Assembly: GCF_003605475.1 (NCBI RefSeq)
Contig: NZ_RAHX01000001.1
Span: 1,860,001-1,924,000 of the forward strand
Reading direction: 5' to 3'
DNA from: Aurantiacibacter aquimixticola
Lineage (GTDB): Bacteria; Pseudomonadota; Alphaproteobacteria; Sphingomonadales; Sphingomonadaceae
Length of the DNA stretch: 64,000 bases
In this document: positions 1 through 64,000 of the stretch, piece after piece
Numbering within the stretch: the stretch's first letter is position 1
How the letters are laid out: each line of letters opens with the position of its first letter
Made by a program: the position numbers and the translations under genes
Notes under the pieces: model-generated
Told to the model about the DNA's origin: nothing
Seen by the model: only the letters and a program-made list of their open reading frames with translations
Databases searched by the model: none

Positions 1-82
1 AGGTGACGAAATGGCCCGGGCGAATGACACGAAAGCCATTTGGGCCGTAGACAAGCGTTGCGGGCTGGTCGGAGGAATTCAT
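1..82 (-). CDS. DUF2093 family protein (partial, runs off left edge)
   Basis: Only the first 27 codons lie inside the window. The minus strand reads a short hydrophilic start and then TLVYGPNGFRVIRPGHFVT, which resembles the core of the DUF2093 family of small alphaproteobacterial proteins of unknown function. ATG at 82 was chosen, and an in-frame ATG two codons upstream (88) is equally possible. The gene follows xseA on the same strand after a 47-bp gap, so the two are probably cotranscribed. A short inverted repeat (GCGCCTA at 90-96 with TAGGCGC at 99-105) sits just before the start. The family assignment rests on a short stretch and is from memory. Confidence 0.7.
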   Translation of the reverse strand, partial: MNSSDQPATLVYGPNGFRVIRPGHFVT

Positions 83-129
83 CAGCATGGCGCCTAGTTA
101 GGCGCTGGCGGACGCTAAAGCAATTTCGG

Positions 130-1578
130 CTAGAGAAGTTTCGGCTGCCCGCTTTCGGGCGGCTTCGCCTTGCGCTTCACCGTCTTGCGGGGCGCGTCGC
201 CCGGTACGGCCTGCAATGTCCCATCGGCGAATTCGAGGGTGAGGATCGGCTGCTCGCTCGCGGTCTTGCGCGAGGTGATGACAGGGTGCCCCGGAGCGCA
301 GACAAGCGCGTAGCCGCGCTGAAGGGGCGCTTTCGGGTCGAGCTGCAGACGCAGCCGCTCCAGCGATCCGAGTCGCTCGCGCCGCTCGGCAATGGGCCGC
401 TCGATCAATTGCGGCGTCAGGCGCGCCGCGCCCAGCCGCTGGCGCGCGTCGCGCAGATTTCCGCGCAGGATCGCGGGCGAGAGGCGCAGATCGGCAAGCC
501 GCTCACGCCCCTTCGCCGCCCGGTCCACCAGCCCGCGTCGCAATCTTTCGCCGAGTTCATCGAGCCGCTGGGCATGAGGCTGAAGCAGCTGAGCCGGCTG
601 CGGCATCCGCTCTGCCCGCGCCGCAAGCCGCTCGCGGCCAAGTTCTACAGGACGGATCGCGCATTTGCGCTGACGCAGGGCGAGATCGTCCAGCGTGTTG
701 GCAAGGTCGCGCTTCACCGGCACCGCCAGCTCGGCCGCCGCGGTGGGCGTGGGCGCGCGCATGTCGGCGGCGTAATCGCACAGCGTGGTGTCGGTCTCAT
801 GTCCCACTGCGCTGATGACCGGGATGGGCGATTCGGCGACGGCGCGCACAACCGCTTCCTCGTTGAAGGCCCACAGATCTTCGATGGAGCCGCCGCCGCG
901 CGCGACGATCAGCAGGTCCGGGCGCGGCACCGCGCCGCCCGGCTCGAGCGCGCCGAAGCCGCGAACGGCCTTCGCCACCTGCTCCGCCGCGCCCTGCCCC
1001 TGCACGATCACCGGCCACACGATGACATGCGACGGAAAGCGGTCTTCCAAGCGGTGGAGAATATCGCGGATCACAGCGCCTGTCGGCGAAGTTACAACGC
1101 CGATCGTGCGCGGTGCGAAGGGCAGGCGGCGGACATTGCCGAACAGACCCTCGGCCTCGAAACGCTTGCGGTTCTTCTCCAGCAGGGCGAGCAGCGCGCC
1201 CTCGCCAGCGATCTCCATCCGCTCGACCACGATCTGATACTTGCTGCGGCCGGGATAGGTCGTGAGCTTGCCGCTCGCGACAACCTCGATCCCGTCCTCC
1301 GGCACGAAGGCGAGGCGCGGCGCGGCGGACTTCCACATCACCGCGTCGAGGACGGATTTCTCGTCCTTTAGGCTCATATAGAGATGGCCCGACGCCGCCC
1401 GCTTGACGCCCGAAAGCTCCCCGCGCAGCCGCACGAAGCCGAAGCGATCTTCCACCGTGCGTTTCAGCGCGTGCGAGAGTTCGGTGATCGAGAGCGGCGC
1501 GGCATTGTCCCCGTCGCGGCCCTTGGCTACCAGCCCGTCATCTGCCGTGTCGTCGTCGTAGGGAGTTTGGCCTGCCAT
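130..1578 (-). CDS. xseA: Exodeoxyribonuclease VII large subunit
   Basis: 482 aa, close to the family's usual 450-530. The N-terminal third is the OB-fold nucleic-acid-binding domain ([13 protein letters not shown], then [12 protein letters not shown]). The central part has the conserved [18 protein letters not shown] and [21 protein letters not shown] motifs of the catalytic region. A helical, Arg-rich segment and a short basic tail follow. With XseB it forms the nuclease that degrades single-stranded DNA from both ends to oligonucleotides in repair. No xseB is visible nearby. The start ATG (1578-1576) overlaps the divergent purD ATG (1577-1579) within a single CATG, so both promoters must lie inside the opposite gene. 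Confidence 0.96.
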
Positions 1579-2857
1579 GAATATCCTGGTCCTGGGTTCG
1601 GGCGGGCGCGAACATGCCCTGTGCTGGAAGCTGGCGCAATCGCGCGTGATCTCCGAAGAGGGCGGAACGCTCTACGTATCCCCCGGCAATCCCGGCATGG
1701 CGGAATGCGCCACATTGGTCGAGCTGGATGCGAAGAATCATGGCGTTGTGATCGGCTTCTGCGCCGAGCGGAATATCGGCCTCGTCGTCATCGGCCCCGA
1801 AGCGCCGCTGGTGGATGGCCTCGCCGACAGTCTGCGCGCCGCCGACGTGGCGGTGTTTGGCCCCTCGAAGGCTGCCGCCCAGCTCGAGGGCAGCAAGGCT
1901 TTCACCAAAGCAATGTGCGAGCGCGCGGGCATCCCCACCGCCGCCTATGTGCGCTGCACCTCGCTGGACGAAGCGAAGTCCGCCCTCGCGACCTTTGCTC
2001 CGCCCTTCGTGCTCAAGGCCGATGGCCTCGCCTCGGGCAAGGGCGTCGTCATCGTCGAAAGTGAAGCGGAAGCGCATGAGGCGCTGGCCGACATGTTCGG
2101 CGGCGCGTTCGGAGAGGCCGGGGCCGAAGTGGTGATCGAGGAATTCATGGCGGGCGAGGAAGCCAGCTTTTTCGCGCTTACCGATGGCGAGGCGATCGTC
2201 CCCTTCGGCACAGCGCAGGATCACAAGCGCGTGGGCGAAGGCGACACCGGCCCGAACACCGGCGGCATGGGCGCGTATTCACCCGCCCTTGTGCTGACGG
2301 ATGCTCTCCAGCGCGAGGCGATGGAGCGCATCGTCGCGCCCACGGTGCGGCAGATGGCGGCGGACGGCATGCCCTATTCGGGCGTGCTCTACGCGGGGCT
2401 GATGCTGACCGACGAGGGGCCGAAGCTGGTCGAATACAATGCCCGCTTCGGCGATCCCGAATGCCAGGTGCTGATGATGCGGTTGGAAAGCGACCTCGCC
2501 GATTACATGCTCGCCTGCGCGAACGGCACGCTAGGCGACATGCCGGAGCCGGAATTCGCGAGTGACACCGCGATGACGGTGGTAATGGCCGCGAAGGGCT
2601 ATCCCGGCACACCCGAAAAAGGCGGCGCGATCGATCTCGCCGATGCGGAAGCCGATGGCACAAAGGTCTTCCACGCCGGGACAATGCGAGAGGGCGACCG
2701 GCTGGTCTCCAATGGCGGCCGCGTGCTCAATGTCACCGCGCTGGGAAGCGACACGAAGGCGGCGCGCGACACGGCCTATGCGTCAGTTCAGACAGTGGAC
2801 TTCCCCACCGGCTTCTACCGCAGCGATATCGGCTGGCGCGAGCTGGAGCGGGGTTGA
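1577..2857 (+). CDS. purD: Phosphoribosylamine-glycine ligase (GARS)
   Basis: 426 aa, the normal length for a monofunctional PurD. It joins glycine to 5-phosphoribosylamine with ATP in de novo purine synthesis. The N-terminal nucleotide-fold signature [13 protein letters not shown] is at residues 7-19. An ATP-grasp domain follows, with [29 protein letters not shown] and the PurD signature [12 protein letters not shown]. It stands apart from other pur genes, as PurD often does in alphaproteobacteria. The start is fixed by the conserved [12 protein letters not shown] and overlaps the divergent xseA start by two bases. No Shine-Dalgarno sequence stands out. Confidence 0.97.
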
Positions 2858-2887
2858 GGAGGAGCGCTGCCTCGAGCTCGCTTTCGC

Positions 2888-3886
2888 TTACCCCAGCTTC
2901 TCACCCATCAGCGCTTTCAGATCGACCTCCGGCCGCGGGCCGTAATGGGAGATCACTTCCGCCGCCGCGACGGCGCCGCGTTTCAGGCACTTTTCGAGCG
3001 GCTCGCCCTTCGCATGGCCCGACAGGAAACCGGCAGCGAACTGGTCGCCTGCGCCGGTGGTGTCGACGACCTTGTCGATCGGTTCGGCGGCGACTTCGGC
3101 GCGCTGGCCGTCAGCGATGGCGACCGCGCCCTTGGCGCTGCGCGTGGCGACCAGCACCGGCACCTTGCCCTCCAGCGCGGCGAGGCCTGCATCGAAATCG
3201 TCCTCTCCCGTAAGCGTTGCCAGCTCATGTTCGTTGACGAACAGGATGTCGATCACGCCATCTTCGATCATGGCGCGGAAATCGTCGCCATGGCGGTCGA
3301 TCACAAAGCTTTCGCTGGCGGTAAACGCCACCTTGCGGCCCGCCTCCCGCGCGACTTCGATGGCGCGGCGCATGGCTTTGCGCGGCTCTTCCGGATCCCA
3401 GAGATAGCCTTCGAGATAAAGGATCGCGCCGCTCGCGATGAGTTCCTCGTCCAAGGCCTCGCGCGGCAGCGACTGTCCTGCGCCGAGAAAGGTGTTCATC
3501 GTCCGCTCCCCATCAGGAGTAACGAAGATCAGGCAGCGGCCTGTCGGCGCGGAGCCTTCCGGCAGCGGAGGCGTGTCGAAATCGATGCCGGTGGCGCGCA
3601 TGTCGTGCGTAAACACCTCGCCCAGCTGGTCGTCGCACACCTGCCCGACGAAAGCGCATTGCAGGCCCAGCATGCTCGCGCCCGCCAGCGTGTTCGCCGC
3701 CGAACCGCCGGAAACCTCGCGCGCCTGCCCCATCGCGGCATAAAGCGACTTCGCGCCATCCGCGTCGACCAGCGTCATGCCGCCGCGATTGAGGCCGAGT
3801 TCGTCGATCAGCTCGTCCTCGCAGGAAGCGATCACGTCGACCACGGCATTGCCGATGGCGATTACGTCGTAACGGGGGGCGGTCAT
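2888..3886 (-). CDS. PfkB-family carbohydrate/nucleoside kinase (adenosine kinase-like)
   Basis: 332 aa from the ATG at 3886, which has an AGGAGA ribosome site 8 nt upstream. The reading frame stays open further upstream but that part has no family similarity. It has the ribokinase/PfkB fold: IGNAVVDVIA near the N-terminus, GGSAANTLAGASMLG (PfkB signature 1 region) and the catalytic anion-hole motif DTTGAGDQFAAG with GAGD at about 278-281. Alphaproteobacterial proteins of this type are usually annotated as adenosine kinase or sugar kinase. The substrate cannot be fixed from sequence. It is convergent with purD across a 30-bp gap. Confidence 0.9.
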   Translation of the reverse strand: MTAPRYDVIAIGNAVVDVIASCEDELIDELGLNRGGMTLVDADGAKSLYAAMGQAREVSGGSAANTLAGASMLGLQCAFVGQVCDDQLGEVFTHDMRATGIDFDTPPLPEGSAPTGRCLIFVTPDGERTMNTFLGAGQSLPREALDEELIASGAILYLEGYLWDPEEPRKAMRRAIEVAREAGRKVAFTASESFVIDRHGDDFRAMIEDGVIDILFVNEHELATLTGEDDFDAGLAALEGKVPVLVATRSAKGAVAIADGQRAEVAAEPIDKVVDTTGAGDQFAAGFLSGHAKGEPLEKCLKRGAVAAAEVISHYGPRPEVDLKALMGEKLG

Positions 3887-3947
3887 GCAGTCTCCTTGAA
3901 CGGTTCGGCGTTGACTTGGCGCAAGGCCCGCGCAATCGCAAGCGGCG

Positions 3948-4655
3948 ATGGCATCGCTTCCGACATCGCTGGCGCTGGGCTTCGGGCAGCTGTTCGACGG
4001 CGCCGTTCTGCGGGTGCTTCTGAAGAGCATCGGCGTGACGCTGATCGCCTTCGTGCTGGTGACGATTGCAGGCTGGTACGCGCTCGACTGGGCGCTGGCG
4101 CGCTATGCCATCGGCGATGGCCTTTTCGCCGGCGCGGGCGCGGTACGCGAAGCGCTCGCCCTGGTGCTGGCGCTGCTCGGCCTGTGGATCGTCTGGCGTG
4201 TGGTAGCGATGGCGGTGGTGCAGTTCTTTGCCGAGGACGTGGTGCTGGCGGTGGAGCGACGCCATTATCCTGACGAGGCAAGCGCCGCGCGTCACCTGCC
4301 CTTCGGCGAGCAGATGGCCAATGCGATGCGCTCCGCCGGGCGAGCGCTTGTCGCTAATATCATCGCCGCGCCGATCGCGCTGGTCCTGCTGTTCACCGGC
4401 GTTGGGACATTCGCCGTGTTCTGGCTGGTCAATGCTGTGCTGTTGGGGCGTGAGCTGCAGGACATGGTCTGGCTGCGCTATCGGCAGGAGTGCTCACAAG
4501 CAGCACCGCTGGCGCGCGGGCAACGCTTCCTGCTCGGCGGCGTGATCGCGGCCATGCTCGCCGTGCCCTTCGTCAATTTTCTCGCTCCCGTGCTCGGCGC
4601 GGCGAGCGCGACACATCTCGTTCATCGTAGCAACCGAAAAGGTAGAGCTTCCTGA
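3948..4655 (+). CDS. EI24 domain-containing (CysZ-like) membrane protein
   Basis: 235 aa. Four hydrophobic segments, at roughly residues 23-47, 65-90, 130-165 and 193-218, separate a conserved soluble stretch with the RHYPDEASAARHLPFGEQ loop. This is the pattern of the EI24/CysZ family (etoposide-induced 2.4 homologues, sulfate-permease-like CysZ). No cys genes are nearby, so sulfate transport is not implied. The ATG at 3948 has only a weak upstream purine stretch. It is divergent from the PfkB kinase (61 bp) and its stop is 1 nt from the ATG of the following lipoprotein gene, suggesting coupled translation. Confidence 0.8.
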   Translation: MASLPTSLALGFGQLFDGAVLRVLLKSIGVTLIAFVLVTIAGWYALDWALARYAIGDGLFAGAGAVREALALVLALLGLWIVWRVVAMAVVQFFAEDVVLAVERRHYPDEASAARHLPFGEQMANAMRSAGRALVANIIAAPIALVLLFTGVGTFAVFWLVNAVLLGRELQDMVWLRYRQECSQAAPLARGQRFLLGGVIAAMLAVPFVNFLAPVLGAASATHLVHRSNRKGRAS

Positions 4656-4656
4656 T

Positions 4657-5091
4657 ATGCGTCTGGCCTTAACCATCCTTTCCGCCGCACTGCTTTCCGC
4701 CTGCGCCACCGTGGTTCCGCAGACGCAGGTGCCGCCCGCGCCGCCGCGCGACCCGGTGCAAACGCAGGTGCCGCCGACGCGGCCGGTCGTGGCCCAGCCC
4801 GGCGCGGGTTTCCGCCAGCCGCAGATCCTCGAAGCGCCGGGGCTGAGCGGGATCGTCCGCGAACCGGCAACAAGCCTTGTGCGCCGCTTCGGCCAGCCGC
4901 GCCTCAACGTGACGGAGGGCGACATGCGCAAACTGCAATTCACAGGTACGGCATGCGTGCTCGATGTGTTTCTGTACCCACTCGCCCCCGGCGCGGAGCC
5001 GGTGGCCACATGGATCGAGACAAGGCGCGCATCTGACGGCGCACCGGTCGATCGCCTCGCCTGTATTGAGGCGTTGTCTCAGCCGGGCTGA
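4657..5091 (+). CDS. Hypothetical lipoprotein
   Basis: 144 aa. A signal peptide ends in the lipobox LLSAC at residues 13-17, with Cys17 the likely lipidated residue. A Pro/Gln-rich linker with a repeated TQVPP motif follows. The compact C-terminal half (about 60-140) reads GIVREPATSLVRRFGQPRLNVTEGD and then a region with two cysteines. I do not recognise the family beyond 'conserved sphingomonad hypothetical'. It starts one base after the EI24 gene stop and is probably in its operon. Location is inferred to be the periplasmic face of a membrane. Confidence 0.7.
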   Translation: MRLALTILSAALLSACATVVPQTQVPPAPPRDPVQTQVPPTRPVVAQPGAGFRQPQILEAPGLSGIVREPATSLVRRFGQPRLNVTEGDMRKLQFTGTACVLDVFLYPLAPGAEPVATWIETRRASDGAPVDRLACIEALSQPG

Positions 5092-5094
5092 TCG

Positions 5095-5313
5095 TCAGTC
5101 GAATTCGAGCGGCGCTTCGGCGCCTCCCGATAAGGGGAGGGGGCCGCGAGGCGGCTCGACGAGAGCCGGAGCCATCCCCGGCGGACGCTTGCGGCTGTCG
5201 CGCCGGATCTGCAGCTCGATATCTTCGCCGCGATAGCGCGCCATCACTCTCTCGATAAAACCGTTTCTACGGTGAAAGCGCGTGCGGCGCGGTGAAGGAT
5301 CCGGCGATGCCAT
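5095..5313 (-). CDS. Small hypothetical basic protein
   Basis: 72 aa, Arg-rich, with no signal peptide or membrane segment. The middle reads RRRNGF-like and then RYRGEDIELQIRRD, before a Pro/Gly-rich acidic tail. It lies 65 bp downstream of sufA in the same orientation and could be the last gene of the suf transcript. It is convergent with the preceding lipoprotein gene (gap 3 bp). Coding status is supported by position and strand continuity rather than by a recognised family. It could be spurious. Confidence 0.45.
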   Translation of the reverse strand: MASPDPSPRRTRFHRRNGFIERVMARYRGEDIELQIRRDSRKRPPGMAPALVEPPRGPLPLSGGAEAPLEFD

Positions 5314-5378
5314 GCCGGTGTCATATCACAGCAACACAGTCGAATCCATAGCGGAAAAGGCGCGAAGCGAGATTGCTC

Positions 5379-5735
5379 TCAGACCATGAAGCTTTCGCCG
5401 CAACCGCACGCGCCCTTGGCGTTCGGATTTGCAAAGACGAAGCCGGCCGTGAAATCGTCTTCCACCCAGTCCATAGTGCTGCCGATCAGGTACAGCACGC
5501 TGGCCGCGTCGATGTAGAATGTGCCACCCGGCGTCTCGATCTTCTCGTCGAAAGCGACTTCCTCGGTGATGTAATCGACCGAGTAGGCAAGGCCGGAGCA
5601 GCCGCGGCGCGGTGTCGACAGCTTCACGCCGATCGCATCATCCGGCGCTTTCGCCATCAGGTCCGCCACGCGCTGCTCGGCAGCGGGCGTCAGCTCGACG
5701 GCGGCAGGGATTTCGCGAGTCTTAACATCGGCCAT
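5379..5735 (-). CDS. sufA: SufA/IscA-type Fe-S cluster assembly scaffold/carrier
   Basis: 118 aa A-type carrier of the HesB/IscA family. The three cluster-ligating cysteines are present in their usual places: one in GCSGLAY and two in the C-terminal ACGCGESF. The start ATG shares its A with the TGA of sufT (TGATG), and a GTG one codon upstream is a possible alternative. As the last recognised gene of the suf operon it should accept Fe-S clusters from SufBCD and deliver them to apo-proteins. A second A-type protein, the ErpA-like one at 34482, is encoded elsewhere in the window. Confidence 0.93.
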   Translation of the reverse strand: MADVKTREIPAAVELTPAAEQRVADLMAKAPDDAIGVKLSTPRRGCSGLAYSVDYITEEVAFDEKIETPGGTFYIDAASVLYLIGSTMDWVEDDFTAGFVFANPNAKGACGCGESFMV

Positions 5736-6241
5736 CACAGCATCCCCAATTCGAGGCGGGCCTCATCGCTCATCTTGGACGGGTCCCATGGCGGATCCCA
5801 AGTTACCACGACCTCGGCATCGCGCACGCCGGGCAGGTTCATCACCCGCATTTCGATCTCGTTCGGCATCGTCTCGGCGACGGGACAGTGCGGCGTGGTG
5901 AGCGTCATCGTCACCTTCACATCCGCGTCCTCTGCAACCTCAACATTGTAGATCAGGCCGAGGTCGTAGATGTTTACCGGGATTTCCGGATCGAAAATGT
6001 CCTTCAGCGCGTCGATAACCGACTGATGCAGCTCGCCGCCCGGCTCTCCGGGAGCGACGCCTTCAGGCTTCTTGGCAAGGAAACCGTCGAGATAATCGCG
6101 CTTGCGCTCCAGCTTCTCCCCCGCCGTCTCTTCCGGCAGCGCGGCATCGGACACGCGCGCGCGGGGGGGCTTTTCAGCCACGACCTGCTCGTTCGGCGCG
6201 GGCGCCGCGACATAGTCCTTTTCATCCTTGTGCTGTTCCAT
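5735..6241 (-). CDS. sufT: SufT, MIP18/DUF59-family Fe-S assembly protein
   Basis: 168 aa. A charged, low-complexity N-terminal region of about 75 residues precedes a DUF59/MIP18 domain. The domain has the signature DPEIPVNIYDLGLIYNV and the TTPHCPVAETMPNEIE motif with its conserved cysteine, ending in VVTWDPPWDPSKMSDEAR. Proteins of this kind help mature Fe-S enzymes. Its ATG overlaps the sufS stop (TGATG) and its stop overlaps the sufA ATG, so translation is coupled through the distal operon. The long acidic/basic N-terminal extension is not part of the family core. Confidence 0.92.
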   Translation of the reverse strand: MEQHKDEKDYVAAPAPNEQVVAEKPPRARVSDAALPEETAGEKLERKRDYLDGFLAKKPEGVAPGEPGGELHQSVIDALKDIFDPEIPVNIYDLGLIYNVEVAEDADVKVTMTLTTPHCPVAETMPNEIEMRVMNLPGVRDAEVVVTWDPPWDPSKMSDEARLELGML

Positions 6242-7428
6242 CAGCCGAAAATCCTCTTGGTGCGTTCGATGCCGCGGATGAGCGCGGCGACATCGTCCTC
6301 GTCCGAGTAAATACCGAAGCTGGCGCGCGCCGTTGCGGGTATGCCGAGCTTTTCCATCAGCGGCTGCGCGCAGTGGTGACCGGCGCGAATGGCGACGTTC
6401 TCTTCATCCAATATGGTGCCGAGATCGTGTGGGTGAATACCGTCGATCAGAAAACTGACGATCCCGGCGCTGTCTTCCGGCCCGTAAAGCGTTACGTCGT
6501 TCATCGCGCCAAGCGCCTCGCGCGTCTGCTTCACCAGCCGCGCCTCATGCGCGTGGATGCTTTCGATGCCGGCATTGGCGACGTAATCGCAAGCCGCGCC
6601 GAAGGCGATCGCCTCGGTGATGGCGGGCGTTCCGGCTTCGAAACGCTGCGGAGCGGGCGCATAGGTCGTGCGCTGGAAGCCGACCTGGTCGATCATCGCC
6701 CCGCCGCCCTGCCACGGGGGCATGGCATCGAGCAGATCGGCTCGGCCCCATAGCGCGCCGATTCCGGTCGGGCCGTAGAGTTTGTGCGCGCTGAACGCAT
6801 AAAAATCGCAGTCGAGCGCCGCGACATCGACGGGCAGGCGCGGCACGGCCTGACATCCGTCGAGCAGCAGCTTCGCGCCGACTGCATGGGCAAGCTCGGC
6901 AGCACGCCTTGCGTCGAGGACCGAGCCGAGCACGTTCGAGACATGCGCGAAGCTGACCATCGTGTGCTCGCGGGTCAGCATGCGCTCCGCCGCGTCGAGA
7001 TCGATCCGGCCGTCGTCTGTCAGCGGACAGACATCGACCTGCCAGCCCGCCAGCTGCCACGGCACGATATTGGAATGGTGCTCCAGCTCGGAGAGCAGCA
7101 CGCGGCCCTTTTCGGGATAGCTGTAGGCGACGAGATTGATCGCCTCGGTGGCTCCGCGCGTGAACACGACTTCGTCTTCCGCCCCGCCGATGAGCGCCGC
7201 GACCTTGCGCCGCGCCGCTTCGTAGCCGAGCGTCATGTTCGCCGAACGTCCGTAGACGCCCCGATGCACGGTCGCGTAATCCTCGCCCAGCGCACTGGTC
7301 ATCGCGTCGATCACCGCCTGCGGTTTCTGCGCGGTGGCGGCACTGTCGAGATAGTGCCACGGCGCGCCATCCCTGGTGACGAGGCCCGGGAAGTCCGCCT
7401 TGCGGGACAGTGTGGCCACGCCGCTCAC
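6241..7428 (-). CDS. sufS: Cysteine desulfurase SufS
   Basis: 395 aa, PLP-dependent, releases sulfur from cysteine for cluster building. The PLP lysine is in FSAHKLYGPTGIGALWG, and the catalytic cysteine is in the AIRAGHHCAQP loop. The N-terminus reads FPGL, then YLDSAATAQKP and DAMTSALGEDYATVHRGVY, typical of class II (SufS/CsdA) enzymes. The start is the GTG at 7428 that overlaps the sufD stop (GTGA). The frame continues upstream, but only as out-of-frame sufD sequence. No sufE or sufU is visible in the window. Confidence 0.95.
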   Translation of the reverse strand: MSGVATLSRKADFPGLVTRDGAPWHYLDSAATAQKPQAVIDAMTSALGEDYATVHRGVYGRSANMTLGYEAARRKVAALIGGAEDEVVFTRGATEAINLVAYSYPEKGRVLLSELEHHSNIVPWQLAGWQVDVCPLTDDGRIDLDAAERMLTREHTMVSFAHVSNVLGSVLDARRAAELAHAVGAKLLLDGCQAVPRLPVDVAALDCDFYAFSAHKLYGPTGIGALWGRADLLDAMPPWQGGGAMIDQVGFQRTTYAPAPQRFEAGTPAITEAIAFGAACDYVANAGIESIHAHEARLVKQTREALGAMNDVTLYGPEDSAGIVSFLIDGIHPHDLGTILDEENVAIRAGHHCAQPLMEKLGIPATARASFGIYSDEDDVAALIRGIERTKRIFG

Positions 7429-8198
7429 AGTTCGGCCTCGCCCAGCTTCTCCAGCGCCTTTTTCATCATCCGATCGCGGACATCGGGATCGCTGCATTCG
7501 ACGAAGGCATCGCCGATGAATGCCTGGACCAGAAGCTTGCGCGCGAGGGCCGGTTCGATCCCGCGGCTCGCCATGTAATAGGCGGCCATCTCGTCCAGCT
7601 GGCCGATCGCCGCGCCGTGAGCGCAGAGCACATCGTCGGCAAAAATCTCGAGCTCGGGCTTGGTGTTTGCCGTTGCTCCCTTTTCCAGCAGGATGGCGCG
7701 GAAATTCTGGGCGGCATCCGTTTTCTGGGCATCGCGCGCGACCTCGATGCGACCGAGGAAATTGCCGGTCGACTTGCCCCATTGCACCGCGCGCACCGTC
7801 TGGTTCGACGTTGCATTGGGCTCTGTATGAATTACCCGCGTGACGAATTCCTGCGTTGCGTCGCCACCGCCGATCGTCACGCCGCCGAACTCGAAATGCG
7901 CGCCTTCTTCCAGCGTGACTTCGATCTCGATGCGATCATAGCCATGCCCCGCCAGGATCTGGAAGCTTTCGAAGCGCGCGCCCTTGCCAAGATGCACGCG
8001 CAGCCGGTCGATCGAACCCTTCGCTTCGGGTCCGGACGTGTGGGCGGCATATTCGAAACGCGTCTCGCCCGCGGGCACTTCCAGCGTGCGCCAATGATTG
8101 ATGGCGCGCGGATCGGCCTCGGCCAGGAATGCGCCATTTGAATAGCGCCAGTCCTCGTCGCGATTGGTCGGGCGGGGAAGGGTCGCAGCGTCGGTCAT
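7425..8198 (-). CDS. sufD: SufD, Fe-S scaffold complex subunit
   Basis: 257 aa, shorter than the ~420 aa of E. coli SufD because the N-terminal helical domain is much reduced. The beta-helix core is intact. The C-terminus carries the usual CAHGAAIGQLDEMAAYYMASRGI motif region with conserved Cys and His, followed by ARKLLVQAFIGD. It begins with RPTNRDEDWRYSN. It pairs with SufB and SufC in the SufBC2D scaffold. The start ATG overlaps the sufC TGA (ATGA), and the gene end overlaps the sufS GTG. The short form is common in this order as far as I recall. Confidence 0.93.
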   Translation of the reverse strand: MTDAATLPRPTNRDEDWRYSNGAFLAEADPRAINHWRTLEVPAGETRFEYAAHTSGPEAKGSIDRLRVHLGKGARFESFQILAGHGYDRIEIEVTLEEGAHFEFGGVTIGGGDATQEFVTRVIHTEPNATSNQTVRAVQWGKSTGNFLGRIEVARDAQKTDAAQNFRAILLEKGATANTKPELEIFADDVLCAHGAAIGQLDEMAAYYMASRGIEPALARKLLVQAFIGDAFVECSDPDVRDRMMKKALEKLGEAEL

Positions 8199-8944
8199 GC
8201 CGGCTCCATCACCGCATCGTAGCCCTCGGCTTCGAGCTGCCGGGCGAGATCGGCATCGCCGGTCTTCACGATCCTGCCATTGGCGAGGATGTGCACGAAA
8301 TCGGGCTGCACATAGTCGAGCAGGCGCTGGTAATGCGTGATCAGCAGCACGCCCTTTTCAGGCTGGCGCATGATCGCGTTGATACCTTCGCCCACGACTT
8401 TCAGCGCATCGATGTCGAGGCCGCTATCGGTCTCGTCCAGCACGGCGAAGGCGGGATCGAGAATGCCCATCTGGACCATCTCGTTGCGCTTTTTCTCGCC
8501 GCCCGAAAAGCCGACATTCACGTTGCGCTTGAGCATTTCCATGTCGAGCTTGAGCAGCGCGGCCTTCTCCTTGGCGAGCTTCAGGAATTCGCCTCCAGAC
8601 AGCGGCTCTTCCTCGCGCGCCTTGCGCTGCGAATTGAGCGCTTCGCGCAGGAACTGCACATTGGATACGCCGGGAATCTCGACCGGATACTGGAACCCGA
8701 GGAACATGCCCGCGGCGGCGCGCTCGTGCGGGTCCATGTCGAGCAGGTCCTTGCCGTCGAACTGCACGGAGCCGCCGGTCACCTCGTAGCCGGGCCTGCC
8801 GCCCAGCACATAGGCCAGCGTCGACTTGCCCGCGCCGTTGGGGCCCATGATCGCGTGGATTTCGCCCGCATTCACTTCGAGGCTCAGCCCGTTGAGTATC
8901 TGCTTGCCGTCGATTTCGGCGGAGAGGTTTTCAATTTTCAGCAT
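8195..8944 (-). CDS. sufC: SufC, Fe-S assembly ATPase
   Basis: 249 aa ABC-type ATPase that drives SufBD. Walker A is GPNGAGKST at about residues 34-42. The ABC signature is FSGGEKKRNEMVQM and Walker B with the D-loop is AVLDETDSGLD. The H-loop histidine is in LLITHYQRLLDY. It has no membrane partner, as expected for the soluble SufBCD complex. The ATG overlaps the stop of the DUF559 gene (TGATG), so SufC synthesis is likely coupled to that gene. Confidence 0.97.
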   Translation of the reverse strand: MLKIENLSAEIDGKQILNGLSLEVNAGEIHAIMGPNGAGKSTLAYVLGGRPGYEVTGGSVQFDGKDLLDMDPHERAAAGMFLGFQYPVEIPGVSNVQFLREALNSQRKAREEEPLSGGEFLKLAKEKAALLKLDMEMLKRNVNVGFSGGEKKRNEMVQMGILDPAFAVLDETDSGLDIDALKVVGEGINAIMRQPEKGVLLITHYQRLLDYVQPDFVHILANGRIVKTGDADLARQLEAEGYDAVMEPA

Positions 8945-9501
8945 CAGTCTTTCCGGTAAGTCTTGCGTGGGCCGTCGCGCGGCGGGCCGTTGCCGTCGCG
9001 GTCGTAGCGGGGCTTGGTCTGGCGTGGGTGTTCGGCAAAGTGCTGGCGGCGCGCTTCGGCCTTGTCGGCAATGCGCTGGCGCATGCCGAGCGTGATCCGC
9101 TGCAGCACCTCGTCGATATTCTCGAGGATGTCGGCGGCCTTGATATGCATCACGCGCACTCCGACGGCCTCGAGCGACTTGTCGCGGCGGCGGTTGAGGG
9201 CTTCATTGTCGCCCTCCTCATCAATCACGATGGCCATGCCGAGATTGTGGCAATTGAAATCGACAATCGCGCTGCCGACCACGGCGAAGCGCTTGAAGGT
9301 GTATTTGCCCAGATCGGCCTTGGCGAACCGCTCGGCCAGCGCCTTGTGCGCCTCGGACGCATGCCGCTTCATGTCGCGCGCCTGATCGTGCAGCACGTCG
9401 AGCCGCTTGTCCGAAATCTCCCACCCGCGGCCCTTCTTCTTGAGCGCGGGCGGTTCGGCATCGACGGTGTCGCGGAGGTTGAGGGTCTTGCGATCAGTCA
9501 T
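8944..9501 (-). CDS. DUF559-family (Vsr/PD-(D/E)XK-like) protein inside the suf operon
   Basis: 185 aa. The central part (about 60-150) matches the DUF559 restriction-endonuclease-like fold. It has an IVDFNCHNLGMAIVIDEE strand pair carrying candidate active-site acids, then a charged helix (RRRDKSLEAVGVRVMHI). Flanks are strongly basic, and the C-terminal 40 residues are disordered and Arg/Lys/Pro-rich. DUF559 proteins are related to Vsr mismatch endonucleases. No role in Fe-S assembly is established that I know of. ATG at 9501 is chosen over a TTG four codons upstream. It overlaps the upstream 53-aa gene by 8 nt and the sufC ATG by 1 nt, so it is a true operon member. Confidence 0.85.
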   Translation of the reverse strand: MTDRKTLNLRDTVDAEPPALKKKGRGWEISDKRLDVLHDQARDMKRHASEAHKALAERFAKADLGKYTFKRFAVVGSAIVDFNCHNLGMAIVIDEEGDNEALNRRRDKSLEAVGVRVMHIKAADILENIDEVLQRITLGMRQRIADKAEARRQHFAEHPRQTKPRYDRDGNGPPRDGPRKTYRKD

Positions 9502-9655
9502 CGTTCGGTTCAAGCTTTGCCGGCTTTCTCAGCACCGCCCACATTGCAAGGCCTATGGGCAATCCGATTGCCACCGCGACGGGAGACAAAAGTCCTGCCC
9601 CGGCGAGGCCGCCGCAGATCGCTATCGCACCGAAGATGATCATCCAGTCCCGCAT
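9494..9655 (-). CDS. 53-aa membrane protein inside the suf operon
   Basis: Starts with an ATG that shares one base with the sufB TGA (TGATG) and ends 8 nt inside the DUF559 gene. It encodes a 53-residue protein with two hydrophobic segments (about residues 4-22 and 24-43) separated by a Ser-Pro turn, and a short charged tail ending in acidic residues. The double overlap in a tightly packed operon argues that it is translated. I do not recognise a family. It could anchor or regulate Suf components at the membrane, which is inference only. Confidence 0.7.
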   Translation of the reverse strand: MRDWMIIFGAIAICGGLAGAGLLSPVAVAIGLPIGLAMWAVLRKPAKLEPNDD

Positions 9656-11136
9656 CACCCCACACTCCCCTCGAGCGAAATCGCCAGCAACTTCTGTGCC
9701 TCGACCGCAAACTCCATCGGCAGCTCTTTCAGCACTTCCTTCGCGAAGCCGTTGACGATCAGCGCCACGGCCTCTTCCTCGTCCAGTCCGCGCTGCATGG
9801 CGTAGAACAGCTGGTCGTCGCTGATCTTGGACGTGGTCGCCTCGTGCTCGATCTGCGCGGTGGGGTTCTTCACCTCGATATAGGGCACGGTGTGCGCGCC
9901 GCATTCGCTGCCGAGCAGCAGCGAATCGCATTCGGTGCGGTTGCGGCAATTGTCGGCATTGGCGGCGATGGCCACCTTGCCGCGATAGGTGTTGTTCGAC
10001 TTGCCCGCGCTGATGCCCTTGGAAATGATCGTGGAGCGGGTGCCGCTTGCATTGTGGATCATCTTCGTGCCGGTATCGGCCTGCTGGTGATTGTTGGTGA
10101 CGGCGACCGAGTAGAACTCGCCCACGCTGTCCTTCCCATTGAGAACGCAGGACGGATATTTCCACGTCACCGCGCTGCCGGTCTCGACCTGCGTCCAGCT
10201 CACCTTCGAGCGATCGCCCTGGCATAGCGCGCGCTTGGTGACGAAATTGTAGATCCCGCCCACGCCTTCGGAATTGCCCGGGTACCAGTTCTGCACGGTG
10301 GAATATTTGATCTCGGCATCTTCCATCGCGACCAGCTCGACCACGGCGGCGTGCAGCTGGTTCTCGTCGCGCATCGGTGCGGTGCAGCCTTCGAGATAGG
10401 AGACGTAAGACCCCTTCTCAGCCACGATCAGCGTGCGTTCGAACTGGCCGGTATTCTCGGCATTGATGCGGAAATAGGTGGAAAGTTCCATCGGGCAGCG
10501 CACACCCTCGGGAATGTAGACGAAGGTGCCGTCCGAAAAGACCGCGCAATTGAGCGTGGCGAAATAATTGTCGCGCTGCGGCACGACCTTGCCGAGCCAC
10601 TTCTTCACGAGGTCTGGATATTCGCGGATCGCCTCGCTGATGGAGAGGAAAATGACGCCCGCCTTCTTCAGCTCCTCGCGGAACGTGGTGGCGACCGAAA
10701 CGCTGTCGAACACCGCATCCACCGCGACCTTGCGCGCGCCCTTCACCCCGGCGAGCACTTCCTGCTCCGCCACGGGAATGCCGAGCTTGTCGTAGACCGA
10801 CTTGATTTCCGGATCGAGCTCGTCGAGCGATTCGAGCTCCACCTTCTTCTTCGGCGCCGCGTAATAATAGGCGTCCTGGTAGTCGATCTCGGGATAGCCG
10901 AGCTTCGCCCAGTTCGGCTCTTCCATATCCTGCCACAGGCGGAAAGCCTTGAGCCGCCAGTCGAGCATCCATTGCGGCTCGTTCTTCTTCGCCGAAATGA
11001 AACGCACCGTGTCTTCGGTCAGGCCCTTCTCGGCGTATTCGGTTTCGATATCGGAGGACCAGCCATGCTCGTACTCGGCAGCCTTGTCGGCGGCCTCGCG
11101 GGCTTCTCTGTCCTGAATGTCGACGGTGTCGGTCAT
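9655..11136 (-). CDS. sufB: SufB, Fe-S scaffold complex subunit
   Basis: 493 aa, the usual length for SufB. It assembles the nascent [4Fe-4S] cluster with SufC and SufD. Diagnostic stretches are [38 protein letters not shown], a mid-region [18 protein letters not shown] motif, and the C-terminal [24 protein letters not shown] segment with conserved cysteines. The ATG at 11136 overlaps the sufR TGA (ATGA). Its stop overlaps the ATG of the 53-aa gene, giving an unbroken translational chain. Confidence 0.97.
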
Positions 11137-11543
11137 GCCATTTCTTTCGAGCGAGTGAGCTGGGTGAGCGGAATGTCCGCAAGTGCGCCGCGAAGCGCGG
11201 AATTGATGATCGGCCAATGCGGCTTCACGCTGCAATCGTGGTCCACCGCGCAGTTTGTGCCATCAACGCAAGCAGTGAGTGCGATCGGACCTTCGATCGC
11301 CTCGACGATATCGGCCACGCTGATCGCCGCCGCCGGGCGCGCAAGTTGCAATCCGCCGCCCGCGCCGCGCGTGGAGCGCAGAAGTCCGGCTGCGGTCAGC
11401 TTGCTGACGACCTTCTGCACGGTCGGCACCGGCAGGCCGGTTTCGCCCGCCAGTTCGGACGCGGATGTGCGACCCCCGCCGCAATGGCGGGCCGCGGCGC
11501 TCATCGTGACGACGGCGTAATCTGCAAGGTTGCTGAGGCGCAT
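11133..11543 (-). CDS. Rrf2-family regulator of the suf operon (SufR/IscR-like)
   Basis: 136 aa from ATG 11543. An N-terminal winged helix ([19 protein letters not shown], then [20 protein letters not shown]) precedes a cysteine motif C-x5-C-x5-C in the [17 protein letters not shown] stretch. That is the spacing of the Fe-S ligands of E. coli IscR, so it probably senses the Fe-S state. It is the first gene of the suf operon and overlaps sufB by 4 nt, so it would autoregulate. An in-frame ATG at 11609 is possible, but translation from it would run through the candidate operator. Neither start has a good Shine-Dalgarno. Confidence 0.9.
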
Positions 11544-11550
11544 GCGGCCC

Positions 11551-11575
11551 AAATCGGAGCAAATCGGTCCGATTT
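11551..11575 (-). promoter_or_regulatory. Candidate SufR/Rrf2 operator upstream of the suf operon
   Basis: AAATCGGTCCGATTT at 11561-11575 is a perfect 7-1-7 inverted repeat. A further direct copy of the half site AAATCGG lies at 11551-11557, 10 bp away. The site is 8-32 bp upstream of the chosen sufR ATG, where an autoregulated Rrf2 repressor would bind. What is seen is the symmetry and position. Binding by the adjacent regulator is inference. No clear -35/-10 pair was found. Confidence 0.5.
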
Positions 11576-11609
11576 CAAGCGAAACCCGCCTGTTGCGAGT
11601 CGTTAGCAT

Positions 11610-11892
11610 TACTTGTCTTGCGAAGCCGCCTCCGCGGCTTCGTCCTCGGTGCTATTCGCTCCGCTTCGCTACGCGGCACCTGCGGTCGCGCATTCGCGCT
11701 CTGTCGGCCGCTGGTCGCGCCCGATCCTAGCGCAAGATCGAAAAGGCTTCGCGGAGCTCCGAGCGAAGCGAGGCAAGGGCGAACGCCCGTCCGTAGCGGG
11801 CGCAGCGCTGCTGCGCGTCTAACGAGGATGTCCGCGCGGATGCGCGGACCTAAAGCAAACAGATGCGGAGGCGTGAGCGAAAAGCAAACAAA
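11610..11892. repeat. Non-coding patch with five hairpins (possible interspersed repeat or mosaic)
   Basis: 283 bp between sufR and the DUF885 gene with no supported ORF. It contains five inverted repeats: CGAAGCCGC/GCGGCTTCG at 11621-11642 (loop CTCC), GCTTCGC/GCGAAGC at 11746-11769, GGGCG/CGCCC at 11777-11788, GCGCAGC/GCTGCGC at 11800-11816, and TCCGCGC/GCGCGGA at 11831-11848 (loop GGAT). The density suggests an extragenic palindromic element. The last hairpin may also end the DUF885 transcript, although it lacks a T-run. Whether copies exist elsewhere cannot be told from this window. Confidence 0.4.
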
Positions 11893-13689
11893 TCAAACCT
11901 CACCGCTCGCGATATATTCCTCGACCTGCTCCTCTAGGATATCCAGCGGTACCGGGCCGTTCACCAGCACCACTTCATGAAATTCGCGGATGTCGAAATC
12001 TTCGCCCATCTCCTCGCGCGCGCGTTCGCGCAGTTCCATGATCTTCAGCTTGCCGATCATGTAGGCGGTCGCCTGCCCGGGATAGACGATGTAGCGCTCG
12101 ATTGCCTTGCGAATGTCGCCATCGGGATTGGGCGTGTTCTCGGTGAGATAGGCGATGGCTTCGGCGCGGGTCCAGCGCTTGGAGTGGATGCCGGTATCGA
12201 CCACCAGCCGCGCCGCGCGCCACAATTCCATGCCCAGCCGTCCGAAATCGGAATAGGGATCTGTGTAGAAGCCCATCTCCTTGGGCAGTTCTTCCGAATA
12301 GAGCCCCCAGCCTTCGGTGTAGGCAGTGAAGCCCCCGAAGCGGCGGAAGGCGGGCAGGCCGTCGAGCCCGGTCTGGATCGCGCGCTGCATGTGGTGGCCG
12401 GGATTGGCCTCGTGATAGGCGAGCGCTTCAAGCTCGTTCCGGCTCATGTCCTTGAGATTGTAGAGATTGACGTAATAGGTGCCGGGCCGCGAACCGTCGG
12501 GCGCGGGGCTCTGGTAGAACGCCTTGCCCGCGCTCTGCTCGCGGAACGCCTCGACCGGCTTCACCACTAGCTCGTATTCCGGCAGCGTGATAAAGTAGTC
12601 GGGCAGCCGCTCGTTCATCGCCGCGACCACGCGGTCCACCTCGGCGAGATATTCCTCGCGGGTGTCGAAATAGAAGCGATCGTCCGTGCGGGTATACTGG
12701 AAGAAGTCCTGCAGGCTCCCCTCGAAGCCGACCTGCTCCATGATCTCGCGCATCTCGCCGTGGATCCGGTCCACTTCGCGAAGGCCGATATCGTGGATCT
12801 CGTCCGCCGAAAGATCGGTGGTGGTGTAATAGCTCAACAGCGCGTCGTAATACTCGCCGCCATTTGGCAGCCGCCACACGCCATCGTCGCTCGGCGCGAT
12901 GGCCTGCTGGCGCAGCATTTCGGAACGAAGCCGCCCATAGGCGGGTGCGGCGTGGGACTGCCATGCCTGCGCCGCGCGCTGCTTCAGCGCTTCCTTTTCC
13001 GGCACGGGGATATCCAGCGCATCGACCTCTCCGCCGAAATCCTCGAGCACGGCATTGTCGAGCCCCGCTTCGAGGATGTTGTCGATATCCGACAGCACGT
13101 AGGGATAGACCCAGTCGGTTGGCATGATGCCATTGGCGGCCCGCTGCGCCGCACGGGCGATCAGCGTGTCCATCAGGGGCCCGATGCCGCGAATCCGCTC
13201 GATATAGGCCTCGGCATCCGAGATGTTCGTCACGGTGTGGGTATTGATGAGAAAGGCCGGAATGCCGCTCTGCCGCCCGGTCATCTGGTTGAAGATGTAG
13301 CCGTATTCCTCGTAGGGATCGAGCAGCCCGTCACGCGCGGCGACGGCTTCGAACAGGCGGTAGGACAGCGCCCCCTGCGCGCCCAGCGCATCCAGATCGT
13401 ATCCGGTGCGCATGCGGGCGAGATAGTCCTGCCGCAACTGACGCTGGCGCGCATCGGCGGCGGCGGACGCGTCGTTCCATTCGCCGTAATCCTCGTCGCG
13501 AATGCCGCGATACGCCTTGCTTTCCGGCGAAAGCTCGAGGCTGGCCTCGTCATACCGCTCGAAAAACGTATCGATGTCGGCAGCTTCTACGCTGCCTACA
13601 GCTCCCATACTGGCGGGAGGCTGCTGCGTGGCGGTGCATCCAGCGAGCGCAAGCACTGCGACAGCGGCGGCGGTGTAAGCGAGTTTCAT
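11893..13689 (-). CDS. DUF885 family lipoprotein (putative zinc carboxypeptidase-like)
   Basis: 598 aa. The signal peptide with lipobox LALAGC indicates Cys19 as the likely lipidated residue. DUF885 proteins carry a zinc-peptidase-like HExxxH core. Here it is AYHEANPGHHMQRA, followed by a downstream EGWGLYSEEL glutamate motif, consistent with a metallo-carboxypeptidase fold. The start ATG at 13689 is preceded by AAGGG; upstream in-frame codons lack similarity. Monocistronic by context: a terminator on the same strand sits 65-99 bp upstream and the hairpin patch lies downstream. The substrate is unknown. Confidence 0.9.
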   Translation of the reverse strand: MKLAYTAAAVAVLALAGCTATQQPPASMGAVGSVEAADIDTFFERYDEASLELSPESKAYRGIRDEDYGEWNDASAAADARQRQLRQDYLARMRTGYDLDALGAQGALSYRLFEAVAARDGLLDPYEEYGYIFNQMTGRQSGIPAFLINTHTVTNISDAEAYIERIRGIGPLMDTLIARAAQRAANGIMPTDWVYPYVLSDIDNILEAGLDNAVLEDFGGEVDALDIPVPEKEALKQRAAQAWQSHAAPAYGRLRSEMLRQQAIAPSDDGVWRLPNGGEYYDALLSYYTTTDLSADEIHDIGLREVDRIHGEMREIMEQVGFEGSLQDFFQYTRTDDRFYFDTREEYLAEVDRVVAAMNERLPDYFITLPEYELVVKPVEAFREQSAGKAFYQSPAPDGSRPGTYYVNLYNLKDMSRNELEALAYHEANPGHHMQRAIQTGLDGLPAFRRFGGFTAYTEGWGLYSEELPKEMGFYTDPYSDFGRLGMELWRAARLVVDTGIHSKRWTRAEAIAYLTENTPNPDGDIRKAIERYIVYPGQATAYMIGKLKIMELRERAREEMGEDFDIREFHEVVLVNGPVPLDILEEQVEEYIASGEV

Positions 13690-13753
13690 TTGCGGACCCT
13701 TCGTCAAATCTCGCGGGAGCGGTAGGCCAAACCGCCAGGCGATAAAAGACCGT

Positions 13754-13788
13754 AAAAAAGGGGCGGTCCTTCGCAAGAAGAACCGCCC
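13754..13788 (-). terminator. Rho-independent terminator on the minus strand (orphan)
   Basis: On the minus strand GGGCGGTTCTTC pairs with GAAGGACCGCCC across a TTGC loop (13788 down to 13761) with one T-G wobble, followed by a CTTTTTT run (13760-13754). This is a textbook intrinsic terminator. No minus-strand protein gene lies upstream, because the next gene in that direction is plus-strand pyrD. It therefore ends an unannotated transcript. It lies 65 bp upstream of the DUF885 start, so attenuation of that gene is the alternative. Confidence 0.65.
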
Positions 13789-13860
13789 TCTATAGGTGAG
13801 AACTCAATACGCTGCTGCGCACCAAGCCCTTCGGGTCGCAGGTGTGTATTAGCCGATTCG
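13754..13860 (-). ncRNA. Candidate small RNA ending at the orphan terminator
   Basis: About 100 nt on the minus strand between pyrD and the DUF885 gene. Upstream of the terminator there is a second stem-loop, CTGCG/CGCAG (about 13841-13807) enclosing CCCGAAGGG. A -10-like TAATAC lies near 13850. No protein frame is supported. The boundaries are guessed from the terminator and the -10-like element. It does not match any RNA family I recognise (not SRP, tmRNA or RNase P). It could equally be the DUF885 leader. Confidence 0.3.
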
Positions 13861-13959
13861 CATGACAGTTTCTTGTAAGAAGGCGACATGCGGGCCGCGG
13901 CGTGGGTTGCGAATGCGATCGCCATTGCGCTGCGCTTCGGAGGGCGGCAGACGGCGCGC

Positions 13960-14988
13960 ATGATCTATTCGCTCCTTCGCCCCGCGATCTTCGCGCTGGA
14001 TCCCGAACGTGCCCACCGGCTTGCCATTGCGGCGCTGAAGGCGAAGCCGACCGGCAAGCCGCCCGAGCCAAGCGGGCCGCTCGCGGTGCGTGTGGCGGGG
14101 ATCGACTTTCCCAATCCGCTCGGCATGGCGGCGGGGTTCGACAAGGATGCCGAAGTGCCCGATGCTCTGCTCGGCATGGGGTTCGGCCATGTCGAAGTCG
14201 GTTCGATCACCCCGCTGCCGCAACCCGGCAACCCGAAGCCGCGCCTTTTCCGACTGGTCGAGGATGCCGCGGTTATCAACCGGATGGGCTTCAACAATGG
14301 CGGGCTCGAAGCGGCGAATGCGCGGCTCATGCGGCGCAGACGGCGAGGGATCGTCGGCGTGAATGTCGGTGCGAACAAGGAGACCACCGACCGCGTTGCG
14401 GACTATCTGACCGGGATCGCGTGCATGGCGCCTGTCGCCGATTATCTCACCGTCAATATCAGCTCGCCCAACACGCCCGGCCTGCGCGGCTTGCAGGCCG
14501 AGGGTGAGCTGGAAGCGCTGCTCGAAGCGATCGCGGCGGACCGGCGGGCAAGCGATCCGCCAGTGTTTCTCAAGGTCGCGCCCGACCTCGAGAACGGCGA
14601 TCACGAGCGGATCGTACGCACCGCGATCGACAATGGCATCGCCGCACTCATCGTTTCCAACACAAGCATCTCGCGCCCGCCGCTCGGTTCGCAGCATGCG
14701 GAGGAGATGGGCGGCCTTTCCGGCGCGCCGCTGCGATTGCTGGCCCTGAAACAGCTGCGCCGCTTTTACGCGGTGGCGGGTGACGAATTGCCGCTGATCG
14801 GCGTGGGCGGGATCGCCACGGCAGAACAGGCGTGGGAGCGCATCCGCGCAGGCGCGAGCCTCGTCCAACTCTACAGCGCGGCGGTCTATCGCGGGCCGGG
14901 CGTCGCAAGGGATATCACAGCCGGTCTTGAAAAGTTGATGCGGCGGGACGGCTTCGCGTCCATTGCCGAGGCGGTCGGAAGCGAATAG
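13960..14988 (+). CDS. pyrD: Dihydroorotate dehydrogenase (quinone), class 2
   Basis: 342 aa from ATG 13960; the frame is open 24 codons further but without similarity. Class 2 features are the N-terminal quinone-tunnel helices (YSLLRPAIFALDPERAHRLA), VAGIDFPNPLGMAAGFDKDA, the GFGHVEVGSITPLPQPGNP signature, VNISSPNTPGLRGLQ with the catalytic serine loop, and GVGGIATAEQAWERIRAG at the FMN phosphate site. It oxidises dihydroorotate to orotate at the inner membrane in pyrimidine synthesis. The gamma-glutamyltransferase gene follows after 10 bp and is probably cotranscribed. Confidence 0.96.
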   Translation: MIYSLLRPAIFALDPERAHRLAIAALKAKPTGKPPEPSGPLAVRVAGIDFPNPLGMAAGFDKDAEVPDALLGMGFGHVEVGSITPLPQPGNPKPRLFRLVEDAAVINRMGFNNGGLEAANARLMRRRRRGIVGVNVGANKETTDRVADYLTGIACMAPVADYLTVNISSPNTPGLRGLQAEGELEALLEAIAADRRASDPPVFLKVAPDLENGDHERIVRTAIDNGIAALIVSNTSISRPPLGSQHAEEMGGLSGAPLRLLALKQLRRFYAVAGDELPLIGVGGIATAEQAWERIRAGASLVQLYSAAVYRGPGVARDITAGLEKLMRRDGFASIAEAVGSE

Positions 14989-14998
14989 CACCGCACGT

Positions 14999-16714
14999 AT
15001 GACATTTCGCATCGCGCTTGCCTGCACCGCCCTGGCCCTCACCGGCTGCCAGACGACCCTCACCGCCCCCGAAGCGCCTCTTGTAGCCCCTGAACGATCC
15101 TTCACCGGAGTCGTCAGCGCCGCCGATCCACGTGCGGCGCAGGCGGGTGCGCAGATCCTTCGGCAGGGCGGTAGCGCGACCGATGTCGCCATCGCCGTGA
15201 TGCTGGCGTTGACCGTTGTCGAGCCGCAGAGTTCGGGCATTGGTGGCGGCGGGTTTTTTGTGCGCGCGGGAGCCGATGGCGCGCTCGAGACGATCGACGG
15301 GCGCGAAACCGCGCCATCCGCGGCGACACCAGCGTGGTTTCTCGCAGAGGGCGGCGAACCCCTCGGCTATCGCGATGCTGTGCTGACCGGCCTCAGCGTC
15401 GGCGTGCCGGGCAATCTGGCGCTTGCGGCGGAAGCCCACCAGCGGCATGGCAAACTGCCCTGGGCGGATCTCTTCCAGCCCGCCATTCGCCTGGCCGAAG
15501 ACGGCTGGCTGCTCACCGAGCGCGGCGCTGAATTCGCCGAACGGAGCAAAGAGCGCGCCACGCACGATGTCGAACTGCCGTTCCTCTTCTGGGACGCCGA
15601 GGGCAATGTCGCGCCAGTCGGCACGCGGATCACCAATGGCGATCTTGCATTTGCCCTGGGCCGCCTGGCCGAAGAAGGTCCGGACTGGTTGTATGAGGGC
15701 AGCGTTGCAGCCGACCTCGCGAATTACGTCGCCGAGCGCACGCCGCGCGACGAATACATGCAATTCGGCGACGTCACCAGCTACGAAGCGATCCCGCGCG
15801 ATGCCGTTTGCGGCCCCTATCGCGAATACCGGATCTGCAGCATGGGGCCGCCTTCCTCGGGCGCGACAACGGTGCTGGCGATGCTCGGGCATCTTGAGCG
15901 TTTCGATATCGGCGCATTGGGTGCGTCATCGCCCATGGCCTGGCACCTCTTCGCCGAAAGCCAGCGCCTCGCCTATGCGGACCGCGAGCTATATCTTGCT
16001 GACAGCGACTATGTGCCGGTCCCGGTCGCCGGACTGACCGACCCAGCATACCTTGCCGCACGCAGCATGCTGATCGACCCCGCATCGCGCAGGGCAAGCG
16101 TGGAGGCCGGCGCGCCTGCCGGAGCCACACAGGCGCTAGCCGATGGCGATGAGCCGACCGAAAATGGAACCAGCCATTTCTCCGTCGTGGACAGCAACGG
16201 CAATGTCGTGTCCTGGACATCGACGATCGAGGGTGCGTTCGGCTCGGGCCTCGTGTTCAGCGGTTTCTATCTCAACAACGAGCTCACCGATTTCAGCTTC
16301 CGGCCGGAGCGTGACGGCGTGCCTGTCGCGAACCGGGTGGAAGGCGGCAAGCGGCCGCGCAGCTCCATGTCGCCCACCATCGTGTTCGATGCCGACGGAC
16401 GATCGGTGCTGGCTCTCGGCGCGGCTGGCGGATCGACCATTCCGGTGCAGGTCGCCAAGGCGCTGATCGGCTATATCGACTGGGATCTTACCGCGCAGGA
16501 AGCCATCGCGCTGCCGACACTCTATTCGCCGGGCGATACGGTGACGCTGGAGGAAGGCCTGTTCGATCCCGCCATCGTGGCTGCGCTCGAGACGCTCGGC
16601 CATACCGTCCAGATGCGCGGTCTGCCGCTGAAGGCCAATGCCGTCGAGTATCGCGACGGCCGCTGGATTGGGGCTGCCGATCCGCGCAGCGAGGGTGCCG
16701 CAGTCTCGGAATAA
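14999..16714 (+). CDS. ggt: Gamma-glutamyltransferase
   Basis: 571 aa lipoprotein-type precursor (lipobox LALTGC near residue 17). It cleaves and transfers the gamma-glutamyl group of glutathione. The large-subunit part includes SSGIGGGGFFV and the substrate-binding REAP-like DGRETAP segment. The self-processing and catalytic threonine is in ENGTSHFSVVDSNGNVVS, and the C-terminal half has RPRSSMSPTIVF and GAAGGSTIP. It should be exported and autocleaved into two subunits. Start ATG 14999 is set by the signal peptide. It sits 10 bp after pyrD. Confidence 0.95.
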   Translation: MTFRIALACTALALTGCQTTLTAPEAPLVAPERSFTGVVSAADPRAAQAGAQILRQGGSATDVAIAVMLALTVVEPQSSGIGGGGFFVRAGADGALETIDGRETAPSAATPAWFLAEGGEPLGYRDAVLTGLSVGVPGNLALAAEAHQRHGKLPWADLFQPAIRLAEDGWLLTERGAEFAERSKERATHDVELPFLFWDAEGNVAPVGTRITNGDLAFALGRLAEEGPDWLYEGSVAADLANYVAERTPRDEYMQFGDVTSYEAIPRDAVCGPYREYRICSMGPPSSGATTVLAMLGHLERFDIGALGASSPMAWHLFAESQRLAYADRELYLADSDYVPVPVAGLTDPAYLAARSMLIDPASRRASVEAGAPAGATQALADGDEPTENGTSHFSVVDSNGNVVSWTSTIEGAFGSGLVFSGFYLNNELTDFSFRPERDGVPVANRVEGGKRPRSSMSPTIVFDADGRSVLALGAAGGSTIPVQVAKALIGYIDWDLTAQEAIALPTLYSPGDTVTLEEGLFDPAIVAALETLGHTVQMRGLPLKANAVEYRDGRWIGAADPRSEGAAVSE

Positions 16715-16808
16715 CGTCCGCTCGCCACGGCTTGCCCCGGAACAAGCGGCGGCGTAACCCGGTTTCACAAGACACGACCGGAAAACCGGCAACAGGAGAG
16801 AACGCCCG

Positions 16809-18605
16809 GTGCTCAGCGATATCGACAATGCGCAGAACCTCGTCGCGCTGTTTCTGCAGCGCGCGGACGAAAGGGGCGATGCGCCCTTCCTCGGCTTCAA
16901 GGCGGATGGCGAATGGCAGACGATCAGCTGGGCGGACACGGCCCGCCGCGTCTGCCTGATGGCGGAAAACATCCGCAAGATCGGTCTGCGCGAAGGCGAT
17001 CGGGTCGTGATAGTTTCGGAAAATCGGCCCGAATGGTGCATCGCCGATCTCGCCATCATGGCCGCAGGGTGCATCACCACGCCAGCCTACACCACCAATA
17101 CCGAGGCGGATCATGCGCATATTCTCGATGATTCGGGCGCCAGCGCGATCGTCGTATCCAACGCAAGGCTTGCCAAGCCGCTCGTCCCCGCGATCATGAA
17201 AACGGGCCGCGCGGACCACATGATCGCTATCGAGCCTATCGCATCGTCGCAGAGCGGCGCGATCACACCGCATAGCTGGGACGAAATGATGGAAGGCGAT
17301 GCCGATGCCGCGCGCAAGGCCGTCGATGCGCGCATCGCCGATATCCAGCGCAGCGACACGGCCTGCATCATCTACACCAGCGGGACGAGCGGTGCACCGC
17401 GCGGCGTGATGCAGCCCCATGGCGCGGTGCTGTGCAACGTCGCGGGCGCGGCTGAAGTGCTGATCGAGGACTTCGGCATTCGCGACGAACGCTTCCTGTC
17501 CTTCCTGCCTCTCAGCCACGCCTATGAGCATACCGGCGGCCAGTTCCTGCCCATCGGGGCGGGTGCGGAAATCTACTATTCGGAAGGGCTGGAGAAGCTC
17601 GCCAGCAATATCGAGGAAGTGCGCCCGACCATCATGGTCGTCGTGCCGCGCCTCTTCGAAGTGCTGCGCACGCGAATCATGAAACAGGTGGAAAAGCAGG
17701 GCAAGTTCGCCAGCTATCTGATGGAGCAGGCGCTCATCATCAGCCAGCACGAGATCCGCTCGGGCCGCAAGCGCCTGCGTGACCGGCCGATGGACCTGCT
17801 GCTGGAACGCACGCTGCGCCCCAAGATCCGGCAGAAATTCGGCGGCCGCATGAAAGCGATGGTATCTGGCGGGGCGCCGCTCAATCCCGAAGTCGGCAAT
17901 TTCTTCGAGGCGATGGGCCTCACCATGCTGCAAGGCTACGGCCAGACAGAGAGTGGCCCGGTCGTCAGCTGCAACCGGCCCAAGGCAGGGCTGAAGATGG
18001 ACACGGTCGGCCCGCCGCTGCGCGATGTCGAGGTGAAGATCGCCGAAGATGGCGAAATTCTCGTGCGCGGCGAGCTGGTGATGAAGGGATACTGGCAGCG
18101 GCCCGAGGATACCGAACGCACGCTCGAAGGCGGCTGGCTGCACACCGGCGATGTGGGGCATGTCGACGAGAAGGGCCGGATCAAGATCACCGATCGCAAG
18201 AAGGACATCATCGTCAACGACAAGGGCGACAATGTCGCGCCGCAAAAGCTGGAAGGCATGCTGACATTGCAGCCGGAAATCAGCCAGGCGATGATCGTCG
18301 GCGACCAGCGCCCCTACATGGTGGCGCTGATTGTGCCAGATCCCGAATGGTCGCAGCAATGGGCGAAGGACCATGGCGTCGAGCACGACATGCCGACGCT
18401 GACCGCCGATCCCGGCTTCCGCAGCGCGATCAAGGCCGCGGTCGATCGCACCAATCAGGACCTGTCGGTCATCGAGAAGGTGCGCAAATTCGCTTTTGCG
18501 GACGAACCCTTCACGGTCGACAACAACATGATGACGCCGACCATGAAAATACGCCGCCACCAGATCCGCGAAACATACGGAGAGCGGCTGGACGGGCTTT
18601 ACTGA
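16809..18605 (+). CDS. AMP-binding long-chain fatty acid-CoA ligase
   Basis: 598 aa ANL-superfamily adenylating enzyme. The phosphate loop YTSGTSGAPRGVMQPHG is near 190-206. The A5 motif is GYGQTESGPVVS, the A7 motif LHTGDVGHVDEKGRIKITDR, and the hinge and A8 region KDIIVNDKGDNVAPQ. Overall it resembles the FadD15/ACSL-type group. It activates fatty acids to acyl-CoA, probably at the inner membrane. The start is a GTG with GGAGAG 8-13 nt upstream. Its last 7 nt overlap the convergent gene at 18599. Confidence 0.93.
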   Translation: MLSDIDNAQNLVALFLQRADERGDAPFLGFKADGEWQTISWADTARRVCLMAENIRKIGLREGDRVVIVSENRPEWCIADLAIMAAGCITTPAYTTNTEADHAHILDDSGASAIVVSNARLAKPLVPAIMKTGRADHMIAIEPIASSQSGAITPHSWDEMMEGDADAARKAVDARIADIQRSDTACIIYTSGTSGAPRGVMQPHGAVLCNVAGAAEVLIEDFGIRDERFLSFLPLSHAYEHTGGQFLPIGAGAEIYYSEGLEKLASNIEEVRPTIMVVVPRLFEVLRTRIMKQVEKQGKFASYLMEQALIISQHEIRSGRKRLRDRPMDLLLERTLRPKIRQKFGGRMKAMVSGGAPLNPEVGNFFEAMGLTMLQGYGQTESGPVVSCNRPKAGLKMDTVGPPLRDVEVKIAEDGEILVRGELVMKGYWQRPEDTERTLEGGWLHTGDVGHVDEKGRIKITDRKKDIIVNDKGDNVAPQKLEGMLTLQPEISQAMIVGDQRPYMVALIVPDPEWSQQWAKDHGVEHDMPTLTADPGFRSAIKAAVDRTNQDLSVIEKVRKFAFADEPFTVDNNMMTPTMKIRRHQIRETYGERLDGLY

Positions 18606-19126
18606 GTCTCTGTGGTTGATCTGAGCCCGTTCTGCATAGCCTCACGGACCTGACCGAGCTGAGTGCCGAGATTATGGGATGCTCTCATGATCTCGTCCAA
18701 GAACTGTGTCGCCTCGCTTTCGGTTACTGCCCATCGGTCATCAGTGCGCAAATTGGCATGAAAAACCGTAAGGTCGAGGAGAGCCACCCATTCGCCTGAC
18801 TGCTGCAAGCTCACAGTCATTCGGCCATGCGCGATGAACGAGCGGCGCTCTCTCACTGCCTTCCACTGCGCTAACGCGTTTTTTATCGCCTCGCCCTGCT
18901 TGGTCGGCCAAGAATGGTTGCCGATCACCCCGTGCAGACTATCGAGCCTCTGGCCCGCCAAATGTTCGACCTTCCGAACTAGACCGCGATCACGTGCAAC
19001 TTCGCACGCCCTGAACACAGGCTGTTCTGCACGAGAAAAAATGTCCAGACACCGCCCGCGCCATTCGTGCGGTCCGCACGCGCGGTCGGGAAGCGCCGAG
19101 ACGAGAGCGCCGGCGGGAGCGTTCAT
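18599..19126 (-). CDS. Hypothetical alpha-helical protein with HEPN-like R-x4/5-H motif
   Basis: 175 aa, hydrophilic and predicted mainly helical. The motif RERRSFIAHGRM near the middle resembles the R-x4-6-H signature of HEPN domains (often RNases or RNase-like helical proteins), but the rest is not diagnostic. Its codons look less GC-extreme than the neighbours, hinting at more recent arrival. The gene overlaps the preceding gene's stop by ATGA and overlaps the 3' end of the acyl-CoA ligase by 7 nt. I do not recognise a family. Function unknown. Confidence 0.65.
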   Translation of the reverse strand: MNAPAGALVSALPDRACGPHEWRGRCLDIFSRAEQPVFRACEVARDRGLVRKVEHLAGQRLDSLHGVIGNHSWPTKQGEAIKNALAQWKAVRERRSFIAHGRMTVSLQQSGEWVALLDLTVFHANLRTDDRWAVTESEATQFLDEIMRASHNLGTQLGQVREAMQNGLRSTTETQ

Positions 19127-19650
19127 GCCGCCTCGCTGCTTACCTTTTCAGGATAGAAGCCAGGCGCACGGGGGGACCAGGCAGGTGCCGTCGCCGCCGC
19201 TTCGGACAGGCTCTGCAGCAGCAGCTTGCGCCGCTCCGGGGCGATCTGCGGCAAGGCGGCCGCACCGCAGAACGCGGCGGGCAGAAAAGGTCTCGCATCG
19301 GGCCCCAACAGGCGCTCGTAGAGGAAGCGGAAGGCCGAAAAGCCGTCCAGCTGCTCCTGCGCCAGATCCTGCGCGGCGATGCGGATCAGCGAGCCCATGA
19401 AGCCGCCGATACCATCGAAGCCGCTTTCGTCCGGTACCATTGCGCGCAGCTGGCGAAGCTCGCGATAGGCCAGATATTGTCCGCGAATGGCCCGCTGATC
19501 GGCCTCAGCGCGGCTCCAGACCTTGAAAGCGTCACCCCTGCCCATACCGATATCGAGCGCACGTTCGATGAAAGCGCGTTCATGGTTCGCGAAACTCGCG
19601 AACTCACGCATTTCGGCAATGGTCATCGATGCGGTTTTCGCAGCGGTCAT
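19123..19650 (-). CDS. Hypothetical protein, first gene of an overlapping pair
   Basis: The frame starts at ATG 19650, with a second in-frame Met at residue 9. 175 aa, helical, cytoplasmic, with MTIAEMREFASFANHERAFIERALDIG near the N-terminus. The middle is Gln/Arg-rich, and a weakly hydrophobic GFDGIGGFMGSLIRIAAQDL helix follows. No family recognised. The TGA overlaps the ATG of the following gene (ATGA), so the two products are likely made in fixed ratio. The upstream 59 bp separate it from thiG on the same strand, so it may also be read from the thi transcript. Confidence 0.7.
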   Translation of the reverse strand: MTAAKTASMTIAEMREFASFANHERAFIERALDIGMGRGDAFKVWSRAEADQRAIRGQYLAYRELRQLRAMVPDESGFDGIGGFMGSLIRIAAQDLAQEQLDGFSAFRFLYERLLGPDARPFLPAAFCGAAALPQIAPERRKLLLQSLSEAAATAPAWSPRAPGFYPEKVSSEAA

Positions 19651-19709
19651 GGGCGGCCCCTCGTTTCCATGGGCCGACCATCGCGCAGGATGGTTAAGAT
19701 TGGGTTTGT

Positions 19710-20510
19710 CTAAATCAACCCAGCCAGCGGCGAGCTGGGATCGGCATATTTGCGGCGTCCCATGCGCCCGGACAGATAGGCTTCGCGCCCGGCCTGAACG
19801 GCCAGCTTCATCGCGCGCGCCATGCGGATCGGATCTTTCGCCTCGGCGATGGCGGTGTTCATCAGCACGCCATCGCAGCCGAGCTCCATCGCCACGGCCG
19901 CGTCGGACGCGGTGCCGACGCCCGCATCCACCAGCACCGGCACATTCGCGCCCTCGACGATCAGCCGGATGGTCACCTGGTTCTGGATGCCGAGGCCGGA
20001 GCCGATGGGAGCGCCCAGCGGCATGATCGCCACCGCGCCCGCTTCTTCCAGCTGCTTCGCGGCGATGGGATCATCCACGCAATAGACCATCGGCTTGAAC
20101 CCTTCACCGGCCAGCGTTTCGCAGGCGGTCAGGGTTTCGCGCATGTCGGGATAGAGCGTCTTCGCTTCGCCCAGCACTTCCAGCTTCACGAGATCCCAGC
20201 CGCCCGCCTCGCGCGCCAGGCGCAGCGTACGGATCGCTTCGTCGGCGGTGAAGCACCCGGCGGTATTGGGTAGATATGTGACCTTTTTCGGGTCGATGTG
20301 ATCCATCAGCACCGGCTGATTGGGATCGGAGATATTCACACGGCGCACGGCCACCGTGACGATTTCGGCCCCGGCAGCCTCGACCGCGGCGGCGTTCTGG
20401 GCGAAGTCCTTGTACTTGCCGGTGCCCACGATCAGGCGGCTGGTAAAACGGTGGCCCGCGACTTCCCAGCCATCGTTGCTGGCGGCGGATTCGGTGGACA
20501 TATCGGTCAT
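19710..20510 (-). CDS. thiG: Thiazole synthase ThiG
   Basis: 266 aa TIM-barrel enzyme that forms the thiazole phosphate of thiamine from DXP, dehydroglycine and ThiS-thiocarboxylate. Recognisable parts are [12 protein letters not shown] at the N-terminus, [12 protein letters not shown] with the catalytic-site lysine/arginine region, [39 protein letters not shown] and [22 protein letters not shown]. Start ATG 20510 was chosen; ATG 20501 is a close alternative. It is downstream of thiS with a 42-bp gap. Confidence 0.96.
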
Positions 20511-20552
20511 GGGACGCGCGCTATCGGGCGCGCGGCAGCGGTGCAAGGGGGC

Positions 20553-20762
20553 TCACCCGCCACCCACGAAATGCACGATCTCGAGCGCGTCACCTTCGCC
20601 AAGCGCAACCTCGTCCAGCCGGGAGCGCGGCGCGATCGTGCCATTGTGCTCGACCGCGACCTTTTCCGGCTTCAGGCCGAGCTCCCGCACGAGCGCGGCG
20701 ATACTGGCAGCGGCGGTGCGGCGGCTTTCGCCATTGACGGTGAGTGAGATCGTATCGGACAT
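20553..20762 (-). CDS. thiS: Sulfur carrier protein ThiS
   Basis: 69 aa ubiquitin-like sulfur carrier. It starts SLTVNGESR and ends in FVGGG, so the C-terminal Gly-Gly needed for adenylation and thiocarboxylate formation is present. It supplies sulfur to ThiG, the next gene. The MerC-domain gene lies 23 bp upstream, so there is no room for a TPP riboswitch directly before thiS. Regulation by TPP would have to act further upstream. Confidence 0.92.
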
Positions 20763-20785
20763 CGCTCTGCCCGAAATAGTGGCGA

Positions 20786-21154
20786 TTACACGCGGCGCAA
20801 GTTGAGGACGTGGCCGAGTGCCACCAGGCTGACGCCGATTACGGTCATCACCGCTTCCTCGTAACCATGGCCGACCGCGAGCGCGCCGCCCATGAAGCTG
20901 AGCCCCGTCATCGCGACGACGAAGGGCTTGGCCCGGCGGTGCTTCACCGCTCCAACGCCGATGGCGACACCCGCGACAATGGTCGCCAGAAGCAGGCCGA
21001 TCTTGTGAATCACGGGATCGAGCAGCAGGCTTGCGCCGAGACCCAGCCCGGCCACCAGCACGATGCCCAAAACGCAGTGCAAAAGGCACAGCGCCGACAG
21101 GAAAATGCCGACGCGGTCCATCCGGCCGCGAATCCATGGGGCGAGCTGTGCCAT
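20786..21154 (-). CDS. MerC domain-containing membrane protein
   Basis: 122 aa with four hydrophobic segments. The first carries the paired cysteines in [13 protein letters not shown] that bind metal in MerC mercury transporters. Short MerC-like proteins are common in sphingomonads without a mer operon, and no merA or merR is nearby, so mercury uptake is not implied. It heads a merC-thiS-thiG run on the minus strand. Upstream the 149-bp gap to ctaA holds an AT-richer stretch (about 21165-21185). I see no clear operator there. Confidence 0.85.
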
Positions 21155-21303
21155 GAACGCTATGTATGTGACGCTATATCATTGCGCAAGTGCCACGCGC
21201 ACGGCCCGTCGCATACGGACATCGGGCTCGCTTGCGAATCACCGTGGGAATGCGCACATCCGCGCCCATGGCAGCCAGTATCGCATCGTCGTCTCCCGCT
21301 CGA

Positions 21304-22323
21304 ATGAATGGCTCGGCTTCGCGCCCGGTCGCGTTGGCGCGGTGGCTGTTCGCCGTCGCCGGGCTGGTGCTGGTGATGATCGTTGTCGGCGGGATCACCC
21401 GCCTGACCGAAAGCGGCCTGTCGATCACGCAGTGGGATCCGGTCACCGGCACGCTGCCGCCGCTAAGCGAGACGCAATGGGCGGCGGAATTCGAGCTCTA
21501 CAAGGAGACCGGCGAATACCAGCTGGTGAACGGTCCGGCGGGCATGGATCTTGCCGAGTTCAAGTTCATCTATTTCTGGGAATGGTTTCACCGATTGCTA
21601 GGCCGGGTGATCGGACTGGCATTCGCCGTCCCGCTTGCATGGTTCTGGCTGAAGAATGCGATCCCCACAGGCTACAAGCACCGACTTCTTGCGTTATTGG
21701 CGCTTGGCGGTTTGCAGGGTGCCTTCGGGTGGTTCATGGTCCGCTCCGGCCTTTCCAGCGAAATGACCGATGTCTCGCATTTCTGGCTATCCATCCATCT
21801 GATGACCGCGCTTGTCACTCTCTCGGGCCTGGCCTGGACGGCGATGGACCTGCTCGGCCTCGCCAGTGGTCGCAGTGCGCCCGCGCGGTTTACCGGCGTT
21901 GCGGCGGCGGCGGGCGCGGTGCTGTTTATCCAGCTTCTTCTCGGCGCCTGGGTCGCGGGACTGAATGCCGGTCACGCGAGTTACGACTGGCCGCTGATGA
22001 ACGGCTCGCTCGTGCCGGAGATCGATTGGTCGGGCGGCTTCGTCTACACTTCCACGCATGATCCCTTCTGGTTGCACTTCCTTCACCGCTGGTGGGCGTT
22101 CGTAGCCGTCGCGGCGCTCGTGCTGCTCGCAATCAGAGTGAAGCCTTTCGACCGGCGCGCATCGATTGCGATACACGCCGCCTATGGCACACAGATATTG
22201 CTTGGCATCGCAACGGTGACGAGCAGCATCGCGATCTGGCTGGCCGTCGCGCATCAGTTCGTCGGCGCACTTCTGGTTCTCGCCTTCATCTGGGGCGCGC
22301 ATGTGCTCGGGCGGCGTGTATGA
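21304..22323 (+). CDS. ctaA: Heme A synthase (COX15/CtaA family)
   Basis: 339 aa from ATG 21304, chosen because homologues start just before RPVALARWLF. ATGs at 21250 and 21268 are in frame and cannot be excluded. About eight transmembrane segments. The heme-ligand histidines are in FWEWFHRLLGR, SIHLMTALV, LHFLHRWWAF and VAHQFVGALLV. It oxidises heme O to heme A for cytochrome c oxidase in the inner membrane. The stop overlaps the cutA ATG (ATGA). Confidence 0.94.
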   Translation: MNGSASRPVALARWLFAVAGLVLVMIVVGGITRLTESGLSITQWDPVTGTLPPLSETQWAAEFELYKETGEYQLVNGPAGMDLAEFKFIYFWEWFHRLLGRVIGLAFAVPLAWFWLKNAIPTGYKHRLLALLALGGLQGAFGWFMVRSGLSSEMTDVSHFWLSIHLMTALVTLSGLAWTAMDLLGLASGRSAPARFTGVAAAAGAVLFIQLLLGAWVAGLNAGHASYDWPLMNGSLVPEIDWSGGFVYTSTHDPFWLHFLHRWWAFVAVAALVLLAIRVKPFDRRASIAIHAAYGTQILLGIATVTSSIAIWLAVAHQFVGALLVLAFIWGAHVLGRRV

Positions 22324-22655
22324 GCGCGCAGGCGGCGCTGATCTGGTCTCCCTTCGGTGACGAGGCGAGCGCGCGCGAGGTGGCGGGAACGCTGCTCGCC
22401 GAAGGTCTGGTGGCCTGCGCAAATATCCTGCCCGGGATGATCTCGGTCTATCGCTGGCGCGGCGAGACGGCATCCGACAGTGAAGTGGGCGTTCTGTTGA
22501 AGACCACGTCAGACCGGTTGGAAGCGGCGATGTCCCGCCTCGACGGACTGCATCCGTATGATACGCCCACAATCACCGCATGGCGATGCGATGCGACAAC
22601 ACCGGCCACTCTGGATTGGCTCGCGCAGCAGACGGCGCTAAAGACCGAGGAATGA
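22320..22655 (+). CDS. cutA: Divalent cation tolerance protein CutA
   Basis: 111 aa, the usual CutA size, a trimeric ferredoxin-like fold related to PII proteins. The conserved parts are LLAEGLVACANILPGMISVYRW, the EVGVLLKTT strand, and LHPYDTPTITAW near the C-terminus. Reported for copper tolerance in E. coli, though the molecular role is not settled. It overlaps ctaA by 4 nt upstream and the next gene by 4 nt downstream (both ATGA). Confidence 0.93.
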   Translation: MSAQAALIWSPFGDEASAREVAGTLLAEGLVACANILPGMISVYRWRGETASDSEVGVLLKTTSDRLEAAMSRLDGLHPYDTPTITAWRCDATTPATLDWLAQQTALKTEE

Positions 22656-23404
22656 AGGGTCGGGACACTGTGTGCATTCATCGCCGGGCGGCGCTCAAAT
22701 TCGCGCTTGCAGGCGCGCTTACACCGGTGCTCGCTTCACGTCCGATCGCCGCGCAGGACGCCATCCCGCCACTCATCGCTCCTCCCGATGGCACTATGGC
22801 CTATCGCCGCGCCGTAACGCGCGAGCTGGTCGATGGGCAGACCTTTGCCGTCGCCCGCGCCTTCGACGTACGCTTCGCACCCACGAGCGGCGGCTTCATT
22901 CTTCGCGGTGCGCAGAGCGAAGTCCAGGTGGACGCGCCCTCCGCGCTGTCGGAATTCGCCGCACTCGAGCGTGGCCGGGATGAGAGCGCGCTGTTTCCCA
23001 TCGCGCTCGATGCCTTCGGCCGAATCCGCGATCAGGATGGCCATTATGGATCGGACGCCGCGCTCGGCGATGCCGTGAGCGAAACCATCGCGCGCCTGCA
23101 GGAGCAGCGGCTGGCCGAAAACGAGCAGGACGCGCTGGCGCAGTTCGTGGCGGCGTTTCACTCAGCCGGGCAGCGTGTGGCTGCAGTATTGCCGGTCGAT
23201 CTGTTCGCGCCATCGGAAGAGATGCGGACCCAAACTCGCGCATTGCCCTTGCCGTTTGGAGCCGAGGGCCAGATCGAGACCACCTTTACGGCAAATGCTG
23301 ACGGCGCGACCGGACTGATGCGAAGCGCAACGCGACAGATCGTCACACGTGCGGAGGGCACATCCAGGCGAACTGTCGAAAGCTGGACGCTGTCGCCGAA
23401 GTAG
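22652..23404 (+). CDS. Hypothetical exported protein (Tat-like signal)
   Basis: 250 aa. The N-terminus [19 protein letters not shown] followed by ASRPIAAQ looks like a twin-arginine signal with a cleavage site near residue 35. The mature part is acidic and alternates strand-like and helical stretches. It contains no motif I recognise. The gene is translationally coupled to cutA through an ATGA overlap and ends 155 bp before rplM. Periplasmic location is inferred from the signal. Confidence 0.75.
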
Positions 23405-23457
23405 CGCGCAAAACCGACGAGGTATTATTTTACCTCCGCGCAATCGCCCGCATTTGC

Positions 23458-23486
23458 TTGACTTGCGCGCCGCCAATCGACAAATG
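23458..23486 (+). promoter_or_regulatory. Possible promoter for rplM-rpsI
   Basis: TTGACT at 23458-23463, a 17-bp spacer, then CAAATG at 23481-23486, in the 155-bp gap before rplM. The -35 match is good and the -10 match is poor. A second AT-rich spot (TATTATTTTA, about 23423-23432) is an alternative. Listed because this gap must contain the promoter of the ribosomal-protein pair. Confidence 0.3.
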
Positions 23487-23559
23487 CGCGCCTTCGCTGC
23501 AGTGCCGCAACCGAATCGGTAAGGCGCTGCCCGCATGTATTTCGTCAAGGAACAAAGCC

Positions 23560-24039
23560 ATGAAGGCTCTGAGCAAGGTCACCCGGTCGATCAAGCCGGC
23601 CGAGGTCGAAAAGAAGTGGCATCTCGTCGATGCCGAAGGACTGGTCGTCGGCCGTCTCGCTTCGATCATCGCCAACATTCTGCGCGGCAAGCACAAGCCG
23701 ACTTACACCCCGCATGTCGATTGCGGCGATCACGTCGTCGTCATCAATGCCGACAAGGTGCGTTTCACCGGCAACAAGACGCAGCAGAAGCGTTATTACA
23801 AGCACACCGGCTATCCCGGTGGCCTGAAGGAAACGTCGCCTGCAAAGATTTTCGAAGGCCGCTTCCCGGAGCGCGTCCTGGAAAAGGCTGTCGAGCGGAT
23901 GATCCCGACCGGCCCGCTCGGCCGCGCGCAGATGAAGGCGCTGCACCTCTACAATGGCACGGAGCACCCGCATGACGGCCAGAAGCCCGAAGCGCTCGAC
24001 GTCGCCTCGATGAACCGCAAGAACAAGGTGTCCGCATAA
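23560..24039 (+). CDS. rplM: 50S ribosomal protein L13
   Basis: 159 aa. L13 signatures are [37 protein letters not shown] and the [14 protein letters not shown] loop, followed by [22 protein letters not shown] 23560 is preceded by AAGGAA at 7 nt. It pairs with rpsI as in most bacteria, and the two frames touch as TAATG. Early assembly protein of the large subunit. Confidence 0.98.
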
Positions 24040-24569
24040 TGGCTACCGAAGACAACAAGACCGCATCCGACCTGTCCGACCTGAAAGACGTCGTCGGCGA
24101 TGCACCCGCTGCCGATGCGGCTCCAGGCGAAAGCGAAACCGCTGCCCCGACGATGCCGCTGCGCGAGCAGGAAATCGACAAGCAGGGCCGCGCCTACGCC
24201 ACGGGTCGCCGCAAGGATGCGACCGCTCGCGTCTGGCTGAAGCCGGGCAAGGGCAAGATCACGGTCAACGGCAAGGATCAGGAGACCTATTTCGCGCGCC
24301 CGACGCTGCGCCTGGTCATCAACCAGCCTTTCGCCATCTCCGATCGCGAAGGTCAGTATGACATAGTCTGCACCGTCACCGGCGGTGGGCTTTCGGGCCA
24401 GGCCGGTGCGGTCAAGCACGGCATCAGCCAGGCACTGACTCGCTACGAGCCGGAACTCCGCTCGACGATCAAGGCCGCCGGCTTCCTCACCCGCGATAGC
24501 CGCGTGGTGGAGCGCAAGAAGTACGGCCGCGCCAAGGCACGTCGCAGCTTCCAGTTCTCGAAGCGTTAA
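24039..24569 (+). CDS. rpsI: 30S ribosomal protein S9 with N-terminal extension
   Basis: 176 aa. The S9 core begins at about residue 50 ([19 protein letters not shown]). It ends with the expected basic tail [16 protein letters not shown] whose terminal arginine reaches the P-site tRNA. Residues 1-47 are an acidic, Ala/Asp-rich extension not found in the E. coli protein (130 aa). Its start shares an A with the rplM TAA. A strong terminator follows at 24608. Confidence 0.98.
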
Positions 24570-24607
24570 TTCAGGCGTTCAAAGTTTCCTCGACGGAGGA
24601 AAATGCG

Positions 24608-24639
24608 AAGGGCGGCCCCCACGAAGGGTCGCCCTTTTT
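24608..24639 (+). terminator. Rho-independent terminator after rplM-rpsI
   Basis: AAGGGCG (24608-24614) pairs with CGCCCTT (24630-24636), with an inner CCC/GGG extension and a run of five T. It lies 38 bp after the rpsI stop and 23 bp before the end of the convergent divK-like gene. Confidence 0.85.
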
Positions 24640-24662
24640 GCATTGAAGCCCAATCCTCTGGC

Positions 24663-25055
24663 CTAGTGCTGCGTTTCGGGTTCCGGCGCGCGCTCCAGCA
24701 GCGCATCGACCTCGCCCAGCAGCGTATCGATGCTGAGCGGCTTCGCCAGATAGCCACCCGCCCCGGCTCGGCGGATGTCGGCCTCGTCCTGCTTACCGGC
24801 ATAGGCGGTGATGGCGAGGATGGGGATATGCCGTGTCTCATCCTTTCGCTTGATCATGCGGATCAGCTTGCGACCGGAAATATGCGGGAGGTGGATGTCC
24901 ATGGTGATAAGGTCGGGCTGGAAGCTGTCGACCGCATCCATCACGTCCGCACCGTCGTCCACGACCATCAGCTGATAGTCGCGCTGTTTGAAGACCGCCT
25001 CATAGAACATACGGTTCAGGAGGTCGTCCTCGACGATCAGCACCTTAGTGGTCAT
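24663..25055 (-). CDS. divK: DivK-like single-domain response regulator
   Basis: 130 aa, a lone receiver domain. It starts TKVLIVEDDLLNRMFYEAVF, the phospho-accepting Asp is in DLITMDIHLPHISG, the switch Thr is in AITAYAG and the Lys in YLAKPLS. Sequence and length match the Caulobacter DivK group, in particular the RHIPILAITAY and ISGRKLIRMIK segments. DivK relays phosphorylation from PleC/DivJ-type kinases to control CtrA and polarity. No kinase gene is adjacent. ATG 25055 is set by homology. The function is a family-level inference. Confidence 0.85.
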   Translation of the reverse strand: MTTKVLIVEDDLLNRMFYEAVFKQRDYQLMVVDDGADVMDAVDSFQPDLITMDIHLPHISGRKLIRMIKRKDETRHIPILAITAYAGKQDEADIRRAGAGGYLAKPLSIDTLLGEVDALLERAPEPETQH

Positions 25056-25176
25056 GCTATGCGCAATACCGTAGCGTTCGGTTAAGTTCCCGTTTTCTGC
25101 GACGGAATGGCTTTTCGGACCGACCAATCACTGTGAATCGATGTTGACGGCGCATCGCGCCTCATTCGCAATCGGG

Positions 25177-26034
25177 TCAATAGACGGGTGGATCGGTTCG
25201 CGGCACCTTGCCGATCGGGGCAACCGGCTCTCCGGGCTCGCGCGGCGGCATGGCATCCTCGGGGACATCGTCGATCATCATGTCGGCGCTTTCGACGCCT
25301 TCAAGATTTCGCACGCGCACGTCGAGCGTCTCTCCGTTCCAACGCAATTCGTTGAAGCTGGGCGGGGTCGAGCGGATACGCTGCGACAGCGTACCTGCGC
25401 CGATCATGCGCACAGGGCCAGAGGGTGTCTGCTCGACGATATCGAAGGCGTCATGGACATGGCCGGAGAGAACGCCGAGCACCTTTCGCCGCGCCAGTCG
25501 GTCCAGCGCCTGATCTCCACCCCGCGTAAGCGCCGTGCCGCTCGTGCCCGTCTCTCGCAGAGGGTGGTGCACGGTGACGAGCGCGCGCGTACCCGGCGGC
25601 AAGGCATCGATCTGCCGAAGACAATCGGCCAGCGCACGGCTGGAGATCCAGCCCTTTGACCAGTTGAGCCGCGGCTGCGCCGGCACATTGCTGTTGAGCG
25701 GAACGAGAGCGAGACCGGGCCACTCCAGCCTTTGCTCGACCAGCTCGCGAAACGCCTCGAACCGGCCGAGCGGGTTCAGATAGCGCGAAGGGAGATGGTA
25801 GCCGGGCAAGTCGTGATTCCCCGGCTCTATCGTTACGGGAACGTCCAGCCTGCGTATCCAGCGCTCCGCAGCGACGAATTCGTGGCGACGGGCGCGCATG
25901 GTCAGGTCACCGGTGATCGCGACGGCATCGGGTCGCCGCTCGGCGATCTCGCGCTCCACCCAATCGAGCGCGCTATTGTCCTCCAGCCCGAAATGAATGT
26001 CGGATAGGTGGAAAAGGAGCTTGTCGCTGGCCAT
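25177..26034 (-). CDS. Metallophosphoesterase (calcineurin-like)
   Basis: 285 aa. The metal-binding motifs occur in order: HLSDIHFG near the N-terminus, AITGDLTMRAR, EPGNHDLPGY, VTVHHPL and LSGHVHDAFD. This is a class III cyclic-nucleotide-phosphodiesterase-like or general phosphoesterase. The substrate cannot be told. A Pro-rich tail follows the domain. ATG 26034 is used, with a GTG two codons upstream (26040) as alternative. Single gene by spacing. Confidence 0.88.
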   Translation of the reverse strand: MASDKLLFHLSDIHFGLEDNSALDWVEREIAERRPDAVAITGDLTMRARRHEFVAAERWIRRLDVPVTIEPGNHDLPGYHLPSRYLNPLGRFEAFRELVEQRLEWPGLALVPLNSNVPAQPRLNWSKGWISSRALADCLRQIDALPPGTRALVTVHHPLRETGTSGTALTRGGDQALDRLARRKVLGVLSGHVHDAFDIVEQTPSGPVRMIGAGTLSQRIRSTPPSFNELRWNGETLDVRVRNLEGVESADMMIDDVPEDAMPPREPGEPVAPIGKVPRTDPPVY

Positions 26035-26068
26035 CGCCACCAGGCGCTAGCAGACCGCGCGCAGAAGG

Positions 26069-26335
26069 CTAGAGCCGCCCGCTGACCATGGCCCAGGCGG
26101 CGCTGCCATTGAGGATCGAATATCCCAGATAGGCCAATAGCCATACGATTGCGCCGTTCGCCGCCGCATACATCGCTCCGCACAGCAGCACGAATTCCAG
26201 CACCATGCTGAACATCGAGACGGTTTTCCGTGCCTCGTAAGGCATGTCGCTGACCATGCGATGGCCGCTATTCATCACCGCGCGATGCCATGCGAAATTG
26301 CCGATACCGAGAAGGAAAGCGATCGCCAGGGCCAT
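26069..26335 (-). CDS. Small membrane protein
   Basis: 88 aa from ATG 26335, preceded by GCAGG. Three hydrophobic segments: residues 1-13 (ALAIAFLLGIGNFAW), 42-60 and 62-80, with a conserved-looking His/Arg loop between the first two. No family recognised. It lies 34 bp upstream of the metallophosphoesterase on the same strand. The frame extends further upstream, but with poor codon use. Confidence 0.65.
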   Translation of the reverse strand: MALAIAFLLGIGNFAWHRAVMNSGHRMVSDMPYEARKTVSMFSMVLEFVLLCGAMYAAANGAIVWLLAYLGYSILNGSAAWAMVSGRL

Positions 26336-26489
26336 CCTGCAATCCTGCCAAATCGGCCTGGCCAGCGCAATCCACGCGCTGGTGGAGCGGTGTTCGCGGT
26401 TCGTCGGGCGCGCGCATCGTTGGTCGGGCATTGGCGGCGACAGGTCGAGCCGTGGCTGCATTCACGAAGAGGCACGCGTAGTTCGGTAT

Positions 26490-26550
26490 TCGCACCGCAG
26501 CCGTTCCAGTCCCACCGGCTGCGGTGCGACCCTCCCACGGGACAGGGAGG
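26490..26550 (+). promoter_or_regulatory. Structured leader of urcA (two hairpins)
   Basis: A perfect 14-bp stem, TCGCACCGCAGCCG (26490-26503) with CGGCTGCGGTGCGA (26516-26529), has a 12-nt loop. One base later comes CCTCCC (26531-26536) with GGGAGG (26545-26550). No T-run follows either, so they are not terminators. They end 20 nt before the urcA ATG. Probably an RNA element controlling stability or translation. Confidence 0.5.
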
Positions 26551-26570
26551 CAAGCTGAAAGGCCCCTCTC

Positions 26571-26882
26571 ATGAACAAAGCCATCGCTCTCGCTCTGGCA
26601 CTCGCTGCAAGCGGGATGGCCCTTTCTCCCGCCCTCGCTTCCGCGCAGGATCAGGCTTCCGTTGCGGTTGCCTATGACGACCTCGACCTCTCCACGCTAG
26701 AAGGCGTCGCCGAACTGGATCGCCGGGTGGATCGCGCAGCGCGCCGTGTATGCGGCGTCAACGAAACCACGCTCGGCACGCGCCTGCGCAGCCGTGAGGC
26801 CCGGACGTGCTATGTGCAGGCGAAGCGCGACTTCGAGCGTCGGCTCGCCAGTATCATGCACGACGCGCAGCGCGGCGGCTGA
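26571..26882 (+). CDS. UrcA family exported protein
   Basis: 103 aa. Signal peptide of about 25 residues ending ALASAQ, then the UrcA core: VAVAYDDLDLSTLEGVAELDRRVDRAARRVCG with a second cysteine in RTCYVQAK. The two cysteines probably form a disulfide in the periplasm. UrcA proteins are common in Sphingomonadales and have no established role. AAAGG 10-14 nt before the ATG serves as ribosome site. A terminator closes the gene at 26908. Confidence 0.88.
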   Translation: MNKAIALALALAASGMALSPALASAQDQASVAVAYDDLDLSTLEGVAELDRRVDRAARRVCGVNETTLGTRLRSREARTCYVQAKRDFERRLASIMHDAQRGG

Positions 26883-26907
26883 TACCGCCGCCAAGTCGGA
26901 AAAATGA

Positions 26908-26932
26908 AAAGGGCGCCGCACTGGCGCCCTTT
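26908..26932. terminator. Bidirectional intrinsic terminator between urcA and the LytTR regulator
   Basis: AAAGGGCGCC (26908-26917) pairs perfectly with GGCGCCCTTT (26923-26932) across a five-base loop, with A-rich and T-rich flanks on the two strands. It serves urcA on the plus strand and the convergent response-regulator gene on the minus strand. Confidence 0.85.
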
Positions 26933-26938
26933 CTCGCT

Positions 26939-27703
26939 TTACCGACCGGCCATCGCCTTGACCTTTTTCAGATAGGTCCGCCCGATCCGCAGCTCTTCGT
27001 CATCCTCGAGCTCCGCGCACCAGACACCCAGTCCTTCGTGTTTTAGGCCGCGAATGAAATCGCGGCGCAATATGGTGGAGCGGTGAATGCGGATAAACTT
27101 CTCCGGATCGAGCTTCGCTTCGAGGCCGGCGATCGTTTGCAACAGCAGGTAGCTGGTCTCTCCGACATGGAGCCGCACATAATCGCGTTCGGCATCGATG
27201 CGGAACACTTCGTTCGCTTCGATACGCAGCAATTCGGAACGATGCGGAACCCAGAATTCGCGCAGCCAGGGATCCTCGGCATCGCTGCCGAAGGCGTCCC
27301 TTCGGCGCGCAAGGGCGCGCTCGATGGCGCGCTCCAGCCTGTCCGACGCAACCGGTTTCAACACATAGTCGATGGCTTCGAGGTCGAATGCCTCCACAGC
27401 GAAGTTTTCATGCGCGGTGACGAAGATGACCGCCGGGCCGCTATCGCTCCTTCGCGCGGCCCGTGCGACATCAAGACCGTCCATCCCGGGCATGGTCATG
27501 TCGAGCAGCAGCAGATCGGGCGTCAGCTTCTCTGCCAAGCGCAGCGCCGCTTCTCCATCGCTGGCCGTCCCGACGACGCTGAGCTGGGGGATTTCGGCGC
27601 ACAGCACCTGCATCCGCTCGATCGCAAGCGGTTCGTCGTCGACGATCAGAGTGCGCAAGGGTTCGTCGGTGGTTCGATGGCTCGGACCGTTTCCCGCTGT
27701 CAT
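26939..27703 (-). CDS. LytTR-type response regulator
   Basis: 254 aa. Receiver domain at about 16-130: DDEPLAIERMQ, phospho-acceptor Asp in LLLDMTMPGMDG, Thr/Ala in FVTAHENF, Lys in VLKPV. The C-terminal LytTR DNA-binding domain follows from about 150 (RIEANEVFRIDAERDYVRLHV, IHRSTILRRDFIRG). Partner of the kinase encoded just upstream; stop and start overlap by 4 nt (ATGA). AlgR/LytR-type regulators bind direct repeats. Targets are not evident. Confidence 0.93.
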   Translation of the reverse strand: MTAGNGPSHRTTDEPLRTLIVDDEPLAIERMQVLCAEIPQLSVVGTASDGEAALRLAEKLTPDLLLLDMTMPGMDGLDVARAARRSDSGPAVIFVTAHENFAVEAFDLEAIDYVLKPVASDRLERAIERALARRRDAFGSDAEDPWLREFWVPHRSELLRIEANEVFRIDAERDYVRLHVGETSYLLLQTIAGLEAKLDPEKFIRIHRSTILRRDFIRGLKHEGLGVWCAELEDDEELRIGRTYLKKVKAMAGR

Positions 27704-28884
27704 GCTGCCGCCCTTTCCTTCATGCGCCGGAGTGGCAAGCGCAGATGCGTGGCGAAGCCGCGCTCTGCATGGCCGGAAACGACGGTCGCTTCATTGCCGA
27801 AGCGCGCCTGCAGCCGCTGGCGCACATTGCCAAGGCCGATACCGAATCCCGGCCGCGTATCATCCCGGTCCGCTGCTGACGCGCCATCGTCCGATACGGT
27901 GATCACAAGCCGGCCGTATTCCTCTCGCGCGGACAGGCTGATCGTCACGCGCCCGCTCGACGGTGCCACCGCATGCTTGACCGAATTTTCGATCAGGGGC
28001 TGCAGGACCATGCCGGGGACCAGCGCGTTCTCGAGCTCTGCCGGAATGTCGTATTGCGCCACCAGCCGCATCGGGAAGCGCACCGCTTCGATATCGAGAT
28101 AGAGTTTCTGCAACGCGATTTCCTCGCGCAGCGGCACGTCGGCCGTCGTGTCCTCGGCAAGGCTGCGGCGATAGAACGTGCTCAGCATCTGGATCATCCG
28201 CTCCGCCGCCTGGGTCTTGCCCGTCAGGACCAGCGCGGACAGCGAATTGAGCGTGTTGAACAGGAAGTGCGGATTGACCTGGTAACGCAGGCTCTTCAGC
28301 TCCGCCGCCTTTGCCGCGCTGCGAAATTCCTGTTCGCGCCGCTCTGCCACACGCGCCTTCTCGCCGACGAGAAGCGCAAGGTAGAATGCGCACCAGGCAA
28401 GCAGCACGAAATAGCGGCTGAAGCCGATCTCGATGATCTGCGCCTGTGCACTCGGCGTCAAAAATTCGGACATACTGGCGAGTATTTCGTTTTCGCCGTC
28501 GTTCGGGTCGATTCCGCGCCGTTCCGCAAATTCGACCAGCATCTTGTCGCTGACGGCCGCCTGCGTATCGGCGAAGATCACACGATTGGCCTGTGCGCTC
28601 AGCAACGCGGCAGGCAGAGCGAAGAGCAATGCGGCAGTGATCTTGGCCCAGAGCGGTTTGGCATCGAACGGCCGAAGCACGACCCACAGCCCGATCGTGA
28701 TGAGGATGGAGACGAGGATCGAGAGAATCCGCGGCCGGCTCATATCCACCAGCTGCTCCATCCCCAGCAGTTCGGCGCGCAGCGAGACGATCACCCAATA
28801 GGTCGCCCACAGGCCGATGATGGAGATCATCACCAATTTGAACGGCACGCGGGTCACGGCCTTTTCGGAAGAAGCCTGGTCCAT
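27700..28884 (-). CDS. LytS-type sensor histidine kinase
   Basis: 394 aa. Hydrophobic segments near 18-36, 55-70, 80-98 and 155-172 form a membrane sensor. Next comes the His_kinase (PF06580-type) domain with the phospho-accepting His in YQVNPHFLFNTLNSLSAL. The ATPase part has PLIENSVKHAV (N-box) and the glycine-rich FGIGLGNVRQRL. The region between TM2 and TM3 could be a periplasmic sensor loop. Forms a two-component system with the LytTR gene it overlaps. Confidence 0.92.
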   Translation of the reverse strand: MDQASSEKAVTRVPFKLVMISIIGLWATYWVIVSLRAELLGMEQLVDMSRPRILSILVSILITIGLWVVLRPFDAKPLWAKITAALLFALPAALLSAQANRVIFADTQAAVSDKMLVEFAERRGIDPNDGENEILASMSEFLTPSAQAQIIEIGFSRYFVLLAWCAFYLALLVGEKARVAERREQEFRSAAKAAELKSLRYQVNPHFLFNTLNSLSALVLTGKTQAAERMIQMLSTFYRRSLAEDTTADVPLREEIALQKLYLDIEAVRFPMRLVAQYDIPAELENALVPGMVLQPLIENSVKHAVAPSSGRVTISLSAREEYGRLVITVSDDGASAADRDDTRPGFGIGLGNVRQRLQARFGNEATVVSGHAERGFATHLRLPLRRMKERAAA

Positions 28885-28989
28885 CGCCCCGGTCTAGCCT
28901 TATCGTCGGCGTGCAGCCAGCAGCGTCGGCGGTTTCCATCGAAACCGGTATGACGCCTGTCGAAGAGCGGCTTGCGCGCAAGCGTCGCC

Positions 28990-30519
28990 CTAGTCGGCGA
29001 GCAGTCCTTCTTCACGTATTTTCTCGCGCCAGTGCAGCGGGGCAAGCGTGTGGACATTGTTGCCCTGCGAATCGACCGCGACGGTGACGGGCATATCCTT
29101 CACCGTGAATTCGTAGATCGCTTCCATGCCCAGATCCTCGAAAGCGACGACCTTCGCTTCCTTGATCGCGCGGGCGACCAGATAGGCCGCGCCGCCGGTC
29201 GCCATCAGATACGCAACCTTGAAGCGGCTGATCACGTCCACCGCATCGGCGCCGCGTTCCGCCTTGCCGATCATCGCCAGCAGACCGAGATCGAGCATCA
29301 TTTCCGTGAATCTGTCCATCCGCGTGGCCGTGGTGGGGCCCGCGGGCCCGACGACTTCGCCCATCACCGGATCGACCGGCCCGACATAATAGATCGCGCG
29401 CCCTGCGAATTTGACCGGAAGCTCTTCGCCCCGCTCCAGCATGTCGTGGATCCGCTTATGCGCCGCATCGCGCCCCGTGAGCATAGCCCCGTTGAGCAGA
29501 AGGCGGTCGCCGTGCTTCCAGCTGGCCACCTCTTCGGGCGAGAGGTTGTCGAGATCGACGCGTTTCGCTTCTGCGTCCGGTTCCCAGTGCACGTCCGGCC
29601 ATTTGTCGAGATCGGGCTGCGGAAGATAGGCCGGGCCGCTTCCGTCCAGGGTCACATGCGCATGCCGGGTGGCAGCGCAGTTCGGAATCATCGCCACCGG
29701 CTTTCCGGCCGCATGGCAGGGCCAGTCGAGGATCTTCACGTCGAGCACGGTGGACAGGCCGCCAAGTCCCTGCGCGCCGACACCTTGCGCGTTTACCGCG
29801 TCGAAAATGTCGATCCGCAGCTGCTCGATATCGCTTTGCGCCCCTCGTGCCTTCAGCTGGGCCATGTCGATCGGGTCCATCAGCGATTGCTTGGCAAGCT
29901 TCATGCAATGCTCCGCCGTGCCGCCGATGCCGATGCCGAGCATGCCCGGTGGACACCAGCCCGCGCCCATGCTCGGGATCTGCTCGACCACCCAGTCGAC
30001 GATATTGTCGCTGGGATTCATCATCTTGAACTTGCTCTTATTTTCGCTGCCGCCGCCCTTGGCCGCGACATCCACTTCAACCGTGTTGCCCGGCACCATT
30101 TCAACGCTCAGCACACAGGGCGTATTGTCACGCGTGTTGCGGCGGGTGAAGGCGGGATCGGCAAGGATGGATGCGCGCAGCTTGTTTTCGGCGTGGTTGT
30201 AAGCGCGGCGCACACCTTCGTCGACGACGTCCTGCAGCGACTTTTCCGATCCGAGCCGACAATCCTGCCCCCACTTGACGAACACGTTGACGATGCCAGT
30301 GTCCTGGCAGATCGGCCGATGGCCTTCGGCGCACATGCGGCTGTTTGTCAGGATCTGCGCGATCGCATCCTTCGCCGCCGGGCCCTGCTCGACCTTGTAG
30401 GCCTCGCCTAGCGCGGTGATGTAATCCATAGGATGGTAATAGGAGATATATTGCAGCGCGTCGGCGACCGTTTCGATCAGGTCTTCCTCGCGTATCGTCG
30501 TCATACCCGCGTCGCTCAT
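28990..30519 (-). CDS. Class I fumarate hydratase (Fe-S)
   Basis: 509 aa, oxygen-sensitive [4Fe-4S] fumarase, interconverting fumarate and malate in the TCA cycle. The Cys ligand motif HRPICQDTGIVNVF is at about residue 65. Other candidate ligands lie in GAGWCPPGMLGIGIGG and IPNCAATRHAHV. The C-terminal beta domain has GPAGPTTATRMD and ATGGAAYLVARAIK. ATG 30519 follows GAGGAG at 10-15 nt; an internal ATG at 30504 is possible. It depends on the Fe-S machinery encoded in the window. Confidence 0.95.
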   Translation of the reverse strand: MSDAGMTTIREEDLIETVADALQYISYYHPMDYITALGEAYKVEQGPAAKDAIAQILTNSRMCAEGHRPICQDTGIVNVFVKWGQDCRLGSEKSLQDVVDEGVRRAYNHAENKLRASILADPAFTRRNTRDNTPCVLSVEMVPGNTVEVDVAAKGGGSENKSKFKMMNPSDNIVDWVVEQIPSMGAGWCPPGMLGIGIGGTAEHCMKLAKQSLMDPIDMAQLKARGAQSDIEQLRIDIFDAVNAQGVGAQGLGGLSTVLDVKILDWPCHAAGKPVAMIPNCAATRHAHVTLDGSGPAYLPQPDLDKWPDVHWEPDAEAKRVDLDNLSPEEVASWKHGDRLLLNGAMLTGRDAAHKRIHDMLERGEELPVKFAGRAIYYVGPVDPVMGEVVGPAGPTTATRMDRFTEMMLDLGLLAMIGKAERGADAVDVISRFKVAYLMATGGAAYLVARAIKEAKVVAFEDLGMEAIYEFTVKDMPVTVAVDSQGNNVHTLAPLHWREKIREEGLLAD

Positions 30520-30649
30520 CGTGACAGGACTCCTCTTTGTCGAGAGCGCCATAGGCTTTGCCGCCGCGCCCGGTCAAAGCTATTGGCCAAGCGGCGCGGC
30601 TTGCGTAAGGACAAGGCCGCCGATTGGGCCGCCCCAGCAGGACGAAAGA

Positions 30650-31291
30650 ATGACCGATTTGACCACCGCCGATCCGCTCGACGCCGCAGAGGCCGCCAAT
30701 CGCGGGCCCGATACGCCCAGCGGCCGTGCCCGGCGCGCGATGATCGACAGCCAGTTGCGCACCAGCGGCGTAAACGAACCCTTCGTTCTTCGCCGGATGG
30801 CGCAGGTTCCGCGCGAGAATTTCGTACCCGCGGCGGGTGTCGGCACCGCCTACATGGATCGTGCAATCCGGCTGGAAGGCGGAGGCTGGCTTCCCGCGCC
30901 GGTGGTGCAGGGCAGGATGCTGGAAGAGGCCAATCCGCGCGGTGACGAGCATGCGCTCGTGGTCGATGGCGGCTCCGGTTATCTCGCCGAATTGCTGCGC
31001 CCGCTGGTGAAGGAAATGACCGTCATTTCGCCCGAGGATGCCGTCGGTTCGGGCCGCAAGGGTAAGGGCGCCGACCTGCTGGTGATAGACGGCGCGGTCG
31101 AACATGTTCCCACCGCGCTTGCCAAGCGGCTGGCGGACAACGCTCTGATCGTGACCGGAATCGTCACCGATGGCGTCACCCGCGTGGCGCGCGGTCGCAA
31201 GACGGCAGCGGGCGTTTCTCTCATTCCCGTCTTCGATACCGGCATTCCGCAGCTCCGCGCTTTCGACAAGCCGAAGGGCTGGAGCTTCTGA
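30650..31291 (+). CDS. Protein-L-isoaspartate O-methyltransferase-like protein (degenerate)
   Basis: 213 aa. The N-terminal PIMT helices are recognisable (RRAMIDSQLRTSGVNEPFVLRRMAQVPRENFVP), followed by VGTAYMDRAIRL. But the SAM site reads VVDGGSGYLAELL, lacking part of the usual longer glycine motif, and the middle of the Rossmann fold is shortened. It may have lost or changed methyltransferase activity. It precedes the tolC-like gene by 2 bp; pcm-tolC-popZ is a recurring order in alphaproteobacteria. Confidence 0.82.
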   Translation: MTDLTTADPLDAAEAANRGPDTPSGRARRAMIDSQLRTSGVNEPFVLRRMAQVPRENFVPAAGVGTAYMDRAIRLEGGGWLPAPVVQGRMLEEANPRGDEHALVVDGGSGYLAELLRPLVKEMTVISPEDAVGSGRKGKGADLLVIDGAVEHVPTALAKRLADNALIVTGIVTDGVTRVARGRKTAAGVSLIPVFDTGIPQLRAFDKPKGWSF

Positions 31292-31293
31292 TC

Positions 31294-32766
31294 ATGCGCA
31301 CGCGGCGGATCACGGCGGTGCTGATGGCGGGTGCATGCCTGTTCGCCGCGCCGGCATCGGCCGATACGCTGAAGGAGGCGCTGACCCGCGCCTATAACGA
31401 CAATCCAACGCTGGAGGCCGCTCGGGCGCAACTTCGGGCGACCGACGAGAATGTGCCGATCCAGCGTTCGCAAGGCCTCCCTTCAGTCAATGCCAGCGGC
31501 CGGTACTCCGAATTCCTCGTTCAGAATTCCACAAGCTTCATCGCGCCGGAACGCGCGCTAAGCGCGGATATCGATCTTGGTGTCCCGATCTATCAGGGCG
31601 GCGCGGTGCGTAACGGCATCCTTGCCGCAGAAAACCGGGTCGAGGCGGGTCGCGCCGATCTTCGCGGGACGGAAAGCGCGATCTTCACCCAGGTTGTCGC
31701 CGCCTATATGGATGTCATCCTGAATGAGGCGCTCGTTTCGCTTTCGACTAACAATGTCGATGTCCTCGCCATCAATCTCGAAGCGACTAGCGACCGCTTC
31801 CAGATTGGCGATCTCACCCGTACCGATGTTGCGCAGTCCGAAAGCCGGCTCGCCATCGCGCGCGGCGATCTTCGAAGCTCTCAAGCCAATCTCGTGGCCG
31901 CGCGGGAAGAGTATATCGCCCTTGTCGGCACCCCGCCGACCGATCTCGAACCTCCGCCGCCCCTTCCCGGCCTGCCAGCGAGCCCGGATGAGGCGGTCGA
32001 CGTCGCGCTTGCCAACAATCCAGACCTCATCGCCGCGAAAGAGCGGGCCGAGGCTGCGGGGTTCGACATCGAGGTTGCCGGTTCGGGCCGCTTGCCGCGA
32101 GTCAGCCTGTTCACCAATGGCGGGTATCAGAATTTCCTCGGTACGCTTGGTGCCATTCCTGGTGAAGATGCCGACCAGACTGCGACGAGCGCAACGGCCG
32201 GCGTCCAGCTCTCCGTGCCGATCTTCCAGGGTGGGCGAGTGGCCGCACAGCAACGGCAGGCGACCGCTCAGGCGCAGGCCGCATATGAACAGGTCATCGC
32301 CGTCGAGCGAAGCATCATCGCACAGGTCCGCGCCGCCTATTCCAGCTGGCGCGCAGCTAACGCCATCATCGCGTCCAGCCAGGCCGCCGTCGATGCGGCG
32401 GCGCTCAGCCTCGAAGGCGTGCGCGCGGAAAACACGGTTGGCAATCGCACAGTGCTCGACATTCTCGATGCGCAGCAGGAATTGCTCCGCGCGCAGGTCC
32501 AGCTCGTGACGGCGCGGCGCAACGCCTATGTCGCCGGTTTCAGCCTTCTCGCCTCCATGGGCCGCGCCGAAGCGCGCGATCTCGGTCTGGGGGAGGAGGG
32601 CGTGCTCTACGATCCAATCGACAATTACGAGCGTGTTCGCGGCATCATCTGGGATTGGCAGCGCGATCCCGCACCGGTGGCCACCAGCAGCCGGACCGTT
32701 GACATCCCGGCGGCTGATGGAGACATTCCAGACTCCACGACGCCAATCGAACCGATAGGGAACTGA
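31294..32766 (+). CDS. TolC-family outer membrane efflux channel
   Basis: 490 aa. Signal peptide with cleavage after APASA (about residue 23). Two OEP repeats follow, starting LKEALTRAYNDNPTLEAARAQ and PDEAVDVALANNPDLIAAKE. Coiled-coil heptads and short strand pairs (LSADIDLGVPIYQGG, VQLSVPIFQGGRVA) correspond to the alpha-barrel and beta-barrel. Trimeric exit duct for RND or type I exporters; no such pump is encoded here. It abuts popZ with no gap (TGA ATG). Confidence 0.94.
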   Translation: MRTRRITAVLMAGACLFAAPASADTLKEALTRAYNDNPTLEAARAQLRATDENVPIQRSQGLPSVNASGRYSEFLVQNSTSFIAPERALSADIDLGVPIYQGGAVRNGILAAENRVEAGRADLRGTESAIFTQVVAAYMDVILNEALVSLSTNNVDVLAINLEATSDRFQIGDLTRTDVAQSESRLAIARGDLRSSQANLVAAREEYIALVGTPPTDLEPPPPLPGLPASPDEAVDVALANNPDLIAAKERAEAAGFDIEVAGSGRLPRVSLFTNGGYQNFLGTLGAIPGEDADQTATSATAGVQLSVPIFQGGRVAAQQRQATAQAQAAYEQVIAVERSIIAQVRAAYSSWRAANAIIASSQAAVDAAALSLEGVRAENTVGNRTVLDILDAQQELLRAQVQLVTARRNAYVAGFSLLASMGRAEARDLGLGEEGVLYDPIDNYERVRGIIWDWQRDPAPVATSSRTVDIPAADGDIPDSTTPIEPIGN

Positions 32767-33249
32767 ATGCGGCAGGAAGGTGAATCCTCGGTCGAGGAAA
32801 TCCTTGAATCGATCAAGCGCGTGATTGAGCGCGACAATCGCGCTGCCGCGCCATCGGCGCCTGCGATCAAGGCCGATCCGCAGGATAATTCCGAGGCCCG
32901 CGCTTTTGCGATGGATCCGGCCAGCGATGACGAAGCCGACGAAATCCTCGATCTCGGCGAAGCGGGCGCGGCGTTTGGCGAAGACGAGAGCACCGATGAA
33001 GAGACAGCCGAATCGCTGACGAATGCAGGCTCGGCCGAGGCAATGCGCCAATCGCTCGCCGCCCTTGCCATGCTTTCCGACCCCCCCGCCAAGCCGCAGA
33101 TCGTACGCTCAGGCGAGACATCGCTGGAAGGCATGGTTCGGGACATGCTACGACCGATGCTTGCGCAATGGCTTGACGATCACCTGCCGGAGATGGTCGA
33201 ACGGCTGGTCAAGGCCGAGATTGCCCGCATCGCCGGCAAAAAGCGCTGA
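32767..33249 (+). CDS. popZ: PopZ-like polar organizing protein (DUF2497)
   Basis: 160 aa. The N-terminal motif [17 protein letters not shown] and the C-terminal [25 protein letters not shown] region are the two conserved ends of PopZ. They are separated by an acidic, low-complexity linker (about 30-90) rich in Asp, Glu and Ala. In Caulobacter the linker and C-terminal helices form a polar matrix that holds ParB-parS and recruits cell-cycle proteins. Here parAB and parS are encoded about 16-19 kb away. Its start directly follows the tolC-like stop. Confidence 0.88.
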
Positions 33250-33329
33250 CGCTGACAAACTCGATTAAGGATATTGCGAAGGCCGAACGCGCGCTGGCCA
33301 AGATCGGCGGCGACGCGGTCGAGCGGCAT

Positions 33330-33623
33330 GTGTTTATCTGTGCGGTGTCCGACAAGCAGAAGTGCTGCAAGCGCGACGTCGGCGAGAAGGCGTGGAAATA
33401 TCTCAAGCGGCGGCTGAAGGAGCTCGGCCTGGTGGGGCGCGGCGGCATCCAGCGCACGAAGGCCGATTGCCTGCAGCTTTGCGAAGCGGGACCCATCGTC
33501 GTCGTCTGGCCGGACCGGGTCTGGTATCACTCCTGTACGGAGGTCGTGCTCGAGAGGATCATTCAGGAACACTTGATCGGCGGGATGCCGGTAGCGAACT
33601 ACCAGCTGCATCCGCCCGCCTAA
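33330..33623 (+). CDS. Thioredoxin-like [2Fe-2S] ferredoxin-family protein
   Basis: 97 aa from the first usable start, GTG 33330. The four cluster ligands fit the thioredoxin-like ferredoxin pattern: one Cys in VFICAVS, one of the pair in KQKCCKRD, and two in [13 protein letters not shown], followed by [10 protein letters not shown]. About 26 further in-frame codons upstream (33252-33329), ending [10 protein letters not shown], look like the family's N-terminal helix. Their only potential start is CTG 33252, two bases after the popZ stop. Possible non-AUG or re-initiated start. Confidence 0.8.
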
Positions 33624-33934
33624 TCCCGCTTGTCCTCGTCCAGACTGTCGAGCGAATTGTCGACTGCCTCGTCATGTCCCGTCCCGCTCGACAGGAATAC
33701 CAGTCCCATGAGCGCGCTCATCAGCAGCATCGAGAACCCGATCCCCAGGGCCGTCGCAATGAAGAAGTGCGGCGACACTTCATCGGCCCCATTATAGATG
33801 ATCGTCATCGCGATGATCACCACACCGAGCGTAATCGCGAACATGAAGCGCATGATGCGCCGATAGCGCGCCCAGGCGAAAGCGGCATTTTCAGGATCTT
33901 CGAGGGGTGAGCGACCGGGCATTCCCCCGCTCAT
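33620..33934 (-). CDS. Hypothetical two-TM membrane protein
   Basis: 104 aa from ATG 33934 (a TTG at 33958 is an alternative). A charged N-terminus with [22 protein letters not shown] precedes two hydrophobic segments (about 34-56 and 65-88), then a short acidic tail. Conserved-looking but I know no family name. It overlaps the ferredoxin-like gene end by 4 bp (convergent). Confidence 0.72.
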
Positions 33935-34022
33935 GGACCTGTGCGGCTGGTCTGGCAATGTTATGGGTTTGCCGGACCGGGTCTTTTAGTGGCACACTCG
34001 CGCAAAGAGGAGTTAGATCACC

Positions 34023-34451
34023 ATGTCCGTCGCCCAGATCATTCAGGATCGCGATCCCACGATCGTGTCATGCACGCCCGAACAAAGCGTGGAGATTGCG
34101 GCCAAGCTGCTCGCCGAAAAACGCATCGGCGCCCTGCCCGTTCTCGATGGTGACAAAGTTGCCGGAATATTTTCCGAGCGGGATCTGCTGTATTGCATCG
34201 CGCAGGAAGGCGAGGCGGTTCTGCACCGGGCCATCGGCGAAGTGATGACCTCGCCCGCGATTACGATCACCGCGGATGTCGATGTGCTGGCGGCGCTGTC
34301 CATGATGACGAAACGCCGGATCCGGCATCTGCCGGTGGTGGATGGCGATCGCATGATCGGCTTCGTTTCCATCGGCGATCTTGTGAAATACCGCATGGAT
34401 CGCATCGAATCCGAAGCGCAGCAAATGCGCGATTATATCACCACGGCTTGA
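34023..34451 (+). CDS. Two-CBS-domain protein
   Basis: 142 aa made of a CBS pair: first repeat about 10-65 (VSCTPEQSVEIAAKLLAEKRIGALPVLDG), second about 75-130 (TITADVDVLAALSMMTKRRIRHLPVVDG). Such stand-alone pairs bind adenosine nucleotides and often regulate other proteins. AGAGGAG lies 10-16 nt before the ATG. It precedes the ErpA-like gene by 30 bp. The partner is unknown. Confidence 0.9.
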   Translation: MSVAQIIQDRDPTIVSCTPEQSVEIAAKLLAEKRIGALPVLDGDKVAGIFSERDLLYCIAQEGEAVLHRAIGEVMTSPAITITADVDVLAALSMMTKRRIRHLPVVDGDRMIGFVSIGDLVKYRMDRIESEAQQMRDYITTA

Positions 34452-34481
34452 GCGCGGGCCGCGCGCGCCTACATTCAGAAG

Positions 34482-34808
34482 ATGGACAGCACGATGCAAC
34501 TCAGTCCCGCTGCGGCAAAGCGCGTGGCGATGATCGCCCGGAAGCAGGGCAAGCCGGCCGTCCTTCGGCTTTCGGTTGAGGGCGGCGGCTGCTCGGGCTT
34601 CCAGTACAAATTCGATCTCGATGAACCCGATGGCGAGGACAGCGTCAGCGAGACCGATGGGGTGAGGCTCGTTGTCGATCCGGTAAGCCTCGATCTGGTC
34701 GCTGGCAGCGTGGTCGATTTCGTCGAATCGCTCGGCGGCGCGGCGTTCCGCGTGGAAAATCCGAATGCCGCGGCAGGCTGCGGTTGCGGTTCCAGCTTCG
34801 GCATCTAA
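34482..34808 (+). CDS. erpA: ErpA-type iron-sulfur insertion protein
   Basis: 108 aa A-type carrier with the three ligand cysteines: one in [11 protein letters not shown] and two in AGCGCGSSF. The [17 protein letters not shown] stretch is typical of ErpA/IscA. Delivers [4Fe-4S] clusters to targets. Distinct from the suf-linked SufA at 5379. It is followed by xthA after 10 bp. Confidence 0.92.
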
Positions 34809-34818
34809 TGCTGCGGCG

Positions 34819-35592
34819 ATGAAAATCGCCAGCTTCAACATTAACGGCATCAAGGCGCGCCTGCCGCGCCTCAAGGAATGGCTCTCGGAAACGCGGCCGT
34901 CCGTCGCCTGCCTGCAGGAAATCAAAACGCAGGACGAAGGCTTTCCGGCAAGCGAATTCGAAGAGATCGGCTATCATGCCGCGTGGCACGGACAGAAAAG
35001 CTTCAACGGCGTCGCGATCCTCACCGATGGCGAGGCGCCCCAAGACGTGTCGAAGGGCCTGCCGGGCGATCAGGAGGATGAGCAGGCACGCTTCATCGAA
35101 TGCACATATCGCGGCGTACGGGTGGTGAACCTCTATTTGCCCAACGGCAATCCGCACCCCGGGCCCAAATTCGACTACAAACTTGCCTGGATGGAACGGC
35201 TGCGGGCGCGCATGCAGGAATTGCTGGCAAGCGAGCAACCCGCTGTCGTGGTCGGTGACTTCAATGTCATCCCCCACGATCGCGATGTCTGGTCCGTCTG
35301 CGCAATGGCAAATGATGCGCTCATGCAGCCGGAATCGCGCGATGCCTATTTCCGCTTGCTCGGCGATGGCTGGACCGACGCGATCGATACGCTCAATCCG
35401 CGGGGCGGTGTTTGGACCTTCTGGGATTACCAGGCGGGCGCCTGGCAACGCGATCACGGATTCCGCATCGACCACTTGCTGCTGTCGCCGGAAACCGCCG
35501 ACCGGCTCGCCGCCGCCGGTGTCGACAAGGAATATCGCGGGCGCGAAAAGGCGAGCGATCACGCGCCTGTCTGGGTGGAATTGCGATCCTGA
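34819..35592 (+). CDS. xthA: Exodeoxyribonuclease III (AP endonuclease)
   Basis: 257 aa. Endonuclease/exonuclease/phosphatase fold: ASFNINGIKARLPRL, CLQEIKTQDEGFP with the catalytic Glu, VVVGDFNVIPHDRDVW, and the C-terminal FRIDHLLLSP and KASDHAPVWVEL with the catalytic Asp-His. Repairs abasic sites and degrades 3' ends. Probably cotranscribed with erpA. A terminator hairpin follows at 35596. Confidence 0.95.
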   Translation: MKIASFNINGIKARLPRLKEWLSETRPSVACLQEIKTQDEGFPASEFEEIGYHAAWHGQKSFNGVAILTDGEAPQDVSKGLPGDQEDEQARFIECTYRGVRVVNLYLPNGNPHPGPKFDYKLAWMERLRARMQELLASEQPAVVVGDFNVIPHDRDVWSVCAMANDALMQPESRDAYFRLLGDGWTDAIDTLNPRGGVWTFWDYQAGAWQRDHGFRIDHLLLSPETADRLAAAGVDKEYRGREKASDHAPVWVELRS

Positions 35593-35595
35593 TGC

Positions 35596-35625
35596 AAAAA
35601 GGGCTCCGGCGCTGCGCCGAAGCCC
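35596..35625. terminator. Terminator between xthA and the SleB-type gene
   Basis: Hairpin GGGCT/AGCCC (35601-35605 with 35621-35625) with an inner CGGCGC/GCGCCG. The flanking AAAAA on the plus strand gives a T-run on the minus strand, so it works best for the convergent cell-wall hydrolase gene. It may also stop xthA. Confidence 0.7.
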
Positions 35626-35652
35626 TCTTGGATCGTATCTCGACCACCGAAC

Positions 35653-36327
35653 TTACCGATAGAATATATGATTTCGAATCGTCGCGCGAGCGATCATGCG
35701 GCGCGCCCAGCGTGGGCGGACATAGGTCGCATGGAAGTACAGCGCGTCGTCCACAGGGCTCTCCCACAGGTCGCGATGAGCAATGCGTGCAATCGCCTTT
35801 GCGCGCTGCCAGGCGGCGGACCCGCGATTGGGTTGCGGAATGCGGCCACCGCGAACGAAGGAGAATTGCGAGCGCTGGGTGACCACCGAGCAGTAATCGT
35901 CCGGGAAGGTGTTGCTCTCCGCACGATTCACCACGACGGTCGCGACGGCGAGCTGACCATCAAGCGGCTCGCCGCGTGCCTCGAAATAGACGGCCTGCGC
36001 CAGACACATCACTTCGCGCGAGAGCTCGCCACTCGTATCGATTTCGCCAACGAGTTCGCGCAGTGTCGACGCATCTGCCGCATCGACCGTTTCGGCTTCG
36101 GGCTCGATTTTTTCGGGAATGTCCTGCACCACTTCGCTGGCAACGAACCGAACTTGCGGATCGGCGGCGTTCTGAGGTGCTTCACTTTCACTCTGCGCCA
36201 TTTCGGACGAATAGAGGGATTCCGCCCTATCCTGGGCGATGGCTCCGCTGCTGGCCGCGGAGAAAGAGCCTGCGATAAGTATCGAGCCGCAGGCGAACGC
36301 CCCGACCCGCGTTTTCGTAATCTTCAT
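35653..36327 (-). CDS. Cell wall hydrolase (SleB/Hydrolase_2 family)
   Basis: 224 aa. Signal peptide to about residue 32 (SSGAIAQ). A linker region rich in Glu, Asp and Ala follows, then the Hydrolase_2 domain from about 105: VMCLAQAVYFEARGEPLDGQ, VATVVVNRAES and QFSFVRGGRIP. SleB-type lytic enzymes cut peptidoglycan; in non-sporulating alphaproteobacteria they are thought to act in wall remodelling. A 205-bp gap separates it from the upstream DUF1491 gene. That gap holds one small hairpin (near 36455-36475) and nothing else clear. Confidence 0.9.
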   Translation of the reverse strand: MKITKTRVGAFACGSILIAGSFSAASSGAIAQDRAESLYSSEMAQSESEAPQNAADPQVRFVASEVVQDIPEKIEPEAETVDAADASTLRELVGEIDTSGELSREVMCLAQAVYFEARGEPLDGQLAVATVVVNRAESNTFPDDYCSVVTQRSQFSFVRGGRIPQPNRGSAAWQRAKAIARIAHRDLWESPVDDALYFHATYVRPRWARRMIARATIRNHIFYR

Positions 36328-36532
36328 CGATCCCGTTACTCACGGCGGTGAGCGATCGTGCAGGTCTGCGGTCGCGGCTCAATCGTGTCCGTCTGTTTAC
36401 CGCTGTCCGTCCCAATGGACCTGGCGATCGGCCCCCCGACTGCGCGCCATCCTGCGCCGCCGCATTGCGGCGCGGAACAACATACGCTGATTTCGGAAAG
36501 TCGCTGGCCAGATAGTCGCAGGTGAAACTTTG

Positions 36533-36874
36533 TCAATCCGTGGGTGGCGTCAGGCCGATGAACCGTTCGGCATTCGCGATATCGAGCTCGACGATCCAGA
36601 GGTCGGCATCCTGCTGTCCGCGACGCTCGCAGTAGTCGGAGAATTCTCTTGGACTTTCAGTGTCTTCTTCACGCAACATCATCCAGCCCCTCGTGCCGTC
36701 GAGTTGCGGCATTCTTTCATAGGCGCGCATCTTTGTGCCATTTTCACCACAGATTATCATCAATGTTCCGGCCTGCTCGTCGCCCTTGGAGAGCACCGTG
36801 GCAAAGCCGCCTTCGGCCTGAACGGAGCGGATCAGGCCGCTCACTTCGAGCTTTGCGGGGATCCTGTCATCCAT
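36533..36874 (-). CDS. DUF1491 family protein
   Basis: 113 aa from ATG 36874. The family pattern PAKLEVSGLIRSVQAEGGFATVLSKGDEQAG, with a C-terminal DLWIVELDIANAERFI, is recognisable. DUF1491 is a small alphaproteobacterial family of unknown function. It overlaps the thioesterase gene by 8 nt and is the last gene of a ptsN-thioesterase-DUF1491 run. Confidence 0.85.
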   Translation of the reverse strand: MDDRIPAKLEVSGLIRSVQAEGGFATVLSKGDEQAGTLMIICGENGTKMRAYERMPQLDGTRGWMMLREEDTESPREFSDYCERRGQQDADLWIVELDIANAERFIGLTPPTD

Positions 36875-37358
36875 CGCGTGAGACGGACTGCTCGTAGCCG
36901 GCGAGGCCGGACAGCGCGATGTGGGACCGCATGAAAGTGCCGGTGCCCCGCCCGATCTCCTCGCCATCGGCATCCATCAGATTGGATTCGGCGATGAACA
37001 CCCGCCTCTTGCCGCTGATCCAGCGCCCCTCCGCAATCACCGTGCCGCGGCGAAGCGGCTTGGTAAAATGGAGGTTGAACCCGGTCGTCAGTAGGAAGCG
37101 ATCCGACACCAACGAGTTGGCCGCGTAGAACGCCGCGTCGTCGAGCATCTTGAAGTAAAGCGTGCCATGGGTGGCACCGGCGGCGTGAAAATACCGTTCA
37201 TCGGTCTCGAACGTGATGCGAGCGTGACCCGGCGCGAGGATGTCGAGCTGCGATGCAAACAGCGCATTGACGGGCGCCGCGGCGTAAAGGTTTTCGAGCG
37301 CGCGAAAATGCGCGGCCTCGCCGCCTGCCGGGCCGTGCGAGCGCTCAGGCGGCGTCAC
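36867..37358 (-). CDS. PaaI-type (hotdog fold) thioesterase
   Basis: 163 aa. Hotdog-fold features: ARITFETDERYFHAAGATHGTLYFKMLDDAAFYAANS, where the HxxGATHG-type helix start is the usual active-site region, then TGFNLHFTKPLRRGTVIAEG. Acyl-CoA substrate unknown. The start is a GTG (37358) lying 14 nt inside the 3' end of ptsN. Coupled translation is likely. Confidence 0.85.
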   Translation of the reverse strand: MTPPERSHGPAGGEAAHFRALENLYAAAPVNALFASQLDILAPGHARITFETDERYFHAAGATHGTLYFKMLDDAAFYAANSLVSDRFLLTTGFNLHFTKPLRRGTVIAEGRWISGKRRVFIAESNLMDADGEEIGRGTGTFMRSHIALSGLAGYEQSVSRDG

Positions 37359-37806
37359 GATCCGTCACATTGGTCAGCAGGGCGAAAAGCGCTTCGCCAT
37401 CCGGCGCATCGATGAGCGCTTCGTGCATCCGCTCGTCCCGCACCAGCCGGGACACCGCAGCGAGCGCATGCAGATGCGCTGCGCCGCAATTCTCCGGCGA
37501 AAGCAGGCCCACGACGAGATCGACAGGCAGGCCGTCTGCGGCCTCGAAATCGACCGGCTTGTCGAGCTTGAGCATGGCGACGACCGGTCGGTGAATTCCC
37601 ATAACGCGAGCATGCGGAATGGCGACCCCGCGACCGAAACCGGTGCTGCCCAGTTTCTCACGTTCTTGCAGACCGTCGCGCACGGCGACACGATCGAGGT
37701 CGTAGGATTCTGCAAACAAGTCCGAGATATCGTCCAGGATCGCTTCTTTAAAAGCCGCCCGCGATATCGCCACAGCTTCCGGCTTCAACGCGTAAATCGA
37801 ATTCAT
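37345..37806 (-). CDS. ptsN: PTS IIA-like nitrogen regulatory protein PtsN
   Basis: 153 aa EIIA-Ntr. The phosphorylated His is in FGRGVAIPHARVMG. The rest follows the EIIA-mannitol/fructose fold (REKLGSTGFGRG, PVDLVVGLLSPEN). Regulates potassium and nitrogen responses through phosphorylation state. No ptsP or rpoN is next to it. hpf lies 110 bp upstream on the same strand, as in many proteobacterial rpoN-hpf-ptsN clusters. Confidence 0.93.
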   Translation of the reverse strand: MNSIYALKPEAVAISRAAFKEAILDDISDLFAESYDLDRVAVRDGLQEREKLGSTGFGRGVAIPHARVMGIHRPVVAMLKLDKPVDFEAADGLPVDLVVGLLSPENCGAAHLHALAAVSRLVRDERMHEALIDAPDGEALFALLTNVTDRDAA

Positions 37807-37916
37807 CTCTTGTCACATCGTCTGGCCGCACGGCTCCCGGCGACACCTGGTCACCGATCCGCACGGACGGTTTGAAGTCTGATAATCGCTTCGCCGCACC
37901 CCCTGCGGCCCTGCAA

Positions 37917-38486
37917 TCAGGACGGTTCGACCCACCCGATCGATCCATCGTCGCGGCGATACACCATATTATGCCGCCCGCTTCCAGCGTTTTTGAAAAA
38001 CAGGGCGTTGGTGTGCCGCAGATCGAGCAACATGACGGCATCGGACACGCTGACTTCAGGGATGTCTATGCGGGTTTCCGCGATGACCGGCGGGGCATCG
38101 TCATTCGCCTCGACTTCGGAGTCCGGCTCTTCGCCTGCGAAGATCGTGTAGGCAGCCTCCTCTTCCCTCGCGGCGTGCTGGGATTGCTCGTGCCGGTCCT
38201 TCAGTCGGCGCTTGTACCGCCGCAGCTGCTTTTCGATCTTGTCCGCAGCCTGGTCGAAAGCGACATGAGCATCTTGCGCCTGCCCATGGCTTTTCAGGAT
38301 CAATCCGTGATTCACGTGCAGCACGATATCGGCTGCGAACGCGCTGGCCGGTGCCTTGCCGAACGTCACGGATGAAGAAATCGCGCGGCTGAAATGCTTG
38401 TCGACAATGGTGCTAAGCCTGTCGGATGCATGTTCCTGCAAGGCTGCGCCGGTTTCGACCTGATGGCCAGACACGCGAATATCCAT
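37917..38486 (-). CDS. hpf: Long-form ribosome hibernation promoting factor
   Basis: 189 aa, the long HPF type. The N-terminal S30AE domain (about 1-100) starts MDIRVSGHQVETGAALQEHA and ends AADKIEKQLRRYKRRLKDRH. A linker and a C-terminal dimerisation domain (about 130-189, VSVSDAVMLLDLRHTNALFFKN) follow. Dimerises 70S ribosomes in stationary phase. It precedes ptsN on the same strand. Confidence 0.94.
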   Translation of the reverse strand: MDIRVSGHQVETGAALQEHASDRLSTIVDKHFSRAISSSVTFGKAPASAFAADIVLHVNHGLILKSHGQAQDAHVAFDQAADKIEKQLRRYKRRLKDRHEQSQHAAREEEAAYTIFAGEEPDSEVEANDDAPPVIAETRIDIPEVSVSDAVMLLDLRHTNALFFKNAGSGRHNMVYRRDDGSIGWVEPS

Positions 38487-38540
38487 GGGCGGTAACTCCT
38501 TCCCTTATCGTTCTCTCCAGCTTCATGTGGTGAGCCGCGC

Positions 38541-39227
38541 TCACGTCGTCCAGAGTGGAGATTCCAACGATTCCAGAAAGGCCGCATGCCGCGCAAGCTC
38601 TTCCGCACTTGCGGCATGCGGACGCGGAGCGCGGTACTCGCCGATCTGCGGGCGAAACACGGTCTCAACCTGCTGTTTTTCGCCGACGTTCTCACTGGCG
38701 AGCTCAAGACCGATCTGCCGACCGCCCGTCAGCTCGACATACACCTGTGCGAGCAATTCCGCGTCGAGCAGCGCGCCGTGCAGCACTCGATGCGACCGAT
38801 CGACTCCGTAGCGCGAGCACAGCGCGTCGAGCGAATGCTTCGCACCAGGATGGCGCCGCCGGGCAATCGCCAGCGTATCGACCATGCGCTCGTCGCCGAT
38901 CGTCAGCTGCTCGCAAATGGTCAGTTCGCTGTTGAGGAAGCCGAAATCGAATTGCGCATTATGTGCGACTAGTGGGGAGTCGCCGAGAAATTCCAGCAAG
39001 TCGGCGACGCTGTCCCGGAAAAGGGGCTTGTCGGACAGAAAGCTCGCGGAGAGACCGTGCACCTTTTCGGCTTCCGCAGGCATGTCGCGTTCTGGATTGT
39101 AATAGGCGTGGAATGTGCGCCCGGTCGCAACGCGATTGACCATCTCGATGCAGCCGATTTCAACCATGCGGTCACCGGTAGCGGGGTCGAGGCCGGTCGT
39201 TTCGGTATCGAAGATGATTTCGCGCAT
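38541..39227 (-). CDS. dnaQ: DNA polymerase III epsilon subunit (proofreading exonuclease)
   Basis: 228 aa DEDDh exonuclease. Motif I is [14 protein letters not shown], motif [16 protein letters not shown], motif [20 protein letters not shown]. Removes misincorporated bases in the replisome. The C-terminal tail after about 185 includes the region that binds the alpha subunit. It is followed on the plus strand by no gene; coaE precedes it on the same strand. Confidence 0.94.
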
Positions 39228-39251
39228 GGGTTTACTATCGCGCAGTCGACA

Positions 39252-39857
39252 TCACCGGCGCAAGTCGTCGGTGATCTTGTCCACCAGCCTTGCGACCTGT
39301 GCTCGTGTCTCTTCAAGAGACACGCCGGTGTCGATGATGTGATCGGCAAGGCCGCGTTTCTCGGCATCGGGCACTTGCAGCGCCAGAATATCGGCGAGTT
39401 TTTCCTCGGTCATGCCCCGCCGTGCGAGGGCGCGGGCGCGCTGTTCCTTCGCGGATGCGGATACGACGACAATGGCATCGACATATGTATCTCCGCCCTT
39501 TTCGAACAGAAGCGGAATGTCGAACACGACGAGCGGGTGCAAATGGTTTTCCACCAGGAATTCGGTACGTGCCTGCGCGACGATCGGGTGAACGATTTCT
39601 TCGAGCCGGGCGAGAGCATCGCGGTTGCCGAAAACCAACGCGCCCAGCGCATCACGGTCGACGCCGTCCGGTCCCGTCGTGCCGGGAAAGGCTGCTTCGA
39701 TATCGGGCAGAAGCGCGCCGTGCGGACCCTGCATCCTGCGCACCTCCGCATCGGCATCGAATACCGGGACACCAAGTTCGGCAAACATCTGTGCGGCCGT
39801 GCTTTTCCCCATCGCGATGGATCCGGTGAGGCCGAGAATGAAGGGCCGTTCGCTCAT
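39252..39857 (-). CDS. coaE: Dephospho-CoA kinase
   Basis: 201 aa. P-loop GLTGSIAMGKST at residues 8-19, then DADAEVRRMQ and HPIVAQARTEFL, ending RGLADHIIDTGVSLEETRAQV. Performs the last step of coenzyme A synthesis. It overlaps aroE by 4 nt (ATGA). The order aroE-coaE-dnaQ next to maf and hemE matches the origin-proximal cluster known in other alphaproteobacteria. Confidence 0.94.
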   Translation of the reverse strand: MSERPFILGLTGSIAMGKSTAAQMFAELGVPVFDADAEVRRMQGPHGALLPDIEAAFPGTTGPDGVDRDALGALVFGNRDALARLEEIVHPIVAQARTEFLVENHLHPLVVFDIPLLFEKGGDTYVDAIVVVSASAKEQRARALARRGMTEEKLADILALQVPDAEKRGLADHIIDTGVSLEETRAQVARLVDKITDDLRR

Positions 39858-40711
39858 CGCGTGAGAATTTCGCGCAACTCAAGATCGCCATCCGCCCTTG
39901 GCGGCGGCTGACCGAAAAACCGCTCGAAGGCGATGGCGGCCTGGCCGATGAGCATGGAGAGGCCATCGATGGTTGCGAAGCCAGCAGCCTTCGCCGCCTT
40001 GAGCAGTGGGGTTTCGCGCGGATCGGTGACGATGTCGTAAACGATGCTGCCGGGCGGGGCATGGCTGAGATCAAAGTGTAGCGGAGGCTGACCGGCCATG
40101 CCGAGCGGGCTCGCGTTCACTACCAGATCGAGGCAGCCTTCGCGGTCGTCGAAGGCGAAATCGGTGGGTTTTGCGAAGTGATCGAGCGGCGCGACATGGT
40201 GCTCTCCGTCGGAGTCGATGGCGGACAGGAGATGGGCGGCCTTTTCCACGTCTCTCCCGATGACGACCAGAGTGAAGCCATTCTCGGCGAGTGCAGCGGC
40301 GATGGCCCGGGCCGCACCGCCGGTCCCGATGATCCGCGCCATGCGGAAATAATGCTGCGCTTCCAGCATGTCGGACAGCGGCTCCAGGAATCCTTCGACG
40401 TCGGTATTCGTCCCGATCAACGCGCCATTGTGTCGGCGAGTGACGGTGTTGGTGGCGCCGACCAGCTCGGCACCGATCTCCAGCCGGTCGAGCAGCGGGA
40501 TGATCGCCTGTTTGTGCGGCATGGTGACATTGCAGCCACGCCAATTGGGATCATCTCGGCGGCTCGCGATGTAAGCCGCAAGGCGATCGGGTGTGACATA
40601 TAGGGCATGGTAATCGGCATCGATGCCAAGCTTTTGCAGCCAGTAATTGTGGATCAGCGGCGATTTCGAATGCGCGATGGGATCCCCGATCACCTCGGCG
40701 TAAATGCTCAT
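39854..40711 (-). CDS. aroE: Shikimate dehydrogenase
   Basis: 285 aa. Substrate site: [16 protein letters not shown] and [10 protein letters not shown] with the catalytic Lys. NADP site: [21 protein letters not shown]-terminal: [18 protein letters not shown]. Reduces 3-dehydroshikimate for aromatic amino acids. It overlaps maf and coaE by 4 nt each (ATGA in both cases). Confidence 0.95.
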
Positions 40712-41289
40712 CGCGGCAACTCGCCGAAATCGCGCAGCGCGCCGAGCACGGCAAGAAGCGGCATGCCGAGCACGGTGAAATGGCTGCCCTCGATCCGCTC
40801 GAAGAGCTGTATGCCGCGCGCCTCGATCCGGAAAACCCCGACGCAGTAGGACACTTCGGGCCATTCCGCGTCGAGATAGGCGGCAATGAAATCCCCGGAA
40901 AGCTCTCTAACCTGCAAGCGCGCCACATCACCGTGCCGCCACGCCGTTTCGCCACCGTGGGCGATGGCGGCAGCGGCGTGCAATTCCATCGTCCGGTCGG
41001 AGAAGAAGCGCAGGTGCTCCGCCGCCTCCGTGCGGCTGCGCGGCTTGTCGAAGCGGCGGCCATCGACGACGACGAGCGAGTCGCTTCCGAGAACCGGGCG
41101 TTTTTCGTTCTTGATCGCCAGCGCCTTCGCCTCCGCCAGAGCGAGAGCGATCTCAGCGGGCTCCGCACTTTCGAGCCGCGCTTCTATCGCTCGCTCGTCC
41201 AGATTGGCCGGGCGCGCTTCGAAAGCGACACCCGCATCGCGCAGCATGGCCTGGCGCGAGGCGGATTTCGATGCGAGCACGATGCTCAT
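40708..41289 (-). CDS. maf: Maf-type nucleoside triphosphate pyrophosphatase
   Basis: 193 aa. Signature [20 protein letters not shown] at the N-terminus, [16 protein letters not shown] with the catalytic aspartate region, and the C-terminal [15 protein letters not shown]. Hydrolyses non-canonical nucleotides (house-cleaning). It overlaps ppsR and aroE by 4 nt each. Confidence 0.94.
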
Positions 41290-42131
41290 ATCGGTTTGGC
41301 ACCGAAACGCGGCTCGTCCGTCTCCGCCTCGCGCTCCTGATGCAAGCGGATGACCGCCGCTGCGGTCTCCTCGATGGAGCGGCGCGTCACGTCGATCACC
41401 GGCCAGCCATTGTCGGCGAACATGCGACGGGCGAAAGCGACTTCCTTCTTCACTCGCTCCTGATCGACATAGGATGTCTCGGTATTCTCGTTCAGCGAAA
41501 GGAGTCGGTTGCGGCGGATCTGGATGAGCCGGTCGGGCGCAGTGGTCAGGCCGACGACCATCGGTTTGCGCAGGCGGAACAGGCTGTCGGGTGGCGGGCT
41601 TTCCACCACCAGTGGGATGTTGGCCGTCTTGTAGCCGCGATTGGCGAGGTAGATGGCGGTCGGCGTCTTCGACGTGCGCGACACACCCGCCAGCACTATG
41701 TCGGCCTCTTCCCAATTGTCCCAGCCGATCCCGTCATCATGGGCGATGGTGAATTGGATGGCGTCGACGCGCGCGAAATAGGCCTCGTCCATCCGGTGCT
41801 GGCGTCCGGGACGGCCCTTGGCTTCCTGGTCGAGCCTTTCTTCCAGCGCCTCGGTCACCGTTTCCAGCGCGTCGGCATATTTGATACCGATTGCGCGGCA
41901 CCGTTCCTCCAGCCCTTCGCGAATATCCTCATTCACCAGCGTGTAGAGGACGAGGCCGGGATTGGCCTTGAACTCTTCCATGATCCTGTCGAGATGCTGG
42001 CGCGAGCGGACCATCGGCCAGAAATGGCGCACCACGTCCTTGTCATCGAATTGCGCGAGCGCCGCCTTGGCGATCATCTCGAGCGTTTCGCCGGTGGAAT
42101 CCGACAGGAGGTGGAGGTGCAGTCTGGCCAT
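41286..42131 (-). CDS. ppsR: PEP synthase / pyruvate-phosphate dikinase regulatory protein (DUF299)
   Basis: 281 aa kinase/pyrophosphorylase. N-terminal [24 protein letters not shown]-loop-like [18 protein letters not shown], and [18 protein letters not shown]. It switches PEP synthase or PPDK on and off by phosphorylation. ATG 42131 is chosen by homology; the frame continues upstream into the candidate origin without similarity. In the alphaproteobacterial origin cluster this gene type lies on one side of oriC and hemE on the other. Confidence 0.93.
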
Positions 42132-42433
42132 GTGGAGAACCCGGCGCATAAACCACGGGAGCGATTGGCGGACAAGTCGGGGACGGAATTTCGCCCCCGC
42201 TACCAGCCGATTCGCCCGCAGCGCCATCTCTCCTAATGGGATTCTATGCGCAGGCTGTGTGTAGCGTGGAGAAGCTTTTCTTGACGCGGCAAAGCAACGA
42301 GTCGATGCCGCCGCAAACGGCTTTCGGCGGAAAAGGATTCCGGTGATTGTGGCTTTTCCCCGCAATTCACAGGGCCAACAGACAACAAGAATCTTATCTA
42401 AATATATTATATTATTGATTGGACCACTTCTCG
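42132..42433. other. Candidate chromosomal replication origin (oriC), ppsR-hemE gap
   Basis: 302 bp without a gene, divergent between ppsR and hemE. It contains five GANTC sites (42209, 42240, 42299, 42336, 42389). An AT-rich run at 42390-42419 has 3 G/C in 30 in a very GC-rich window. DnaA-box-like sequences are TGTGGAGAA (42131-42139, one mismatch to TGTGGATAA), CGTGGAGAA (42265-42273, two) and TTATCTAAA (42394-42402, two). The Caulobacter origin is also beside hemE. No perfect DnaA box and no TTAA-N7-TTAA CtrA site were seen. The hemE and ppsR promoters must also lie here. Confidence 0.55.
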
Positions 42434-43450
42434 ATGGCCGGACATCTTCTTGAAAACCTGCGCGGGACGCGAACCGAAAAGCGTCCGGTCTGGCTGATGC
42501 GTCAGGCGGGGCGCTACCTCCCCGAATATCGCGAATTGAGGGCGGAGAAAGGCGGCTTTCTTGAGCTGGTCTATGACAGCGAGGCGGCGGCCGAAGTTAC
42601 GCTGCAGCCTATTCGCCGTTTCGGTTTCGATGGCGCAATCCTGTTTTCCGATATTCTCATCGTGCCGCATGCGTTGGGGCAGGATCTGTGGTTCGAAGCG
42701 GGCGAGGGGCCGCGACTGGCCCCGCCATTGGTCGATGGCGCCTGGCAGAAGCTGGAAAAGGCCTTCCATCATTTTGCGCCTGTCTGGAAGACGGTCGAGC
42801 TTACCAAGGCGAAGCTCGATGACGATGTCACCATGCTCGGCTTCATCGGCTCTCCGTGGACGGTGGCGACGTACATGGTCGGCGGGCAGGGATCGAAGGA
42901 TCAGGGGGCGGCGCGCGCACTGGCCTGGCGCGATCCCGAAGCGTTTCAGTCCTTGATCGATGCGATCGAGGCGGCGAGCCTTCAATATCTCATCGGTCAG
43001 ATCGATGCAGGCGCGGAAGCGGTGCAGCTTTTCGACAGCTGGGCCGGATCGCTCAGCCCGTCGCAATTCGAGCGTTGGGTGATCGCGCCGAACGCGCGGC
43101 TCGCCGCAGCCATCCACGAAAAGCGCCCCGGCATTCCGGTGATCGGCTTTCCGAAAGGGGCGGGCGCGAAGCTTCCGGCCTATGCGCGGGAGACGGGCGT
43201 CGATGCGCTCGGCGTCGATGAGACGCAGGACCCGGCCTGGGTCGCATCGCATATACCTCCTCAGATGCCCGTACAGGGCAATCTGGACCCGATGCTGCTG
43301 CTTGCGGGGGGTGAGCCCCTCGACGCCGAGATCGAGCGCATATGCGCCGTTTTCGAGGGCAGGCCGCATATCTTCAATCTGGGCCACGGGATCGACAAGC
43401 ACACGCCGATCCCCCATGTCGAGCGCCTGCTGCAAAAGCTGCGCGGTTGA
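42434..43450 (+). CDS. hemE: Uroporphyrinogen decarboxylase
   Basis: 338 aa from ATG 42434 (an in-frame TTG at 42419 is less likely). Signatures RPVWLMRQAGRYLPEYRELR near the start, ILFSDILIVPHALG, GFIGSPWTVATYM and the C-terminal FNLGHGIDKHTPIPHVERL. Converts uroporphyrinogen III to coproporphyrinogen III for heme. It lies directly beside the candidate oriC, with an AT-rich stretch immediately upstream that probably doubles as its promoter. Confidence 0.96.
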   Translation: MAGHLLENLRGTRTEKRPVWLMRQAGRYLPEYRELRAEKGGFLELVYDSEAAAEVTLQPIRRFGFDGAILFSDILIVPHALGQDLWFEAGEGPRLAPPLVDGAWQKLEKAFHHFAPVWKTVELTKAKLDDDVTMLGFIGSPWTVATYMVGGQGSKDQGAARALAWRDPEAFQSLIDAIEAASLQYLIGQIDAGAEAVQLFDSWAGSLSPSQFERWVIAPNARLAAAIHEKRPGIPVIGFPKGAGAKLPAYARETGVDALGVDETQDPAWVASHIPPQMPVQGNLDPMLLLAGGEPLDAEIERICAVFEGRPHIFNLGHGIDKHTPIPHVERLLQKLRG

Positions 43451-43488
43451 GGGGTGACGAAGCCGCGCGGCAATCCTAGATACGCGCC

Positions 43489-43932
43489 ATGCAGGACATT
43501 CTCGCCATGATCTATTTCTGGCTCAAGGCCGGGCACATCATTTTCGTGATCTTCTGGATGGCGGGGCTTTTCATGCTGCCGCGCCTGTTCGTCTATCACC
43601 AGGAAGCGCCCGAAGGATCGGAAGAAGCCGCGCGGTTCGTCGATCGTGAAAGAAAGCTTCTCAAGATCATCCTGCTGCCCTCTATCATCGTGGTCTGGAT
43701 TCTCGGCCTCGCGCTCACCATGTCCATCGGCGCGTGGACGCAAGGCTGGTTCCACGCCAAGCTGCTCTTCGTGCTGCTGCTGTCGGGCTATCACGGCTAT
43801 CTTGCAGGCTATGCGAAGAAGCTGGCGCGCGGGGAGCGCAGACTGTCCGGCAAGCAATTGCGATTGCTGAACGAAGTGCCCGGTGTTGCCGTGGCGATCA
43901 TCGTCATCCTCGCCATCGTCAAACCTTTCTGA
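43489..43932 (+). CDS. hemJ: Protoporphyrinogen oxidase HemJ
   Basis: 147 aa membrane protein with four TM segments. HemJ features: WLKAGHIIFVIFWMAGLFMLPRLFVYH with the conserved His, a KLLKII membrane-entry region, and GWFHAKLLFVLLLSGYHGY. Oxidises protoporphyrinogen to protoporphyrin IX. It follows hemE by 38 bp and is probably cotranscribed. ATG 43489 is used; ATG 43507 is possible. Confidence 0.9.
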   Translation: MQDILAMIYFWLKAGHIIFVIFWMAGLFMLPRLFVYHQEAPEGSEEAARFVDRERKLLKIILLPSIIVVWILGLALTMSIGAWTQGWFHAKLLFVLLLSGYHGYLAGYAKKLARGERRLSGKQLRLLNEVPGVAVAIIVILAIVKPF

Positions 43933-44121
43933 CGCGCGATCGGACGCACCGCCTTGCGGTGAGTCGAGCGCGATCGCCGCAAAGGTGAATTGACCGCGAT
44001 TGCCCGCGGGCATATTGCGGTGCCCACCCCGGCGTTTAGGGCGCGAGTCAGTCGCGTCCGGGTCTGCTTTCTCCAAGCCCGTACTGGCCTGCCGGCGTCC
44101 CAGAATAACGGAAATTTATTT

Positions 44122-45378
<1,257 letters not shown>

Positions 45379-45394
45379 GGTTCGGGCGAGGGCC

Positions 45395-45844
45395 ATGTCG
45401 GCCAGCGAGGAGGGGGTGGCGCATATCGCCACGATTACTTCGCGCCCGCATGCCCTCGTTTAGGCGACGCTGCTGGAAGCCGAGGGAATTCCGGTGTGGA
45501 TCGACGGGGCGTGGCACGTATCTGTGGATCCGCTCTCCGTCGCACTGGGCGGCCATCGCCTCACCATTCCACAGAGCGATTGGCGCCGGGCGAGCGCGCT
45601 TATTGCCGAGGCCGGTGTGGCGGGTGCCGAGGTGGCCTACGAGGGCGGCAGGCAGGCGATCTTGCGCTTCCTGGCGGTCTGCTACGGTCCATTGATCTTC
45701 TTCGGCATTCCAGCTGCGATTGCGGGGATCGTGCCTGCATCCGCGCTGGCGCTCATTCCGGCGAGCGCGATCACGACACCAGTCGATCCGCGCGGCCGGA
45801 ACGATTACTTCCTCGCTCCGGGGCAGGAGCTTGATCTAGATTAA
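45395..45844 (+). pseudogene. DUF2007-like membrane protein gene broken by an in-frame TAG
   Basis: An ATG at 45395 opens a frame that reads SEEGVAHIATITSRPHALV, then TAG (45461-45463), then ATLLEAEGIPVWIDG and on to 45844, 150 codons in all. Both halves are in the same frame and together look like the DUF2007 putative signal-transducing family (a TSRPHA...LLEAEGIP motif), followed by two hydrophobic segments. A restart at GTG 45494 would give 116 aa lacking part of the domain. A point mutation, sequencing error or read-through cannot be told apart. Confidence 0.65.
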
Positions 45845-45895
45845 GAAGACGGCCGGTTCGTTTGCCTCGGCATCGCTTCCGGCTATGGAGCGGCG

Positions 45896-46285
45896 ATGCG
45901 GCAGGTTCTTTACATCAGCACGGCTCCCGGCCTCAGCGAGAGCGATGTCGATGCGATCCTGCAATCTTCGCGGCGGAACAATCCCGCGGCGGGGATCACG
46001 GGCTTCCTGATCTACAACGGCCGCAATTTCATCCAACTGCTGGAGGGCGAGGAGGCGCGCGTCTTCGCCCTGTTGCGAAAGCTGTCTTACGACCCGCGGC
46101 ATACGGGGATCGTCAAGCTCGCCAGTAGCGATGTGGGCGCACGTACATGCCCCGATTGGAGCATGCAGCGCATACGCCTCAACCAGGATGTGGATGCGCG
46201 CTCCTCGACACTGGACGGCGAGCTGCCCGAGGCACTGGCACCGCAAATTCGCAGGATTGTGCTGAATTTCGTCGCGTTGAACTGA
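45896..46285 (+). CDS. BLUF-domain blue-light photoreceptor
   Basis: 129 aa, a single BLUF domain. The flavin-sensing residues are all present: Tyr6 in VLYIS, Asn29 in SRRNNPAAG, Gln47 in FIQLLEG, Trp88 and Met90 in CPDWSMQ. Spacing from Gln to Trp (41) equals that of cyanobacterial PixD. It binds FAD non-covalently and signals through the C-terminal helix (DARSSTLDGEL region). No output domain is fused. It starts 51 bp after the broken DUF2007 gene. Partner unknown. Confidence 0.9.
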   Translation: MRQVLYISTAPGLSESDVDAILQSSRRNNPAAGITGFLIYNGRNFIQLLEGEEARVFALLRKLSYDPRHTGIVKLASSDVGARTCPDWSMQRIRLNQDVDARSSTLDGELPEALAPQIRRIVLNFVALN

Positions 46286-46291
46286 GCTGCC

Positions 46292-46990
46292 TCAGACTAG
46301 GTGCCGAGCGAAGAATTCGGCGGTCCGCCTGTCGGCGAGCTGTGCAGCTTTCTCGTCCCGCCGCTCGCCGAATTCCGTTGCGAAACCGTGATCGAGGCCA
46401 TCATAGTCGTGGAGCGTGACCTTGGGATGGTCATTGAGCCCATCATGCATGGCCTTTTGCGTGTCCTTGTCGACGAAATGATCTTCGGTCGGAACGTGGA
46501 GCAACAGCGGGTTGGCGATCGCGTGCTTCTCGCGCAGCAATTCGTCGATCCCAACGCCGTAGTAACCGACGCTGGCATCCACGTCGGTGCGCGCGGCCGT
46601 CATATAGGCGAGCCGCCCGCCCAAGCAGTATCCGACACAACCGACTTTCCCAGTCTGAGTGTGATCGCGCACATACTTGATCGTCGCTTCGATATCGCGG
46701 ACGCCGGCATCCTGATTGAACTTTCCCATAAGCTCGAGCGCGCGCTCGAATTCAGGCTCGATGTCGGGATCGAGTTCCACGCCCGGCTCCAGCCTCCAGA
46801 ACAGGTCGGGCGCCATGGCCAGATATCCGTCCTCCGCCAGCTTGTCGCATTTGCGGCGGATACCAGCATTCACGCCGAAGATTTCCTGAATGACGACGAT
46901 GGCTGCTTTCGGTTCGCCTTCGGGCCGCGCGAGATAGGCATCGAAGCCGTCTTCGCCGGAAAGGGTGGAAATGCGCACTGTCTCGGTCAT
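46292..46990 (-). CDS. Dienelactone hydrolase family protein
   Basis: 232 aa alpha/beta hydrolase. Catalytic triad candidates: Cys in VGCVGYCLGGRLAYM, Asp in HVPTEDHFVD and His in GLDHGFATEF. N-terminal IVVIQEIFGVNAGIRRKCD is typical. The substrate is unknown; generic esterase or lactonase. ATG 46990 chosen by homology. It is convergent with the BLUF gene (6 bp) and divergent from the DUF6489 gene (71 bp). Confidence 0.9.
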   Translation of the reverse strand: MTETVRISTLSGEDGFDAYLARPEGEPKAAIVVIQEIFGVNAGIRRKCDKLAEDGYLAMAPDLFWRLEPGVELDPDIEPEFERALELMGKFNQDAGVRDIEATIKYVRDHTQTGKVGCVGYCLGGRLAYMTAARTDVDASVGYYGVGIDELLREKHAIANPLLLHVPTEDHFVDKDTQKAMHDGLNDHPKVTLHDYDGLDHGFATEFGERRDEKAAQLADRRTAEFFARHLV

Positions 46991-47061
46991 ATAGGTCTCT
47001 CCCGCTGTTCGGATCGCGTCTCTTGCTATCCTACGCGGCAGAGCAGGAAAGGTGTCCGACA

Positions 47062-47319
47062 ATGAAGGTCCATGTCGAAATCGAATGTACGCCGCAGGAA
47101 GCGCGCGAATTCATGGGCTTGCCGGATGTCGAGCAGGCCAATGCCATCTATGTCGATACCATCGCCAAGGCGATGCAGGGCGTTTCGAGCGCCGAGCAGA
47201 TGGAAGAATATGCCAAGCAACTGGCACCGATGGGCCAGATGGGCCTCAAGATGTTCGAAAGTTTTGTCGAGGGTGCAACCCGCAGCGCCGCCAGCGGAAC
47301 CGGTTCTTCTAAGAAGTAA
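47062..47319 (+). CDS. DUF6489 family small protein
   Basis: 85 aa. MKVHVEIECTPQEAREFMGL followed by DVEQANAIYVDTIAKAM and LAPMGQMGLKMFESFVEG is a pattern I associate with alphaproteobacterial DUF6489 proteins of unknown function. AGGAAAGG lies 10-17 nt upstream of the ATG. It precedes mnmE by 8 bp and is likely cotranscribed. Confidence 0.78.
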   Translation: MKVHVEIECTPQEAREFMGLPDVEQANAIYVDTIAKAMQGVSSAEQMEEYAKQLAPMGQMGLKMFESFVEGATRSAASGTGSSKK

Positions 47320-47327
47320 GTAACTGA

Positions 47328-48602
47328 ATGGATACGATTTTCGCTCTATCGAGCGGCTCCCCGCCAGCGGGAATCGGCGTCATTCGGATTACCGGCGACG
47401 CAGCTGCGGAAGCGCTGCGCCGCATTGCCGGATCGCTCCCGAAACCTCGCATGGCAACCCGGGCGACGTTTCGCGATGCGGACGGCAATCCTCTCGATGA
47501 CGGTCTGGTCATTTATTTTCCAGCGCCGCGTTCGGTGACCGGAGAAGACGTGGCGGAACTCCATTGCCATGGCGGTAGGGCAGTCGTCGCAGCGATCAAG
47601 CGAACGCTTGGGGAGATCGAGGGATGTCGCCGCGCGGAACCTGGCGAATTCACCCGCCGTGCCTTTGCGAACGCGCGGATCGACCTTTCCGAGGCGGAAG
47701 GGCTGGCCGATCTCCTGTTGGCCGAAACCGAGCTGCAGCGGCAAAGCGCGATGGCGATGGCAGGTGGTGCCTTTTCTCGCCAGATCGATGGTTGGCGAGA
47801 TTCGCTGCTTAAACTGTCCGCTCAGGTCGAGGCGACGCTCGACTTCGACGATGAGGACGACGTCGGGGAAGTCTCCGACGCGTTCTCGATACAGGTCAGC
47901 GAGCTCTCGAAGGGTTTGCACGAGGCGCTGGACGCGCCGCATGCTGAGACGCTCAAGGAAGGTTTCCGTGTAGCCCTGGCCGGTCCACCCAATGCTGGCA
48001 AGAGCACCTTGTTCAATGCGCTGGTGGAGAGCGAAGCTGCCATCACGGCGGAAATTGCGGGCACGACGCGCGATGTGTTGAGCAAATCGGTCGCAATCCG
48101 GGGCGTTCCATTCACTTTCGTCGATATGGCCGGACTGCGAAACGAAGCAGGCGACGAGATCGAAGCGATCGGCATCAAACGCGCGCAGGCGGAGCTCGAA
48201 AAGGCAGATCTGGTGCTCTGGCTCGGCGAGGAGGGAGAGGGGCCGGCAGACTCTTGGGAGATAGAGGCACGTGTGGACACACCCGACCGCTCCAAGAAGC
48301 ATGACCCACGCTTGCGCATTTCTGCAAAGAGCGGAGAGGGTATGGCGATCCTGCGTGAGCAGCTTATTTCGAGGGCGCGAGACGCTATGCCGAAACCTGG
48401 CGAGATTGCGCTGAGTGCGAGGCAGCGCGAACTGCTGGCCAAAGCCGCCAACGGGATTGAACAGGCGGCGATCGCAGATGACCCCCTGATCATGGCTGAG
48501 GACTTGCGAACAGCTCGATCCGCCATCGACGCTCTCACGGGTCAAACCGCAACTGAGGATGTGCTCGACACGCTATTCGGCAGGTTCTGCATCGGCAAAT
48601 AG
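47328..48602 (+). CDS. mnmE: tRNA uridine-5-carboxymethylaminomethyl GTPase MnmE
   Basis: 424 aa. N-terminal folate-binding domain (TIFALSSGSPPAGIGVIRI), central helical part, G domain with P-loop GPPNAGKSTLFN, switch GTTRDV, DxxG in VDMAGLR, and the C-terminal helix ending FGRFCIGK with the conserved CxGK. With MnmG it modifies U34 of tRNAs. Slightly short compared with E. coli (454). The TAG stop directly precedes parS1. Confidence 0.96.
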   Translation: MDTIFALSSGSPPAGIGVIRITGDAAAEALRRIAGSLPKPRMATRATFRDADGNPLDDGLVIYFPAPRSVTGEDVAELHCHGGRAVVAAIKRTLGEIEGCRRAEPGEFTRRAFANARIDLSEAEGLADLLLAETELQRQSAMAMAGGAFSRQIDGWRDSLLKLSAQVEATLDFDDEDDVGEVSDAFSIQVSELSKGLHEALDAPHAETLKEGFRVALAGPPNAGKSTLFNALVESEAAITAEIAGTTRDVLSKSVAIRGVPFTFVDMAGLRNEAGDEIEAIGIKRAQAELEKADLVLWLGEEGEGPADSWEIEARVDTPDRSKKHDPRLRISAKSGEGMAILREQLISRARDAMPKPGEIALSARQRELLAKAANGIEQAAIADDPLIMAEDLRTARSAIDALTGQTATEDVLDTLFGRFCIGK

Positions 48603-48618
48603 TGTTTCACGTGAAACA
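48603..48618. promoter_or_regulatory. parS site 1 (perfect consensus)
   Basis: TGTTTCACGTGAAACA, a perfect 16-bp palindrome identical to the classic ParB-binding parS consensus. It begins at the base after the mnmE stop and lies 39 bp before the mnmG ATG. ParB encoded at 51891 should load here. Confidence 0.92.
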
Positions 48619-48656
48619 CGCTGGATATTGTGCTCACCAGCATTTATCTCGCCGAT

Positions 48657-50504
48657 ATGACGGATTTCGACGTTTTGGTGGTGGGTGGCGGCCACGCCGG
48701 CTGCGAGGCTGCGGCAGTGGCAGCACGCATGGGTGTTCGCACCGCGCTCGTCTCATTCGATCTCGAAAAGATCGGCGCAATGAGCTGCAATCCTGCGATT
48801 GGCGGCCTTGGCAAGGGTCATCTCGTTCGTGAAGTCGATGCATTCGATGGTCTCATCGGCCAGGCTGCTGACGCCGCGGCGATACACTATCGAATGCTCA
48901 ATCGGTCCAAAGGCAGTGCGGTGCACGGGCCGCGGGTTCAAGCGGATCGTGATCTGTTCAAGGCTTTCGTGCAGGCTGCCTTATCGCGTCTGAAGCAGTT
49001 GCGCCTGATCGAAGGCGAAGTAGCTGAGCTTCTGCTACAGGGCGATCGTGTTACCGGCGTGAGGTTGGCCGACGGTAGCGAGCTATCGAGCCGCTCCGTC
49101 ATCCTGTGCACCGGTACGTTTCTCGGCGGCCGCCTGTTTCGCGGGGAGGAACGCTTCGAAGGCGGGCGGATCGGCGAGGACGGTGCACACAAGCTTGCCC
49201 AGCAACTGCGCGCGGCGGAGCTTCCTCTCGCACGGCTCAAGACCGGCACGCCGCCACGGCTCGATGGCAGAACGATAGACTGGGCGCGTCTCGCCGAGCA
49301 GCCTTCCGATATTGAGCAATGGACGATGTCGCCGATGACGCGGCACCGGCAAAATCCGCAGGTGTTCTGCGCAATCACCCGGACGAACCAGCAAACGCAC
49401 GACATCATCGCCGCCAATCTTGATCGATCGCCTATCTTCACCGGGGCGGTCGATGCGAACGGGCCGCGCTATTGCCCGTCCATCGAAGACAAGATCCATC
49501 GATTTGCCGATCGCGATGGCCATCAGGTCTTCCTCGAACCGGAAGGGCTGGATACGCCGCTGGTCTATCCCAACGGCATCAGCACCTCGCTCCCCGTCGA
49601 TGTGCAGCTCAATATGCTCCGCACCATGGATGGACTCGAAAGCGTCCATATGGAAGTTCCCGGATATGCTGTCGAGTACGACCATATCGATCCGAGGGCG
49701 CTCAAGGCGGACTTGCAATTACGAGCAATACCAGGGTTGTACTGCGCAGGGCAGATCAACGGGACGACTGGCTATGAAGAGGCCGCCGCCCAGGGCTTGA
49801 TGGCCGGGATGGGCGCGGCGTGCGCGGCACTCGACAAATCCATGCCGCCGCTCGATCGTGCCAATTCGTACATGGCGGTTATGCTTGATGACCTGACACT
49901 GCATGGGGTGACAGAGCCCTATCGCATGTTGACCGCCCGAGCAGAATATCGGCTCCGCTTGCGCGCAAACAATGCAACGACGCGGTTGACGCCGATGGCG
50001 TGTGACATTGGCTGTGTAAGTGAAAAGCGCTTACGCTGGTTTGAAGAGCGAGAGGCAGAACGTTCCACGTGGAACACGCTGCTCTCTCAGCCTGTCACGG
50101 CTCTCCAGATGGCGGCAGCAGGTGCGCCCGTTAAATCCGATGGAACCAAACGCTCGCTGTCTGAATGGTTGGGATTCCCAAATATCGAACCTCGGCATTT
50201 GGGAGATTGGCTGCCCGAGGGACTGAAGGCCGACGGTCCGTTGGCGGAGGAACTGAAGGAAGATGCGCTCTACGCGCCGTATGTCGCGCGTCAGGAAGGG
50301 GAATTGCGCAATCTGCGAAGCAGCGAAGCGCTTAAACTTGCTTCCGATTTTCCTTTTACGGATGTGCCTGGCCTTTCAAATGAGATGGCAGAACGTCTGT
50401 CGGCGGCAAAGCCGAGCGACCTGGCGGCCGCAGGGCGAGTGCGCGGGGTAACGCCCGCTGCGCTCGCTGCGCTCCTCGTGCATGCCAAGCGCCTCGCGGC
50501 ATGA
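48657..50504 (+). CDS. mnmG: tRNA uridine-5-carboxymethylaminomethyl modification enzyme MnmG (GidA)
   Basis: 615 aa FAD-binding partner of MnmE. FAD motif [15 protein letters not shown], then [24 protein letters not shown] and the cysteine motif of the [16 protein letters not shown] region. C-terminal helical part contacts MnmE. Start ATG 48657 fits homologues; a GTG at 48630 is possible. It carries parS2 within its coding sequence and overlaps rsmG by ATGA. Confidence 0.96.
50061..50076. promoter_or_regulatory. parS site 2 (within mnmG)
   Basis: CGTTCCACGTGGAACA: the inner 14 bp GTTCCACGTGGAAC are a perfect palindrome. Three differences from the consensus, two of them symmetrical C/G for T/A changes tolerated in GTTNCACGTGNAAC. 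It lies in mnmG coding for Arg-Ser-Thr-Trp-Asn-Thr, showing the site is embedded in protein sequence. Confidence 0.8.
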
Positions 50505-51121
50505 TCGAGAGCGAGGATGAGGCGCGCGCTTATTGTGCGGCGCGGTGCGATGATCGTGCAATGGGTCTGCTCGAGCGCTTCGTGCACGCGTTGTGTGAAG
50601 AGAACGGCCGTCAGAATTTAATTTCGAAGGCCAGTGTCAATCATGTCTGGCAGCGCCATATCGCCGACAGTTTGCAGCTTGTCGATCACGCGCCGCAGCG
50701 TAGGGCGTCATGGCTCGACCTCGGATCGGGACCGGGTTTGCCCGGCATCGTCATCGCTATCGCCCGGCCCGATGTTGAAATGCATTGTGTAGAATCAAGG
50801 GCGAAACGAATCGCTTGGCTGGAGCGCATTTGCGTGCAGCTCGACCTCGAAAACTGCCTCGTGCACGGTCGGCAACTTGAACGTGTGGAAAGTCGGGAAA
50901 TGGACGTGATCACGGCGCGGGCCTTCGCCCCGCTTGCCAAATTACTCGACTTATCCGAGCGGTTTTCCACACCGGCCACCGTATGGTTGTTGCCGAAAGG
51001 CAGGTCGGCAGCGCAGGAATTGGCTGAACAGCCGAATCATGTGCGCGGCATGTTTCACGTGGAACAGTCGATGACAAGCGCAGATGCTGCCATCTTGGTC
51101 GGCAAAGGGAGGATCCCATGA
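50501..51121 (+). CDS. rsmG: 16S rRNA 7-methylguanosine methyltransferase RsmG (GidB)
   Basis: 206 aa. SAM motif [38 protein letters not shown] and [15 protein letters not shown] are characteristic. Methylates G527 of 16S rRNA. The C-terminus encodes MFHVEQ, the translation of the parS sequence inside the gene. It overlaps mnmG upstream by 4 nt and parA downstream by 4 nt. Confidence 0.95.
51051..51066. promoter_or_regulatory. parS site 3 (within rsmG)
   Basis: TGTTTCACGTGGAACA, one mismatch (G for A) to the parS consensus. It lies in the last 25 codons of rsmG, 52 bp before the parA start. ParB bound here could also repress parAB. Confidence 0.88.
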
Positions 51122-51894
51122 TCGTTATTGCGATTGCAAACCAGAAGGGCGGCGTCGGAAAAACGACGAGCGCAATCAACATTGCAACGGCGATGGCGGC
51201 CAGTGGATGGCGGACATTGCTGCTCGACCTCGATCCGCAAGGGAATGCCTCGACCGGACTAGGCATTCCGTCGGCAGACCGTGACGCGTCTAGCTACGAC
51301 GTAATAGTGGACCAGGCGGCGATCGCGGATTGCACGATCCGCACGACGATCCCCGGCCTCGATGTCTGTCCTGCCACGGTCGATCTTAGTGGAGCGGAAG
51401 TGGAGCTCGTCGGTGTCGAGGATCGATCGCAGCGCCTTCGTGAAGCTTTCGACGGTCACACTGGCCATGACATATGTTTCATCGATTGCCCGCCATCGCT
51501 CGGTCTCCTGACGCTAAACGCTCTCTGCGCGGCGGACACGCTACTCGTGCCTTTGCAATGCGAATTTTTTGCGCTGGAAGGCCTCAGTCAGCTTCTGCAG
51601 ACGGTCGAGCAGGTTCAGCAGCGCTTCAATCCCGATCTCGGCATTATCGGCATCGCCCTGACGATGTTCGACCGTCGCAATCGCCTGACAGACCAGGTCG
51701 CAGACGATGTGCGCGAATGTCTCGGCGATCTCGTTTTCGAGGCGGTGATCCCGCGAAATGTTCGCCTTTCGGAAGCGCCGAGCCACGGCTTGCCCGCGCT
51801 CATTTACGACAATTCCTGCATGGGCAGCCGAGCTTACATGGCCTTGGCGCGCGAACTGATCGGACGACTGCCGGCAGAAAGGATTGCAGCATGA
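51118..51894 (+). CDS. parA: Chromosome partitioning ATPase ParA
   Basis: 258 aa, small chromosomal type without N-terminal HTH. Deviant Walker A IANQKGGVGKTTSAINIATA at residues 6-25; Walker A' LLLDLDPQGNASTGLG; Walker B CFIDCPPSLGLLTLNA. C-terminal RNVRLSEAPSHGLPA is typical of chromosomal ParA/Soj. Moves ParB-parS complexes toward the pole. Overlaps rsmG and parB by 4 nt each. Confidence 0.97.
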   Translation: MIVIAIANQKGGVGKTTSAINIATAMAASGWRTLLLDLDPQGNASTGLGIPSADRDASSYDVIVDQAAIADCTIRTTIPGLDVCPATVDLSGAEVELVGVEDRSQRLREAFDGHTGHDICFIDCPPSLGLLTLNALCAADTLLVPLQCEFFALEGLSQLLQTVEQVQQRFNPDLGIIGIALTMFDRRNRLTDQVADDVRECLGDLVFEAVIPRNVRLSEAPSHGLPALIYDNSCMGSRAYMALARELIGRLPAERIAA

Positions 51895-52850
51895 GCGAAA
51901 GCAACGGGGGCGCTCCCGCACGCGCAAAGGCCGCGCCACGCAAACTGGGCAAGGGCTTGGGCGCGCTGTTGGGAGAGGCCAAACGCGAGGAGCCGCTTGT
52001 GGCTCGAGGTCCACGCGATGCCGGGAGCGCCGGAGCTGGAGACGCGGGTGACGGGCTAGCGATGCTCGCCATCGCCGATATCGCGCCGCATCCCGATCAG
52101 CCACGCAGGCATTTCGACGATGCCGCTCTGTCGGAGCTGGCCGCGTCGATTGCCAGCCGTGGGGTGATCCAGCCGGTGATCGTGCGACCTGTCGAAGGTG
52201 GGACGTATCAGCTGGTGGCGGGCGAGCGCCGCTGGCGCGCGTCGCAGAAGGCGCATCTACATGAAATTCCTGCCATAATTCGCGATCTGGCGGATCGTGA
52301 TGTGATGGCCTTGGCGTTGATCGAGAATGTCCAGCGCGAAGATCTCAACCCCGTGGAGGAAGCGCGCGCTTATCAGCGCCTGGCCGAAATCGAGGACATG
52401 ACGCAGGCCGAGATCGCCACTCTGGTCGAAAAATCGCGCAGCCATGTGGCGAATCTCCAGCGGCTGCTTGCTTTGCCCGAAGTGGTGCTCGACCATCTCG
52501 AAGCGGGGCGGCTCGACATGGGCCATGGCCGCGCGCTCATCGGACTGGATAATGCGAGCGAACTGGCCGCGCAGGCGGTGGCGAAAAAGCTGTCCGTCCG
52601 CGAGGTCGAGAAACTTGCTCGCAAGAGTAGGGGCGGCGAGGGCCCGGCGCGGCGCCAGGCACGTCCGCCGCGCGACAATGCCCAGGATGCAGACATTGCC
52701 GCCGTCGAGAATCATCTCGAGGAATTTCTCGGCCTGCCGGTAAAGATCGCGACGGATAGCGATCCGCGCTCGGGAGCGGTCACTGTGAGGTTCCGCACTC
52801 TCGACCAATTAGACCTTATCTGTCAGAGACTTACAGGCGGCGGAATTTAG
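51891..52850 (+). CDS. parB: Chromosome partitioning protein ParB (CTP-dependent parS clamp)
   Basis: 319 aa. N-terminal RKLGKGLGALLGE (ParA-interacting motif), CTP-binding region with the GERRWRASQKAHLHEIPAI box and IENVQREDLNPVEEA, an HTH (MTQAEIATLVEKSRSHVANLQRLL) and a C-terminal dimerisation domain (about 265-319). Loads on the three parS sites and spreads. ATG overlaps the parA TGA. Confidence 0.97.
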   Translation: MSESNGGAPARAKAAPRKLGKGLGALLGEAKREEPLVARGPRDAGSAGAGDAGDGLAMLAIADIAPHPDQPRRHFDDAALSELAASIASRGVIQPVIVRPVEGGTYQLVAGERRWRASQKAHLHEIPAIIRDLADRDVMALALIENVQREDLNPVEEARAYQRLAEIEDMTQAEIATLVEKSRSHVANLQRLLALPEVVLDHLEAGRLDMGHGRALIGLDNASELAAQAVAKKLSVREVEKLARKSRGGEGPARRQARPPRDNAQDADIAAVENHLEEFLGLPVKIATDSDPRSGAVTVRFRTLDQLDLICQRLTGGGI

Positions 52851-52878
52851 GAAAAGTTGCGCCGCGCGACTTCGGAGG

Positions 52879-53751
52879 TCAGTCGGCGGTTTGGCGCTTG
52901 CCGCGCGGCTGGATCACGCGGCGGGCGCGGATCTGCGGTGCGGGCTCGGGCGCTTCGGCGATCTCTTCGATAACTTCCTCAATGACGATCTCACGGCAAT
53001 CGTCGCATGATTGGCGGCGAATTCGCATGTCTGCCGGATAAGCAGGCGCAGCGGCCACGTGTCGAGCGAAGCCGACGCCGCCACCCATCTCGTACCGGCG
53101 CAGATAGGCGTCGCAGTAACGCGCGGCCCACAAGGCGTTGCGATCCACGCCGCGGTAGTCGTCCTCGCCATCGACCACCTCGCCGATCGCTGCTCCGGCA
53201 AGGCCACCCAGACCGGCACCGACAACGGTGCCCAGCAGCCTGTCGCCATCTGCGATACGATTGCCCGCCACACCGCCGGCGACCGCGCCGAGCAGTCCGC
53301 CAATCACTGCGCCATCGGGTCCGCGCTCGTAATCGGTGTCGCGATAATATCCGCCGCCATCGGCCATCAGATACTGGCAGTCCGCCAGCCACTGCGCGCG
53401 CTCTCGCGGACCATAGGCGAGGGCGGGACGTGTATAGCCACTGCCCGCATGATGCTGCCGCCAATACTCGCCATCATGCGTGAGAACATGGCCCTCATCG
53501 CTGACGAAGCGATGTTCGCCGATGAAAGTGCCCTCGTAGACGGCATCCACCGTGCGGCCTTCCGCGTCTGTGTAGGTGCCGGTCCACTCACCCTGCCACG
53601 TATTCGCGTCCTGCCAATCACCCTGCCAGACGCCATCGTAGCGCGTGTCGACGGGCTCGATCGCATGGTCCTGCGCCGTTGCCGGCGCGGCGAGCGCGAT
53701 GCTGGCGAGGGATAAGCTGGCGGCGAGATTGACGATAGGGCGATGCGGCAT
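52879..53751 (-). CDS. Exported glycine-zipper protein
   Basis: 290 aa. Signal peptide ending AAPATAQ (about residue 27). Trp/Gly-rich WQGDWQDANTWQGEWTGTYTD repeats follow, then a glycine-zipper membrane region (about 150-195, GAVIGGLLGAVAGGVAGN, VVGAGLGGLAGAAIG). The C-terminal tail is Cys and Glu-rich, then basic. Probably associates with the outer membrane, as other Gly-zipper 2TM proteins. Convergent with parB (28 bp). Function unknown. Confidence 0.82.
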   Translation of the reverse strand: MPHRPIVNLAASLSLASIALAAPATAQDHAIEPVDTRYDGVWQGDWQDANTWQGEWTGTYTDAEGRTVDAVYEGTFIGEHRFVSDEGHVLTHDGEYWRQHHAGSGYTRPALAYGPRERAQWLADCQYLMADGGGYYRDTDYERGPDGAVIGGLLGAVAGGVAGNRIADGDRLLGTVVGAGLGGLAGAAIGEVVDGEDDYRGVDRNALWAARYCDAYLRRYEMGGGVGFARHVAAAPAYPADMRIRRQSCDDCREIVIEEVIEEIAEAPEPAPQIRARRVIQPRGKRQTAD

Positions 53752-53880
53752 TGCGGGGTTTCCCTCATACGGAACGGGCGCGAATTGCCCATTTACTCCG
53801 CATTTACCGTCGCAAGTCGCGAAAATCCAAACGTGGCCCGATGATTGTCCCGTTACGGGGCAACACGTGCCTTGCGGCGA

Positions 53881-54360
53881 TCAGATGCGCTCGCTGAGGA
53901 TGGCGGCGAGCCGCTCGATCCCGGCACGGTCCTCCGCGTCGAAACGTGCCAGGTCCGGGCTGTCCAGATCGATGACCGCAACGACGTTTCCGCCGCGGAC
54001 CACCGGGACGACCAGCTCGGACCGGCTACGGGCGTCGCATGCAATGTGACCGGAAAAGGCGTGCACGTCTTCCACCAGCTGCGTCTCGCCCTTCGCCGCC
54101 GCCCCGCACACGCCGACGCCGATCGGAATGCGGATGCAGGCGGGTCGCCCGACGAACGGGCCGAGCACCAGTTCTCCGTCCACCAGGCGATAGAAGCCGG
54201 TCCAGTTGCAGTCCGGCAGGAATTCACCAAGCAGCGCGGCGACATTGGCCATGTTGGCCACCCTATCCGGTTCGCCCTGCGTCAGCGCATCGGCCGCCTC
54301 GATGAGGGCGTCGTAAGTTTGCGCCTTGGAAGCGCCGGGAGCGGGTGCGAAATCGAACAT
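53881..54360 (-). CDS. msrC: Free methionine-(R)-sulfoxide reductase (GAF domain)
   Basis: 159 aa GAF-domain protein from ATG 54360. NWTGFYRL and LGPFVGRPACIRIPIGVGVCGAA, with the cysteines of the fRMsr active site, then RSELVVPVVRGGNVVAVIDLDS. Reduces free Met-R-sulfoxide. Divergent from the sugar-dehydrogenase-like gene. The 129-bp gap to the glycine-zipper gene holds no clear element. Confidence 0.9.
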   Translation of the reverse strand: MFDFAPAPGASKAQTYDALIEAADALTQGEPDRVANMANVAALLGEFLPDCNWTGFYRLVDGELVLGPFVGRPACIRIPIGVGVCGAAAKGETQLVEDVHAFSGHIACDARSRSELVVPVVRGGNVVAVIDLDSPDLARFDAEDRAGIERLAAILSERI

Positions 54361-54422
54361 CCGCGCAGCATCTAATGGCTGAAACGATTGCCGCAAGCCG
54401 CGCGCTCGCTTATCTGCGAGCC

Positions 54423-55886
54423 ATGTCCTTGCTCAAGAAAATCCTTATCGGCATCGTCGTCCTAGTCACATTGGCCGCACTCGTGCTCTGGTGGCTGTCC
54501 CGGCCGGACCCGGCGGAATACTCGCTGGCCGATACCAGCGGTACGGATCCTGTGCTCGCGCAGCCGGACGAGCAGCTGATCCCCACGGTCGAAATCGCCA
54601 GCCCCGTCGGCTGGGGCGCGGATGGCGCACCGCAGGCGGCGGAAGGCCTTGTCGTCAATCGCTTTGCCGAGGGGCTTGATCATCCGCGCGTGGTCTACAC
54701 GCTGCCCAATGGCGATGTGCTGGTTACGCTGACCAATGCTCCCGAACGCGAACTGGCCGGCGGCTGGCTCACCAATTTCGTCGCCGGGCTTCTGTTCGAC
54801 GAAGCGGGCGCGGGCGATCCCTCTGCGAACCAGCTCGTCCTGCTGCGCGATACGGACGAGGATGGCCGTGCGGATGTTCAGCGCGTGTTGCGTGAGGCGG
54901 ACCTCGATTCGCCGTCCGGCATCGCCTGGAACGACGGCACGCTCTACATCGCCAATCACGACGAGATCCTGCAATTCGCCTACGCATTGGGAGACGATGC
55001 CATTGAGGGCGAGCCGGAAAAGATTGCCGATCTCCCCCCGGCGGGCAATCACTGGATGCGCAATCTGATCCTGTCGGAGGATGGCACGCGATTGTTCGTC
55101 GCGGTCGGTTCGGCGTCGAATATCGGCGAAGGCGGAATGGATATCGAGGAGGCGCGCGCCGCCGTGCACCAGCTTAACCTCGAAACCGGGGAAGCGCGGC
55201 TGTTCGCGCAGGGCCTGCGCAATCCTAACGGTCTCGACTGGAACCCGTGGACGGGCGAGCTCTGGACCACGGTCAATGAGCGCGACATGCTCGGCAGCGA
55301 TCTCGTGCCCGATTACATGACGAACGTGCCGCTCGGCGCGCATTATGGCTGGCCGTGGGTGTATTACAACGACGTGATCGATGAGCGGGTCGAGGCACCG
55401 AGGCCGCGCTTCCTTATCGAATATACGCGAACGCCCGAATATGCGCTGGGCGCGCACACCGCGCCGCTGGGCATGGTCTTTAGCCAGGAGGGCGCGAGAA
55501 TGGGCGACGCCTTCGGGCAGGGCGCGTTCATTGCCCGGCACGGATCGTGGAATCGTTCCCCCGCGGCGGGATACGATGTGGTGTTCGTCGAATTCGACGG
55601 GCGCGGCAATCCGGTGGGCAAGCCCAAACAGGTTCTGCAGAGCTTCCTGACCGGCGAGGGCGAGACGTTCGGTCGTCCGACATGGGTCGAGTGGGACGCG
55701 ACCGGCGCATTGCTGGTAAGTGATGATACCGCCGGCATCATCTGGCGTGTGCTGGCACCGGGTGCGGAAGGCTCGGCCGCGATCGAGCGCAACAGCGGAG
55801 AGCGCCTGCGACCGCAGCGCCAGCTTCGCGGCGATCCGCGGCGCGCTTTCGAAGAGGGTGCGATCCGACCCGAAGACATTATGTGA
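54423..55886 (+). CDS. PQQ-type sorbosone/glucose dehydrogenase-like protein, membrane-anchored
   Basis: 487 aa from ATG 54423 (ATG 54375 is an in-frame alternative). N-terminal membrane anchor LLKKILIGIVVLVTLAALVLWWL. A six-bladed propeller follows, with LDHPRVVYTLPNGDVLVT, FAQGLRNPNGLDWNPWTGELWTTVNERD and HYGWPWVYYN, as in the sorbosone dehydrogenase/GDSH family. Likely faces the periplasm. PQQ use is a family-level inference only; substrate unknown. Confidence 0.85.
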   Translation: MSLLKKILIGIVVLVTLAALVLWWLSRPDPAEYSLADTSGTDPVLAQPDEQLIPTVEIASPVGWGADGAPQAAEGLVVNRFAEGLDHPRVVYTLPNGDVLVTLTNAPERELAGGWLTNFVAGLLFDEAGAGDPSANQLVLLRDTDEDGRADVQRVLREADLDSPSGIAWNDGTLYIANHDEILQFAYALGDDAIEGEPEKIADLPPAGNHWMRNLILSEDGTRLFVAVGSASNIGEGGMDIEEARAAVHQLNLETGEARLFAQGLRNPNGLDWNPWTGELWTTVNERDMLGSDLVPDYMTNVPLGAHYGWPWVYYNDVIDERVEAPRPRFLIEYTRTPEYALGAHTAPLGMVFSQEGARMGDAFGQGAFIARHGSWNRSPAAGYDVVFVEFDGRGNPVGKPKQVLQSFLTGEGETFGRPTWVEWDATGALLVSDDTAGIIWRVLAPGAEGSAAIERNSGERLRPQRQLRGDPRRAFEEGAIRPEDIM

Positions 55887-55899
55887 CGCTGGCCGCGCG

Positions 55900-56856
55900 A
55901 TGATGGATGTGCCGCGAGTGCTCCAGCCGGATGCCGAGGGAATAGCGCTTGCGGCCCGCCTGCTTGGCGAGGGATCGCTCGTCGCGCTGCCGACGGAGAC
56001 GGTGTACGGCCTCGCCGCGCGGGCAGACGATGCCGATGCGGTTGCGTCGATATACCGGCTGAAAGGCCGTCCTGATTTCAATCCGCTTATCGTGCATGTC
56101 GCATCGCATGAAATGGCGGAGCGACTTGCGCATTTCGACGCACGCGCGAGGGCCCTTGCGAAGCGTTTCTGGCCCGGCCCGCTGACACTGGTGCTGCCTT
56201 TGCGCAAAGATGCTGCGCTGGCAAAGGCGGTTACCGCCGCGCTGCCGACAGTCGCGCTGCGCATGCCTGAGCATCCTGTCGCACGCCAAGTGCTTAAGGC
56301 GGCGAATATGCCCGTGGCCGCCCCCTCGGCCAATCGCAGCAATCGGCTAAGCCCTACGCGTGCCGAGCATGTGTCGGCCTCCTTCGGTGAGGATGCGCCC
56401 CCAGTCCTCGATGGCGGCGCATGTCGGGACGGGGTGGAATCGAGCATCGTGGCGCTGCGAGCGGATGGCACGTGGGAATTTCTGCGTCCCGGACCGATCG
56501 ATGTCGAGGTATTGACGAAGGAGTTAGGCCCGCAGGAAAAGTCGCGCGGCGCAACTGTCGAGGCGCCCGGCCAGCTCGCCACACATTACTCGCCCGGAAA
56601 GCCGCTTCGGCTGGACGTTCTCGACCCGGCAAGCGACGAGTATATGATCGGTTTCGGCGACGTGGCCGGGGAGACCAGTCTGTCGCCGGGTGGCGATCTC
56701 GCCCAAGCGGCAGCACGGCTATACGAATGTCTCCACATAGCCGCCGCGTCGGCTCGGCCGCGCATAGCGGTCGCGCCAATTCCTTCGGGTGGCATCGGGC
56801 AGGCGATCGATGACAGGCTGCGCCGCGCCGCGGCCGATCAGTCGTCTCTTTCGTAA
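55900..56856 (+). CDS. tsaC: L-threonylcarbamoyladenylate synthase (Sua5 type)
   Basis: 318 aa, the longer Sua5 form with a C-terminal domain beyond the YrdC fold. YrdC domain: GSLVALPTETVYGLAARADD, SIYRLKGRPDFNPLIVHV with the KxR motif, PAPSANRSNRLSPT-like AAPSANRS. C-terminal part has PGQLATHYSPGKPL. Makes TC-AMP for t6A37 tRNA modification. ATG 55900 precedes a second ATG at 55903. It overlaps the convergent lipoprotein gene by 19 bp. Confidence 0.93.
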   Translation: MMDVPRVLQPDAEGIALAARLLGEGSLVALPTETVYGLAARADDADAVASIYRLKGRPDFNPLIVHVASHEMAERLAHFDARARALAKRFWPGPLTLVLPLRKDAALAKAVTAALPTVALRMPEHPVARQVLKAANMPVAAPSANRSNRLSPTRAEHVSASFGEDAPPVLDGGACRDGVESSIVALRADGTWEFLRPGPIDVEVLTKELGPQEKSRGATVEAPGQLATHYSPGKPLRLDVLDPASDEYMIGFGDVAGETSLSPGGDLAQAAARLYECLHIAAASARPRIAVAPIPSGGIGQAIDDRLRRAAADQSSLS

Positions 56857-57170
56857 GGGATTGTCGGCAGCAGGATTTCGATCTCTCGGCGGGTGGCGAC
56901 GGCCCTGCGACACGCGCGGTCGTCACCTTCCAGGCAATCGTCCTCCCGCCGCACCAGGTCGCGCTGCAATTCGCCGAGCCGCTCCTCCCGCCGCCGGATT
57001 TCCCGGCCTCGCGCGCGGTCGGCCTCGTCCTGGCTCGTCGTAGTCCAGTCGACCACCTTGCTCGCGACGCGCACAGGCGCGGCGACCACGTCCACCGCAG
57101 TACGCACGACACAGCCGCTCAGCGCAGTGGCGAGCAGAGGGGCAATGAGCAGAAGAGGCTTGCGCGGCAT
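56838..57170 (-). CDS. Hypothetical lipoprotein
   Basis: 110 aa from ATG 57170. Lipobox ALSGC (Cys20). The mature part is a short stretch VVRTAVDVVAAPVRVASKVVDW, then a charged coiled-coil-like region (RREERLGELQRDLVRRE) with two cysteines. No family recognised, though small sphingomonad lipoproteins like this are frequent. Convergent overlap with tsaC. Confidence 0.75.
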   Translation of the reverse strand: MPRKPLLLIAPLLATALSGCVVRTAVDVVAAPVRVASKVVDWTTTSQDEADRARGREIRRREERLGELQRDLVRREDDCLEGDDRACRRAVATRREIEILLPTIPYERDD

Positions 57171-57242
57171 GCCGGGCGGTCTCCTTCGATCCGCCCATAG
57201 CATGCATCCGTCAGTCTTGCTTTCGGATTAAGCCGAAGGAAA

Positions 57243-57956
57243 TCAGCCGCAGGTGAGGCTGCCGGAGCCAGCGATGCTTTCCTCGCACTCGGCATCGCCG
57301 TTGACGCGGACATCGCCCGAGCCGGAGATGCTGGCGCTCACCCGGCCGTCCGACGCGAAGGCGACATCGCCGGAACCGGAAATGCGGATATCGGCATCCT
57401 CGACTTCGAGATTGTCCATTTCGAGATCGGACGAACCTGAAATGGCGACGGTCAGGTCTCGTGCCGATCCGCCCGCAACAATCGTGCCGCTGCCGGAGAC
57501 ACGGATATCGAGCGCATCGACATCGATATTCTCCGCGGTGACCGTTCCCGAACCCGAGCTCGCGATGGATGCGTCGCTTGCCAGTGCCTGGGTGATGATT
57601 TCGCCCGATCCGCTCAGAGAGAGGCCGGACGGGGCGGGCATGGTGATCGTTACCGTCGCACGATCGCCCATGGAAAGATTACTGCCGCCGCGCCCGATCG
57701 TGAGCCGGTCCCCGCTGCGATCGAAGCGAAGGCCATCAACGACATCGGCGGGCCCATCGACATCGACAGCGAATTGCGCGCCGTCCATGATGACGACATT
57801 GTCCGGGCCGGAAAGGCCAATATGCGAAGGCGCGGCGCCATTCGTATCCAGCTCTGCCAGCGGAACGCCGTCTGCCGTGCCGTTACTGTAACTCATCCCG
57901 CAGGCGCTCAGCGCAGTTGCGGCAAGGATGGAGGTGGCGATTGTGGCAATTTTCAT
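57243..57956 (-). CDS. DUF2807 (GIN domain) lipoprotein
   Basis: 237 aa. Lipobox ALSAC (Cys19). The rest is a repetitive beta structure: at least seven copies of an SGSG-D/T-x-x-like turn (SLSGSGEII, ASSGSGTV, RVSGSGTI, RISGSGDV, SISGSGDV), the hallmark of the DUF2807/GIN right-handed beta-solenoid. Function unknown; probably periplasm-facing. Downstream of the carD terminator. Confidence 0.87.
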   Translation of the reverse strand: MKIATIATSILAATALSACGMSYSNGTADGVPLAELDTNGAAPSHIGLSGPDNVVIMDGAQFAVDVDGPADVVDGLRFDRSGDRLTIGRGGSNLSMGDRATVTITMPAPSGLSLSGSGEIITQALASDASIASSGSGTVTAENIDVDALDIRVSGSGTIVAGGSARDLTVAISGSSDLEMDNLEVEDADIRISGSGDVAFASDGRVSASISGSGDVRVNGDAECEESIAGSGSLTCG

Positions 57957-58053
57957 GAGCGTGCTCCCAGTGTGTGTTGCAACAGCAATACACGCTGGCG
58001 AGACGATTGGCAAAGCCGTCTGTCGAGTGGACACACCTTTGGTCGAATCGCAC

Positions 58054-58089
58054 AAAAAAGGGCCGCTCACTGCGCGTGAGCGGCCCTTT
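58054..58089 (-). terminator. Strong terminator after carD
   Basis: Perfect 14-bp stem AAAGGGCCGCTCAC (58057-58070) with GTGAGCGGCCCTTT (58076-58089), loop TGCGC. On the minus strand a run of six T follows (58059-58054). It isolates carD from the DUF2807 gene. Confidence 0.92.
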
Positions 58090-58121
58090 GCTGTCCTTTA
58101 TCTGCCCCTCGCGGGATAGCG

Positions 58122-58655
58122 TCAGGCGTCGTCGTTATTCTCGTAATATTGCGGCGCGTGTTCCTTCAGCACGTCGAGAATCTTCTCGAGTGCGGTCGGC
58201 TCGTCCGTCTTCTCCATCGCCGCCAGTTCGCGGGCAAGGCGGCTGGAGGCGGCCTCGAAGATCTGCCGTTCGGAATAGCTCTGCTCGGGCTGGTCTTCCG
58301 GACGGAAGAGATCCCGCGTCACCTCGGCGATCAGCACGATTTCGCCGGAATTGATCTTCGCTTCATATTCCTGGGCGCGGCGAGACCACATCGTGCGCTT
58401 TACCTTGGGCTTGCCCTTCAGCGTTTCCATCGCTTCCTTCAGCGTCTTGTCGCTGGAAAGCTTGCGCATTCCGATGCTTTCGACCTTGTTGGTCGGCACA
58501 CGGAGCGTCATGCGCTCCTTCTCGAAACGCAGGACATACAGCTCCAGCTGCATGCCGGCGATTTCTTCGTTCTGCAGTTCGATCACACGGCCAACACCGT
58601 GCTTGGGGTAGACGACGTAATCGCCGACTTCGAAAGCGGTCGCATTAGCGGCCAT
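58122..58655 (-). CDS. carD: CarD-family transcription regulator
   Basis: 177 aa. RNA-polymerase-interacting domain: FEVGDYVVYPKHGVGRVIELQ, RFEKERMTLRVPTNKVESIGMRKL. C-terminal DNA-binding helical region with KRTMWSRRAQEYEAKINSGEI. CarD binds RNA polymerase beta and stabilises open complexes at rRNA and other promoters. ATG 58655 has AAGGA at a 9-nt spacing; ATG 58664 overlaps that site. The 212-bp upstream gap to yihY should hold its promoter. Confidence 0.93.
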   Translation of the reverse strand: MAANATAFEVGDYVVYPKHGVGRVIELQNEEIAGMQLELYVLRFEKERMTLRVPTNKVESIGMRKLSSDKTLKEAMETLKGKPKVKRTMWSRRAQEYEAKINSGEIVLIAEVTRDLFRPEDQPEQSYSERQIFEAASSRLARELAAMEKTDEPTALEKILDVLKEHAPQYYENNDDA

Positions 58656-58867
58656 AAACAGCATTCCTTTCTTCGGCAGCGCCGGATACCAGATGACCGA
58701 AGGCCGTCCGCCGAAGGGCGAAGCGGTCGAATTTCGGTCCTGTTGCTGGAGCGGGGCCTGCCTTCCTATCCGCCTGCCGCCCACGCAGGGGCGTGCAGTT
58801 GCGAACGGATATAACAGATTCGGGTCATAAATTCCAGTGTTTGCCGCAGCGCCGCACGGGTCGCAGC

Positions 58868-59677
58868 TCAGCGGCTGCCTGCTGCCGCGACTTCGGCACC
58901 GAAGATAAGGACATAAGCGACCAGATACAGCCACGTCAGGAGGACGATCACCGCGCCGAGCGAGCCGTAGGTCGCGTTGTAGCTGCCGAAATTGGCGACG
59001 TAGAATCCGAAAGCGGCGGTAAGCAGCACGAAGCCGACGCTAGCGAGAATTGCCCCCGGCAGCACGCGCCTCCAACTGGCATGGATCCCTTTCGGCCCGC
59101 GCCGGTAAAGGATCCCGGCCGCCAGTGTTCCCGAAGCCGCAAGCACGGTATATGTCGCTGCCTGCCCGATCCAGTACGCGCCGCCGGACAGCCCCGGCAG
59201 CAATGCGGTGATCGCGGATGTCACCGTCAGCGCGCCTGCAACCAGGCCAACCCCGACGACGCCCGCGAGGGTCACCGCCAGCGCGACCAGATTTCCCCGC
59301 AGGAAGCTTCGCTGTTCGCTGTCTTCGAACGCTTCGGAAACGGCCGTGACAAGAGCCCCCGCCGCATTGCGCGCGCCGAACAGTGCCAGTCCTAAGGCGA
59401 GCAGGAGGCCGAAACCCTTGGCGCTGCCCGAGCTCTCCACCACGGCTTCCAGCTGCTTGCCGATCAGTTCGGCGGCGGATTGCGGAAGGCTTTGCGCCAT
59501 CGCCGCGATATTATTCGCCACCATCTGCGGATCGGCAAAAATGCCATAGCTCAGCACGGCCGCCGCAAGCAGCGGCACCATTGCGAGAAAGGCGTAATAG
59601 GCAACGCCCGCCGCAAGCACACCGCCATTGTGCTCGCCGAAGCGCGCAAATCCCTGTTTCAATCTGGAAAATGTCAT
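58868..59677 (-). CDS. YihY/BrkB-family membrane protein
   Basis: 269 aa, six TM segments at about 22-45, 88-110, 132-155, 165-185, 205-230 and 240-262. Family motifs: HNGGVLAAGVAYYAFLAMVPLLAA and YNATYGSLGAVIVLLTWLYLVAYVLIFGAE. Formerly thought to be RNase BN; transport of small molecules is suspected. It lies between fdxA and carD on the same strand. Confidence 0.9.
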   Translation of the reverse strand: MTFSRLKQGFARFGEHNGGVLAAGVAYYAFLAMVPLLAAAVLSYGIFADPQMVANNIAAMAQSLPQSAAELIGKQLEAVVESSGSAKGFGLLLALGLALFGARNAAGALVTAVSEAFEDSEQRSFLRGNLVALAVTLAGVVGVGLVAGALTVTSAITALLPGLSGGAYWIGQAATYTVLAASGTLAAGILYRRGPKGIHASWRRVLPGAILASVGFVLLTAAFGFYVANFGSYNATYGSLGAVIVLLTWLYLVAYVLIFGAEVAAAGSR

Positions 59678-59722
59678 CCCCGCCTAAGCGCGCGGGGCGG
59701 TAGAGCGTTCCGCAATTGCGGA

Positions 59723-60061
59723 TCAGTCGCCTTCGCCGGGCTCGCCGGAGAAGTACTTGTCGAACTTGCCGTCCTCGCCCTTATGCTCATCGGCATCGGC
59801 GGGCGGATCTTTCTTCTCGGTGATATTCGGCCATTCGGCGGAATACTTCGTGTTGAGCTCCAGCCATTTTTCCTGACCGTCCTCGGTGTCCGGCAGGATC
59901 GCTTCGGCCGGGCATTCCGGCTCGCACACGCCGCAATCGATGCATTCCGACGGATTGATGACGAGCATGTTCTCGCCTTCGTAGAAGCAGTCGACCGGGC
60001 AGACCTCGACGCAGTCCGTATATTTGCATTTGATGCAGGCGTCGGTGACGACGTAGGTCAT
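59723..60061 (-). CDS. fdxA: FdxA-type 7Fe-8S ferredoxin
   Basis: 112 aa. Two cluster motifs: [20 protein letters not shown] (3Fe-4S/4Fe-4S type) and [16 protein letters not shown]. The C-terminal 50 residues are acidic and Lys-rich. Cytosolic electron carrier. The usual alphaproteobacterial order helicase-S4-fdxA-carD is kept here apart from the yihY insertion. Confidence 0.95.
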
Positions 60062-60111
60062 GGTGCGGCGTATCCTTTCCGGTTGCTCGCTCCCGCTATG
60101 CCGATTGCGCG

Positions 60112-60363
60112 CTAAGCGTCAAGCACGCGGTAATGCGCCTGCGCTTCGCCAGCGGGGCCGCGCCGCTCAGGCAGGGTTTCGATGGCGATTACGCGCACGC
60201 CGCGTCCTATCGGCAGCGTCAGTACGTCGCCTGCGGTGATCGGGCGATCGATCCGGACCACCCGCTCACCATTGCAACGGATATGCCCTTCACCGATCCA
60301 GCGCTGCGCCACCGCGCGGCTTTTCGCAAAGCGCAGGCGGCAGAGCAGCAGGTCGAGCCGCAT
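60112..60363 (-). CDS. S4-domain RNA-binding protein (HslR-like)
   Basis: 83 aa. S4 fold: [47 protein letters not shown]. Similar to heat-shock protein 15 that binds stalled 50S subunits. The ATG directly abuts the TGA of the helicase gene, indicating coupled translation. Confidence 0.92.
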
Positions 60364-62994
60364 TCAGTTCTTCAGAAGGTCCGCAAGACCGGCGAGCGCC
60401 TTGCCGGTGGCCGGCTGGTTGGCGGCGGGCCGCTGGGTCGAACGCTTGTCGCGAGAGCCATCCTCGCGACGCGGCTTGCCTTGCCCCCTCGCTTTACCAC
60501 CGGAACGCGGAGGACGCTTCCCGCGCGGTTTCATGCTGTCGCGTCGCGGCGCGCGCCATGTCCATGGGGTCGGTCGCGGTGGGCCGTAGGCGCCCTGCGC
60601 CAGCTCGACCGGCTGACCTTGGCGAAAACCTGCATCCTTCATCAGGCTGCGGAAATTGTCGGGCGAAAGGCCCATGCTCGTGCCCAGCGCCGCGGTGACG
60701 GGAAAACCGAGCGCACCCTTGTCGCCTGCTGCCTGCGCCTTGACGCGCTGCTCATGCGCGGCCCGGAATAGTTTCTCAGCCATGTCCACTCTGATCGCCT
60801 GCTTGCCCGCACGGCGATATCCTGCGGGCAGCTGCTTTCCGCCCTCGATCACAGCTTCCATGCTTTCGCGCACAGGTCGACGGTCTATGCCGAGCGCTTT
60901 CAGCAGCAGGCGCGGCCCGGGCTTGAGCAGAGCGGGGACAAAGACGTCGAGCGATCCGATAAAGACGCCGAGCTTGCGCAGGAAGGGACGCTTTTCCTTC
61001 GGGACATGCGCGAGGCCTGCTTCTTCCCGCCGCACCGTGCCGTTGCGGTCTACCAGCGTCAGAAGCAACGCGCGCACTTCGCTGCCCGCTTCGGGATCGC
61101 CCGCTGCATCTTCGATCGCCTTGAGCGGCGCGAGCGGAGCAAGCTTTTCAGCCAGCCACACTTGCAAGCCTTCCTCGAGCCTGGACCGGTGAACCGGATC
61201 GAGCGCGCCAAGATCCTTCGACATCGCGATACGCGGGGAGAGAACCGACTTCCCGCGCTCCAGATCGGCGACCTTCTGATCGCCGCGCATCAGTGCGCCT
61301 TTGGCGATCACCTGATCGCCCAGCTCGTCAGCCACAAGCTTCTGCGCCTTGGCCGCGAGCAGAGCGGGCATGTGCTTTTCCGCCGCAGCCAGCATCAGCT
61401 TGCGATCCTCATTGCTTGCCGTGTCGTCCACCACGAACCGAAAGCCTTCGAGATGGCCGATCGGTTGGCCTTCGACCGTCACGCGGTCATCGTCTTCCAG
61501 TTTGACGCGCAAGAGTCCTGCATCCTTTCCCATGCCGCGCATCAATACAGCGGTGCGGCGATTCACGAAACGCTCTGTCAGTTTCTGATGCAGCGCGTCC
61601 GACAGCTTGGCCTCTGCAGCGCGGGCGCGGGCGGCCATTTCGTCGCGCGCCAGTACCCAGTCGGGCCGCTGACAGATATACGCCCAGCTGCGAATGCCGG
61701 CGAGGCGACCCTGCAACGTGTCGATATCGCCGGACGTATTGCGCAGTTCGCCGATGCGCGCGGCGACGAAGTCCGCTCCGATATGGCCGCCGCGAAGATC
61801 GGACCAGAGCCGCGCGACGAAACGCGCATGCGCTTCGGGGCCGTGCTGGCGGAAGTCGGGCAGCTGGCACGTTTCCCAGAACCGTCTCACCAGGCCGGGA
61901 TTGTCGATGCCCTTGGTCGCTTCGCCGAGCTCGTGCAGCCGTTTCAGCACCGCAAGATCTATGGCCTGGGGCGCGGCCTTCAGCTGTTCCTCGCGCGGGC
62001 GCATTTCGAGATCGGCGATCAGGCGTTCGAGGCTGTCGAAGCGCGGCTCCGGATTGCGCCAATAAAGCTTGGTAAGCGGCGCAAAGCGATGCTGCTCGAT
62101 GGCGAAGACTTCGTCCTCGGTAAACTCGATGGGTGCGCCGCCCCGCCTGCCGCCACCGGCCATCGTGCCGAAGCTTCCGTCGGTCTGGTGCCGACCGGCG
62201 CGCCCGGCGATCTGCGCCATTTCGGCCGGGCGCAATCGGCGCTGTCGCACGCCGTCGAACTTTGACAGCGATGCGAAGGCGACGTGGCGAACATCGAGAT
62301 TGAGGCCCATGCCGATGGCGTCGGTGGCGACGATGTAATCGACCTCCCCCGACTGGAAGAGTTCGACCTGGCGATTGCGCGTCTGTGGACTGAGCGCGCC
62401 CATCACCACCGCAGCACCGCCGCGGAAACGTCGCAGCAGTTCGGCGACCTGGTAGACCTGCTCCACCGAGAAGGCGACGATGGCGCTGCGCGGCGGCAGG
62501 CGGCTGAGCTTCGCCGAACCGGTATGGGTCAGGACGGAGAAGCGCGGGCGCTCCTCCACGCTGGCGTCCGGCACAAGCGCGCGAACCATCGGCTCCAGCG
62601 TGGCCGAGCCGAGCAGCATCGTCTCTTCCCGACCGCGTGCATTCAGCAGCCGATCGGTGAAGATATGTCCGCGCTCCCGGTCCGCCGCGATCTGGGCCTC
62701 GTCCAGCGCGACAAAGGCATGTCCCCCGCCATCGCGCGGCATGGCCTCGGCCGTGCAGAGGAAATAGCGCGCATTCGGCGGCTCGATCCGCTCTTCGCCG
62801 GTAATCAGCGCACAGGCTGCCTCGCCCTTCATTGCGCAGACCTTGTCATAGACCTCGCGCGCAAGCAGCCGCAGCGGAAACCCGATCGCGCCGGAAGAAT
62901 GGCCGCACATCCGCTCGATCGCGAGATGGGTCTTGCCGGTATTGGTCGGGCCGAGAACGGCGCGAATGCGGCTATCGGATGGCGGAAAAGTCAC
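60364..62994 (-). CDS. SUV3-like DEAD/DEAH ATP-dependent RNA helicase
   Basis: 876 aa from GTG 62994, chosen because AGGAG lies 5-9 nt before it and homologues begin close to this point; the frame is open to 63123 (TTG). Walker A LGPTNTGKTHLAIERM, Walker B VALDEAQIA, SAT motif LLGSATLE, motif V ATDAIGMGLNL, motif VI QIAGRAGRH. A long helical C-terminus ends in a basic Arg/Lys/Gly-rich tail (about 800-876). Related to mitochondrial SUV3; alphaproteobacterial members are linked to RNA decay or ribosome biogenesis. Confidence 0.94.
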   Translation of the reverse strand: MTFPPSDSRIRAVLGPTNTGKTHLAIERMCGHSSGAIGFPLRLLAREVYDKVCAMKGEAACALITGEERIEPPNARYFLCTAEAMPRDGGGHAFVALDEAQIAADRERGHIFTDRLLNARGREETMLLGSATLEPMVRALVPDASVEERPRFSVLTHTGSAKLSRLPPRSAIVAFSVEQVYQVAELLRRFRGGAAVVMGALSPQTRNRQVELFQSGEVDYIVATDAIGMGLNLDVRHVAFASLSKFDGVRQRRLRPAEMAQIAGRAGRHQTDGSFGTMAGGGRRGGAPIEFTEDEVFAIEQHRFAPLTKLYWRNPEPRFDSLERLIADLEMRPREEQLKAAPQAIDLAVLKRLHELGEATKGIDNPGLVRRFWETCQLPDFRQHGPEAHARFVARLWSDLRGGHIGADFVAARIGELRNTSGDIDTLQGRLAGIRSWAYICQRPDWVLARDEMAARARAAEAKLSDALHQKLTERFVNRRTAVLMRGMGKDAGLLRVKLEDDDRVTVEGQPIGHLEGFRFVVDDTASNEDRKLMLAAAEKHMPALLAAKAQKLVADELGDQVIAKGALMRGDQKVADLERGKSVLSPRIAMSKDLGALDPVHRSRLEEGLQVWLAEKLAPLAPLKAIEDAAGDPEAGSEVRALLLTLVDRNGTVRREEAGLAHVPKEKRPFLRKLGVFIGSLDVFVPALLKPGPRLLLKALGIDRRPVRESMEAVIEGGKQLPAGYRRAGKQAIRVDMAEKLFRAAHEQRVKAQAAGDKGALGFPVTAALGTSMGLSPDNFRSLMKDAGFRQGQPVELAQGAYGPPRPTPWTWRAPRRDSMKPRGKRPPRSGGKARGQGKPRREDGSRDKRSTQRPAANQPATGKALAGLADLLKN

Positions 62995-63150
62995 GGGACT
63001 CCTGCATGGCGATTGCAGATAGCGCGCGCAACCGTTGCAGCACGCAAACGCCTCGTCGCACGGTGGACTCAACTGGCCGCCGTTAAGGGCAAATTTACTT
63101 TGTGATTGCAGGTTTGCGGGCAATTACGCAGACCGGGATTGGGTCGTGAC

Positions 63151-63192
63151 GCTCCTTCGCGAAAGGAGCTGCTTCACGCGCACGCAAGGAGG
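63151..63192 (+). promoter_or_regulatory. Leader hairpin able to compete for the M23 gene's ribosome site
   Basis: GCTCCTT (63151-63157) pairs with AAGGAGC (63163-63169) across CGCGA. The true ribosome site AAGGAGG (63186-63192) carries the same AAGGAG, so the CTCCTT arm could pair with either copy. Positions are seen; a switching role is inference. Confidence 0.3.
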
Positions 63193-63198
63193 GCGCGT

Positions 63199-64000
63199 TT
63201 GCTCAAGGATCGTGACAGCGATGGCGAGATCAGGCTGGAGGGTGATTACCCGCCCGCCCAGCTGACGCTCGACCAGGCCATCGACGAGCCGACCGGTTCA
63301 TCGCGCCGCATTGCGCGCGTCACTCCCCTGTCTGACCGCTACGGCGAATGGCACGCCCGAACTTCTGCGCGGCTGGCCGCATTCGACTTTGCGCCTGACC
63401 TTGGCCGAGACATCGGTTCGCGCCAATGGCTGCGCGGCGTAGCGACGCTGATCGGCCTTTCTGCGGTGGCGCTCGCTGCCTGGCCCGGCTTCTCTCCGGT
63501 GGAGGCTGCGCCTGCCATGCGGATCGACGATTCGGTGCGCGACGAATTCCGCAGTCAGATGATCATGCCGCTCGCGCTCGGAGCGGATAGCGGCCGCCGC
63601 ATGGGCTCGACCGTTGCTGTCTCGGAGCTCGAACGCGCCCCCGAACGCCCTCGTCTCGATCTGGTCGCGACCCTGACCCAGGGAGACGGTTTCGACCGCA
63701 TGTTGCGGCGTGCCGGTGTCGGCGAAGACGAAGCCCGCGCCATCGCCGGTATGGTCGGCTCAGCCATCGATCTCGACGATATCGAGCCCGGCACGCAGGT
63801 CGACATCACGCTTGGCCGCCGCGCTGCAGCCGATACGCCGCGCCCATTGGACGCGTTGTCCTTCCGCGCGCGTTTCGATCTGCAATTGGCGGTCGAACGG
63901 AAGGGCGATCGCCTGGTGCTGGATCCCCGCCCGATCATGGTCGATTCGACACCACTTAGGGTGCGCGGGACGGTCGGCCCGAGCCTCTACCGCTCCGCCC
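63199..64000 (+). CDS. M23-family peptidoglycan peptidase precursor (partial, runs off right edge)
   Basis: At least 267 codons, open to the window end. TTG start at 63199 with AAGGAGG 6-12 nt upstream; I see no ATG that keeps the conserved N-terminus. A cytoplasmic stretch of about 80 residues (YPPAQLTLDQAIDEPTG) precedes a TM helix (WLRGVATLIGLSAVALAAW). Then comes an N-terminal LysM/OapA-like part (LDLVATLTQGDGFDRMLRRAGVGEDEARAIAGMV) seen in M23 endopeptidases. The metal site should lie beyond the window, so the assignment is by N-terminal architecture. Confidence 0.75.
   Translation, partial: MLKDRDSDGEIRLEGDYPPAQLTLDQAIDEPTGSSRRIARVTPLSDRYGEWHARTSARLAAFDFAPDLGRDIGSRQWLRGVATLIGLSAVALAAWPGFSPVEAAPAMRIDDSVRDEFRSQMIMPLALGADSGRRMGSTVAVSELERAPERPRLDLVATLTQGDGFDRMLRRAGVGEDEARAIAGMVGSAIDLDDIEPGTQVDITLGRRAAADTPRPLDALSFRARFDLQLAVERKGDRLVLDPRPIMVDSTPLRVRGTVGPSLYRSA

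What the first reader, a model, noticed from the sequence alone, without database searches (positions are those of the whole stretch)
42132..42433. Candidate chromosomal oriC between ppsR and hemE
Seen: a 302-bp non-coding gap with an AT-rich patch (42390-42419, 3 G/C in 30) in a very GC-rich window, and DnaA-box-like sites TGTGGAGAA (42131), CGTGGAGAA (42265) and TTATCTAAA (42394). Established: the Caulobacter crescentus origin lies beside hemE, and related alphaproteobacteria keep a cluster of this gene set around it. Here maf-aroE-coaE-dnaQ and ppsR lie on one side and hemE-hemJ-rho on the other. Inference: this is oriC. No perfect DnaA box was found.
Basis: partly seen in the sequence, partly recalled or inferred. 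Interest (0 to 1): 0.75.

Follow-up and report, generated by a model that had tools for sequence, protein, structure and literature searches.

The report
Chromosome replication origin beside hemE
This stretch is almost certainly the place where a sphingomonad bacterium starts copying its chromosome, as in other alphaproteobacteria, but in this family it also carries an unusual cluster of DNA-methylation sites that may help to time replication.

Summary
In detail: a 302-bp non-coding gap (42132-42433) between ppsR and hemE, with the AT-rich patch and near-DnaA boxes as stated. The oriC reading is well supported: the local cumulative GC-skew minimum lies 3.2 kb away; 35 of 40 genome samples have the skew sign expected for this origin; the genome's only two parS matches lie 6-9 kb away; dnaA is 338 kb away; 106 distinct family gaps (this one included) keep 293-494 bp with DnaA-box-like sites and an AT-rich end. 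Such origins are already described for sphingomonads. What my searches did not show described is a cluster of CcrM methylation sites (GANTC): 5 here, 556 against 169 expected in the 106 gaps, first of 256 gapped patterns, with positions that turn over, while CtrA sites are absent. A CcrM-type domain is found in 59 of 59 family genomes, and a perfect DnaA box lies upstream of ccrM in 21 of 30 examined. This suggests a DnaA-CcrM loop that gates initiation. Against it: outside the family the enrichment is weak and does not track CcrM, and in Caulobacter CcrM is not required for initiation control. All evidence is computational.

The parts
42132..42433 (.). oriC: ppsR-hemE intergenic gap, 302 bp, 53.6% GC in a 63.3% GC window
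   Evidence: homologous gap in 106 distinct sequences (this one included), 293-494 bp, median 329
42131..42139 (-). DnaA box 1 (TTCTCCACA, 1 mismatch), overlaps one base of the ppsR start codon; TTATCCACA or a 1-mismatch form in 73 of the 94 more distant gaps
42244..42252 (+). eroded DnaA box position (CTATGCGCA, 3 mismatches); TTATCCACA in 18 of the 94 more distant gaps
42256..42264 (-). eroded DnaA box position (CTACACACA, 3 mismatches); 0-1 mismatch in 33 of the 94 more distant gaps
42265..42273 (-). DnaA-like box (TTCTCCACG, 2 mismatches), similar at the same place in close relatives
42363..42371 (+). DnaA-like box beside the AT-rich element (CAATTCACA, 3 mismatches; CTATCCACA or TAATCCACA in several relatives)
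42384..42419 (.). AT-rich element, candidate duplex-unwinding element (inferred)
42209..42213 (.). GANTC site (GATTC)
42240..42244 (.). GANTC site (GATTC)
42299..42303 (.). GANTC site (GAGTC); aligned site present in 70 of 106 gaps
42336..42340 (.). GANTC site (GATTC)
42389..42393 (.). GANTC site (GAATC) at the edge of the AT-rich element
42147..42175 (-). probable ppsR promoter (TTGTCC, 17-bp spacer, TTTATG on the minus strand), read by eye from a conserved block; inferred, not tested
   Evidence: conserved blocks; sequence
41286..42131 (-). ppsR (PF03618 kinase/pyrophosphorylase)
42434..43450 (+). hemE (PF01208)
48603..48618 (.). parS, exact match to the recalled consensus
51051..51066 (.). 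parS, 1 mismatch
51118..51894 (+). parA-like ORF (judged from its translation; not scanned)

Best explanation
The gap is the chromosomal origin of replication of an Aurantiacibacter-like sphingomonad. Shown by sequence: position near the skew minimum, parS close by, a family-wide conserved gap with DnaA-box-like sites and an AT-rich end. Inferred: DnaA loads on the box at 42131 and on the weaker boxes in the middle and at 42363, oligomerises towards the AT-rich element 42384-42419 and melts it, and two forks leave in opposite directions. Inferred and less sure: five GANTC sites lying between the boxes are methylated by the cell's CcrM, become hemimethylated when the origin fires, and report 'just replicated' to the initiation or promoter machinery until CcrM acts again. 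In this family GANTC rather than CtrA sites would then be the cell-cycle input at the origin. The confidence below is for the oriC claim; the GANTC part is rated in the section on the most novel reading.
For: Skew: 35 of 40 samples have the sign expected with the origin here and the terminus near 0.54 Mb (arms drawn at the skew extremes themselves); cumulative minimum at the bracketing samples, fine minimum 3.2 kb away. A KOPS-like motif (recalled consensus) splits 55:12 and 12:63 between the arms (my sums). parS only here. Gap conserved in 106 distinct sequences, with 199 boxes of <=1 mismatch against 5.3 in shuffles. In print: oriC close to hemE with conserved boxes and a putative DUE in the intergenic region of Sphingopyxis, and hemE-side oriC for most Sphingomonadaceae in DoriC (PMC4741004). 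GANTC: window gap 5 against 1.27 (P 0.004); 106 gaps 556 against 169; 30 genomes of 29 genera 150 against a maximum of 60 in 1000 shuffles; gap 15.6 per kb against 1.1-4.2 per kb in 15 of 16 flanking bins and 2.65 per kb in 431 other non-coding runs; the densest 300-bp window in about 1.02 Mb of distinct own sequence overlaps the gap. CcrM present. TTAA-N7-TTAA in 0 of 106 gaps; TTAAC/GTTAA 8 against 46 expected.
Against: No marker-frequency, footprint or autonomous-replication data. The skew is weak (5 of 40 samples have the wrong sign) and its fine minimum is not inside the gap; in relative G029 the local minimum is about 9 kb off. No perfect DnaA box. GANTC part: the 70 other alphaproteobacterial ppsR-hemE gaps show only 1.7-fold enrichment, alike with and without a detected CcrM domain (1.74 and 1.73); in C. 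crescentus CcrM is not needed for control of initiation (PMC3973325); another palindromic pattern, AGNCT, is also in excess (2.2-fold), and among contiguous 5-mers box-like words (z 16-19) are enriched as much as GACTC/GAGTC (z 16).
Confidence: 0.92

Rival explanations
1. The gap is only a conserved divergent promoter region (ppsR, hemE); the real origin lies elsewhere in the ori-proximal cluster, for instance nearer the skew minimum (38.9 kb) or parS (48.6-51.1 kb).
For: Fine skew minimum at 38912; conserved promoter-like block upstream of ppsR (by eye); no perfect DnaA box.
Against: DnaA-box-like sites 199 against 5.3 expected across the family gaps; the AT-rich maximum of the window is in this gap; published sphingomonad predictions put oriC in the intergenic region close to hemE. 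A skew minimum is not accurate to a few kb.
Confidence: 0.05
2. The GANTC cluster serves methylation-dependent transcription (GcrA/CcrM) of ppsR and hemE and has no role in initiation.
For: GANTC is over-represented in intergenic regions of alphaproteobacteria with CcrM, and GcrA reads it at promoters (PMC3973325, PMC8116508; passages); the genome has a GcrA; CcrM is not required for initiation control in C. crescentus.
Against: Density is about six times that of other non-coding runs in the same loci (15.6 against 2.65 per kb); sites are spread over the last five sixths of the gap (7.8-37.9 per kb), not only at the gene ends; ppsR-hemE gaps elsewhere in the class lack the strong enrichment.
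Confidence: 0.4
3. The GANTC excess is a by-product of one or two conserved sites (TTGACTC...GAGTC, columns 42282-42283 and 42299) shared by descent.
For: 138 of 556 sites sit at those columns; the 106 sequences are related and shuffles do not allow for that.
Against: In 30 genomes of 29 genera 110 of 150 sites remain after removing them, against 37 expected in all; other positions differ even among close relatives.
Confidence: 0.1

Closest known systems
Sphingopyxis/Sphingomonadaceae oriC beside hemE (PMC4741004; DoriC predictions cited there)
   Same: Close to hemE, conserved gene organisation around it, conserved DnaA boxes and a putative DUE in the intergenic region
   Different: The passages I saw do not mention GANTC; here the central boxes are eroded and no perfect box is left
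Caulobacter crescentus Cori
   Same: Origin next to hemE (recalled), weak rather than perfect DnaA boxes; several GANTC reported in it (PMC3973325)
   Different: No TTAA-N7-TTAA CtrA site, no TGATCCACA G-box, no TCCCCA W-box core in this gap; GANTC 4.2-fold enriched in this family against 1.7-fold in other alphaproteobacterial gaps
E. coli oriC with Dam GATC sites and SeqA
   Same: An orphan adenine methyltransferase whose sites cluster at the origin (comparison recalled)
   Different: CcrM/GANTC in place of Dam/GATC; I did not search for a SeqA-like reader
repABC secondary origins rich in GANTC (PMC6090056, PMC11514494)
   Same: Origins rich in CcrM sites in alphaproteobacteria; CcrM level affects ori2 firing in Agrobacterium
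   Different: Those are RepC origins of secondary replicons; this is the main chromosome
Origin-clustered methyltransferase motifs of Blow et al. (PMC4752239)
   Same: Same kind of signature (motif clusters at origins)
   Different: The four enzymes named there are Dam and those for TTAA, CTCGAG and CTAG/CATG-type motifs; GANTC is not among them in the passages read

Membership tests
hemE-linked alphaproteobacterial chromosomal origin | conserved gene cluster with hemE beside the gap | tested here: met
   108 of 110 loci have divergent ppsR across the gap, 2 end at or near the hemE start
hemE-linked alphaproteobacterial chromosomal origin | skew minimum at the locus | tested here: met
   (3.2 kb away); relative G029 about 9 kb away
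hemE-linked alphaproteobacterial chromosomal origin | DnaA boxes | tested here: met
   weak in the window (3 with <=2 mismatches, P 0.03); strong across the family
hemE-linked alphaproteobacterial chromosomal origin | AT-rich unwinding element | tested here: met
   (sequence only)
hemE-linked alphaproteobacterial chromosomal origin | autonomous replication / initiation in vivo | not testable with these tools
   needs an experiment
Caulobacter-type Cori (CtrA-controlled) | CtrA sites TTAA-N7-TTAA in the origin | tested here: not met
   0 of 106 family gaps; 7 of 70 other alphaproteobacterial gaps have one
Caulobacter-type Cori (CtrA-controlled) | G-boxes TGATCCACA and W-boxes TCCCCA | tested here: not met
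   none in the window gap; W-box cores in 65 and G-boxes in 2 of 106 family gaps
Caulobacter-type Cori (CtrA-controlled) | IHF site | not tested
   not searched
methylation-gated origin (Dam/SeqA-like) | cluster of orphan-methyltransferase sites in the origin | tested here: met
methylation-gated origin (Dam/SeqA-like) | cognate methyltransferase in the genome | tested here: met
methylation-gated origin (Dam/SeqA-like) | site cluster tracks presence of the methyltransferase | tested here: inconclusive
   59 of 59 family genomes have the domain, so no contrast; class-wide ppsR-hemE gaps 1.74-fold with (60) and 1.73-fold without (11); regions without ppsR 1.32-fold with (13) and 0.66-fold without (14)
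methylation-gated origin (Dam/SeqA-like) | hemimethylated origin is bound or blocked | not testable with these tools
   needs an experiment
BUS/DnaA-trio unwinding system | at least three 3'-NAN-5' trios within 16 bp of a DnaA box (rule read) | tested here: inconclusive
   run of 5 in the window, starting from TTATCTAAA inside the AT-rich element; 0.7% of 300 composition shuffles reach it, but these destroy the AT clustering; runs of >=3 in 39 of 106 family gaps against 11 of 106 shuffled, runs of 1-2 in the other 67

The most novel reading that the evidence does not exclude
In Sphingomonadaceae the main chromosomal origin is gated by CcrM methylation: GANTC sites placed between DnaA boxes become hemimethylated on firing and damp re-initiation until CcrM returns, while DnaA, through a perfect DnaA box conserved upstream of ccrM, controls ccrM. 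This DnaA-CcrM loop would do at the origin what CtrA does in Caulobacter and Dam/SeqA do in E. coli.
Probability: 0.25. Interest if true: 0.75.

Novelty: new variant of a known kind. Interest (0 to 1): 0.42.

Why it matters
As an origin the locus is ordinary for alphaproteobacteria and useful mainly for annotation. If the GANTC cluster acts on initiation, it would show another use of adenine methylation to time a DnaA-dependent chromosomal origin outside the Dam/SeqA bacteria, in a family where CtrA sites are missing from the origin and where loss of CtrA had no negative effect on growth in one member (Sphingomonas melonis; PMC8116508, passage). It would also give a reason why a CcrM-type domain is found in each of the 59 family genomes examined, and it can be tested in harmless laboratory sphingomonads.

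Tried and rejected
DnaA-trio/BUS search: inconclusive. CtrA control of this origin: no sites. dnaA locus as origin: 338 kb off, two near-boxes and no cluster. Correlation of GANTC density with CcrM across the class: looked for and not found in ppsR-hemE gaps; this counts against the methylation reading. Spearman of GANTC with TTAAC in other alphaproteobacteria: -0.18, P 0.15. Rfam (gathering threshold) and tRNA scans of the window: no hits. Repeats in the gap: only short two-copy pairs. Structure prediction, PADLOC, PHROGs, plasmid, phage and E. coli searches were not used.

Rows dropped: L086 and L114 (no ppsR; contig ends) and L107 (divergent ppsR present but match partial) before the gap count, leaving 107; one duplicate gap removed (106). 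In the class set 141 genomes (G059-G199) were searched and 120 had a hemE match; I read 98 upstream regions (60 loci of the best matches plus 38 of the 40 fetched; L249 and L250 dropped as too short), of which 71 had ppsR (one the family member G068, left out of the 70). G072 (RAMA match below cut-off) was counted as lacking CcrM. The ccrM promoter count uses the 30 best of 59 matches. In both sets of 30 family genomes two (G000, G012) share a genus label.

Full report
What is there. The window is C1:1860001-1924000 of a genome of 2,552,891 bases in two contigs (C1 2,511,056 bp). The best named hemE relatives are Aurantiacibacter marinus, sediminis and luteus (84-87% identity; Sphingomonadales), so the host is close to that genus. 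The gap 42132-42433 separates ppsR (PF03618) from hemE (PF01208); maf, aroE, coaE and a dnaQ-like exonuclease lie on the left and a UPF0093 (hemJ-like) gene, rho, mnmE and gidA on the right, followed by rsmG-, parA- and parB-like ORFs judged by their translations.

Is it the origin? Forty samples of 20 kb (the last 15 kb), 795 kb in all, give a sampled cumulative GC skew with its minimum at the sample starting at 1,856,001, just before the one at 1,920,001, and its maximum at 512,001-532,000. With the arms drawn at these extremes, 18 of 21 samples on the left arm are negative and 17 of 19 on the right arm positive. A KOPS-like motif (recalled) splits 12:63 and 55:12 on the two arms and changes strand between 532 and 576 kb (my sums). 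Over a contiguous 340 kb the minimum is at window 38912, value -701 against about -630 at the gap. In G029, the one other genome examined, samples turn from negative to positive around its hemE and the local minimum is about 9 kb from the gap. The only parS matches with up to 2 mismatches in the genome are at window 48603 (exact) and 51051 (one mismatch). dnaA is at 1,563,585 and its locus has two near-boxes and no cluster; dnaA away from ori is reported for Sphingomonadales (PMC8116508, passages).

Comparison. Of 110 hemE loci (30 from family genomes of 29 genera; 80 from named genome contigs), 108 have a divergent ppsR across a short gap and 2 end at or near the hemE start. I used 107 (L107 dropped for a partial match); 106 gaps are distinct, the window's included, 293-494 bp, median 329. 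Aligned, they show conserved boxes: 42131 (TTATCCACA or one mismatch in 73 of the 94 more distant gaps), a central inverted pair that is perfect in some relatives and eroded here, CGTGGAGAA at 42265, and a box beside the AT-rich element (42363), then the AT-rich element itself. 74 of 106 gaps have no perfect box, so the lack of one here is usual. TTATCTAAA (42394) lies in the AT-rich element and does not look conserved. Boxes of <=1 mismatch total 199 against 5.3 in shuffles. A conserved block next to ppsR reads as a sigma-70-like promoter (inferred by eye).

What was not expected. A count of all 256 patterns XYNZW in the 106 gaps puts GANTC first by z: 556 against 169 by dinucleotide shuffles (6 flanking bases on each side included, 555 without). 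In the 30 genomes of 29 genera it is again first, 150 against 44, and 1000 composition shuffles never exceed 60. Not everything points to GANTC alone: the palindromic control AGNCT is 2.2-fold in excess, and among contiguous 5-mers the box-like words CACAG, ACAGG, GTGGA and CCACA (z 16-19) match or exceed GACTC/GAGTC (z 16). The window gap has 5 GANTC (P 0.004 by dinucleotide shuffle), and the densest 300-bp GANTC window in about 1.02 Mb of distinct own sequence overlaps it (6 sites including one in ppsR). In the family gaps density is 15.6 per kb; 15 of 16 flanking 150-bp bins have 1.1-4.2 per kb, and the first ppsR bin 8.4, which I put down to a conserved coding stretch (read by eye). Other non-coding runs of >=120 bp in the named loci (crude ORF mask) have 2.65 per kb; 15 of 431 have >=4 sites, 8 of those 15 within 2 kb to the right of the gap start, against 81 of 106 gaps. 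In the own genome 208 non-coding runs of >=100 bp have 1.8 per kb. Sites avoid the boxes: 21 of 556 overlap a box of <=2 mismatches, where 16.9% of positions would. Removing the two most conserved places leaves 110 of 150 in the 29-genus set, against 37 expected for all. Shuffles do not correct for shared descent.

The enzyme. The genome has one PF01555 match and one PF18755 match, in the same ORF; its best solved relative is CcrMI (6pbd, E 4.9e-157). The RAMA domain is in 59 of 59 family genomes. The ccrM upstream region carries 5 GANTC and one of the only three perfect DnaA boxes of the genome, 15 nt before the first start codon of the frame. In 30 family genomes (the 30 best of 59) a perfect box lies from 300 bp upstream to 30 bp into the gene in 21 (24 with <=1 mismatch; 1.2 boxes expected), and all 21 perfect boxes in these 122 kb are there; GANTC number 160 against 33 expected. 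13 of 30 also have TTAACCAT, a recalled CtrA half-site, upstream; the window's genome does not. A GcrA protein is present.

Against the methylation reading. In 141 genomes drawn across the class, 71 of the 98 upstream regions read have a ppsR-hemE gap. GANTC enrichment there is 1.74-fold with a CcrM domain (60 gaps) and 1.73-fold without (11 gaps), so it does not track CcrM; in the 27 regions without ppsR it is 1.32-fold with (13) and 0.66-fold without (14). Alphaproteobacteria with CcrM have a >1.5-fold intergenic excess anyway (PMC3973325, passages). The strong form is therefore a property of this family as far as sampled. In C. crescentus, CcrM is not required for initiation control, though over-expression gives extra chromosomes (same passages).

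Literature. An oriC close to hemE with conserved boxes and a putative DUE is published for Sphingopyxis and predicted for most Sphingomonadaceae (PMC4741004, passages). Weak boxes at Cori and CtrA/IHF control are reviewed in PMC4468827 and PMC4285127 (passages). Origin clusters of methyltransferase motifs were found for four enzymes, GANTC not among them (PMC4752239, passages). GANTC-rich repABC origins and CcrM effects on ori2 are known (PMC6090056, PMC11514494; passages). Of PMC8287927 I read one section and half of another. Searches for GANTC with origins or sphingomonads (listings capped, 25 of 32 and 15 of 261 shown) and for 'ccrM promoter' with 'DnaA box' (no paper) showed me no report of either feature; that covers open-licence PMC only.

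Verdict. oriC: about 0.92. Ordinary as an origin. The GANTC cluster, with the DnaA box upstream of ccrM, is a family-wide sequence signature whose function is inferred; a methylation-gated origin with a DnaA-CcrM loop is possible (about 0.25), and a purely transcriptional role is a serious rival.

Noticed in passing
G000:C1:309309-309482 (L185, L287): Region upstream of ccrM with 5 GANTC and one of only three perfect TTATCCACA boxes in the genome, 15 nt before the first start codon; perfect box kept there in 21 of 30 family genomes.
   Followed up: partly
window 42244-42264: A central inverted pair of DnaA boxes, perfect in some relatives, is eroded here and in the close Aurantiacibacter-like genomes.
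   Followed up: partly
L088, L091, L096, L101, L135, L147, L149, about 1.4-2.0 kb right of the gap start: Non-coding runs near or past the end of hemE also hold 4-5 GANTC in these relatives, so the cluster may extend past the gap there.
   Followed up: no
106 family gaps: TTAAC/GTTAA, the core of CtrA half-sites, is scarce in the gaps (8 against 46 expected; 44 against 64 in 70 other alphaproteobacterial gaps), as if avoided.
   Followed up: partly
G000:C1:532000-576000: A change of strand of the KOPS-like motif marks the probable terminus region.
   Followed up: no
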